IMG/VR virus record: IMGVR_UViG_3300022539_000128
Span: 1 to 35,256 of that record
Strand: one strand, 5' to 3'
From: a virus
Length of the DNA: 35,256 nucleotides
Made by a program: the position numbers and the translations under genes. The notes below the pieces were generated by a model. That model had not been told where the DNA came from, did no database searches, and saw only the letters and a list, made by a program, of their open reading frames with translations. This document shows, piece after piece, positions 1-35,256 of this stretch (the stretch's first letter is position 1; every line of letters begins with the position of its first letter).

Positions 1-50
1 ATGTCATGTGCGGTTAATGTTTGGCCTTCTTCTAATTCAATCTTGCTCAT
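1..50 (-). CDS. Partial hypothetical protein, cut by window edge
   Basis: Only the first 16 codons (MSKIELEEGQ...) are inside the window. The ATG at 50 has a GGAGG seven bases upstream and shares an ATGA junction with the stop of the preceding gene, so translational coupling is likely. The product cannot be recognised from so little sequence. Confidence 0.6.
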   Translation of the reverse strand, partial: MSKIELEEGQTLTAHD

Positions 51-277
51 TTCAGCGCCTCCAGTTGGTGACGAATCTCGTGCATTCTCGCCCAGAATTT
101 GTCCGTATGCGGTTGAGTAAATATCATTTTCACTACTTCCTCGTGCAGCTTGGCAACAGGGATGGCGGCTCTGATAAGCTTGATAATACTCTCATTCCAG
201 CCGTCTCCGCCGCCCTCTTCATAGGGATACTCAAATATAGATAATGATTCCTTCAGCACCGCTTTAGGTGATGTCAT
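47..277 (-). CDS. Hypothetical acidic protein downstream of RusA
   Basis: This gene encodes about 76 residues with no family I recognise. I chose the ATG at 277 because GGAGG lies just before it. An in-frame ATG at 289 overlaps the RusA stop as TAATG, but it would put the Shine-Dalgarno sequence inside the coding region. The protein looks soluble, with no membrane segment; the C-terminal half (KLHEEVVKMIF...) is probably helical. It sits between the resolvase and the truncated gene at the window edge, so it belongs to the recombination and replication operon. Function is unknown. Confidence 0.65.
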   Translation of the reverse strand: MTSPKAVLKESLSIFEYPYEEGGGDGWNESIIKLIRAAIPVAKLHEEVVKMIFTQPHTDKFWARMHEIRHQLEALK

Positions 278-288
278 TGCTCCCTCCA

Positions 289-744
289 TTAGTAAATGAT
301 CTCGATTTCCGTCCGGGGTCGGTGGCTGTAGATTTTATAGGCCCAGCCAATCTGCACTTGCCCGTCATTCTGCCAATATACCCCCGCTAGAGCGTCCATA
401 ACGAACTTTATCTGGTTATCAATATCAAATCTTGCCTTAGTGTGTGCGACGTCTCTAAGAATGATTTTAGATGAGATTCCTGTTGTCCCCCCGCTCTTGA
501 TATATATGTCGAAATCCTCCACATCAACCTTGAATCGCTTAGTCGCCCTTTTGGGAACTGGCATCCAGAATACCAGCCGCAATATCACCGCTCCCTCAAT
601 CGGTTTATCAGGCGCATTGTCCCGGCACAAGGCTAGAAAGTCCGCCTTGTCCGAGGCTGAAGGGTCGTAGCGCCCCCACTTCCCGGTGCGGTGCCGTTTC
701 TGTGCCTGGGGGTTGCCGAGGACTTCAAAGTGGATTCTATTCAT
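289..744 (-). CDS. rusA: RusA-family Holliday junction resolvase
   Basis: RusA enzymes are Mg-dependent endonucleases that cut four-way DNA junctions. The N-terminal GNPQAQKRHRTG (residues 10-21) matches the family's substrate-binding start. FDIDNQIKFVMDAL (107-119) carries the paired aspartates D107 and D109 of the K-P-D-x-D-N core, and NDGQV (126-130) supplies the later acid. At 151 residues it is longer than the usual 120 or so, with extra sequence around residues 77-100. The start overlaps the upstream stop by ATGA. With the ERF annealing protein in the same operon, it probably processes recombination or replication intermediates before packaging. The family call is strong; activity is inferred. 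Confidence 0.88.
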   Translation of the reverse strand: MNRIHFEVLGNPQAQKRHRTGKWGRYDPSASDKADFLALCRDNAPDKPIEGAVILRLVFWMPVPKRATKRFKVDVEDFDIYIKSGGTTGISSKIILRDVAHTKARFDIDNQIKFVMDALAGVYWQNDGQVQIGWAYKIYSHRPRTEIEIIY

Positions 745-956
745 TTCTCCAACTCAATTAGGATGCGCTTGATCTTCTTCTTGCGGCCCTTGCGGAGACG
801 GATTGAAAAAATGCTATGGAAAGATTCAGCACTAAAACATATTATGTCATATTGATAAATACCACTATGGGATAACCCGCTGGGGTCTTCTGTGTGGAGA
901 TTGTAATGACCATAAGGGGTATTCTCCCTGCTCAGCCACAGTTCCTTTTTCGCCAT
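741..956 (-). CDS. Hypothetical small basic-tailed protein
   Basis: This 71-residue protein begins MAKKELWLSR and ends in a lysine/arginine run (residues 55-65). The ATG at 956 has a perfect AGGAGG six bases upstream, and the stop couples to rusA by ATGA. I see no known domain. Its 5' end lies inside the end of the longer frame at 865-1221, an out-of-frame overlap of 92 bases that is large for this genome. Because this gene has the strong ribosome site and the tight junction to rusA, it is the better supported of the two. Confidence 0.65.
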   Translation of the reverse strand: MAKKELWLSRENTPYGHYNLHTEDPSGLSHSGIYQYDIICFSAESFHSIFSIRLRKGRKKKIKRILIELEK

Positions 957-1221
957 GATTACCTCCTGTTAGTCCTTTAGGTAGTGTTCCTGCTTTCCAT
1001 CCATCATATCGGGCTTTGCGAATTGCGGCCCAGTTCTTGCGCCACATTTTTGCCCGGCGAAGCCCTTTCTTGGCAGCCTTCCGGGTGAGATTATATTCTT
1101 GGCAATACGCCTTGATTTCTTGGCGGCTGGGATTGATACGCCGCTTGGCAAGGTTGTCCTTGTTCCATCCGAAGTAACCCCATCCCCAATGATCCCACAG
1201 CCAAAGGAGTGCTTTTTTCAC
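865..1221 (-). CDS. Hypothetical Trp-rich, basic protein
   Basis: A GTG at 1221 is preceded by AGGAAG and overlaps the previous stop as GTGA. The 118-residue product opens with a tryptophan-rich segment (LLWLWDHWGWGYFGW, residues 5-19) and continues with a lysine/arginine-rich helical region (NLTRKAAKKGLRRAKMWRKN). It may be a small nucleic-acid-binding protein, but I recognise no family. The last 30 residues overlap the start of the next gene in another frame and look low-complexity, so the functional protein may be the first 85 or so residues. Confidence is limited by that overlap. Confidence 0.5.
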   Translation of the reverse strand: MKKALLWLWDHWGWGYFGWNKDNLAKRRINPSRQEIKAYCQEYNLTRKAAKKGLRRAKMWRKNWAAIRKARYDGWKAGTLPKGLTGGNHGEKGTVAEQGEYPLWSLQSPHRRPQRVIP

Positions 1222-1412
1222 GATTTTCTTCCTGTCGATAGTATCTGCCCAAAGAACGCCCTAGTACGTCCGAATAAAGGCTTCTTTGCAAAGTCCCGCT
1301 CGGTTTGTTTCTGCCCCCGCCCTTTACGTAGACGTTTACGGGCCGTATTGAGCCGTCGCTTTTCTTTAAGCCAGCCCTCTATCGTCATACCTTTAGGTGA
1401 TATGAATATCAT
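1218..1412 (-). CDS. Hypothetical small basic protein
   Basis: This 64-residue frame is rich in Lys and Arg (KEKRRLNTARKRLRKGRGQK). It fills the space between the YopX-family gene and the next gene, and its TGA is shared with the following GTG. The start is uncertain. The ATG at 1412 has a purine-rich run placed too close to it, and an in-frame ATG at 1388 follows AAAGG. No domain is recognised; nucleic-acid binding is a guess from charge alone. Confidence 0.45.
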   Translation of the reverse strand: MIFISPKGMTIEGWLKEKRRLNTARKRLRKGRGQKQTERDFAKKPLFGRTRAFFGQILSTGRKS

Positions 1413-1436
1413 GCCTTCTTCTTTTTGCGCTTGGGC

Positions 1437-1856
1437 TTAGGATGCGGCATGTAGTAACTCCAGGTTCTCGAAGTGATTGCCGATGACTTCCATCCAATCG
1501 CCTATTTCTGTACAATCATAAGATGGAGACTGTCCCAGCTGCCCCTTGCACTCGACATAAAACGCCCCATAAGTGCAAACGCAATCGCCCGATTTGTTTA
1601 AGGGCAGTTTCCCGAATCGCACAATACCAATATCTCCCACATCATCTTTTAGTATATCCCCCGCATAAATCTCAGCGCCGTTCTTGTCCTTCAGGCCGAC
1701 GAACTGCAAGAAGAGAACTTTATTGCCATGATCACTCTCAATCTCACATTCAGAGAACCAATCACCCAAACCAGGGGATTCTTCATCGGAGTAAAACATC
1801 TGATTGCACCAATCAGGTTTCTTTTCAAACCAAGCCCGGAACTTAAGTACATTCAT
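1437..1856 (-). CDS. YopX-family phage protein
   Basis: The protein has the YopX layout: an N-terminal KFRAWF with a nearby MFYSDEE (residues 5-25), the central hallmark LQFVGLKDKNGAEIYAGDIL (50-69), and a C-terminal EVIGNHFENLELL. YopX proteins are common in phages of Gram-positive and other bacteria; their biochemical role is not established. Its length of 139 residues is normal. The ATG at 1856 has AGGAGA upstream and overlaps the 3' end of the ERF gene by 14 bases, so expression is probably coupled to it. Confidence 0.85.
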   Translation of the reverse strand: MNVLKFRAWFEKKPDWCNQMFYSDEESPGLGDWFSECEIESDHGNKVLFLQFVGLKDKNGAEIYAGDILKDDVGDIGIVRFGKLPLNKSGDCVCTYGAFYVECKGQLGQSPSYDCTEIGDWMEVIGNHFENLELLHAAS

Positions 1857-3009
1857 TTTCTTTCTCCTTGTCGGCTATCATTTCCTTGATTATCACGATC
1901 TGATCCTTGTACCAAGGCAGATCATGGGGTTCCCTTGCGATCTCTTTTTCCATGCCGTCAGTAAACTCCTTGGTCAGTGCAGGGCATTTCAGCAATTCGG
2001 CCAGTTCATCGTGAACCTTTTTGATCTTATCCTTGGCTTTGCCGATAGCGGTATTCAGCCACTTGCCCTTGAGGTTGCGCAGGGAACGCTCCTTCTTGAT
2101 TTCGCCGTCGCTTTCAAAGGTAGTCAGCTCTATAAGTTCATCCGAAAGCCTTTTCTTCTCCTCAGCCAAGAGGCGTTCTTTCTTCGGGTCTACCCCGGTG
2201 ATCTCGCACAGATAGCCATAGAGTTGTTTTTGCTTGTCGGCATCAGTCTTACCAATAGTCTCTGGCCTGGGGGCTTTGGTATCGGTGCCTTCGGGGAGAT
2301 CGGGCAGGTCTTTTGTGGCTTCTTTTGGTGTGGGGGCAGATACCTGACCCTGTCTCCCATCGTCGTCTTTATCAGCACTCATAAGCCCAAGTGCGCCGAT
2401 AAGCGTACTGCGCTCTAAGTAAGTTCTGGAAGATTGACGCCCATGAATTGTGCTTTTATTCCCGCTAGTATCTATCGGGGCACTCTGCGATGACCTTTCA
2501 GAATGGCCGTCAACGTGAGTAATAACACAGGTAACTTCCATTAAATCAGGCCCGTCATTAAACTCCCACCGATGAGACAGCCCGCATTCAGCGGCGGCCT
2601 CTTGTATTTGAGGCTGTATCTTACCCAAAGATGTATGGTCATAATCAATAACAGCGCCAGACTTGGTTACATAATGAACGTGCTTATCTTTTTTAAGCGT
2701 CGGAACAAGCTTCTGGAATTTCGAGAGTGCCTCATAAAAGGCTTTCCGTGCCTCCTGTGCATCCCACCGCTCCTTCATAGCCACCAGCCGCTCAAGCTTA
2801 TCAATGTCCAAGTCCTGCTGGACGGCTATCTCAAGCAGCCTTGACGGGCCTTCAGTGGCTACCACCAGGGCATTCTCTTCTCCCTCCCCAATGGCGGCGT
2901 CAAACTTTTGCGCTTCTTTTGTACGATCTTGCTCAGTCATATTTTCTTCCTCCTCTTGTAGCCGCGCCCTTTGTTCCGGGTCATCACTAAGCATATCTGA
3001 AACGTGCAT
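1843..3009 (-). CDS. erf: ERF-family single-strand annealing recombinase
   Basis: ERF proteins, named after phage P22 Erf, bind single-stranded DNA and anneal it for recombination and genome circularisation. Residues 85-220 carry the family pattern: AFYEALSKFQKLVPTLKKDK, then VIDYDHTSLGKIQPQI, then ECGL, then the late block RQSSRTYLERSTLIGALGL followed by DKDDDG. The 388-residue protein is longer than usual. It has an acidic, disordered N-terminus (about 1-55) and a long Lys/Glu-rich C-terminal region (230-388), likely helical, that may recruit partners. GGAGGGG precedes the ATG, which overlaps the upstream stop as TAATG. It works logically with the downstream RusA resolvase. Confidence 0.85.
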   Translation of the reverse strand: MHVSDMLSDDPEQRARLQEEEENMTEQDRTKEAQKFDAAIGEGEENALVVATEGPSRLLEIAVQQDLDIDKLERLVAMKERWDAQEARKAFYEALSKFQKLVPTLKKDKHVHYVTKSGAVIDYDHTSLGKIQPQIQEAAAECGLSHRWEFNDGPDLMEVTCVITHVDGHSERSSQSAPIDTSGNKSTIHGRQSSRTYLERSTLIGALGLMSADKDDDGRQGQVSAPTPKEATKDLPDLPEGTDTKAPRPETIGKTDADKQKQLYGYLCEITGVDPKKERLLAEEKKRLSDELIELTTFESDGEIKKERSLRNLKGKWLNTAIGKAKDKIKKVHDELAELLKCPALTKEFTDGMEKEIAREPHDLPWYKDQIVIIKEMIADKEKENECT

Positions 3010-3218
3010 TATTCCCCTCCAGCAGGTTTATAATCAGGATAAAGCAACTTCGTCAACCCCTCAAAGGTCAGGAGATCAGGTTCTTCCTCTTTCTCGAAGG
3101 TAGCGTGTTCTCCACACTTTGAGCAAATAGCATCGCCGTCAACTATCTCGCCAGCCGACAAAGCCCAACAGCAACTTGAGCGCATATCCTGATCTGGCGT
3201 CCAATAAGGGTTGCCCAT
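3009..3218 (-). CDS. Small putative zinc-binding protein
   Basis: This 69-residue protein contains CSKCGEHATF (residues 32-41) and an earlier CC pair (15-16), which could form a zinc site. The rest is acidic. The ATG shares its A with the upstream TAA, and the stop overlaps the ERF start by TAATG, so the three genes are tightly coupled. It may be an accessory factor of the recombination operon, but this is inference from context only. Confidence 0.6.
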   Translation of the reverse strand: MGNPYWTPDQDMRSSCCWALSAGEIVDGDAICSKCGEHATFEKEEEPDLLTFEGLTKLLYPDYKPAGGE

Positions 3219-3373
3219 TATTCCCCTTCCCTTTTGTCCAAGTTTATGTCATCTAAGAGTTCACGGCACTTCAGACAATATAGCCCCTCGGTCGCTAGTT
3301 CCTTCCCGCACCCGACACACATCTCAGGCTCGAACTCGAAAAGCCGGTGTCCGATGTCTTGGTCTTCAGTCAT
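3218..3373 (-). CDS. Small CxxC...CxxC zinc-ribbon protein
   Basis: Reading the minus strand from the ATG at 3373 gives 51 residues (MTEDQDIGHRLFEFEPEMC...) with two perfect CxxC pairs ten residues apart (CVGC at 19-22, CLKC at 33-36). This is a classic four-cysteine zinc ribbon. AAAGGAG lies six bases upstream, and the TAA is shared with the next ATG. The gene begins directly after the hairpin array at 3384-3919, so its leader RNA would contain that array. The molecular function is unknown. Confidence 0.75.
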   Translation of the reverse strand: MTEDQDIGHRLFEFEPEMCVGCGKELATEGLYCLKCRELLDDINLDKREGE

Positions 3374-3383
3374 CGTTTACTCC

Positions 3384-3919
3384 TTTCAAAGTTCACAGGG
3401 GAGAGAAAAAGAGGGCACAAACCCGATGTAGTAAGTAACCCAAAAGGACTCTCCCCTGTTTCAAATAACGTTGGCAGAGGGCGGGCAGGGACTCACACCC
3501 TACCTGGTTGTCTCTAACGCCACCTCTGCCAATTTCAAAGGTCCCGGGGGGAGTGTTGCAACGGTCAGGGTCTTGTACGTTTCCCCGACGACTCATACTC
3601 CCCCCTGTTACCCCGTAGGGGCAATGTCAAAGATAGCCCCGTCCCCGTGCCCGTGGTCTTTCACACCACCTGGTAATCTGGGCGTAGGAACTGACTTCAC
3701 AGCCAGTAAACGGGGGTGCGGGGCATTTCAAATAACGTTGGCAGAGATAGCCATCGCCGACCAAGGCAATTCGTGAGTTGGTGTCTCCATGTTTCCCGTA
3801 TCTCACTAGTTAGCCCACCTCTGCCAATTCAAAAAGCGCCGGGGAGAGCGTATACATCGCCGGGCCGGGTAAGCCCCTTGACTCTCCCCTATGCCCAGCT
3901 TCATCCGGGCAATGTCAAA
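3384..3919 (-). repeat. Array of long-stem hairpins punctuated by TTTGAAA words
   Basis: No supported gene occupies 3374-4014. The TTCAAA-type word (TTTGAAA on the minus strand, some as TTTGACA) occurs at 3384, 3459, 3533, 3625, 3726, 3827 and 3913. Between the words lie closed stems: 3396-3405/3449-3458 (10 bp), 3471-3480/3523-3532 (10 bp), 3546-3554/3597-3605 (9 bp), 3636-3641/3719-3724 plus 3643-3647/3711-3715, 3738-3746/3819-3827 (9 bp) and 3841-3848/3882-3889 (8 bp). Two small hairpins at 3611-3621 and 3893-3910 extend with G-U pairs only as minus-strand RNA. The order of stem types repeats twice. This is probably a structured non-coding RNA or a long 5' leader; the class is unknown. Confidence 0.7.
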
Positions 3920-4014
3920 TATCTGAGGCCAGCGCCGAGCCACAGCCATGCTATAACTCCTTTACCGTTTTTGCTTAACCTTACTTGCGATAGCAACGCT
4001 GACCCCATGTGTAA

Positions 4015-4404
4015 TTATTTCTCCAGCCGATCAAGGATTTCATGGAGGATTGGCTTGGTAACCAATAAGCCGCAGACTTTAATGCAACCATCGCCGAATA
4101 TAACTTCCCTGCCCCCTACCTTAATCGGCGGCAGTTCCGGCTTGGCCTTCTCGACGAGCTCAAGGCAGAAGAATGGGAATCCCCAAGATGATAACCCCCC
4201 CTTGAATCCTATCCTTATACTATTTGAATGCTTGTTTACCGATTCAACAATGCCAGTTTCTCCGACTAATGTCTCTTTTCCCTTTGAGGTCTGACATCCA
4301 TATCCCATTTCAAAGTTGCTGTGTTTACGAATCACTCTAACCTTATCCCCGACCTCAATCCCGCAATGCTCCTGCATTACCAGGTACGCTTCTTCTATGT
4401 TCAT
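4015..4404 (-). CDS. Hypothetical protein with SH3/KOW-like start
   Basis: This 129-residue protein has an N-terminal segment typical of small beta-barrel phage proteins (IEVGDKVRVIRK, then GETGIVESV, then IRIGF; residues 15-70). This resembles KOW/SH3-like domains that bind nucleic acid or proteins. The C-terminal part (GREVIFGDGCIKVCGLLV) is unrelated to anything I know. AGGAGG precedes the ATG. It is the last gene before the long non-coding hairpin region. The domain call is tentative. Confidence 0.6.
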   Translation of the reverse strand: MNIEEAYLVMQEHCGIEVGDKVRVIRKHSNFEMGYGCQTSKGKETLVGETGIVESVNKHSNSIRIGFKGGLSSWGFPFFCLELVEKAKPELPPIKVGGREVIFGDGCIKVCGLLVTKPILHEILDRLEK

Positions 4405-4405
4405 A

Positions 4406-4765
4406 TTAGCCTCCTGTTTGTTGTGGAAGTATCAGCATTTCTTTGACGACGATGACGCGACGGCAATTATCCCGTCCCTCGGCTAAAATACCTCGGAACT
4501 TGGCTTTCCTCACTATGTATTTACCATCTCTGTGCCTATTACAATAAGATAACCAATGTCGCGCTTCTCTTCTGGTCTGATATAAGTGAAAACCAAGCGG
4601 GTAATCTTCACTACCATCATCTTTGGACTTTAGCCAAACACCTTCTTTCCTAATACCGCCGTAATATTCTCCTTTAAATTTTTTGTTGACAACTTCAAAG
4701 ACCTTCCAGCCAAAGCCTTCCTGCTTGCGGTCTCTGGTAGTTAAAGTAACTTCAGTAAGACACAT
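4406..4765 (-). CDS. Conserved-type phage hypothetical protein
   Basis: This protein of 119 residues reads MCLTEVTLT...GFGWKVFEVV... then YPLGFHLYQTRREARHWL. The combination of an MCLT-like start, G(F/Y)GWKVF and Y-P-x-G-F-H resembles a recurrent family of uncharacterised phage proteins. I recall the pattern but not a function. GGAGG lies eight bases before the ATG. Several Cys residues (2, 75, 101) are scattered rather than paired. It sits one base upstream of the next gene, so it is part of the same operon. Confidence 0.65.
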   Translation of the reverse strand: MCLTEVTLTTRDRKQEGFGWKVFEVVNKKFKGEYYGGIRKEGVWLKSKDDGSEDYPLGFHLYQTRREARHWLSYCNRHRDGKYIVRKAKFRGILAEGRDNCRRVIVVKEMLILPQQTGG

Positions 4766-4787
4766 TATTTAGCCTCCATTGTTAAAG

Positions 4788-4874
4788 TTTCGCCCCCGCC
4801 GTTTCGAGGGTAGATCATGGTGTATCATTGTTGCCTGGGCTTGCCAAGCGTTCGGTGAGAAAGCGGGGGCGAAA
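4788..4874 (-). repeat. 12-bp long-stem structured element in an intergenic gap
   Basis: TTTCGCCCCCGC at 4788-4799 pairs perfectly with 4863-4874. It closes an 87-nt element that fills almost the whole gap between two genes. Inside, on the minus strand, GCTT-GGC-AAGC forms a small hairpin. There is no U-run after the stem, so it is not a standard terminator. It resembles the array at 3.4-3.9 kb in architecture (a long closing stem around a 60-nt interior) but lacks the TTTGAAA word. Confidence 0.55.
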
Positions 4875-5114
4875 TCATAATGCTTTAGCCTTGCGGGGCA
4901 ATGCTCTCAGGTTTTCACGGCACCAATTAAATACGTAGCTAGTGTCAATATCTTCATCTAGCTTTATTGTTATCGGCATTGACATTTTTGTGAATCCTAC
5001 TACGGTGGCAAAACAACCTATATAATGCTCGCCCAGGGAACCCCCACCCTTTATCCCCCAACCCCCGGTAACCTTCACCCGGTCGCCTTTTACCAACTTT
5101 CTCGGTTTAGTCAT
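4875..5114 (-). CDS. Hypothetical small SH3/KOW-like protein
   Basis: This 79-residue basic protein has the pattern KLVKGDRVKVTGG...IGCFATVVGF...ITIKLDED, which is typical of a small beta barrel of the KOW/SH3 type (residues 6-55). The ATG overlaps the stop of the HTH gene upstream as ATGA. The stop lies at the base of the 12-bp stem element. It shares its general fold pattern, but not obvious sequence, with the gene at 4015-4404. It may bind nucleic acid; this is inference. Confidence 0.6.
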   Translation of the reverse strand: MTKPRKLVKGDRVKVTGGWGIKGGGSLGEHYIGCFATVVGFTKMSMPITIKLDEDIDTSYVFNWCRENLRALPRKAKAL

Positions 5115-5329
5115 TTTGCCAGTTGCTCCAAGTTATGACGTTTGATCGACGCCCGTAGGATGTTAATGGCCTTCAAACCCTCGGCTTCAGAGAATCGGCG
5201 TTCCTTTCCCCGGCCTCGGTTCAGGGGGATCACCACTCCCGTCTGGACCAGATAGCGGAGCCGCCAATAACACCAGCCCGTCCCGGCCAGTGCGTTGATC
5301 TCGGTTGTGCTGTAGGTTTTAGGAGTCAT
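5111..5329 (-). CDS. MerR/excisionase-like winged-helix DNA-binding protein
   Basis: This 72-residue protein begins TYSTTEINALAGTGWCYWRLRYLVQTGVVIPLNRGRGKERRFSEAE. The layout is that of MerR-type or excisionase-type winged helices: a helix-turn-helix followed by a wing with basic residues, then R-x-F/Y-S-x-x-E. It would bind DNA as a regulator or recombination accessory factor. It ends in a short helical tail. No metal-binding or effector domain follows. The Shine-Dalgarno sequence is weak. Confidence 0.7.
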   Translation of the reverse strand: MTPKTYSTTEINALAGTGWCYWRLRYLVQTGVVIPLNRGRGKERRFSEAEGLKAINILRASIKRHNLEQLAK

Positions 5330-5340
5330 TTCGGCTTTTA

Positions 5341-5535
5341 CTAAGCAGCAGTGAATTCAGTGTAATATGATCCTTCTATCCGTTTCAAGAACCAATATTT
5401 AAGACCATTGTAAATCATACACTTCTTCCATAGGCGAGAGGGTCTCCAATAGCCAGCAAACTGATTTCTTGTGTATATCTCATGGTAACATCTATTTGGA
5501 GTCTTGACCTCAAATAATAAAATATCCGCATCCAT
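5341..5535 (-). CDS. Hypothetical small protein
   Basis: I take the ATG at 5535, which has AAAGGAG upstream, giving 64 residues. A longer frame back to 5706 would read through a terminator-like hairpin and a regulatory-looking repeat, so it is unlikely. The product has many aromatic residues (HEIYTRNQFAGYWRPSRLWKK) and no recognised motif. It is the first gene after the non-coding stretch 5536-5905 and probably opens a separate transcription unit. Confidence 0.6.
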   Translation of the reverse strand: MDADILLFEVKTPNRCYHEIYTRNQFAGYWRPSRLWKKCMIYNGLKYWFLKRIEGSYYTEFTAA

Positions 5536-5638
5536 ATATTCTCCTTTTAGTTGATCGTGTCCATAATCGACGCTGCAAAGGTAAAGAAGAACAAATCGGT
5601 GTGCAAGGGAAATCTTCAGCCTTGCCAATATAATTTTG

Positions 5639-5654
5639 TTTTCTCGACGGGGAA
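5639..5654. promoter_or_regulatory. Copy 1 of a 16-bp element shared with 33616-33631
   Basis: TTTTCTCGACGGGGAA is identical here and at 33616-33631, inside about 30 bp of partial similarity (both followed by GGG and a TTTA-like stretch). This copy lies about 100 bp upstream of the gene block that starts at 5535, just after a terminator-like hairpin. An operator or phage-specific promoter part is the simplest reading; this is inference from position. Confidence 0.5.
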
Positions 5655-5678
5655 AGGGGATTTTAGGGCGTAAAAGCA

Positions 5679-5700
5679 AGGGCCAGATTTCTCCGGCCCT
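5679..5700 (-). terminator. Probable weak intrinsic terminator
   Basis: On the minus strand AGGGCC and GGCCCT form a 6-bp stem, extended by G-U and G-C to 8 bp, around the loop AGAAAT. It is followed by TGCTTTTA. The extension needs a G-U pair present only in the minus-strand transcript. It lies downstream of the lysis genes and just before the repeated 16-bp element, as expected for the end of the late transcript. The short U-run makes efficiency doubtful. Confidence 0.5.
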
Positions 5701-5705
5701 GCGCA

Positions 5706-5724
5706 TCTCGTGACTTACACGAGA
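5706..5724 (-). repeat. 7-bp perfect hairpin
   Basis: TCTCGTG at 5706-5712 pairs with CACGAGA at 5718-5724 around a 5-nt loop. It is immediately adjacent to the terminator-like hairpin and part of the gene-free stretch 5536-5905. Confidence 0.5.
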
Positions 5725-5738
5725 CTGGTTGTATCATA

Positions 5739-5866
5739 GCGGGCTTTCAGTGCTAGCAGCCTATCCTGCGTCCAGGAAACCCGCCTTATCTTCAAAGAGC
5801 ATTGGCAAAGCCGCAAAGCACGCCCGCTCGCAGGCGGTTTGGAATATCTTCTATTGACTCTGCCAA
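5739..5866 (-). repeat. Two more long-stem hairpins related to the 3.4-3.9 kb array
   Basis: GCGGGCTTTC at 5739-5748 pairs with 5776-5784 (9 bp with one bulge). TTGGCAAAG at 5802-5810 pairs with CTCTGCCAA at 5858-5866 (one mismatch). The latter closing strand is identical to those of the stems at 3524-3532 and 3819-3827. A TTTGAAG word separates the two hairpins, as in the main array. No gene fits 5536-5905. The region contains these hairpins, a terminator-like hairpin and the 16-bp element. Confidence 0.6.
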
Positions 5867-5905
5867 AGAACGGTCTAATTTACACCCGCACCTTGCGAAT
5901 GCAAA

Positions 5906-6154
5906 CTATTTGTTTGTAATATTGGAGTCCATCACCTCTTTTATCTCCTTGACCTTCTTAGAGATTTTGGTAAACCTGGCATTGTAGGCCACACCAGTCC
6001 ATAGGCCGATCAGTGTAACGAGAACCCCGTAGGTCTCAATCTCTACTAATCCAAAAAGAAAAGACAGAGATAGAATAGTGAATGCGCCAATACCTATCTG
6101 CCTTTTCTTGCTACTTTCGCCTACAAACAATCCGACTATGTTCTTTAACATCAT
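5906..6154 (-). CDS. Putative holin (two membrane helices)
   Basis: This 82-residue protein has two hydrophobic segments (about residues 22-39 and 42-57) separated by a short turn, then a charged tail KISKKVKEIKEVMDSN. This size and topology are usual for phage holins, which open the inner membrane for endolysin release. The first of two ATGs has GGAGATAA upstream and overlaps the previous stop. Position two genes after the endolysin supports the call. No sequence family is recognised, so it could be another small membrane lysis protein. Confidence 0.6.
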   Translation of the reverse strand: MMLKNIVGLFVGESSKKRQIGIGAFTILSLSFLFGLVEIETYGVLVTLIGLWTGVAYNARFTKISKKVKEIKEVMDSNITNK

Positions 6155-6360
6155 TTATCTCCTTGTGTTCGTCTGAGAAGCTCTTCCACGCCTATCTTGA
6201 TATACTCAATGTCCTTGCCTATTTTTGCAATCTCAACATCATGCCTATCAATTCGTTTTTCAAGACTGTTGCCATACCCAACAACTCCTATTATCGCAGC
6301 GATAACAAGGGTTGTTATTATTTTAACGGCGACGCTATTCTTACTCTTCAATTTATGCAC
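6151..6360 (-). CDS. Small membrane-anchored coiled-coil lysis-cassette protein
   Basis: This 69-residue protein carries one membrane helix (VKIITTLVIAAIIGVVGYG, residues 12-30). A heptad-rich charged segment follows (LEKRIDRHDVEIAKIGKDIEYIKIGVEELLRR). The layout resembles XhlA-type holin partners or i-spanin-like proteins. It starts at a GTG one base after the endolysin stop and couples by ATGA to the two-helix protein. Its role in lysis is inferred from topology and neighbours. Confidence 0.6.
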   Translation of the reverse strand: MHKLKSKNSVAVKIITTLVIAAIIGVVGYGNSLEKRIDRHDVEIAKIGKDIEYIKIGVEELLRRTQGDK

Positions 6361-6361
6361 C

Positions 6362-6757
6362 TCAATTTGATATTAATTCTATATGGGGAAGATCATCAAA
6401 CCGTTGGTCATCAAAGTCCTTATCTCGATCCCAGTCTCCGCCCCAACGAATGCCGATTCCCATGAAATTTGCAATTGCCATGAATAAACCGGCCATGTAA
6501 AAGAACCGCTCCCGGTCTTCCCAGTCAATAGGAAACGGCACAACGTCAACCGCTATTGAAGGATGCTGGTTGTGTTTGCTCATAGGCCAATGTTTCTTAC
6601 TCTTGCCTTCTTTGACGGCTTTCTCCTGATCCATCTGGCCTCGGAAACCTTGGATAATCTTTACATCATATTGCCGGATTAACTCCATACAAATTCGCTG
6701 TAGCCGCTCATCGCAAGTTGCTAATATGGTAAGGCTCTTTTCGCTGAAACGTGGCAT
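6362..6757 (-). CDS. L-alanyl-D-glutamate peptidase endolysin (M15 type)
   Basis: The enzyme should cleave the L-Ala-D-Glu bond in peptidoglycan stem peptides. The zinc-binding pattern of the phage M15 (VanY-like) family is visible: SKHNQHPSIAVDVVPF (residues 60-75) with H65 and D71, and PHIEL (124-128) with H125. WGGDWD (105-110) is also typical. Its length of 131 residues equals other single-domain enzymes such as the phage T5 endolysin. There is no signal peptide, so it needs a holin; candidates follow directly. The start overlaps the preceding stop by TAATG. Confidence 0.92.
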   Translation of the reverse strand: MPRFSEKSLTILATCDERLQRICMELIRQYDVKIIQGFRGQMDQEKAVKEGKSKKHWPMSKHNQHPSIAVDVVPFPIDWEDRERFFYMAGLFMAIANFMGIGIRWGGDWDRDKDFDDQRFDDLPHIELISN

Positions 6758-9700
6758 TATTCAACTCCTCCCGGCATTTTATCCTGAGCGATTTCAACCA
6801 ATATTTTACCCCTGACGGCTTCTCTTATGCGCCTGATGATACTTTCGATTATTTTATCCTTGGCTTGATTTGCTTCGAGCGTATCCTTTGCATCAACCCA
6901 TGCCTTTGAAGTAATAACCCTCTTCAATTCTTTGTAGATTGCCTCGCCGGAAAGTGTAAGGTATCTATCATATTGCTCATCAGTAAGTTCAGTGCCTCTT
7001 ATCTTCTTTGCTGGCATCCCCGGACTTATCCCTAATCTTTGAAGTTCTAATTCTACGGGGTCTTTGGTCGCCTTGGATGCCTTATAGGGGAGCCACTGTC
7101 TTATGGGACCGCCAGGGAGCAATATCTCTTGTCCGAATACTGTCTTCCTTGCTGGGACAGTTTCTGTTAGAAATGGTATCTGTGCTCTGGTGGCCTCGGA
7201 TACTGTCTTGGGGTCTCGCAATACTACCTTGCCTGTTTTAACAGCTTCGGTGGCTCTGCCCATTGATCTCAGGAATGAGGAATAAGGCACAAAAGAAGTT
7301 GGGAATCGCTGGCCGAAACGCCTCATGGCTGTATATCCACCATCTCCCCTACTGATATTCTCCAAGAGATCAGAAAGCTGGGATACGTAGGAAACGTCAA
7401 GTAAGTATCTGCCAAATTCCATTCCCATTTTGGTAATAGATTCTGAAGTTGGTGCTTTGCCTCTATCTCTCCAGGCATCACCAACAATAGCCACCATAGC
7501 GATAGGCGTACCGAAAGGCTCTATTCGCCTGTAAGAAATCCAATGATTCCCAATTTGCACTGACCAAGGGAGTTTGCCCTGAGCATAGAACCTTTCTCTT
7601 TCTGATGGACTTTTCGGAGCCGCCCCGACTAATTCACCATCAAGATACTTCGTTGCAAAGTAAGTAGCTATCAATGTACCTGCAATTTGATTTGTAATTA
7701 CACTAGATAACTCTTGCCCGCGCAATTGTTTCCTTTGTAGTGCCACCCCAATTCCAGGAGTTAATTCAACACCCCTCTTCATCAAATTCCCTGGAGTTCT
7801 TACAAAAGGAATTATGAATCTACCCCCAGGAATCTGATTCCTGAGAGAAATTATAGATGACCCAACTTTACCCAAGGCATCCATAAAAGTAGTATAATCA
7901 GAGAACTTCCCGGCAGCCTTCATCATGGCATCTGTAGGATTCTGTTTCAATTCAGCAAAACGGACATTCAGTTTATCACCACGCAAGCCTTCTTTCAGTG
8001 CTGTTCTCATAGCAGTTGCACCGATCTCTGCGTCATAGGCAATAGACCTGAAAAACACATCTTCAGCTCTTAACATTCTTGACGGAAAAGAAACAGCCGG
8101 GGCCGCTACTCTCGCTATTGCACTTGGAGATCGTGCAAAGGACTCTAAAGATTTGCCAATATCAATCCCCCACTTAGTCATATCGGATTGGAGTTCACCC
8201 GTTCTGATGAGTTTTAATACTTTTGGAACGGCTGTTTTTATTCCTGTTTTATAACCAATCCACATAGGCGCAATTTCACGAAGGTAATATTCTCTCTGTC
8301 TGCCTTGGAATTTAGCAACAGGAATATCAACTACTGCTCTAATTGCCCTCCAAGGCGTTTGAAAAGCCTGCCATGTCGTATTGCTGATAGTATTAACAAG
8401 ATGAGTCGGCGGGCCAGAAAGGATGCAATTATACCAGAACTCCCACATATATTCCCTGAAAGTGGGCTTCTCTGTGTTCCTTAAAAATTGAGCAAACTCC
8501 CTTGGATTGCTAGGATCAATCCTTTTATAGAGATCAATCACCCGCTCCCATTCAGCACGACTTTCAGGTGGTATCTCACCGATCTTCTTCAATGCCTCCA
8601 TCTGAGGCTTAGTATATTTCTGGTGTTTCTGAAGTATGCGACCCGCCTCTGCACTGATTTGTCTTGCCGGTTCAAATACTGATTCCAGCGATTTACTAAG
8701 TTGGTCTTGGAATCCAATAATATCCTTACTGGTGAGGTTCGCTGTATCCATCTTCCTGATAAGAGCATCAGTCTTGGCGGCGGCGTCAGTGAGGTTCTGG
8801 ACACTCTTGGTGAGAATGGCAGTTGCCTTCCCCTGCCCGTATTGATCGGCAAAGGTTTTTATCTCAGATTCCTTTATCCCCACCGACATTGCATCTGTGG
8901 CGTCCCATCCTACCGTCTGCTGGGGATGTTTGTCTGAAATGTCCCTCAACCGATTCTTGGCGGTTTCCTGAATCTCCATACGCTCACCCTCAACGGTAAG
9001 CCGTTTTCTCGCCTCTACGGGCTTAACACCCTCAACTGGTACTTCGGGGCGTATTTCAGGTTTAACGTACTCTACGGGCCTCATAGGAGGCTCTACTGGC
9101 TTTTCTGTGGGGTATTCTACGGGAAGTTTAACGCCAACTTCCTGTTTAACAGGCTCTCTTATCCTCATAGCCCGAAACTGCTCTTGCGTAGGTTTCTGCC
9201 CTAATGCCATCAATCCGGCCCCCAACATGGCATCTCCGGCAACTCGACCCCACTCCCGCTGTTCTGCCGGAACCTGCAATTCCGATACAGCAGAAGGCAC
9301 TCCAAATACCACCGCTCCACCAGCCATTGCAGGTACTCTTGGTAAGACCGCCAGACCTTTCAGCGATCCATGAAGCAATGCTCCTTGAGCACCCCCCTTT
9401 AAAGCACCTATCGCTGGGCTTTCACCCCGCTGAATAGATTCACCAGCACCCATTGTCGCCATATAGGTAACGAGACCTGTTTGACTTATTACAGGGAGGT
9501 CAGTCCCTAGTCTGCCCATTCCATAATAAAGTGCATGTGCAACTTCTCCAATAAATCCTTCCCTGGGGATATCTTTGCCTTTATGCTTTTCTGCCCACTT
9601 ATCCCACAAATTAGATAAATCCTTAAAAGCCCCCCCTCTTGGGATACCGAACTTATCTTCTAAATATACAGTGAAGGCATCCATAGCTTTAAGCCAACCA

Positions 9701-9945
9701 GCCTGTCCCTCAGCAGCTGCCAATCCTATTGTATGTAAAGGTTGTAAAAGTGCCCTATTGAAGAATTGGCTTATTGTTCCTGGAGAAGATACTTTAGACG
9801 GAGGGATTTCTGGCAATAAAGATGTATTGTATCCAGGATATTTCTTCAAAATAGCACCAACCAAAGTGCTATCATCAAGAGCAGAATAACTTGGATACTG
9901 CACCTTTATCCTCCCGGCAAGCTCCTGTGTACTTACTTGAGGCAT
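6757..9945 (-). CDS. Very large internal virion / DNA-ejection-type protein
   Basis: This 1062-residue protein starts with a short PQVSTQELAGRIKVQYPSY segment and an ILKKYPGY motif, as seen at the N-terminus of several phage internal proteins. Next come a glycine/alanine-rich region (about 160-250), a proline/glutamate linker (270-310) and a helical body. The body contains NCILSGPPTHLVNTISN, which I associate with large podovirus structural proteins. It sits directly before the lysis genes, the usual place of ejection proteins in podoviruses lacking a tape measure. No lysozyme or polymerase motif is seen. The Shine-Dalgarno sequence is weak. The structural role is inferred from size, composition and position. 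Confidence 0.65.
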   Translation of the reverse strand: MPQVSTQELAGRIKVQYPSYSALDDSTLVGAILKKYPGYNTSLLPEIPPSKVSSPGTISQFFNRALLQPLHTIGLAAAEGQAGWLKAMDAFTVYLEDKFGIPRGGAFKDLSNLWDKWAEKHKGKDIPREGFIGEVAHALYYGMGRLGTDLPVISQTGLVTYMATMGAGESIQRGESPAIGALKGGAQGALLHGSLKGLAVLPRVPAMAGGAVVFGVPSAVSELQVPAEQREWGRVAGDAMLGAGLMALGQKPTQEQFRAMRIREPVKQEVGVKLPVEYPTEKPVEPPMRPVEYVKPEIRPEVPVEGVKPVEARKRLTVEGERMEIQETAKNRLRDISDKHPQQTVGWDATDAMSVGIKESEIKTFADQYGQGKATAILTKSVQNLTDAAAKTDALIRKMDTANLTSKDIIGFQDQLSKSLESVFEPARQISAEAGRILQKHQKYTKPQMEALKKIGEIPPESRAEWERVIDLYKRIDPSNPREFAQFLRNTEKPTFREYMWEFWYNCILSGPPTHLVNTISNTTWQAFQTPWRAIRAVVDIPVAKFQGRQREYYLREIAPMWIGYKTGIKTAVPKVLKLIRTGELQSDMTKWGIDIGKSLESFARSPSAIARVAAPAVSFPSRMLRAEDVFFRSIAYDAEIGATAMRTALKEGLRGDKLNVRFAELKQNPTDAMMKAAGKFSDYTTFMDALGKVGSSIISLRNQIPGGRFIIPFVRTPGNLMKRGVELTPGIGVALQRKQLRGQELSSVITNQIAGTLIATYFATKYLDGELVGAAPKSPSERERFYAQGKLPWSVQIGNHWISYRRIEPFGTPIAMVAIVGDAWRDRGKAPTSESITKMGMEFGRYLLDVSYVSQLSDLLENISRGDGGYTAMRRFGQRFPTSFVPYSSFLRSMGRATEAVKTGKVVLRDPKTVSEATRAQIPFLTETVPARKTVFGQEILLPGGPIRQWLPYKASKATKDPVELELQRLGISPGMPAKKIRGTELTDEQYDRYLTLSGEAIYKELKRVITSKAWVDAKDTLEANQAKDKIIESIIRRIREAVRGKILVEIAQDKMPGGVE

Positions 9946-9949
9946 AATA

Positions 9950-10621
9950 CTATTTGAATAATCCCAAGGGATCAGTTCTCACAGTATCAAGCGTAGCCCC
10001 TGTAGTTGTTGGCCCTTGAACTGGTCTTGTTGGGGTTAATGTTTGAGAGGGTAGTTTGAGAGCATTCATAACAGATTTCGGATAATTGAATCCATGCTGA
10101 AGTCTCAGATCAGAAAGAATATTATTTAGTTCAACCCCTTCGACTTCATCATCCCATTGAGGTTTTATAAGACCGCCGAGAGCAGTCATTATGGGATCAC
10201 CACGCAGGAAATCCCTGCGTTGCTTCATCAACTGCTCTGCTCTTTTTCTAAGACTTCCCTTTTCTTCTTTAAGTCTTGTTGCGCCAACTTTCTCCGTTGC
10301 TTTTGCCTCTTCCCCTGCAATTTGAACCCTCGACACTGTTTGGCCGGGGGACATTCTTTTCAAGGGCATTGGCGTGATTTGCTGTCTTTGTTGTTTCGGT
10401 GCTCCACCCCTCATCTCTATGAGCGTATCGGCTATGGAGATTATCCGGGGATCGTCCGGGTAATGTTTCTCAAGAAGCTTTAGCGTTTTTTCAAGGTTCT
10501 GAATCTCATCCTGTCGACCCTTTCTTTCCTGCTCAAGTCTCTGTCTGCGGGATGCGGCAAACTGAGGGCCAAAACCCTTTGCAAAGCCCGCCGCTATTGA
10601 TAAACCGCCTGATTGTGGCAT
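9950..10621 (-). CDS. Putative internal virion protein, coiled coil
   Basis: This 223-residue protein has a glycine/alanine-rich N-terminus (GGLSIAAGFAKGFGPQFAASRR). A charged helical stretch follows (residues 25-55, likely coiled coil), and a second runs around 100-150. The C-terminus is Pro/Thr-rich. AAGGAG precedes the ATG. Together with the flanking 347- and 1062-residue proteins it forms a three-gene set resembling the ejection-protein trio of podoviruses. No specific family is recognised. Confidence 0.55.
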   Translation of the reverse strand: MPQSGGLSIAAGFAKGFGPQFAASRRQRLEQERKGRQDEIQNLEKTLKLLEKHYPDDPRIISIADTLIEMRGGAPKQQRQQITPMPLKRMSPGQTVSRVQIAGEEAKATEKVGATRLKEEKGSLRKRAEQLMKQRRDFLRGDPIMTALGGLIKPQWDDEVEGVELNNILSDLRLQHGFNYPKSVMNALKLPSQTLTPTRPVQGPTTTGATLDTVRTDPLGLFK

Positions 10622-10637
10622 TATATCTTACTCCTTA

Positions 10638-11681
10638 TTAGCCAAACAAACCGCCAAAGAAAGAACCGACACCTGTGGCAATATCACCATAAAGGCCATA
10701 CTCTGTTGCCTCTTCCTGTAGTCTTATCTTGTCGGCCCAGGTTGTTTTCCCCCAATCAAATTCCTGCCCCCACTGACCGGCCTCAATGTTGAACTGCCTA
10801 ATCTGTTCTGCCAAACTTTGTTGGAATTGACCACCGGCCATTGCCATTTCTCTTTGCCGTATCCCCAACTCCTCTCCGCTTATCATGGCACCAATGCCAT
10901 ACTGTTGAGCCCCTGCTACTTGTTGCTGTGTTTGAAGATTAATCTGTTTTATCAGATCGGACATACTTCTTGCACCGGCTTCCATTCCCCCTGCCGTTAA
11001 TTGCTCAATTTCCCCTGCTGTACGGCCTTGGGCCAGCAAAGCCTGTTGCGTCATCCTGGACATCTTGCCAATACCACGAGCGCCCAGTCTTTGCGCTTCA
11101 GCCGCCTGGAGTGCGCCGATTCTGCGTTGTTCTTCCTGCCAGGCCGCTACCGCATCAGCCAACTGTTGCGAGAAGTCTTCTTCCTCTTCTTCATCAGGAG
11201 TAACTTCGGGGCCAAGCCCACCACCAACTGATTCTACATCCGAAGGTTGTCCGGCCGCCAACCAATCATTATAATTCAGAAACCCGCCAGAATCCAGATA
11301 GTCCTGATAATCAGCGGTTCCAGCAGGCGGTGGCTCAACTGGTGGTTCTATAGGCGGCTCTCCTGGCTCTCCAAAAGTATCCCTATATTCTTGATATAAA
11401 TTTGCCATCCCTTGTAACTGAGTGGCAGACATATTTTCCCAATCAACATCGGGATAATTTTCTGCCATCCAATCTGCCCAACTCAACATCTCAGTAGGTG
11501 GCTCTCCCGGCTCTACAGGCGGTTCTACAGGGGGCGGTTCTGGTGGTGGTTCATCATCTCTGGGAGCCAACGGCTCTGGCATACCCTGAGCTATCCATTC
11601 GTCTAATTTCAGGTGGCCGCCATTGGCAATGTACGCTTTGTGTAGTTCAAACGCTTCTCCCGGTGTAAATTCTTCAGCCAT
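10638..11681 (-). CDS. Putative internal virion protein with proline-rich linkers
   Basis: This 347-residue protein contains two related short units, YIANGGHLKLDEWIAQGMP (about residues 17-35) and YLDSGGFLNYNDWLAAGQP (128-146). They are separated by proline/glutamate-rich linkers (PPPVEPPVEPGEPP). The C-terminal 160 residues are Gln/Ala-rich and probably long helices (EEQRRIGALQAAEAQRLG, then LLAQGRTAGEIEQL), ending GVGSFFGGLFG, a possible membrane-active tail. This profile fits a DNA-ejection or internal core protein. AGGAGAG precedes the ATG. Function is inferred. Confidence 0.55.
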   Translation of the reverse strand: MAEEFTPGEAFELHKAYIANGGHLKLDEWIAQGMPEPLAPRDDEPPPEPPPVEPPVEPGEPPTEMLSWADWMAENYPDVDWENMSATQLQGMANLYQEYRDTFGEPGEPPIEPPVEPPPAGTADYQDYLDSGGFLNYNDWLAAGQPSDVESVGGGLGPEVTPDEEEEEDFSQQLADAVAAWQEEQRRIGALQAAEAQRLGARGIGKMSRMTQQALLAQGRTAGEIEQLTAGGMEAGARSMSDLIKQINLQTQQQVAGAQQYGIGAMISGEELGIRQREMAMAGGQFQQSLAEQIRQFNIEAGQWGQEFDWGKTTWADKIRLQEEATEYGLYGDIATGVGSFFGGLFG

Positions 11682-11682
11682 C

Positions 11683-11925
11683 TCAACTCTCCTTCTCTTC
11701 CAAAACTGTTTCCTTGGCGGGCGTACCGTTATCGCTGGGTACAGGCGGCGCTATCCCCTCCAGTTCATCCAACTGCTCCAACGCACCTATCTGCTTCAGC
11801 AGTGATTCCCTATCAATCGTCAATGCTTGCTGCTGCTTGGCAATCCTGTACTCCAACGTGGCGATCTGTTGCAGTCGCTTCTCCCGCTCTTCCTGAATCT
11901 TTATCTTACCGTTTTTCTTAGACAT
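11683..11925 (-). CDS. Small coiled-coil protein after the tail fibre
   Basis: I chose the ATG at 11925, which shares its A with the fibre stop (TAATG), giving 80 residues starting MSKKNGKIKIQ. Residues 8-55 form a strong coiled coil (EEREKRLQQIATLEYRIAKQQQ), followed by an acidic, proline-rich tail. It could be a fibre chaperone, an attachment linker or a small virion protein; I see nothing that decides. A longer frame to 11967 would start inside the fibre gene. Confidence 0.6.
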   Translation of the reverse strand: MSKKNGKIKIQEEREKRLQQIATLEYRIAKQQQALTIDRESLLKQIGALEQLDELEGIAPPVPSDNGTPAKETVLEEKES

Positions 11926-13544
11926 TATGTTGCCGTCCCTAGTTTGTCCGAGGTGTAATTCATACACATGCCATGAAGTTCCGCATCTGCATCCAAAGTA
12001 TCATTTACAGCATCATCGCCAATTCGTCTAATTCGGAAATGTAAACAATTATCATTGACACCCGGCGCAGCTAAGGTGAATGTCGTTAAAGTAAGACCCT
12101 CTGCGGTACTGGAAGATTCAGAAGTGCCCCCGGCATCGGTTGAGCTTAACAAAGTGTCATCTGCCCCTGCTGTTGTATCTTCATCTGCTGCCCTCCATAT
12201 ATATTCTATCTGCCACTCGCACTTTTTCTCTGTTGCAGTCGAACTCCACCCTATTGTTAAAGTCGGTGCTGTTGTTCTATACATACGGTTAGGTATTCGG
12301 ATGTTGCCCGCTACACCGTCTTGCTGTCCATCAGTAAACTGCCATGCGCCAGAAACGCCATGATTTACATATGCTGCCGCTAACCCTACCGGAGCTTCTT
12401 TTAAGCCTTGAACGCCAAGCCACAAAGAATTTGTAACCATTGCCGTGCCAGTCATCGTCAGTATTCCATCAGCGGCGAAGGCGGAGTAGTTAGTGGCTTG
12501 ATCTCCAAGACGGGTTGTGCCGACATTGTGGAACCCTGTCTGTGGCGTCGCCGTCCCGAAGCCGACGTAGCCAGTGGTAGTCTTTATAACAACTACATCA
12601 TCTGCCCCACCTGGACTCGCATCGTAAAGGTGAAGATCGTGGTCTCCATCTCTTTGACCAATTGTCCACATTGTAGCACCAGCGTCTTGGAATAGAATTT
12701 GCCTATAGCCAGTATCCGCTACTGCTCGATTGATGGATATTTCTCCATCGTATGCTTCCACTAGCGACCCTGGCGTCGCCGTCCCGATGCCGACGTTGCC
12801 ACCAACAAGAATAGTTAAAAATGGGGCTGGTATGTTTCCAGTAGGGTCAGTTGTATCATAAGAAATTAAAAATTTATTATCATGGTCATCAATACCTGTC
12901 ATCCAATATGAATTCTCATCACTTAGACCATACACAGCATAAGCATCTTTAGCAGAACCAGATGAATATACTTTCAAAATGGCATCGTCTCCAGTGTTTT
13001 GAATATGTAAATTCGCCCCAGGACTACTCGTCCCGATGCCGACGTTGCACCCCATAAACGCAGCATATCCCGCTGTGTAAAATTCCAACCGCTCGGCTGC
13101 TGAGATGCCGACATAGTTCCCATTGGAGAGCAATATATCTCCGCCCACAGTCAGATTGTTCGAGATATTCACCTCAGTCGAGGCATTGATGTCTACCGTC
13201 GGAGCGGTAATCTCCAATTCAGTATCGGCGTCAATGTCCAACTGCCCATCTGCACTGGAGTAAATCGACAGCCCCGTATCCCTGAAGTATATCCGCCTAT
13301 CATCCAGCATCCTTCCGCCAGACTTCAGCAGGTAGTCGTCCATCGTGTGAATTGAAGGCGTCCGGGTGAAAGGTGCCGAGAAGAAATGGGTATTTATCCC
13401 GGTCTTCATTGTCTGGTAGAACCGCCCCTTATGGGTTACATTCGTGCGAATATCCCCTATCTTGCCGTCTCTGGGCACAGGCATCCCTGTCAGGATTTCG
13501 TCCTGCTTGGCGTCTAGAGCTAGTTGTATTTCCTGGTCAATCAA
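11925..13544 (-). CDS. Tail fibre / receptor-binding protein
   Basis: This 539-residue protein opens with a short N-terminal attachment-like region. A beta-repeat shaft follows (LDIDADTELEITAPTVDINA, residues about 105-125). Three GIGT-type repeats follow near residues 168, 251 and 328 (VGIGTSSPGANLHI, VGIGTATPG, VGFGTATP). Such repeats are common in trimeric phage fibres. The C-terminal 200 residues are likely a beta domain for receptor contact. The start is a TTG at 13544 with GGAGATAA upstream, overlapping the previous gene by 8 bases. No peptidase-type intramolecular chaperone is visible. Confidence 0.75.
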   Translation of the reverse strand: MIDQEIQLALDAKQDEILTGMPVPRDGKIGDIRTNVTHKGRFYQTMKTGINTHFFSAPFTRTPSIHTMDDYLLKSGGRMLDDRRIYFRDTGLSIYSSADGQLDIDADTELEITAPTVDINASTEVNISNNLTVGGDILLSNGNYVGISAAERLEFYTAGYAAFMGCNVGIGTSSPGANLHIQNTGDDAILKVYSSGSAKDAYAVYGLSDENSYWMTGIDDHDNKFLISYDTTDPTGNIPAPFLTILVGGNVGIGTATPGSLVEAYDGEISINRAVADTGYRQILFQDAGATMWTIGQRDGDHDLHLYDASPGGADDVVVIKTTTGYVGFGTATPQTGFHNVGTTRLGDQATNYSAFAADGILTMTGTAMVTNSLWLGVQGLKEAPVGLAAAYVNHGVSGAWQFTDGQQDGVAGNIRIPNRMYRTTAPTLTIGWSSTATEKKCEWQIEYIWRAADEDTTAGADDTLLSSTDAGGTSESSSTAEGLTLTTFTLAAPGVNDNCLHFRIRRIGDDAVNDTLDADAELHGMCMNYTSDKLGTAT

Positions 13545-16500
13545 GGACTGTTATCTCCTCATCTGGTACTATAAAATCTTCAATCTCAAATCTTGAATTG
13601 CTACACTCAAAGCTGAAAGAGAATAATTTGGCGGTAACATTTAGTTGAATCTCAACATTTTTAAACCCTGATGAACTTGCATCTATTAACATTGTTTTAA
13701 ACGCACTTGTACTCCCGTCCAAAAATATTTCAAGAGTAATGTCCGCTCCAGAATAATGAGTCAAGTATCCTTTACCGAGAATCTTATTTTTGTAAGGAGT
13801 ACCATTATCGTATTCTTTGGTTTTAATCTCACCAGCCTCATCGCTGCCAGCAAAAAGATTACCCAATTGTAGGCTCGATAATCGGCCAGAACTAACAGTC
13901 TCTCTTAAAATCTCCGGTTCATTATGAATCGCAGTTACTGTAGGGCCACCCCAACAGCCGATAGAAACAATATTACCATAAACACAGCTAGCAGATAAGT
14001 TTTCTCTACTCCAAGATTTAGTCTCAAATGAATATATCCATACTTCTATTGAAGTTGCATCGCGAGTATCTGGCACAAAGAAAAGCCTTTTTCTTTTCAT
14101 ACTGTAGCCCATTGCTGGGGCATGAATGGTAAGTGATTGGTATGACTTACGTTTCATAAGAGTCAATTCTTCTACGCCTGGGAATAAAGTAATTGCTGAT
14201 TCATCTGCAACACATAAACCAAACGGCGTGATAGCATTAGCATGATCCCATTTACTACCAACTCCATTATACCTACCTAGTTCCCTCAAAGTACCTGGTT
14301 GAAGTACTACAACACTCCTTTCCATTAATACCCACCAATTACTATTAAAATAAGATATAGATATAATCTCATCCCCTGAATAGAGACCAACATCCTTAGA
14401 CATGCTTAATAATGCTATGTCAGGCGTTCCAGGCTGAGTTTCTATAACTCTACTTCGCTCACGAATCGTTTGTTCATTTTCGTCTTTCGTGTCAATATTA
14501 CCATAAAGCACTTTTGAACCGTCAGTATCACAGGCTCCCCACCTGATTGCTGGAACTTTGACTTTAGCCGCCCTACCTGTATTGGTGAAGTAGGTGAATG
14601 CTTTCTCCCCTGTGAAGGGGATGTAGAATGTCCCTACCGCCGTTGTGCTGGCGGCCCCTCCACACCAATCTTGAGAGTTATAAGTTGTTGAAACACCGAG
14701 ACTGTTTACCGCAGCGGCAGGCAGTGTAATTGTATTAGTTACCTGAGATTCAACTATTGAACACATTGATGCTGGTTCTATTGCCGAACTGGAACCAATG
14801 GCGATCAGGTCATAGATGCTCAGCCCATGAGCGTCGGACTCTAAGGTGGTCCCACTGCCACCAGAAGCATCCGAAGTTTCTGTATGCTGTATAGCCGCCA
14901 TTATTGGACACCAGTACCCGGTATTCTCATCATCAAAGACCAGTTCCGATTCACTCCAGCCCTTGTTAATGTCAAGAGTTACAATCTCATACCAGTCTGG
15001 ATCATCATGGAACTTGTAGTACAACCTAATAGCCGTTATCCGTCGATTCCACGAGGCTTGTGCCGCTCCCGTATATACTTCCACCATAAATGCCCTGGCA
15101 TCGGCAGCGGTAACTATAGTCCCCATCTCGACACCAACATCTCCACTAGAGGTTTTCCCTAGTGCAGTCTCCTGCACATGGTCAAATACAAAGGTGGCCG
15201 TCACCCTGTCTCTGGCATTCCACTCAACGTCTACCGCCTTATCCGGCCAATCGGCGTGATGAGCCGCCGCTATATGGATTGCCACTTCATTTGCCGCACT
15301 TGTGGCATCACCTACTCGGCTCCCCAAAACAATCGTCGGGGCTACAAGTTCCTGATTCTGCAACTTCCAAGCATTATAGGACTCCTGCATCGGCGGGGCA
15401 ACATATCTTCCACCATTAAGTCCATATCTGCTACGCTGGAGAGAAACAGTATCCATCGTAAACGATCCTTCGGTAGAAGTTGTCTCAGCAGCGGTTATGG
15501 TAAAAGCCGCCGTTGAAGCGGCAGCAGCAGATGTAAAGTAAACCGTATGAGTCCCCGCAGTTATCGGCAAACTAACAGAAGCCGAAGATAATGCACTAAG
15601 AACAAGTGTAAAATCACCGTCTGGAGCAGTCGTTACCGCTATGGTATATGTGAATGAATAACCGACACTGTTTTCTGCTGTTATGGCTCTGTTTGCAGCG
15701 GTTTGTATCAGAGTGCCATTAAGGGTTCCCCCAGCGAATACAAATGCGCAGTTCCCGCCACTATCGTCTGCAACTCCCGTTACATCCCAATCAGCGTGAG
15801 TGGCGAAATCCGTTTCATTCAGATTCTCAGCAACCCCTACAACTTCTCCCCAGAAATCCCGCTTGATATGACCATACCATTGAGAAGCATGGTCATCGTA
15901 GAAATTGCCATTGGAGACCCTCAAATCACCCCGAATAGCAAACATTGAAATATCAGGCAATGGATATAAATATGCAGAAACACTGGCTTCATCAGTAAGA
16001 GCCTCTTGGACATCTACTGAATTAGCCGCTGGTTCTTTAGTCTTTACTGTGTAATAACCATTATTATCGGTTGTATTGAATACTCTTATGATTTCGCCGA
16101 CTTCGTAATTCGCTAGGTTCGCATGACCGCTTATCCTGTCTGTAGACGCAGTAAAAGTTATATTGCTTGACCCCTGGACAAGCCGATTGCTTGTGGCTCT
16201 TTCCCATCCTCCCTTGGCTGTCGTTTCGTCAATAAATTCAGTATCAGCATCGCCAGATTGTTCTTTTGTATTGAATCTGTGAATATTTATTTCCCATGCG
16301 CCAGCTGATTTAACTATCCTTGCCAGTACTTTATACAAAGTTGAAACTTGTCTTGGAGTAGTGGAATTGTCCCATTCAGCCCGATATTCAATAATCCCTT
16401 GACCTGGCATAGCATAAGAGTCATCAATGCCTCCCACCTTAGATACATTGGCAAGGGATTTAACGGATTTTGTAATGTGATCCGCCCTCACATTTTTGAA

Positions 16501-16584
16501 TACCTGGAACTGATTCTCCCCCAAATCTCTGGCACTCAGGAAATCAACTTCGCCGCCGTCAAATCTGTCGAGGATTATCGCCAT
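13537..16584 (-). CDS. Large tail hub / nozzle-type structural protein
   Basis: The 1015-residue protein begins AIILDRFDGGEVDFLSARDLG, a start resembling podovirus tail-stabilisation proteins. The middle carries beta modules that recur elsewhere in this genome: residues 160-200 (EVGEIIRVFNTTDNNGYYTV) and 290-385 (QTAANR...). The C-terminal third (about 700-900) has spaced beta-strand and Trp/Gly patterns such as SYFNSNWWVLMERSVVV and VWIYSFETKSWSRE, suggestive of a beta-propeller. Position between adaptor-like proteins and the fibre supports a tail nozzle role. The exact family is uncertain. The ATG overlaps the upstream stop as TAATG. Confidence 0.65.
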   Translation of the reverse strand: MAIILDRFDGGEVDFLSARDLGENQFQVFKNVRADHITKSVKSLANVSKVGGIDDSYAMPGQGIIEYRAEWDNSTTPRQVSTLYKVLARIVKSAGAWEINIHRFNTKEQSGDADTEFIDETTAKGGWERATSNRLVQGSSNITFTASTDRISGHANLANYEVGEIIRVFNTTDNNGYYTVKTKEPAANSVDVQEALTDEASVSAYLYPLPDISMFAIRGDLRVSNGNFYDDHASQWYGHIKRDFWGEVVGVAENLNETDFATHADWDVTGVADDSGGNCAFVFAGGTLNGTLIQTAANRAITAENSVGYSFTYTIAVTTAPDGDFTLVLSALSSASVSLPITAGTHTVYFTSAAAASTAAFTITAAETTSTEGSFTMDTVSLQRSRYGLNGGRYVAPPMQESYNAWKLQNQELVAPTIVLGSRVGDATSAANEVAIHIAAAHHADWPDKAVDVEWNARDRVTATFVFDHVQETALGKTSSGDVGVEMGTIVTAADARAFMVEVYTGAAQASWNRRITAIRLYYKFHDDPDWYEIVTLDINKGWSESELVFDDENTGYWCPIMAAIQHTETSDASGGSGTTLESDAHGLSIYDLIAIGSSSAIEPASMCSIVESQVTNTITLPAAAVNSLGVSTTYNSQDWCGGAASTTAVGTFYIPFTGEKAFTYFTNTGRAAKVKVPAIRWGACDTDGSKVLYGNIDTKDENEQTIRERSRVIETQPGTPDIALLSMSKDVGLYSGDEIISISYFNSNWWVLMERSVVVLQPGTLRELGRYNGVGSKWDHANAITPFGLCVADESAITLFPGVEELTLMKRKSYQSLTIHAPAMGYSMKRKRLFFVPDTRDATSIEVWIYSFETKSWSRENLSASCVYGNIVSIGCWGGPTVTAIHNEPEILRETVSSGRLSSLQLGNLFAGSDEAGEIKTKEYDNGTPYKNKILGKGYLTHYSGADITLEIFLDGSTSAFKTMLIDASSSGFKNVEIQLNVTAKLFSFSFECSNSRFEIEDFIVPDEEITVLD

Positions 16585-17003
16585 TATTGATTATGCCTTT
16601 CCATTACTCTAACACGTGATTCTACTTTTCTTGCATTAGAATTAATGCTATTAATTTTCTCCACCATCCTGATCTGTGAATTTTGCATTTTGCGGATAAG
16701 GTTAGTATTCATAGTTATTTGCTTCTGTAGTTTTGATTTCTCCCCGTTGGCAAACTCCAGTTTTAATATTCTGTCGCTAAAAGAGGATATTTGGCCCCCA
16801 TGCTCCTTAACAGTCGTAGCAATTATTTCAATGTCCTGGCGTGTATTGGCGTCCATTACACCAGATGTCTCTGCATCTATGACCAGTCTTCTAATATCTT
16901 CACCAAATGTAATTATCAGAAGTGCTACAACCGTAGCGATTACAGTCCTGAATCCTACAACAAGTTGATTAGTTTCGGGGTCTACACGAGAAGACCACTG
17001 CAT
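16584..17003 (-). CDS. Membrane-anchored coiled-coil protein
   Basis: This 139-residue protein has one hydrophobic helix (about residues 16-34, VGFRTVIATVVALLIITFG) and then a long helical region (50-139). The latter includes heptad-like stretches typical of coiled coils (FSDRILKLEFANGEKSKLQKQI). It lies among tail genes, an odd place for a membrane protein. It could be a superinfection-exclusion factor, a lysis accessory or a virion protein that inserts in the membrane on infection. No family is recognised. Confidence 0.6.
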   Translation of the reverse strand: MQWSSRVDPETNQLVVGFRTVIATVVALLIITFGEDIRRLVIDAETSGVMDANTRQDIEIIATTVKEHGGQISSFSDRILKLEFANGEKSKLQKQITMNTNLIRKMQNSQIRMVEKINSINSNARKVESRVRVMERHNQ

Positions 17004-17004
17004 T

Positions 17005-17556
17005 TTATAAATCCCCGTACTCCGCCCGGAAGTTGCCTTCCTGGAACTCGTTCTCCGCTATCAAGTCGGCAAGGTCACTGTTGAATGCCCTGGCAATCCT
17101 ATCACCACCGCCCAGTGCGAACTTATCCGCAATCCTTGACGCTGCGAGGGAAGAGATAGCATCCTGGTAGTCTTCTTCAAAAGGCGTAACGGTCGTAAAG
17201 GTAATCTGGTTTGCGCTGATCCCCTCGCTAGTCAAGACTTCCTTGTTATGTAGTGTAATCCTTCCAAGCACCACCGTTTTCGCCAGATATTCCCCATCGT
17301 TGGTAAGAGAATTACTGACCCTAACCATATCACCTGCCTTGAAGATATTCGGACTGGTAACGAATTTATTATTACCATCAGTGATATAGTCGTCATCGGT
17401 GTCACTGTGGACAAATGCTATGTTCGACACTTCCGACGTATAGGTTACTTCTGATAGGAGCACAGGCTTCTTGACCCCCATTACCCGTATTTCGTAGGTG
17501 CTACCGCTCTCAGGTTCAATACAGAGCGAACCCTGGACAAGTGAGTATCTGGACAT
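17005..17556 (-). CDS. Putative tail adaptor protein
   Basis: This 183-residue protein ends in a helical segment (YQDAISSLAASRIADKFALGG...IARAFNSDLADLIAENEFQEG). That pattern resembles the C-terminal helices of podovirus tail tubular protein A / gp11-type adaptors. The middle holds the motif IFKAGDMVRVSNSLTNDGEYLAKTV (about residues 70-95), related to residues 160-200 of the 1015-residue tail protein. It starts directly at the preceding stop (TAATG) and precedes the large tail genes, as expected for a head-tail connector component. The call is moderately supported. Confidence 0.55.
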   Translation of the reverse strand: MSRYSLVQGSLCIEPESGSTYEIRVMGVKKPVLLSEVTYTSEVSNIAFVHSDTDDDYITDGNNKFVTSPNIFKAGDMVRVSNSLTNDGEYLAKTVVLGRITLHNKEVLTSEGISANQITFTTVTPFEEDYQDAISSLAASRIADKFALGGGDRIARAFNSDLADLIAENEFQEGNFRAEYGDL

Positions 17557-17732
17557 TACCGGCGCTTCCTAGACCTGCTTGTGGTCTTCCTGCGCCCCTT
17601 CTGCCTAACAGGCGCTCCCCCGGCCCTGGCCCCCATGAACCGCTTTTGCTTTGCAGTCAGCGGTTTACCATGAACCGTGCCGTGTCGCAGTATTTTTCGA
17701 GCTTTACGCTTCGTAAGCTTCTTGCTGGCCAT
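17556..17732 (-). CDS. Very small, strongly basic virion-module protein
   Basis: The minus strand from the ATG at 17732 gives 58 residues with Lys/Arg-rich ends (MASKKLTKRKARKILRHG..., TTSRSRKRR) around a core GKPLTAKQKRFMGARAGG. I associate a core of the type H-G-x-x-x-G-K-P-L-T-x-K-Q-x-R-F with small proteins in phage structural clusters. AAAGGAG is upstream, and the TAA is shared with the next ATG. The charge suggests contact with packaged DNA, which is inference. Its first 29 bases overlap the homing endonuclease gene. Confidence 0.75.
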   Translation of the reverse strand: MASKKLTKRKARKILRHGTVHGKPLTAKQKRFMGARAGGAPVRQKGRRKTTSRSRKRR

Positions 17733-18210
17733 GTTTCATCTCCTTTAATTGCCATTCAAACCATTGACGTCGAGCTATCTCTTCATCATCGGGTCGAACA
17801 TTAGTATTAGAGAAATAGCATTCATCATAAAATCTTATCGCCATCTCTGCTTGATCACGTTTCCCTTTCATATAGGGTAAGATTTGCTTGAGAAAGTTTG
17901 CCGCTCGCTTCCCATATAACCGAACATCATAACAAGTGCCAGTTCGAGTAAGGCGATGCATCTTTAGAGAATGATACGACGCCGTAAGACAGGCCATAAA
18001 TTCAACTGGCCCTTCATCCATCATTGATACAGACATCATTAGCTGATGGTACGGTACAGTTCTTGTTCCAGTTGGCTTCTTGGAGTAGATACCAATACAC
18101 CCTTCCCCATCTATTAAGCCAGCTAAATATGCTTTATCAACGTCACTAAGGGATGGCATCTGCTGATGCTCCCCTGCCCGCTTTTTCCGTTTCTTCTTAG
18201 GATGTGGCAT
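17704..18210 (-). CDS. LAGLIDADG homing endonuclease
   Basis: The hallmark helix YLAGLIDGEGCIGIY lies at residues 28-42, with the acidic residue of the D/E-G pair that binds catalytic metal. Later motifs fit the single-motif family, with LPYMKGKRDQAEMAI near the C-terminus. At 168 residues with one LAGLIDADG motif it should act as a homodimer. A basic leader (KKKRKKR) precedes the motif. It is free-standing among structural genes with no visible intron, so it is probably a mobile homing gene. GAGGGATAA precedes the ATG at 18210. Its 3' end overlaps the next gene by 29 bases. Confidence 0.88.
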   Translation of the reverse strand: MPHPKKKRKKRAGEHQQMPSLSDVDKAYLAGLIDGEGCIGIYSKKPTGTRTVPYHQLMMSVSMMDEGPVEFMACLTASYHSLKMHRLTRTGTCYDVRLYGKRAANFLKQILPYMKGKRDQAEMAIRFYDECYFSNTNVRPDDEEIARRQWFEWQLKEMKHGQQEAYEA

Positions 18211-18220
18211 TTATCCCTCT

Positions 18221-18682
18221 TTACTGTTCTTTAATCTTTGACGAAAAGTCCTCCAACGCTTTCATGTAGAACAGGAATCCCGCCCAGGACAGATCAAAAG
18301 CCTCACGAGCCTTGAAGATTATCAAACCAGTAGCCTTGCTCCAGACAACCTGGGCATCGAGGGTTTCCATCGTAATGTCAAGAACAACGTCGCCTGCGCC
18401 ATTACCGTCAATACTCAGTTTGTACTCAAGCGGAAGATCGGGATCGTGGTGGGTGTGATTCCCTGTCGCATGGGCGATAATTCCAATCCAGTATTCAGTC
18501 CACCCCGTTATCCTGTCAAACCAACCGACCGTCATTTCATGATCGGTGGTGGTCTCTCCGCTTTTAACCCCTCCGTGGGGTGGCTCAAGTCCATGATTAT
18601 AATAGGTATACAGGGGCGTCCAGATGCTACTTGGACAGGTGAGCGCCGTCAGTTCAATTCCAAATCCGGCTTCGAGAGCCAT
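18221..18682 (-). CDS. Hypothetical structural-block protein
   Basis: This 153-residue protein has many aromatic and glycine residues (WTPLYTYYNHGLEPPHGG, then HATGNHTHHDPDLP) and a pattern of beta strands. There is no membrane segment or known motif. AAGGAGGAATG precedes the ATG. Between the carbohydrate-binding-like 459-residue protein and the homing endonuclease, a virion role is likely, but nothing in the sequence proves it. Confidence 0.55.
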   Translation of the reverse strand: MALEAGFGIELTALTCPSSIWTPLYTYYNHGLEPPHGGVKSGETTTDHEMTVGWFDRITGWTEYWIGIIAHATGNHTHHDPDLPLEYKLSIDGNGAGDVVLDITMETLDAQVVWSKATGLIIFKAREAFDLSWAGFLFYMKALEDFSSKIKEQ

Positions 18683-18697
18683 ATCATTCCTCCTTAT

Positions 18698-20077
18698 TTA
18701 AAGTCTATATGCTGCAATTTTTCCTGATGTAGGAACTATTCTCGACCATCTCCCCCTGATATTGGGGTCGCCAGCCAATTCCGTAAGTGTTACACTGGTA
18801 AGGTTATCACCGACTATTGCCGTTGCCGAAACTGTGGCATCCCCTCCTATCGGACGAATCATTACCCATTCATCCGTATCGGGATTAGAGGCAGCATCGC
18901 AACACCTTGAAAGGGCAATATTGCTTATCGCCAACATCCCCGCCGTTGCAGCGGTTGATATGGCTTGAAGTACAAAATCAGCCGTACTAGCATCGGAAGC
19001 CGCCTGGAAGTAAGTTGAATTATTACCCGCAGTTAACGTCAACGAGGTCGATGTCCCGGCAAACGTTTCTATGGTTATATCAAGAGCACCGGCTGGTGCA
19101 ATAGCCTGCTTTATAGCAACCGTATAGTCTAGTTTATATTCTTTTGAATCCTTCCCCTTGGCGTTTATGCCTGAAGTAGGTCTATTCGCTGCTGTTTGAG
19201 TCAGTGTTGATGTTTGATTAGCTGACCAGGCATAACTTCCTACTGAGTTGCCAACATAGATAACCGCTTCTGAGCCACCAGTAGCATTACTGACGGTAAA
19301 CAGGTCATTGGCTACTACTGCACTACCCTTGGCGATTGCCAAGGCGTTATCTGTCGTATCTCCAGTTCCATTAACCTTGAATACCTGGCCTACAGTGGGG
19401 GCGACACCAAGCAGTGTAAGGCTGAAGTTATCCACTTGGGGCAACTGGTTATTGTAAACCGTCCCGTAAAGGCATAACCCACCCGTCACTCCTGCTTGGA
19501 CAGTGAAATCTATTAATTGATCTCCGTCACTGCCTTGAAAATTGCCGAAGTTTTGTGCCCGGGCATAATCCATAAGCTGATACCAACCTCTATTAGTCAA
19601 CGAGTTATTACACCAGAACGTGACCCTATATGTCACACCTGCTGTCATGGGTGCATTAGCAACCGGCAGAGAACAGTATTGCCCAATAGAGTCATGGAGA
19701 ATATTCAAGTATCCCGCAGCCGTCGAGAAAGACTTCAGTCCACCATCGTTTACCCATTCATTTGTACCCGAAAAGTCCTGGTTGTGTACGTCGGTAATGA
19801 GATTAGTCTCAGAACCACCAGACTCAAACAATTGACCAAAGGGTGTAGTGTTAGAAAAAAACGCCGCCAAATCAGCATCATGCCCATCTGTTACTGTCAA
19901 TTCGGTGTCACAATCTGATGTATGCAGGTCGTTAGTAGGTGTCCAATAGGTATCACCTAATTCCGTGCCTTCGTTCAACTGCTCCGTAGGGTCAACCTCA
20001 TCAAAGCCTTCGGCCAGATATTGCGCCCTCATCATCTTGTCATAACTCCAGCGAGTTAATCCTGTTGATCTTGTCAT
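18698..20077 (-). CDS. Virion protein with beta-sandwich modules
   Basis: This 459-residue protein has a jelly-roll-like region at about residues 100-222 (FSGTNEWVNDGG...GVTYRVTFWCNNSL...QVDNFSLTL), a pattern common in carbohydrate-binding modules. A second region, residues 290-392 (LTQTAANRP...), matches residues 290-385 of the 1015-residue tail protein in order and key residues. It is probably an exposed head or tail appendage that helps host recognition; that role is inferred. GGAGGAAACG lies upstream of the ATG. Confidence 0.6.
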   Translation of the reverse strand: MTRSTGLTRWSYDKMMRAQYLAEGFDEVDPTEQLNEGTELGDTYWTPTNDLHTSDCDTELTVTDGHDADLAAFFSNTTPFGQLFESGGSETNLITDVHNQDFSGTNEWVNDGGLKSFSTAAGYLNILHDSIGQYCSLPVANAPMTAGVTYRVTFWCNNSLTNRGWYQLMDYARAQNFGNFQGSDGDQLIDFTVQAGVTGGLCLYGTVYNNQLPQVDNFSLTLLGVAPTVGQVFKVNGTGDTTDNALAIAKGSAVVANDLFTVSNATGGSEAVIYVGNSVGSYAWSANQTSTLTQTAANRPTSGINAKGKDSKEYKLDYTVAIKQAIAPAGALDITIETFAGTSTSLTLTAGNNSTYFQAASDASTADFVLQAISTAATAGMLAISNIALSRCCDAASNPDTDEWVMIRPIGGDATVSATAIVGDNLTSVTLTELAGDPNIRGRWSRIVPTSGKIAAYRL

Positions 20078-20078
20078 T

Positions 20079-20405
20079 TTACGTTTCCTCCGTCCATGTT
20101 GGTGTTTGTATGTCTTCTAAGTCACTCTCAACTCCTGTAAGACTCTTTCTTTGGGTATAGTGTATGAGAGTGTCATCAAAGTAAACCCGCCCAAGTCTCA
20201 GCAATGCCAGTGGCAGTTTATACAAACATTGATCTGCTACACTGGTTGCATACCACGATGATTCGACTATCTCAAACCGGGCATTCAAAGTTCTCTGGGC
20301 CTTGTTTAACTCAACGTCCAGAACGCTGTCCGGTATGTGCTGAGTATCCGGCCCCAGCATACTGCGGGTATCGCCCCTTAATTCTCTGAGGTTTTTCCTG
20401 CTCAT
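20079..20405 (-). CDS. Small putative connector protein
   Basis: This 108-residue protein starts SRKNLRELRGDTRSMLG and continues DSVLDVELNKAQRTLNARFEIVESSWY. This helical layout resembles short head-tail connector proteins that follow the adaptor genes. It couples to the preceding gene by ATGA and has GAGGAAA as ribosome site. No definite family is assigned. Confidence 0.55.
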   Translation of the reverse strand: MSRKNLRELRGDTRSMLGPDTQHIPDSVLDVELNKAQRTLNARFEIVESSWYATSVADQCLYKLPLALLRLGRVYFDDTLIHYTQRKSLTGVESDLEDIQTPTWTEET

Positions 20406-21379
20406 TCTTTCCTCTGTGGTGATTGTATGCCTGCCGCTTTCTCAATCTGGGCCAGTTGAATCTCCTGGCCGTAAGACTGGGCGATCTCAGCGTATCGCCG
20501 TGCAAGGTCTTGCTCAATCGCATTCCGCTCTTGGGTCATCTTCAGTTTCCCCATAGCCTTCGCCTGGGCACCCATGATGATAAGATCGACGTATTCAGTG
20601 GGTACATCTACCATTGAAGCCGTAGAGGTCGCTACAGCGAGTCTGGTGGAATTGTTACTCGTTACCGTCTTAGCGCCGGTAATGGTCACTACAGCACTAG
20701 AAGAAGACGAACTCACGCCCGTAACCGTCTGGAATACATTGTCAATTATGTCTTCGAGATTGGCCGCACCAGCATCATTGCTCGCTGCGACAAAATAGGC
20801 ATAATCTTCGGCCACAGCAGCCTTGATAACGAACCGGATGCCATCCACATCAATGTAATCGTCTGTGGTAGCGGAGGCAAAAGTCACTGTGAAGACATTG
20901 GTATCCCCCGCCATCTCGTCCGGCTTGCGAATGAAGTAGAGTACGGAACTGTCAGTAGTCAGGGCAGTTGCCGATACCCCGACGAAGACGTATAGTTTCT
21001 CCCCGTAGATAGCGTAGGCATATTCATTGTCGTAGGTTGTTTCCCCAAGCATGTGTTCCAGCCTGTCAAACTCTTTAGGCTTCCAGACCGTTGAGGCGTC
21101 TTCCAGGATAAACTTCGTTATCTGGGCAATCTTCGTAGCAGCATAGTTGCTTGCCAGAGAAATGGCAGTAACCGCACCGGCAGTAGCAGTAACCGATACA
21201 GTCTCGCTCTTCCCGTACCACTTATTGACCAGAATCCCCATCCGGTTGAAGAAGTTGAACTGCTCCATGTTAAGCCAGCGGTTGATCTCCTCGTCGATAA
21301 TCTCATCATTTGGTTTTATCCCAACCCTGGATTGCACATCGCTTCGGGCTTCTTTTCTGGAAATGTCACTTAAAGCCAT
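20402..21379 (-). CDS. Adaptor-like protein with one inserted beta module
   Basis: This 325-residue protein has an N-terminal helical part (DISRKEARSDVQSRVG, then IIDEEINRWLNMEQFNFFNRM). The C-terminus, VDVPTEYVDLIIMGAQAKAMGKLKMTQERNAIEQDLARRYAEIAQSY, resembles the closing helices of head-tail adaptors. Between them, residues 160-254 carry an inserted module (VDGIRFVIK...NLEDIIDNVFQTVTGVSSSSSSAVVTITG). This module is repeated twice in the next gene. The protein probably sits at the portal-tail interface, with the module facing outward; this is inference. Confidence 0.6.
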   Translation of the reverse strand: MALSDISRKEARSDVQSRVGIKPNDEIIDEEINRWLNMEQFNFFNRMGILVNKWYGKSETVSVTATAGAVTAISLASNYAATKIAQITKFILEDASTVWKPKEFDRLEHMLGETTYDNEYAYAIYGEKLYVFVGVSATALTTDSSVLYFIRKPDEMAGDTNVFTVTFASATTDDYIDVDGIRFVIKAAVAEDYAYFVAASNDAGAANLEDIIDNVFQTVTGVSSSSSSAVVTITGAKTVTSNNSTRLAVATSTASMVDVPTEYVDLIIMGAQAKAMGKLKMTQERNAIEQDLARRYAEIAQSYGQEIQLAQIEKAAGIQSPQRKE

Positions 21380-22614
21380 TATCGTCTCCTCCCATATTGT
21401 TGATTTATCACCATAATACTTTGCGTATAGAACTGCATCAGAGCAACGGCCATGTCATACCGCTGCATCTGCTCGTAAACCCTCATTACCGCATAGTCTA
21501 CTAACAACGGTTCCAAGTGATCTGGAAGATCACACGAAGCCGCCGTACTTTCGGCAACTGTCAGTCTGGTTGAATCACTGCTGGTAACTGTTTCGGCACC
21601 AGTTATGGTAGCTATAGCAGCTGACACACTGATACTAACACCAGATGCCGTGTCGAATACATTGTCGAAAAGGTCTTCTATATTTGCGGCGGTTTCATTA
21701 TTACTGGTCTCAGCCTTGAAATCAGCAAACTCAGTAGTGGCCGACGCCTTGTGTGTAAGAACAATCCCATCAATTGTAACCGTTGCGGCAGCAGCAATAT
21801 TGCTGTAATCCGATACTGTGAGTGTCCAGACATTCGTTCCTGCCTTATTTGTCTGTGGTGTTTTAATACCGTAGATAATCGCCATCGCCGCACCACTCAC
21901 CGGGGCTGCGGAGAAATACACCTGATCGTCTGCAATGGCGTAATACTTGGTAGCCCCGTCAGCACTGTCCACTTTGTAGTCCGAATGTTTCCCCTCACGG
22001 ATTGTGAACAATTCCGCCAAAGACATCCGTTTCAGGCGGTAAAGGGCGCTATCGCTACCTATCTCTGCCCTGACCTCTGTCGCCCGCAGGAAATTAGTCG
22101 GCAAGGTCAGTTCGGTAGCGGAACCATCTCCGGTGAGATTGAATTTTTCCGCTAACCCCGTATCCCCCGCCATCAAAGCTTTGTCAACACACTTATCCGC
22201 TATGTCCAACTGCCCATCCAGTAGGAACTGGTCGATGTCAGATGTATAGGGTGGTTCGTCCTGATAGGTGGAAGAGGATATGGCAAAGCCCGTCGCATTG
22301 TCAGTAGTGACCGATCTTGACCCGGTGATGGTAACTACACCCGCACTGGAGGAAGACGAAACCCCTGTAGTGCTATCGAATATGGCATCTATCAGGTCTT
22401 CCAGGTTATCCCCGGTAGCGGTAGCGTCAGTCTCTTTCTTGAACTGCGCCAGCTCAACCGCTGCCGATCCGGTTATACAGGTCAGAATAATCCCATGTAC
22501 CGTTACTGTATCGCCGTCAGCCACCGAAGCGTAGGTAATCGTTACGGTATGCGAGCCCAGGCCCAGGCCCAACCGCCTGCGGACTCGATCCCCAAGAGTA
22601 ACCAAGGTTGCCAT
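21379..22614 (-). CDS. Adaptor-like protein with two inserted beta modules
   Basis: This 411-residue protein shows two copies of the inserted module, about residues 21-116 and 260-358, each with N-(L/I)-E-D-L and V-T-I-T-G-type landmarks. The remaining sequence, DIDQFLLDGQLDIADKCVDKAL (126-147), ELTLPTNFLRATEVRAEI and the final LPDHLEPLLVDYAVMRVYEQMQRYDMAVALMQFY, has the pattern of podovirus head-tail adaptors. GGAGGTCTG precedes the ATG. It is paralogous in design to the 325-residue neighbour, so one ring may have been duplicated. Confidence 0.6.
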   Translation of the reverse strand: MATLVTLGDRVRRRLGLGLGSHTVTITYASVADGDTVTVHGIILTCITGSAAVELAQFKKETDATATGDNLEDLIDAIFDSTTGVSSSSSAGVVTITGSRSVTTDNATGFAISSSTYQDEPPYTSDIDQFLLDGQLDIADKCVDKALMAGDTGLAEKFNLTGDGSATELTLPTNFLRATEVRAEIGSDSALYRLKRMSLAELFTIREGKHSDYKVDSADGATKYYAIADDQVYFSAAPVSGAAMAIIYGIKTPQTNKAGTNVWTLTVSDYSNIAAAATVTIDGIVLTHKASATTEFADFKAETSNNETAANIEDLFDNVFDTASGVSISVSAAIATITGAETVTSSDSTRLTVAESTAASCDLPDHLEPLLVDYAVMRVYEQMQRYDMAVALMQFYTQSIMVINQQYGRRR

Positions 22615-22623
22615 CAGACCTCC

Positions 22624-23130
22624 TTAGATCAAATCCCGATTATTTAAATCCAATATATTGTAACAAGTAGTGGTCGTTGCTATATCACCAGTACCACCAC
22701 CAGTATATTCATCAGTGCCTGCTATCCATTCGTTAGTAGCATGAGCTTGAACAGTAACATAACCAATCGCACACTGGTTCGCCGGGATAGCAGGCATATG
22801 GGCTATAGCTTCTGCCTCACTTGCCCATCCAGTTGTGCCAGCACCCCAAGTACCATCCAAGGCCAAAGAAGTATCCGCCGAAACCACCATAACATTCCAG
22901 TAAGCGGCTACACATTTCTGCCCCGTCCCATGATCTACGTCCGTTTCATCAGCCAGTGTGTAGATAGTCCCATCAATTGTGTAAAAACACTCCGTACTAT
23001 TACGAATGGCCGAATGATCTGCTTTTATTGCAAGAGTCGGATTTTCAAGTGGGGCAGTCTTGAGATTAACCAGATATTTATACAGCTCTCGCCAACCCAT
23101 CCCGGTGCCTGTCATTTTCCCAGAGATCAT
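22624..23130 (-). CDS. Capsid decoration / head-fibre-like protein, paralogue A
   Basis: This 168-residue protein is clearly paralogous to its upstream neighbour. Shared landmarks are LYKYLVNLKTAPLENPTLA, the SEAEAIAHMPAIPANQCAIGYVTVQA block (about residues 100-125) and a C-terminus CYNILDLNNRDLI. The composition is that of beta-rich virion surface proteins. It follows the capsid gene, where decoration or head-fibre proteins usually lie. No known family is assigned; the virion role is inferred. Confidence 0.6.
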   Translation of the reverse strand: MISGKMTGTGMGWRELYKYLVNLKTAPLENPTLAIKADHSAIRNSTECFYTIDGTIYTLADETDVDHGTGQKCVAAYWNVMVVSADTSLALDGTWGAGTTGWASEAEAIAHMPAIPANQCAIGYVTVQAHATNEWIAGTDEYTGGGTGDIATTTTCYNILDLNNRDLI

Positions 23131-23140
23131 GATATTCTCC

Positions 23141-23638
23141 TTAGATTAAATCAAGGTTGTTTACACCCATCAGGTTGTAGTAAGTGGTGGCCGCTGCTAC
23201 GGTTCCACCAGTCCCACCATAAAGGGCATCAGTTCCAGCCGTCCATGTTGCAGCGCCAGCCTGAATGGTTACATATCCTATTGCACACTCTCCTGATGGT
23301 ATAGCAGGCAAGTGAGCTATGGCCTCAGCTTCACTCACATAACCAGTTGTCCCTGACGGCCAAGTACCCGTTAGGGCACCAGTGGTAGCCACTGAGATCA
23401 AAACCACGTTAAACAAACCTGAAGTCATGTGTTGCGCCGTACCGGTATCGCAAACACCATTGACCGCATCGGTGTAAAGCACTCCGGCAATTACAAAATC
23501 ATACGCCGTACTATTATCAATATCGAAATGAGAGGAGTTTTTTGCAAGCGTAGGATTGCCCAATGGTCGAGTCCTGAGATTATTCAGGTAATCATACAAA
23601 TCACCCTGATTAAACCCGGACGCTCTTATTTTCGCCAT
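23141..23638 (-). CDS. Capsid decoration / head-fibre-like protein, paralogue B
   Basis: I chose the ATG at 23638 (AAAGGAGATAAAA upstream), giving 165 residues starting MAKIRASGF. A longer frame to 23689 would run through a hairpin and lacks a ribosome site. The core SEAEAIAHLPAIPSGECAIGYVTIQAG and the end YYNLMGVNNLDLI match paralogue A nearly position for position, so the pair arose by tandem duplication. Its place directly after the major capsid gene supports a capsid-surface role. Confidence 0.62.
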   Translation of the reverse strand: MAKIRASGFNQGDLYDYLNNLRTRPLGNPTLAKNSSHFDIDNSTAYDFVIAGVLYTDAVNGVCDTGTAQHMTSGLFNVVLISVATTGALTGTWPSGTTGYVSEAEAIAHLPAIPSGECAIGYVTIQAGAATWTAGTDALYGGTGGTVAAATTYYNLMGVNNLDLI

Positions 23639-23653
23639 TTTTATCTCCTTTGT

Positions 23654-23680
23654 GGTGTCCGGGGCACCCCGAAAGACACC
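23654..23680 (-). repeat. GC-rich hairpin between capsid and decoration genes
   Basis: GGTGTC at 23654-23659 pairs with GACACC at 23675-23680, enclosing GGGG/CCCC. There is no following U-run on either strand, so a complete terminator is unlikely. It may stabilise or process the mRNA downstream of the capsid gene. Confidence 0.4.
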
Positions 23681-23700
23681 CCGGATCACACGGTTTAAGA

Positions 23701-24705
23701 CTACGCAGTCAAGTCGGTGTTGCTGGTGCAGTAATCTATGACAGCAAAGTCTTCGCTGTTAAACAAAGTCTTTTTAAAGCCGTAGATCGTCCCTGCGGCC
23801 ACACCATGCTTGTTGCTGTAATCAAAGTCCTTCTCGGCCCAGATGGGTTCGTCTGCTTTCGCATAGCAACCCGCCTGTGCTCCGAGGAACAGGTTTTCCG
23901 AACCATGAACCGAAGCACTACCACCATCGTCAAACGTGGTAATGTTCTCATGGCTGTGGACTACTATGCCGCTCCAGAGGAAGTCCGCACCCTTGAAGAT
24001 GGGATTGTCCTTTCCTCTCTCGCGAGCTTCACGGTGTCCTTGCGCCCAGGTTGAATCCTGTTTCAGGTCATATAGCGCCTCTTCACTCAGAATCAGAACG
24101 TAATGATTATCCCCATCAACTTTGATGGACCTAATCTTCACTTCTGCCGCGTTATAAGGCTCTACAGCGAGCTTCCACAGAATGTCAATACCCTTGGTGG
24201 TCACTACATCGCCAGTCGCCAGGCTTGTCTTGTAACCCGTTGAAAAGCGATAAGTGCCAGCGGCATCTTCTCCCAGTGTTCTGGTCGGAGATGCAGTGAG
24301 GGTATCGAATATATCCTCATCTATATACTCCGCCAGCCAGATTGCGAGTAGCGTCCGGGCGTTTGTTCTGAAGTCGTACAGGTGGCTTCTGTCATGGAGC
24401 CGACCCTTGGAACGGGCAGCATTACGTACCTGGTCAATAGTCACGTTCATATCGTACGTGACAAGACCTTCCTCGTTGCCCTCAAGGGTTCCGTCTCCGG
24501 TGACTCCGCTACCAGTCATCCTCATAATCAGTCCGAAGGTGACATCATCACCTTCTTTACCACTGAGTTCGTTTTTTTCCTCAATGATATTGTTCGGTCC
24601 TTTACCCATAAAGCGTTTGAAGTAGATTTCCTTCTCAGCCTCACGGTAAAGTTCCCGGCCCCACCTGGAGACCAGGAGATTCGCAGTAAATGATGTGTCT
24701 GCCAT
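23701..24705 (-). CDS. Major capsid protein (N4 gp56 type)
   Basis: This 334-residue protein follows the pattern of the N4 gp56-family capsid proteins. Residues 10-60 read LLVSRWGRELYREAEKEIYFKRFMGKGPNNIIEE. Then come KEGDDVTFGLIMRMTGSGVTGDGTLEGNEEGL (a stretch this family shares) and a late KKTLFNSEDFAVIDY. The product forms the HK97-fold capsid shell. AAGGAG precedes the ATG. The gene lies after portal, scaffold and a small head protein, in the standard order. No protease gene is evident, and a cleaved propeptide is not suggested by the short N-terminus. Confidence 0.88.
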   Translation of the reverse strand: MADTSFTANLLVSRWGRELYREAEKEIYFKRFMGKGPNNIIEEKNELSGKEGDDVTFGLIMRMTGSGVTGDGTLEGNEEGLVTYDMNVTIDQVRNAARSKGRLHDRSHLYDFRTNARTLLAIWLAEYIDEDIFDTLTASPTRTLGEDAAGTYRFSTGYKTSLATGDVVTTKGIDILWKLAVEPYNAAEVKIRSIKVDGDNHYVLILSEEALYDLKQDSTWAQGHREARERGKDNPIFKGADFLWSGIVVHSHENITTFDDGGSASVHGSENLFLGAQAGCYAKADEPIWAEKDFDYSNKHGVAAGTIYGFKKTLFNSEDFAVIDYCTSNTDLTA

Positions 24706-24717
24706 TTCTCAGTCTCC

Positions 24718-25191
24718 TTATTGTGGTATGACGACGTACTCAACCACCAATACTCCAACCCCTGCTGTCCAGTCTGCGACTCCAGTGATGAAATCAACAG
24801 TCCGGGCTGCTGTGTGGAAATTATCGGCATGAGTAAGTACATTGGAGAGAACATCTGATCCATCTCCAGTGGGTGCGGCAAGTACCACACCTTCCGCCAT
24901 GTTTGATACCGCACCATCAGTTGCAGAAATCATAACGACATTAGAGCCTGTGCTCTCCTGAATCTGCATGGTAGCGGAACCGCCGGAAGTCCAAGTTGTT
25001 TCTACGATAAAATAGCTCCTCGTAATGGCGGTTCCAGCGGGTATGTCGAGAATGCAGAACGTACCCGTCGAGTACGATAGTACATCCCGGTAGTCAACAC
25101 GACACATAAGGGTCTGGAACGCATTGCCTACTCCGCCGCCTTCACCATGTCCGAGGGGCCGCTTACCGTAATTAAAGGCTATAATAGCCAT
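24718..25191 (-). CDS. Small head protein between scaffold and capsid
   Basis: This 157-residue, glycine/threonine-rich, beta-strand-rich protein contains AGTAITRSYFIVETTWTSGGSATMQIQ and ends GVGVLVVEYVVIPQ. The pattern resembles capsid decoration or stabilising proteins that bind the shell exterior, and the location directly before the capsid gene is typical. GAGGAG lies upstream of the ATG at 25191. No specific family is recognised. Confidence 0.6.
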   Translation of the reverse strand: MAIIAFNYGKRPLGHGEGGGVGNAFQTLMCRVDYRDVLSYSTGTFCILDIPAGTAITRSYFIVETTWTSGGSATMQIQESTGSNVVMISATDGAVSNMAEGVVLAAPTGDGSDVLSNVLTHADNFHTAARTVDFITGVADWTAGVGVLVVEYVVIPQ

Positions 25192-25225
25192 TGCTTAAAC
25201 TCCTCAAAATCTCCAGCCGTAAGAA

Positions 25226-26185
25226 TCACTCCTTCGGGGCGTCGGGAATTTCCCGCAACTTCCTTTCCCGTTCAGCATCAGTTTTGGCATTCCACTGGGC
25301 TTGGGTTTCAGCCTCACCTCCTGTGGTGTCAACTTCTGCTGGTGGAGAAGTGGGAACATCGGAAACTGTCTTAGGCAACGCTGAGGCCGCCTTAATAGCT
25401 TCCGCCGTTTCCTTACCCTTCGGGGTTTCCTCCGGCTCGGAGGGCGTTTCAGTTATTGCACCGAATAGATCGGCATAAGCCTCTTCCAGCGAAACTGGTT
25501 TACCAGCAGCACGGGCCATATTATCGGCATGTTGGCCAATAGTCAGGCGCTTCTCAGGAGAAATATCCTTATGATCGTCAGTAAACTGCTTTATCATCTC
25601 CCTGACAGGTTGAGCTCTTTCGTATTGACCAAGACCTTTGGCAATCCGTTGCTCGGATGCACTATTTCTCCGGTCAATCTCTCTAAGAATCCATTCGCTA
25701 TGAGCCTTATGAGAGGCTTCGTCAAAGGGATCGTAAGCAGGCTCCAGGTCTTCAGGTTCCGGTTTGGGTTTCGGTTGGGTCTGCTTACGCAATTCCCCCA
25801 ACTCTCCACCCTGCCGGTCAATCGTACCCTGTTTTTCTTGGAGTGCCTTTTCCATCTCTTCGACGCTCTCATACTGGCCCGCATAAAGGTGCTTAGGCGG
25901 CTCTTCCTTCGGGGGTTCTGACGGGGGTTCTTCTACAGGCTTCACCGGCTCCTCCACTGGAGGGGTTTCCGGTGGTTCTTCAGCCTTTGCCGGTGGTTCC
26001 GCCGGAGGTTTCTCTGGAGGTTCCTCTACTGGAGGAGTTTCCTTCGGAGGTTCCGGTAGTGTTTCCACCAGGTCATCGCCCCTTAGTGCTGCTTCCCGCA
26101 TTTCAGGCGTGAATTTCTCCCAATGTGACTGAGTTTCAGCCACTACTGGTACTGTTTCTGCTGGTGTTTCTATTGGTGCTGTCAT
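25226..26185 (-). CDS. Putative capsid scaffolding protein
   Basis: I use the ATG at 26185 (AGGAGA upstream), giving 319 residues. The N-terminal part is a long Pro/Glu-rich disordered region (about 35-115, many EEPP repeats). A coiled coil follows (YESVEEMEKALQEKQGTIDRQGGELGELRKQ), then a charged helical C-terminus. This composition and its place between portal and capsid match scaffolding proteins, which guide shell assembly and then leave. The earlier in-frame start at 26242 would overlap the portal gene and has no ribosome site. Confidence 0.7.
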   Translation of the reverse strand: MTAPIETPAETVPVVAETQSHWEKFTPEMREAALRGDDLVETLPEPPKETPPVEEPPEKPPAEPPAKAEEPPETPPVEEPVKPVEEPPSEPPKEEPPKHLYAGQYESVEEMEKALQEKQGTIDRQGGELGELRKQTQPKPKPEPEDLEPAYDPFDEASHKAHSEWILREIDRRNSASEQRIAKGLGQYERAQPVREMIKQFTDDHKDISPEKRLTIGQHADNMARAAGKPVSLEEAYADLFGAITETPSEPEETPKGKETAEAIKAASALPKTVSDVPTSPPAEVDTTGGEAETQAQWNAKTDAERERKLREIPDAPKE

Positions 26186-26207
26186 TTCCGTTCTCCTATG
26201 TCTCGGC

Positions 26208-28073
26208 TCATGCTGGGGTGTCCTGGCCTCCACCAGGCTCAAGCTGTGAGGTGCCCGATTGTAACATCATGGATTTTTGGGTTTTGACCTCCTGAAGGAT
26301 TTTATCCGCATTGGGTGAATCCGACAGTCTTATGAGGTCCTCTATAATGAGGGCAGGAGGTATCCCGTACTGTAACATGGCCATTGTATTAGCCAATTGC
26401 CATCTTCTCGCAGTCGGGCTGCTTTCCTCATTAATACCGCAATCATACTTGACGAAGCGGTAATTATTCAGGAATTGAGCGATTGCCTGTTTGCTCACTT
26501 CCAAATCTTGATTGCCTATAATCCGCCTTATCTTGGACGGCGGGTAATATTGCTGGACATATCCGAAACACTGTGTCAGTGTTCTTATCTTCAGCATATC
26601 CAGGTTGTCTAAAAGTTCTGTTACGCCCATCATTCCATGCCTGATGCGGGTCTGGGCGGCAATACCGCTTTCCTTGGAGCCTGAAGCCACTCCTTGCATG
26701 GGAAGGTTCACACCACCAATATTCGTAGCGTCGATTTCAGCCTGTTGCTCCATTGCGGCAATATTGGTTAAAATAGGCAGGAACTTCTGGTCCCTTTCGT
26801 GAATGACATCTTCCCATTTCCCTCTATGCCCTATCCATTCGCCGGAAATCTGCATCGCCTCAAGGTCTTCTTTGGTAACGCCCTTGTTTAGTTGGAAGAA
26901 TCCAGCCGCTTTCGGTGCCCGGTTGAGAATATCTAATCCCTGACTCCGGCGCTTGTTCTTTTCATCCTGCAACCCCATCAGCCCCTCGACAATGCCACTA
27001 GACCTGAGTTTTCCGTCATTTCGCTCACCCAGATAGCCAAATCCCATGATTATCGGGAAGTCGTTGTGGTCATAAGGCAATTTCTCTTGTTTTTCCAGCA
27101 TTGCCCCGGCAGTAAAGATAGCCATGTGTATCTCTTTCGCCTGCCGTTTGATAATAGCATGGCCGTTGACGTCAGAACCCTTCAGTATTTCAACCAGCTC
27201 TTTCTCTGTTTCGGGCTGATAATTGGTCTGATTCCTCACTCTGGCATAATTGATCATACTGGCCGTCGTGGGGTTTTTCATAAATTGGTCAAGAGTGAAT
27301 ACCTGCCCAGTATCGTACTGAAAAATGAAATCCTTTGTCAAAAACTTCCGCTCGTATATCTCGGCCACCCGGCGTTTAGCCCTCATTGGGTCAATGTATT
27401 GGGTATAGCTGATCCCACTACCCTCGAAGTAATCCAGATCATCGCCTACAATGGCCTTGATTATCTCCTCAGTGCTCATGTCGGGGCTCAATTCCGCTAT
27501 ATCCGCCCCCGGCCAGATACTCTTGATCTGATCGTTAGTCATCCAGCGGTTGCGCTTCATATAGACCCAATCACTCTGATCCGGCTCAAGACCCTGGGGA
27601 TCAATCTCAACCCTGAATGGCGATTCCCTCCTGGGGTCTACTTCCGCCATATAATCGTCGCCCTGACGGATATGATTGTCAGTCGCACACATCCCACAGG
27701 TAACTATATCCTTGAAGGTTCTGGAGAACATCCGGCTCATACGCTTATTGCGGTCTAAATGCTTCAAAACAAAGGTTGCTATGGCCGCTTGTTCCTTATC
27801 GCCGCCCTCAAATGGCAATGCCTCAAATCCACTTCTGAAGTCGTGCTCAATCCCAACAAGGGTGTTCTGCTTGGGAGAAATAAGGTCGATTTCCAGAACC
27901 GGACGCTTTTCAGAGATCAACTTGTCTCGACTATCCCTGTTGTCGCCATCCCATTGCCCATGCGTAGTATACAAATAGCAGTTCTGAATCTTCTCTTTGA
28001 GGTCTTTATTGCCCTCATAGAGGTACTTATCGACTTCTCTGGCGTCTTTCAGTTCTGTCTGTTCGTCAGCCAT
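26208..28073 (-). CDS. Portal protein (P22 type)
   Basis: This 621-residue protein has the size and features of P22-like portals: an N-terminal helical region (REVDKYLYEGNKDLKEKI...HGQWDGDNRD) and VLEIDLISPKQNTLVGIEHDFRSGFEALPFEGGD, the usual early block. RVEIDPQGLEPDQSDWVYMKRNRWMTNDQIKSIWPGAD is diagnostic for this group. The dodecamer forms the DNA channel at one capsid vertex. The ATG at 28073 overlaps the terminase stop (TGATG). A TTG three bases earlier is also possible but adds only one residue. Confidence 0.88.
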   Translation of the reverse strand: MADEQTELKDAREVDKYLYEGNKDLKEKIQNCYLYTTHGQWDGDNRDSRDKLISEKRPVLEIDLISPKQNTLVGIEHDFRSGFEALPFEGGDKEQAAIATFVLKHLDRNKRMSRMFSRTFKDIVTCGMCATDNHIRQGDDYMAEVDPRRESPFRVEIDPQGLEPDQSDWVYMKRNRWMTNDQIKSIWPGADIAELSPDMSTEEIIKAIVGDDLDYFEGSGISYTQYIDPMRAKRRVAEIYERKFLTKDFIFQYDTGQVFTLDQFMKNPTTASMINYARVRNQTNYQPETEKELVEILKGSDVNGHAIIKRQAKEIHMAIFTAGAMLEKQEKLPYDHNDFPIIMGFGYLGERNDGKLRSSGIVEGLMGLQDEKNKRRSQGLDILNRAPKAAGFFQLNKGVTKEDLEAMQISGEWIGHRGKWEDVIHERDQKFLPILTNIAAMEQQAEIDATNIGGVNLPMQGVASGSKESGIAAQTRIRHGMMGVTELLDNLDMLKIRTLTQCFGYVQQYYPPSKIRRIIGNQDLEVSKQAIAQFLNNYRFVKYDCGINEESSPTARRWQLANTMAMLQYGIPPALIIEDLIRLSDSPNADKILQEVKTQKSMMLQSGTSQLEPGGGQDTPA

Positions 28074-29494
28074 CAATAACCCATAAATGCTTGTTTGTTA
28101 AGTCCGCGATTCCGATTGATCCAATACCGCTCCCGGACAGGTCTCTTCGGCTTCTCCGAAGCGTGCAGGTGATTCGCCATATATCTGAGATCATCACAGT
28201 AATGATCCTTCACCTTTTTCGGCCGCTCAGGATCGTTCCGTATACCCTGAACCCGCATCTCATCCCAGCGGTAATTCAACACTTCATCCCAGAAACCCTC
28301 AAACTGCGGCAAATCGAACACCCTTATGCGCCGCTCTTGCCATGCCCTAGCCACATTATCAATCCCTCCGCCCAGATCATTATTGGCGGGTTCAAAATAG
28401 AATCCGAAATCTTCATACTGCCGGGCTATAGTATATTCACTCTCCCGCTCACGGAATATGTCGGGATCGGCCAGGAAAGCCGTTATGTCCTGCCCGTGTA
28501 CCTTTGCCTCAAGCACTGAGGAGTGATAATCAACCCATCGACCTGCTTCGCTGTGACAGTCATAGAGATACCAGTTCCCGTCAAAATCCACCGCCACAAA
28601 CAATATCGCAGTCGGGTTTCGATGCCCATGATCCAGAATAACGTATCTATCCCAATGCTTCGAGATTTTGAAGGGCTTGACTACGTGTCCACCCTGTTCC
28701 GGGTGCTTGGCATTAAAGGGTTGTTGCCGGGCGTCCGGCCAGACCAGACCTTCAAAGTTCTCCCACGACCCATAGACAAACCGTTGCACCCATCTGTCGG
28801 GCATATTGGTCAATAAGCTGCGTATATAGTCCCAAGGCAGGTGTGGATTATCACAAACGTCGAAGGTAACGTCTTCCTGGCAGGCAGGCGGGGGGACTCC
28901 TTCTTTCCAGACTACCCCCGACACATGTCCAGTGCCGTTTCTCCCCGAATGGCGAATGAATCTGTTCCAAACCCAACTGTGTCCATCGGGGTTGCAGGTG
29001 GCTAAGCTATGTCTTCGGGATCGTTTGCGCCGCAACCTGGCATTACCGGCTATCCAGACCTCTTCGTCAATCTCTTCCAACTGGTCAACGCCAAAAAAGC
29101 CCAGGTTCATCGAGTTGACCTTCTGAATCGCCTCTCTTGAAGAGTCCAACTGCATATAAACAATTTTAGACTTGTTTAGCAATTCTATCTCATGTTCTTG
29201 TTTATTATGACGTTTGATTATCTCTGGCGGAATCATATCCAGCAAGGAGACAAGGGTTGATTTATTGAACGAGTCGATGTATTTCCGCCCCAGCAACGAA
29301 AGATTGCCAGGGAATCTGATTGAATCATGAGCACAGGCATAAACGAGGGCGTCAGTCTTTCCCCAGCCAAAACTGCCATCGGCCAGAGTCTCATTTTTCC
29401 GGGTAAAAAAGTCCAACAGCTTCTTCTGCTTCGGAAGCGGCCTGGACGGGTTTCCCTCCTCAGTTCTGAATCCTATGTATGCTTCTGTTCCCAT
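28073..29494 (-). CDS. terL: Terminase large subunit
   Basis: This is the packaging ATPase-nuclease. From the ATG at 29494 (473 residues), the Walker A motif is GSFGWGKTD (40-48). Walker B is LGFFGVD (131-137) followed by QLEEI with the catalytic acid, and the coupling motif is TCNPDG (167-172). The nuclease domain starts with YVILDHGHRNPTAI, D288 being the likely first metal ligand. I prefer the ATG at 29494 because the extension to a TTG at 29554 would code across an intrinsic terminator. No good Shine-Dalgarno sequence stands before 29494. The stop overlaps the portal start. Confidence 0.9.
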   Translation of the reverse strand: MGTEAYIGFRTEEGNPSRPLPKQKKLLDFFTRKNETLADGSFGWGKTDALVYACAHDSIRFPGNLSLLGRKYIDSFNKSTLVSLLDMIPPEIIKRHNKQEHEIELLNKSKIVYMQLDSSREAIQKVNSMNLGFFGVDQLEEIDEEVWIAGNARLRRKRSRRHSLATCNPDGHSWVWNRFIRHSGRNGTGHVSGVVWKEGVPPPACQEDVTFDVCDNPHLPWDYIRSLLTNMPDRWVQRFVYGSWENFEGLVWPDARQQPFNAKHPEQGGHVVKPFKISKHWDRYVILDHGHRNPTAILFVAVDFDGNWYLYDCHSEAGRWVDYHSSVLEAKVHGQDITAFLADPDIFRERESEYTIARQYEDFGFYFEPANNDLGGGIDNVARAWQERRIRVFDLPQFEGFWDEVLNYRWDEMRVQGIRNDPERPKKVKDHYCDDLRYMANHLHASEKPKRPVRERYWINRNRGLNKQAFMGY

Positions 29495-29498
29495 AATG

Positions 29499-29538
29499 AA
29501 AAAGCCCCACCGCAGCTCCAATATGCTGCTAGCGGGGC
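29499..29538 (-). terminator. Intrinsic terminator just upstream of terL
   Basis: On the minus strand GCCCCGC...GCAGC pairs with GCTGC...GGTGGGGC (29504-29538, with one G-U and a two-base bulge). The stem is followed at once by TTTTT (29499-29503). The U-run ends only four bases before the terL ATG. This is a standard Rho-independent signal ending the small-gene operon, or an attenuator for the packaging genes. Confidence 0.75.
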
Positions 29539-29584
29539 ATGTACCTGACGACAATGCCTTATGTCAGTCAGTAATTACTTCAAA

Positions 29585-29785
29585 TTAATTCTCCACATCA
29601 ATAGCGTGGCCGTTTATCCTTGTGATTTTACAGAACGCGTAGTTCTGCCTGAACCATGTCCAGGGTTTATACCAGAATCGCCGCCTGCATCGTTCAATCA
29701 GATCCTCGGATGCTGTGAGCCCACAAGTAATCTTAATACTGTCGCCAACAGCAAACCCTGAAGTTGTAAAAGAGGCATCTGTCAC
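29585..29785 (-). CDS. Small hypothetical protein with WYKPWTWFR motif, copy 2
   Basis: A GTG at 29785 overlaps the preceding stop by GTGA, with AGGAG further upstream. The 66 residues begin MTDASFTTSGF and contain RFWYKPWTWFRQN (residues 36-48). This nearly repeats the motif in the neighbouring 48-residue protein. No known function. It is the last gene before the terminator upstream of terL. Confidence 0.55.
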   Translation of the reverse strand: MTDASFTTSGFAVGDSIKITCGLTASEDLIERCRRRFWYKPWTWFRQNYAFCKITRINGHAIDVEN

Positions 29786-29928
29786 TTCAAATCATCTCCT
29801 TGTTTGCGAAACCACGTCCATGGTTTATACCAGCACCTATTTAACCAAGCGGTAAAAGCAGCGCTTGTAACCAACACGTAGTAATGCTTGCCATCTATAG
29901 TAATTGGGCTGATCGGAATATCTGTCAC
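29782..29928 (-). CDS. Small hypothetical protein with WYKPWTWFR motif, copy 1
   Basis: The minus strand from the GTG at 29928 gives 48 residues, MTDIPISPITIDGKHYYVLV...NRCWYKPWTWFRKQGDDLK. AGGAGG lies upstream, inside the end of the preceding gene, and both ends have GTGA overlaps. The aromatic motif WYKPWTWFR recurs in the next gene and the flanking bases are similar, so a local duplication is likely. Function is unknown. Confidence 0.6.
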   Translation of the reverse strand: MTDIPISPITIDGKHYYVLVTSAAFTAWLNRCWYKPWTWFRKQGDDLK

Positions 29929-30200
29929 TTCAGATCAACCTCCTTGGTCAATGGTTCTAAAATCCCCTTAGCGCGACATTGCCTTGCCCAACGACGGATT
30001 GTCCCTATTGACATTTCTAATAAGGCACAGCAAGTATTAAGACTAATCGCCCCCCATCCCTCCCTAAAAAGCCAGTTGTTCGCGGATGCTATTTGGCTTG
30101 GCCCCCCTGGAGATAAGAGTAGTATTTTCTCATTTGCTAAATCAAGCACGGCAGCAAGAATCATCTCAGAACAAAGTCTTGTATACCCGTCTCGTATCAT
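29925..30200 (-). CDS. HTH-type phage hypothetical protein
   Basis: This 91-residue protein has residues 5-35 forming a helix (TRLCSEMILAAVLDLANEKI). Then come WLFREGWGAISLNTCCALLEMSIGTIRRWARQ (43-74), a helix-turn-helix with an aromatic start. I know this W-L-F...C-C-x-L-L arrangement from small phage proteins in packaging regions, where DNA binding is probable. It ends EVDLK, as does the gene upstream. It starts in an ATGA overlap. Confidence 0.62.
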   Translation of the reverse strand: MIRDGYTRLCSEMILAAVLDLANEKILLLSPGGPSQIASANNWLFREGWGAISLNTCCALLEMSIGTIRRWARQCRAKGILEPLTKEVDLK

Positions 30201-30328
30201 TTCAGGTCAACTTCCTCGGTCATCTCAATTTTGTTTATCCGGCCACCGCCGATGGAAATGTGGACAACGCAGCGCAACCCTTTGCGTAGCAATTCACCTA
30301 TCCATTCCAGTAATCGGCCAGCAGTCAC
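30197..30328 (-). CDS. Very small hypothetical protein
   Basis: From the GTG at 30328, which overlaps the preceding stop by GTGA with GGAGGTGCTGGAA upstream, the frame gives 43 residues: MTAGRLLEWIGELLRKGLRC..., ending TEEVDLK. The start is an amphipathic helix. Both ends fit coupled overlaps exactly, which argues for a real gene despite its size. The EVDLK ending is shared with the next gene. Confidence 0.5.
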   Translation of the reverse strand: MTAGRLLEWIGELLRKGLRCVVHISIGGGRINKIEMTEEVDLK

Positions 30329-30468
30329 TTCCAGCACCTCCACCAGAATGTGAAAGGCCCAATTATAAACCAATAACCAACAAGACCAGACCCAAATGAA
30401 AAACCCTTAGCGGGCATACGGAAAGATGCTTCAGGGACAAAGTGCATCTTAAAGCGCCCAATCGTCAT
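30325..30468 (-). CDS. Very small membrane-like hypothetical protein
   Basis: From the ATG at 30468 (TGATG overlap with the preceding stop; GGAGCGGG upstream) the frame gives 47 residues. It has a basic start (MTIGRFKMHF) and one hydrophobic aromatic helix, SFGSGLVGYWFIIGPFTFWW (residues 24-43), then RCWK. A single-pass membrane peptide is likely. Function is unknown. Confidence 0.5.
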   Translation of the reverse strand: MTIGRFKMHFVPEASFRMPAKGFSFGSGLVGYWFIIGPFTFWWRCWK

Positions 30469-30890
30469 CAGTCCCGCTCCTGTAAGTCCTGATGCTGGAA
30501 GTGCCGCTTCAGTAACGCCGGGTCTATATCGTATTTGTCTGACGCCTTATCCGCAAGATTCTCCAGCATCAAGTTCACTTTACCCCTGGCGTCACCACCA
30601 TCCAACACTACGTCGATGTCGTGGCAAATCCCATAAGTGGCCTTTTGCATCCGGTCTTCAAACTCTGCCTGCCCCTCACCCTTCCAGGGGGAAATTGAAA
30701 AAATCGCACAAAGGGTATATCCACCCCTCGATCCCTGGACATAATACCCGTGAGTCACCATTGACGGGACAACAACCCCTCCCTCGGTTGTGTGGGGTTT
30801 GACGCCGTGCCGTACCTTCCAGGCGTATCCCTTGGGCATCCTACTTGAGGGTGCCGACTGGTGCTGGCGGGGGATAAGGATGTTAGGCAT
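30468..30890 (-). CDS. Hypothetical protein
   Basis: This 140-residue protein starts MPNILIPRQHQSAPSSRMPKGYAWKV and has a beta-rich middle (GYYVQGSRGGYTLCAIFSISPWKG). It ends in a helical tail (LKRHFQHQDLQERD). The ATG lies in an 8-base overlap with the upstream stop. No domain is recognised. It belongs to the string of coupled genes between small and large terminase. Confidence 0.6.
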   Translation of the reverse strand: MPNILIPRQHQSAPSSRMPKGYAWKVRHGVKPHTTEGGVVVPSMVTHGYYVQGSRGGYTLCAIFSISPWKGEGQAEFEDRMQKATYGICHDIDVVLDGGDARGKVNLMLENLADKASDKYDIDPALLKRHFQHQDLQERD

Positions 30891-31152
30891 AGACTTCCTT
30901 GTCTAGCCATTCTCTGAAAAAGAATATCCCCCTCGACAGAACCTCTTCTCTGTTATCAGGCTCATCAAGGTCAACAAGATCACCCGATTCGTCATACAAA
31001 TCAAATCGAAATGCGTTTCTATATCTCTCCCCATTCTTAATTACAGAAAGAGCAACCCCACATCTATTATTAAGATCGAAAAGCGCCCATTTCAATTCTG
31101 CATTAGGGAACTCTTCCTCCAGGGCATCTGTCAACCAATCAAAGTTATCCAT
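30883..31152 (-). CDS. Hypothetical acidic protein
   Basis: This 89-residue protein starts at the ATG at 31152, which has GAGGT upstream and shares its A with the previous TGA. The composition is acidic (ESGDLVDLDEPDNREEVLSRG), with an aromatic C-terminal helix (FFFREWLDKEV). It is soluble and of unknown function. An acidic DNA-mimic role is possible but not supported by anything specific. Confidence 0.6.
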   Translation of the reverse strand: MDNFDWLTDALEEEFPNAELKWALFDLNNRCGVALSVIKNGERYRNAFRFDLYDESGDLVDLDEPDNREEVLSRGIFFFREWLDKEVYA

Positions 31153-31625
31153 CAATCTACCTCATTCGCCGTGCCATCGCTGATAATCTTCGGGGTGTCA
31201 ACTATTTTCAGGAAGGACTTCCCCTTCCTGCCGTCAATCCACTCCTGGGCACGGTAAAGGACGTTGGTCTGTCCCACCAGGAGATATTCTATGCCGCCAA
31301 TCTTGCCGCGGTCTCCCCACAAATAGGCCGCCAGCCGTCTCCACCAGGGCAATGAGTCTATCATCTGGACACACTGCAAAATATCAACTTTTGGGCCTGA
31401 AGGATAATTGGTTTGAATCTCAAATCTTGTATATCTTGCCCGGCCTGTCTTGGGGTTGAGTGTTCGGGCGAGTTCTTCTTTTGCTTTCATTTTCTTCTCT
31501 ATCAAATCCAATCCGGCTGACCTAAGAATGTCTTTCTGCCGCTGTACTTCACGAGTTGCCGCCTGACCCATCAGGGGTTTCAATGGTTTGCATTTTGGAT
31601 TCTGAATGGGTCTTGGCCTACTCAT
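31152..31625 (-). CDS. Hypothetical basic protein
   Basis: The protein has about 157 residues from the ATG at 31625, which sits in an 8-base overlap with the preceding stop. A GTG at 31634 would add three. The N-terminal half is Lys/Arg-rich and helical (REVQRQKDILRSAGLDLIEKKMKAKEELARTL). The C-terminal half is mixed (WWRRLAAYLWGDRGKIGGIEYLLVGQ). A nucleic-acid-binding role is possible. No family is recognised. Confidence 0.6.
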   Translation of the reverse strand: MSRPRPIQNPKCKPLKPLMGQAATREVQRQKDILRSAGLDLIEKKMKAKEELARTLNPKTGRARYTRFEIQTNYPSGPKVDILQCVQMIDSLPWWRRLAAYLWGDRGKIGGIEYLLVGQTNVLYRAQEWIDGRKGKSFLKIVDTPKIISDGTANEVD

Positions 31626-32172
31626 CGAACTCACTTACGCTTACCATTTCCACTGTTGCCGGATTGTCCACTATCGCATGGTCTTTCATTATAACCGTCG
31701 GTTGCTTGATATTGTGGTGCTTGTCGCTCTCGGCGAAACATACCACCCGACAACGCATTTCACCCGATTCTTCATGCTCGTGGGAACAGGGCGCACACAT
31801 ACCAGAATTATGAATCACACAGACCGGATAACGGTTTATGTCCAAAGCCCGAAATGGGAACTCGCACTTCCGGGGATCAATCTTCTGCATCAGGGGCTTA
31901 GATTCAACCGGCGCTTCCGTCATTTCAACCTCCGGGGTCGAAACGTAACCTGGGGGCGGCTCACCGGGGGCATCTATCACATCCTCGGTGGCCTCTACTT
32001 CCGGGAATTCCTTCACCTTCTCCCGCAGATACTTCAGCAACGTCTTCCGGTTGGCACTCGCCTTCTCCGATAGACCCAACTGAACAAACTCCTCACGGGT
32101 CAATGCCGGATCAGCAGCCTCTATCGACGCCTTAACAACCTCAATCGTCTCGTTCAAACTGGGAAGTACCAT
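31618..32172 (-). CDS. Hypothetical cysteine/histidine-containing protein
   Basis: I chose the ATG at 32172 because AGGAGGCAG stands before it, giving 184 residues. The extension to 32274 lacks a site and overlaps the upstream gene. After a helical N-terminus and an acidic linker with prolines, the C-terminal part has a cluster CEFPF...CVIHNSGMCAPCSHEHEE...CRVVC. This cluster probably binds metal. No family is recognised. Confidence 0.6.
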   Translation of the reverse strand: MVLPSLNETIEVVKASIEAADPALTREEFVQLGLSEKASANRKTLLKYLREKVKEFPEVEATEDVIDAPGEPPPGYVSTPEVEMTEAPVESKPLMQKIDPRKCEFPFRALDINRYPVCVIHNSGMCAPCSHEHEESGEMRCRVVCFAESDKHHNIKQPTVIMKDHAIVDNPATVEMVSVSEFDE

Positions 32173-32195
32173 TATTCTGCCTCCTGTCGATTTGT

Positions 32196-32384
32196 TTATA
32201 AGGTCAATGTCCGAATCTGCCAAGGCTCCGGCCAAGGCCAGGGCGCTACTGGCGATGGAGAGAGAGGGACACAAGGAATCGACTTCTGAACCCCCTCGTT
32301 ACAGCCCTTGCACTCTTCTACCTTCGGGCTGTAGACCTTCCCGCAATTCGGACAAACCCAACCACTCTGATCCTTAGCACCCAT
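32196..32384 (-). CDS. Small zinc-ribbon protein
   Basis: This 62-residue protein has CPNCGKVYSPKVEECKGC (residues 11-28), a clear zinc ribbon with two CxxC pairs, and a proline/tryptophan-rich tail. AAAAGGAG precedes the ATG. It is the third small zinc-binding candidate in this genome besides those at 3009 and 3218. Function is unknown. Confidence 0.7.
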   Translation of the reverse strand: MGAKDQSGWVCPNCGKVYSPKVEECKGCNEGVQKSIPCVPLSPSPVAPWPWPEPWQIRTLTL

Positions 32385-32441
32385 TATAACTCCTTTTGTA
32401 AAATCACTTTATAGTCGTTCTATATGATGGGGGGATAACAC

Positions 32442-32750
32442 TTAAGCCCCAATCCCCACATTGCCATCGCTCCCAATAATCAATTTATGCCAGTCATCAG
32501 GATTCTCAGGATCAGGTACCAATAGAAAATTGCGGTAAAACTCTTTGCGGGTTATTGTCTTTTTAAACTCGCCATCAACACATATATCATAAATTTCTTC
32601 CCAGGTCTCTTCCGCTATACGAGACCGAAAGGTGATTTCGTATGTGCCAATAAAGCTGGATCTGTTGCCCACAATGTGTAATTTAGCCGCAGGACTAGTT
32701 ACCCCAATCCCCGTGTTGCCTGTTGGCGTAAGTGTATATGTATCATTCAT
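32442..32750 (-). CDS. Orphan fibre-like protein with GIG repeats
   Basis: This 102-residue protein has residues 12-27, TGIGVTSPAAKLHIVG, and the final NVGIGA. Both match the GIGT repeats of the tail fibre at 11925-13544. The middle (about 35-85) is unrelated. It lies 19 kb upstream of the fibre, near the terminase genes. It may be a small structural protein or a displaced fibre fragment that ends where a second repeat would have continued. AAAGGG stands ahead of the ATG. Confidence 0.55.
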   Translation of the reverse strand: MNDTYTLTPTGNTGIGVTSPAAKLHIVGNRSSFIGTYEITFRSRIAEETWEEIYDICVDGEFKKTITRKEFYRNFLLVPDPENPDDWHKLIIGSDGNVGIGA

Positions 32751-32957
32751 TTAGGAAAGCCCTTTACAGTAAGAGTATATGATGGGTGTATATACGTATA
32801 TCGACCCACCCCCAGGGGCGGTCCCTCCCCCCCCCCTCTGTGCAGAATATATACCTTTTGTGCGTGAATATGTGTCAATCCTATTGCAATGTTGCTGTAA
32901 GTCATTGATATTACTGATCCCGCTGTCTCGACTATACATAATGGTTCTTATCTGCAC
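32751..32957 (-). promoter_or_regulatory. Minus-strand promoter region with G10 tract and palindrome
   Basis: TTGACA (32878-32873 on the minus strand) is followed 18-19 bases later by GTATAT/TATATA (about 32854-32848), a good sigma70-type promoter facing the orphan fibre-like gene. Downstream lie a run of ten G (32827-32836 as C on the plus strand) and a 12-bp palindrome ATATACGTATAT (32790-32801). An open frame of 68 codons spans the region but has low-complexity content and no ribosome site. Confidence 0.6.
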
Positions 32958-33599
32958 TTACTCAAAATCCGCATCTATCACCGGCCCAACCTTGCGCTTA
33001 GTGTCGGTGATGGCGTAGCCAAGGTTGATAGTGATACCACCAATGAGGGCAGCTGCCTTGTCCTTATAGCGGTCGTCCCTAGCCTTGAGGTGGAACATAT
33101 TCAGGGATGCTGACATCCGGTCCTTGGGATCACACTCCAAGGCCCTTGCCAAACTCTTGTCCTCCAGGTCATTAACTATCTTGGAATTACGATAGTTACG
33201 ACAAGCGTCCCATGCTGTTGCAAAGTCAGCAGATGACAATCGAGCCTCGTATACTGTCTGGTAAGACAATCCTATCTTTCGGGCTGCTGCACCGTCGGTA
33301 CGGCATGCAATCACCGCTTTTAAGTAATCCAAAGACCAGTTAGGCCAATGGAGTTTGGGTTTCAGGGGGATAAGCTTTTTAAGTACATTCTCTTTGCTTT
33401 GCACCTCACTTTGTTCAATCCCAGTAATAGCATCCACAGATACATCCTTACTACATCCTTCCGGAGGGATGTTAATTACATCCTCTTCAGATGGGGTGAT
33501 AGGAGCAAGAGTAACGGGGTTGGCTAGTACGAGTGCTTGGCGTTGCTTTTGGCTGTCTTTCACGGTGCGGAAGGTAAATTGATGTTTCCTGATATACAA
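32958..33599 (-). CDS. Probable terminase small subunit
   Basis: This 213-residue protein, from about residue 85, reads SLDYLKAVIACRTDGAAARKIGLSYQTVYEARLSSADFATAWDACRNY. This is an HTH followed by the F-x-x-A-W helix common in small terminases. LMARDDRYK-like ending helices (HLKARDDRYKDKAAA) also fit. It would recognise packaging sites. The N-terminal 80 residues are low in structure. The start is uncertain: a TTG at 33599 (used here) or a GTG at 33563, neither with a clear ribosome site. It lies 3.5 kb from terL, unusually far. Confidence 0.62.
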   Translation of the reverse strand: MYIRKHQFTFRTVKDSQKQRQALVLANPVTLAPITPSEEDVINIPPEGCSKDVSVDAITGIEQSEVQSKENVLKKLIPLKPKLHWPNWSLDYLKAVIACRTDGAAARKIGLSYQTVYEARLSSADFATAWDACRNYRNSKIVNDLEDKSLARALECDPKDRMSASLNMFHLKARDDRYKDKAAALIGGITINLGYAITDTKRKVGPVIDADFE

Positions 33600-33615
33600 G
33601 ACATTTCTTAAATTA

Positions 33616-33631
33616 TTTTCTCGACGGGGAA
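33616..33631. promoter_or_regulatory. Copy 2 of the 16-bp element TTTTCTCGACGGGGAA
   Basis: Identical to 5639-5654. It lies 17 bases upstream of the first minus-strand gene and between divergent transcription units, so it is well placed as an operator or a promoter part. If transcription starts just past it, the first gene might begin at the GTG at 33563 instead of the TTG. Confidence 0.5.
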
Positions 33632-33664
33632 GGGCGTTTAATCAAGAAATGCTGAAAAAAAGAC

Positions 33665-33694
33665 TTGACAGACGGTATCCGACGGTAGTAACGT
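33665..33694 (+). promoter_or_regulatory. Plus-strand promoter with direct repeat
   Basis: TTGACA (33665-33670) and, 18 bases on, TAACGT form a promoter with a perfect -35 and weak -10. GACGGTA occurs at 33671 and again at 33681, exactly one helical turn apart, so a regulator may bind the spacer. It would drive the four plus-strand genes. Confidence 0.6.
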
Positions 33695-33736
33695 GTGATC
33701 GTGAATATGACAACTAACCAACAGGGGAATAGAACA

Positions 33737-34039
33737 ATGGCACAACTCAATCAAATAGGCAAACATGCCACCACCATAAGCACGATTGACGGGGTAACAT
33801 CAGTAGTGTATCACTCAACAGCGGTTGTGCGGTTCGATAAGGACAAGATCGTCCTGAACTCTAACGGCTGGCACACTCAAACCACTAAAAACAGAATGAA
33901 CCAGACATCGCACCAGTTCGGCCTTGGTTACAGGGTTTACCAAAAGGATTATGAGTGGTTTGTTGAGTTTGGCGGGGAAGTTTACGGATTTGCCGATAAA
34001 ATGACCTTGGAAGCAGACGGTAGCGTAACCTACGCCTAG
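33737..34039 (+). CDS. Conserved-type phage hypothetical protein
   Basis: I use the ATG at 33737, which has AGGGGA eight bases upstream; 100 residues. It reads MAQLNQIGKHATTISTIDGVTSVVYHSTAVV...VLNSNGWHTQTTKNRMNQTSHQFGLGYRVYQKDYEWFVEFGGE, a beta-rich protein. I believe I have seen this N-S-x-G-W...T-K-x-R-M-N-Q pattern in uncharacterised environmental phages. It is the first gene of the plus-strand, probably early, unit. It is directly followed by the mini tRNA-like element, whose first base overlaps the last base of the stop codon. Confidence 0.7.
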   Translation: MAQLNQIGKHATTISTIDGVTSVVYHSTAVVRFDKDKIVLNSNGWHTQTTKNRMNQTSHQFGLGYRVYQKDYEWFVEFGGEVYGFADKMTLEADGSVTYA

Positions 34040-34080
34040 CCAGAACGGTTCCGCCGGGGTTCGATTCCCCGGCTGGCACA
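34039..34080 (+). ncRNA. Mini tRNA-like element with intact T-arm
   Basis: GCCAG (34039-34043) pairs with CTGGC (34073-34077). Between them is CCGGGG-TTCGATT-CCCCGG (34054-34072), a textbook T-arm with a seven-base loop. Only ten bases replace the D and anticodon arms. The 3' end is ACA rather than CCA. It could be the 3' remnant of a tRNA gene, as in integrase attP sites, or a tRNA-like RNA signal. Confidence 0.6.
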
Positions 34081-34082
34081 AA

Positions 34083-34171
34083 GTGAATACGACGCCACAT
34101 ACTCAACAATTACCCCTGGCCGGGAACCTCTGCTCGTTACCGAGCTGTCGTATTCACATCCCGGCCAGGGG
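34083..34171 (+). ncRNA. Large H-type pseudoknot (11-bp and 13-bp stems)
   Basis: GTGAATACGAC (34083-34093) pairs with 34147-34157. CCCCTGGCCGGGA (34113-34125) pairs with 34159-34171. The four strands are interleaved (A, B, A', B') with a single base between A' and B', the arrangement of an H-type pseudoknot with stacked stems. A 5-bp hairpin GCTCG-TTAC-CGAGC (34132-34145) sits in the second loop. All pairs are Watson-Crick. It lies 19 bases ahead of the next start codon. Confidence 0.8.
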
Positions 34172-34190
34172 CTATCTTAATGAGGGAATC

Positions 34191-34379
34191 ATGGCCATCA
34201 ATAAAGTCTTAGTAAAAAAGATACAACGGTTATCACAAAAGTATTACGATGACCTCCAGCGTATCTATGATGACGAAATGGACTTGGAGACCTATGAGAA
34301 CAGTCCCGCTGTCGAAGCCAGCGTAATAGCGCAAGGGGAAGCCGAAGCCACTGTAAATGCCGATATTGAATGGGATTAA
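34191..34379 (+). CDS. Small hypothetical protein behind the pseudoknot
   Basis: This 62-residue protein starts MAINKVLVKKIQRLSQKYYDDLQRIYDDEMDLETYE. It is helical and basic at first, acidic later (AEATVNADIEWD). GAGGGAATC precedes the ATG. An earlier in-frame ATG at 34083 would code across the pseudoknot and lacks a ribosome site. Function is unknown. Its leader contains the pseudoknot, so translation may be controlled by it. Confidence 0.65.
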   Translation: MAINKVLVKKIQRLSQKYYDDLQRIYDDEMDLETYENSPAVEASVIAQGEAEATVNADIEWD

Positions 34380-34457
34380 CCAATGAAGGTCAAATATCAA
34401 GAAGTAGCAACCGACGGTAAGCGCATATATATAAAACCAACTACAAGTGAGGGAATT

Positions 34458-34874
34458 ATGGAACACACACCTGGACCTTGGGAAACACAAGACGGCTTTG
34501 TCCGCTCCGGTCCACTAGGACACCCCGATACAAAGCCAATCTGTTATATCCAGACATCTGCACGTAAACCGAACGTTGCCGAAGCCAACGCCAACGCCCG
34601 CCGGATAGTCTCTTGCGTGAATGCCTGTAAGGACATGAGTGATCCAGAGGCCGAGATCAAGCGATTGAAACGCTACGATGAAACGCCCAAGTGTCATCAC
34701 GGGCACGTCAGTCTGCCTCTGCATCTTTGGGATTGCCCCACCTGTACTGAGCAACTCCGTCGGGACAAGGCGGAACTGGTGAAGGCGCTTAAAAAAATCT
34801 TTGCCGACAGCGAAGAATATTACATACAGGATATTGCCGAAGTCGCCATCGCCAAGCACGGAAGGGAATCCTAA
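34458..34874 (+). CDS. Phage protein of the HTPGPW type with possible zinc site
   Basis: I chose the ATG at 34458, which has GAGGGAATT upstream, giving 138 residues. The ATG at 34383 would add 25 residues but has a poor site. MEHTPGPWE at the start and AEANANARRIVSCVNAC (about 46-62) match a widespread uncharacterised phage family. CHHGH...DCPTC (about 75-95) may bind zinc. The C-terminus is helical. Function is unknown. Confidence 0.7.
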   Translation: MEHTPGPWETQDGFVRSGPLGHPDTKPICYIQTSARKPNVAEANANARRIVSCVNACKDMSDPEAEIKRLKRYDETPKCHHGHVSLPLHLWDCPTCTEQLRRDKAELVKALKKIFADSEEYYIQDIAEVAIAKHGRES

Positions 34875-35098
34875 TGCCAGAAGATAAGCCCCTGTCCCGG
34901 TCTAGCCACTACCTGCACAAGCACAATGCGGTGCGCCCGTATATAGCCATACCCAGGGGATTGTGGGCGGATTTCCAGCGGGCGGTAGACAAAGAGAACG
35001 CCCGGACCAATAAGCCAGAGCTGCGTCTGTCAAGGTCGTATGTAGTGGTTACGCTTGTCGAGAAGTGGGTATATGACCGGCTGAAACAGGCGGATTAA
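34874..35098 (+). CDS. Small ribbon-helix-helix-like hypothetical protein
   Basis: This 74-residue protein overlaps the previous stop by one base (TAATG). YIAIPRGLWADFQRAVDKENAR...LRLSRSYVVVTLVEKWV has the strand-helix-helix pattern seen in ribbon-helix-helix DNA-binding proteins. It could regulate the divergent promoters, but this is inference. Last gene of the plus-strand unit. Confidence 0.6.
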   Translation: MPEDKPLSRSSHYLHKHNAVRPYIAIPRGLWADFQRAVDKENARTNKPELRLSRSYVVVTLVEKWVYDRLKQAD

Positions 35099-35251
35099 TT
35101 ACTTGCGCCTGTCTGATAGTTTGCGGCGCCCCAGAAGATTGAGTCCTCCTATTCTCCTACCATGCCCTTCACGCCGCATATTCCCGCCGCGCCTGTTCTT
35201 GGGGACAACCCTTCCCCTCTTCCCCTTGCTGAAGTCGTATTCAGGTTTCAT
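35099..35251 (-). CDS. Small basic protein with antitoxin-like N-terminus
   Basis: Read from the ATG at 35251 it gives 50 residues: MKPEYDFSKGKRGRVVPKNRR... followed by a very Arg/Gly-rich tail. The opening E-Y-D-F-S-K-G-K-R-G is a pattern I associate with the N-terminus of CopG/BrnA-type antitoxins, but the DNA-binding part is absent. It may be a short relative or a truncated copy. It is convergent with the gene ending at 35098 and leaves no space for a terminator. The ribosome site lies outside the window. Confidence 0.5.
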   Translation of the reverse strand: MKPEYDFSKGKRGRVVPKNRRGGNMRREGHGRRIGGLNLLGRRKLSDRRK

Positions 35252-35256
35252 GTCTG

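What the first reader, a model, noticed from the sequence alone, without database searches (positions are those of the whole stretch)
34083..34171. Large interleaved inverted repeats forming an H-type pseudoknot between two early genes
Two perfect inverted repeats (11 bp and 13 bp) are interleaved as A-B-A'-B' with one base between A' and B'. A 5-bp tetraloop hairpin fills the second loop. That is 24 Watson-Crick pairs in 89 bases, far beyond chance, in a space with no supported gene. It sits 19 bases before a start codon. It could be a translational switch, an RNA stabiliser, a host-factor sponge or an exonuclease-resistant element. I know of no described phage RNA with this exact shape.
Basis: partly seen in the sequence, partly recalled or inferred. 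Interest (0 to 1): 0.82.

Follow-up and report, generated by a model that had tools for sequence, protein, structure and literature searches.

The report
Phage tRNA-mimic gene-junction RNA, pseudoknot version
The interleaved repeats are real and form the second half of a larger RNA signal between two phage genes, whose first half is a stripped-down imitation of a tRNA that recurs at gene junctions in many unrelated phages and is absent from the standard RNA library.

Summary
Perfect 11-bp and 13-bp inverted repeats interleave A-B-A'-B' in 34083-34171, far beyond chance (0 of 60 shuffled windows reach 10+10 bp).

The pseudoknot itself has no homologue except one 99.9%-identical contig, so it cannot be tested by covariation. 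A nested fold keeps only stem B, so whether both stems form together is open.

The main result lies just upstream. Positions 34039-34077 form an unannotated "minihelix": a 5-bp acceptor-like stem, a D-loop-like bulge AACGGTTCCG, and a 6-bp T-stem with T-loop TTCGATT. The same element occurs in Mycobacterium, Streptomyces and Corynebacterium phages, a Tannerella contig and many metagenomic phages, often 5-11 copies per genome. Eleven pairs covary (145 two-sided changes in 34 sequences). It sits at the stop codon of one gene, typically 36-52 nt before the next start, and a covarying hairpin often follows within 2-5 nt. It matches no Rfam 15 family. In this window the pseudoknot occupies the hairpin's place.

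Best explanation (inferred): a minimal tRNA mimic acts as a processing and punctuation signal for host tRNA-maturation enzymes, and the structure behind it protects the new 5' end of the downstream mRNA.

The parts
33737..34039 (+). upstream ORF, 100 aa (PHROG 554, unknown function); its stop TAG 34037-34039 overlaps the minihelix
34039..34077 (+). minihelix (tRNA mimic): acceptor-like stem 34039-34043/34073-34077, bulge AACGGTTCCG 34044-34053, T-stem 34054-34059/34067-34072, T-loop TTCGATT 34060-34066
   Evidence: model R1 match 34037-34083, 65.5 bits; covariation of the family
34078..34082 (+). spacer ACAAA (ACGA or ACAA in most relatives); inferred region of 3' processing
   Evidence: processing is inference
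34083..34093 (+). stem A, 5' arm (11 nt)
34113..34125 (+). stem B, 5' arm (13 nt)
   Evidence: paired with probability near 1 in the nested fold
34132..34145 (+). 5-bp hairpin with TTAC loop between B and A'
34147..34157 (+). stem A, 3' arm
34159..34171 (+). stem B, 3' arm
34182..34187 (+). Shine-Dalgarno-like GAGGGA
   Evidence: read
34191..34379 (+). downstream ORF, 62 aa, no family match

Best explanation
The region 34039-34171 is one gene-junction RNA element in two modules. SHOWN by comparison: the first module is a minimal tRNA mimic (acceptor-like stem + D-loop-like bulge with GG + T-arm, 11 stacked pairs) that belongs to a widespread, covarying phage RNA family. It is placed at stop codons inside gene arrays and often has a hairpin 2-5 nt behind it. 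SHOWN by position only: in this phage the second module is the interleaved-repeat structure instead of a simple hairpin. INFERRED: host tRNA-maturation enzymes (RNase P on the 5' side, RNase Z on the 3' side near 34077-34082) recognise the mimic in the polycistronic transcript and cut there. This separates the upstream message from the downstream one. The downstream message then begins 1-5 nt before a rigid structure (stem A first, then B, perhaps both as an H-type pseudoknot), which denies 5'-end-dependent nucleases (RNase J/RNase E type) a single-stranded grip. A freed 5' end next to stem A would also let a pseudoknot with stems as long as a helical turn or more be threaded.
For: The family is real. 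Model R1 finds 109 places in 129 sources and the window scores 65.5 bits. All 11 pairs form in all 34 rows, with 145 two-sided changes; sliding the partners by 1-3 columns drops pairing to 35-51%. Without using pairing as a selection criterion, 43 of 63 non-tRNA pattern hits have at least 4 contiguous acceptor pairs, against 12% when 5' strands are permuted. Position: an ORF-ending stop lies within 15 nt of the acceptor start in 74 of 84 elements, against 18% at random sites. In annotated phages Cuke, Indlulamithi and Predator most elements start 7-14 nt after a stop and end 36-52 nt before the next start, and 24 of 36 gaps of at least 60 nt hold one. Second module: helix score of at least 7 directly behind the minihelix in 33% of 89 elements, against 2% in shuffles and 4% at random sites; that hairpin covaries. 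Stem A starts 5 nt behind the acceptor stem, where the hairpin starts in relatives. Enzyme precedent: RNase P RNA cleaves model substrates made of acceptor stem, T-stem and T-loop (PMC11143913) and measures from the tRNA elbow (PMC4919913); known non-tRNA substrates include mRNAs and phage RNAs (PMC4919922). 5' roadblocks stabilise mRNA against RNase J1 (PMC3997798).
Against: There is no transcript, cleavage or stability data. RNAfold, which has no pseudoknots or tertiary contacts, gives stem A and the acceptor stem zero probability in the window and prefers stem B plus pairing of minihelix strands with the Shine-Dalgarno/ATG region: -71.6 versus -65.1 kcal/mol with the minihelix enforced. About a third of minihelices have no clear downstream hairpin. 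RNase Z involvement rests only on the rarity of an encoded CCA after the stem (0 of 75; 2 of 33). No diverged homologue of the pseudoknot exists to test its two stems.
Confidence: 0.45

Rival explanations
1. The minihelix acts on translation, not on RNA cutting: a tRNA mimic between a stop and a start is recognised by the ribosome or a translation factor and controls termination, recycling or re-initiation at the next gene; the structure behind it spaces or insulates the two genes.
For: Fixed position just after the stop and usually 36-52 nt before the next start. In the window the nested fold pairs minihelix strands with the Shine-Dalgarno and ATG of the next gene, giving a possible switch.
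Against: The pairing with the Shine-Dalgarno region is not seen as a general feature of the relatives. In the window the start is 113 nt from the minihelix, far from the usual spacing. Elements also occur 137 and 33 nt after a stop.
Confidence: 0.25
2. The 34083-34171 part is only a strong hairpin: stem B with the small hairpin inside. Stem A/A' does not pair in the RNA and its complementarity is incidental or serves as DNA.
For: Stem B dominates the nested fold and A has probability 0 there. An 11-bp inverted repeat alone is expected 0.67 times per shuffled window. Long-stem H-type pseudoknots are topologically awkward.
Against: A starts where the downstream hairpin starts in relatives, and A' ends one base before B'. 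Interleaving of two such long repeats is far beyond chance.
Confidence: 0.4
3. The T-arm sequence is a phage attachment site copied from a host tRNA gene, and the repeats are integrase or accessory-protein binding sites in DNA.
For: Phages that integrate at tRNA genes carry tRNA 3' ends (general knowledge); inverted repeats often bind proteins.
Against: Genomes hold up to about ten copies with different stems that covary. The sequence is not the 3' end of a full tRNA: the 5' acceptor strand and bulge are local. The copies lie at gene junctions.
Confidence: 0.03
4. The downstream gene starts at GTG 34083 and the repeats are coding sequence.
For: The frame is open from 34083 to 34379.
Against: There is no Shine-Dalgarno before 34083 and a clear one before ATG 34191; a 36-codon open stretch is not rare; the interleaved repeats would be an unlikely coding accident.
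Confidence: 0.05

Closest known systems
RNase P model substrates (acceptor stem + T-stem + T-loop) and natural non-tRNA substrates (tmRNA, 4.5S RNA, phage M3 and C4 RNA)
   Same: Acceptor/T-arm stack of about 11-12 pairs with a T-loop; bacterial RNase P tolerates loss of other tRNA parts (PMC11143913, PMC4919922).
   Different: Here a conserved GG-bearing bulge is kept, copies are repeated at gene junctions, and a hairpin or pseudoknot follows; cleavage has not been shown.
mascRNA / menRNA (Rfam RF01684)
   Same: tRNA-like element without a translation role, processed by tRNA enzymes; weak sub-threshold Rfam similarity (16 bits against a cut-off of 42.5).
   Different: Mammalian; no family relation shown; the phage element has no anticodon-arm remnant.
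tRNA punctuation of mitochondrial transcripts
   Same: tRNA structures between genes of a polycistronic transcript (a works-like comparison only; abstract of PMC8601606).
   Different: Real tRNAs there; here truncated mimics without an anticodon.
Start-associated sequences (SAS/ESAS) of cluster K mycobacteriophages
   Same: Repeated elements, half of them with inverted repeats, upstream of phage starts in gaps over 50 bp (PMC3203893).
   Different: A fixed 13-bp sequence plus an imperfect 17-bp repeat; no T-loop and no covarying acceptor stem is described.
Viral tRNA-like structures and exonuclease-resistant RNAs of RNA viruses
   Same: tRNA mimicry, and structured RNA near an end that could block nucleases (general knowledge; PMC5723415 abstract for mimicry).
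   Different: DNA phage, intergenic and repeated; no sequence or topology match was tested.

Membership tests
Phage minihelix family defined here (model R1) | acceptor stem of about 5 bp + A-rich bulge with GG + 5-7 bp T-stem + TTCGANT loop | tested here: met
   window 34037-34083, 65.5 bits, E=9.6e-16; the window copy is itself one of the 34 sequences in the model
Phage minihelix family defined here (model R1) | position at an upstream stop codon and before a start codon | tested here: met
   stop TAG 34037-34039 overlaps the element; next ATG at 34191, 113 nt away instead of the usual 36-52
Phage minihelix family defined here (model R1) | simple hairpin 2-5 nt downstream (frequent, not universal) | tested here: not met
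   best local hairpin score 3.5; the interleaved A/B structure starts there instead
tRNA gene | cloverleaf with anticodon arm | tested here: not met
   ARAGORN finds none in the window nor at the elements checked
tRNA or tmRNA (Rfam) | match at gathering score | tested here: not met
RNase P / RNase Z substrate | cleavage at the element borders | not testable with these tools
   needs enzymes or end-mapped RNA
H-type pseudoknot | two interleaved stems present in the sequence | tested here: met
H-type pseudoknot | compensatory change in both stems among homologues | tested here: inconclusive
   only a 99.9% identical copy exists
Intrinsic terminator | GC-rich hairpin followed by a T-run | tested here: not met
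   no + strand terminator-like site in 33500-34500
SAS/ESAS repeats of cluster K phages | 13-bp GGGATAGGAGCCC at the start codon | tested here: not met
   not present between 34039 and 34191 by inspection; definition from PMC3203893

The most novel reading that the evidence does not exclude
Diverse phages punctuate their gene arrays with repeated minimal tRNA mimics that host tRNA-maturation enzymes cut, each paired with a structured 5' cap for the downstream message; in this phage the cap has been elaborated into a long-stem H-type pseudoknot that can thread only after the 5' end has been freed.
Probability: 0.3. Interest if true: 0.92.

Novelty: new variant of a known kind. Interest (0 to 1): 0.78.

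Why it matters
A covarying, tRNA-like RNA family present in up to about ten copies per genome, in phages of several bacterial groups, appears to be unannotated: no Rfam 15 match, and nothing found in seven full-text searches of the open-access library. If processing is confirmed, it would be tRNA-style punctuation of phage messages by minimal mimics, and would help explain how phages set separate lifetimes and doses for genes in one transcript. It can be tested directly in cultured phages (Cuke, Fowlmouth, Predator, Indlulamithi on M. smegmatis). It also gives gene callers a boundary mark: in Cuke two annotated genes run across such elements. The window's version would be a natural test of whether a long-stem pseudoknot can serve as a 5' nuclease barrier in bacteria.

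Tried and rejected
Rfam scans at gathering and relaxed thresholds gave no family. ARAGORN gave no tRNA or tmRNA in the window. Attachment site rejected: many copies with different covarying stems. Intrinsic terminator rejected. Self-cleaving ribozymes of nested double-pseudoknot type (HDV-like) were considered from general knowledge: the topology resembles P1-P2-P3, but only one base joins A' and B', so there is no room for the P4 and J4/2 part, and Rfam does not match. Coding reading of A/B (open frame from GTG 34083) judged unlikely for lack of a Shine-Dalgarno; not excluded. Other phages carrying the minihelix were scanned for interleaved repeats behind it: none comparable. CCA avoidance as evidence for RNase Z was considered and kept only as weak. 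Structure prediction of the small flanking proteins was not pursued because it does not bear on the RNA question.

Full report
1. The observation. A 5-bp hairpin with a TTAC loop lies at 34132-34145, and 19 bases separate B' from the ATG at 34191. The arrangement is the only interleaved pair of at least 9+9 bp in the window. Dinucleotide-shuffled windows give 0.07 such pairs at 9 bp and none in 60 windows at 10 bp. In 1.15 Mb of other phage DNA the best is 11+10 bp.

2. No homologue of the pseudoknot. BLAST in 50,697 phage and 72,556 plasmid records, an exact-pattern scan of IMG/VR and searches through neighbouring proteins found the repeats only in contig IMGVR_UViG_3300022538_000174. It is 99.9% identical over 15 kb and identical here. 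Covariation of stems A and B therefore cannot be tested. A nested fold keeps stem B and gives stem A zero probability. That program cannot represent a pseudoknot, so this says only that B is the stronger stem (about -31 kcal/mol as a duplex, against -15 for A).

3. What stands in front of it. The first BLAST hit in Mycobacterium phage Cuke covered 34038-34084, not the repeats. The shared piece is GCCAG-AACGGTTCCG-CCGGGG-TTCGATT-CCCCGG-CTGGC in the window and GCCTG-AACGGTTCTA-CCGGGG-TTCGATT-CCCCGG-CAGGC in Cuke: a T-arm stacked on a 5-bp stem, with the stem changed on both sides. Of 94 unique hits, ARAGORN genuine tRNAs. Of the other 63, 43 have at least 4 contiguous pairs between the bases just 5' of the bulge and just 3' of the T-stem, against 12% expected when 5' strands are permuted. 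This test does not use pairing for selection. The alignment-based counts (34 sequences, 11 pairs, 100% of cells paired, 145 two-sided changes, covariation score 1.03 against 0.20 in shuffles) do lean on members picked by a script that asked for at least 4+4 pairs, so they describe the family rather than prove it independently.

4. The family. A covariance model (R1) matched 109 places in 129 sources, with the window at 65.5 bits. It did not match the real tRNAs in loci such as L011, L024 and L030. Members occur in phages of Mycobacterium (Cuke, Fowlmouth, MrMiyagi, Indlulamithi, Predator, Cborch11), Streptomyces (phiScoe44, Endor1) and Corynebacterium (PSonyx), in a saliva phage, in one Tannerella forsythia contig, and in many metagenomic viruses. 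Genomes hold up to 11 copies with different stems: Cuke 10 and Indlulamithi 11 in the stretches searched, phiScoe44 8 and Cborch11 7, Predator 7. The most constant parts are the bulge core A(A/C)YGG and the loop TTCGANT. In Streptomyces and Konstantine-type phages the bulge reads ACTGGCAGAC, which resembles a tRNA D-loop with its G18-G19 (resemblance from general knowledge; a lead, not a test). The simplest reading is a tRNA elbow: acceptor stem, T-arm and just enough D-loop to dock with the T-loop, without D-stem or anticodon arm. Rfam 15 has no family for it; the nearest sub-threshold similarities are mascRNA and tmRNA fragments.

5. Placement. In 74 of 84 elements an ORF of at least 40 codons ends within 15 nt of the acceptor start, against 18% of random sites on the same strand. 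In three annotated phages most elements begin 7-14 nt after a stop (a few overlap it) and end 36-52 nt before the next start; 24 of 36 gaps of at least 60 nt hold one. In the window the stop TAG at 34037-34039 overlaps the first base of the acceptor stem.

6. The second module. Directly behind the acceptor stem come most often ACGA or ACAA and then, in many members, a hairpin. A helix score of at least 7 is found in 33% of 89 elements, against 2% in shuffles and 4% at random positions. The hairpins covary (12 sequences, 28 two-sided changes, chosen for pairing, so the same caveat applies). In nearly all mycobacteriophage copies the hairpin is obvious by eye. In the window there is no simple hairpin at this place. 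Stem A of the interleaved structure starts 5 nt behind the acceptor stem, where the hairpin starts in relatives. No other member has a comparable interleaved structure. The pseudoknot candidate is therefore best seen as this phage's version of the second module.

7. Mechanism (inferred). Bacterial RNase P RNA cleaves model substrates consisting of acceptor stem, T-stem and T-loop (PMC11143913); RNase P measures from the elbow (PMC4919913) and acts on mRNAs and phage RNAs among other non-tRNA substrates (PMC4919922). A minimal elbow at each gene end would let host enzymes cut the polycistronic message. The new 5' end of the downstream message would then lie 1-5 nt before a stable structure, the kind of roadblock that stabilises mRNAs against RNase J1 (PMC3997798). 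For the window this makes a specific prediction: stems of 11 and 13 bp amount to a helical turn or more and are hard to thread while both ends are long, but become easy once the 5' end is cut just before stem A. None of these steps has been measured. The main rival for function is a purely translational role; in the window the nested fold pairs minihelix strands with the Shine-Dalgarno and ATG of the next gene, but I see no sign that this is general.

8. Verdict. Its interpretation is partly supported: RNA-level action is well supported by the company the repeats keep, the pseudoknot fold is plausible but unproved, and the stabiliser function is one inferred step in a larger picture. The more important result is the neighbouring minihelix family. 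It has clear comparative support, is absent from Rfam 15, and was not found described in seven searches of the open-access full-text library. Subscription papers and preprints were not searched, so prior description cannot be excluded.

Noticed in passing
L136 (Cuke MG757156 29500-38500) 2935-2982 and 3218-3265: Two strong minihelix copies lie inside annotated genes SEA_CUKE_43 and SEA_CUKE_44, each 9-11 nt after the previous stop; the true starts of these genes are probably downstream of the elements.
   Followed up: partly
window 33737-34039: The upstream 100-aa protein belongs to PHROG 554 (unknown function), with homologues in about 250 phage records, nearly all cyanophages.
   Followed up: partly
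window 35074-35256: Near-identity with contig IMGVR_UViG_3300022538_000174 stops at 35074, inside the 74-aa gene, and a 55-bp identical block returns at 35202-35256: a mosaic or deletion boundary at the window's right end.
   Followed up: partly
L142 4405-4452 (Tannerella forsythia NZ_RQYN01000021): One minihelix in a bacterial scaffold, possibly a prophage; it links the family to Bacteroidota hosts.
   Followed up: no
L101 8756-10720, L016 73-3169: Metagenomic phages with five and seven copies; the acceptor stem GGCGC/GCGCC is nearly constant within these genomes, unlike in the mycobacteriophages.
   Followed up: no
L138 (Predator) 2285-2332 and 5758-5805; L134; L135: Variant elements with bulge ACTGGCAGAC or ACCAGCAGAC and, in one, loop TGCGAGT: a possible second subtype that looks like the D-loop of some tRNAs.
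   Followed up: no
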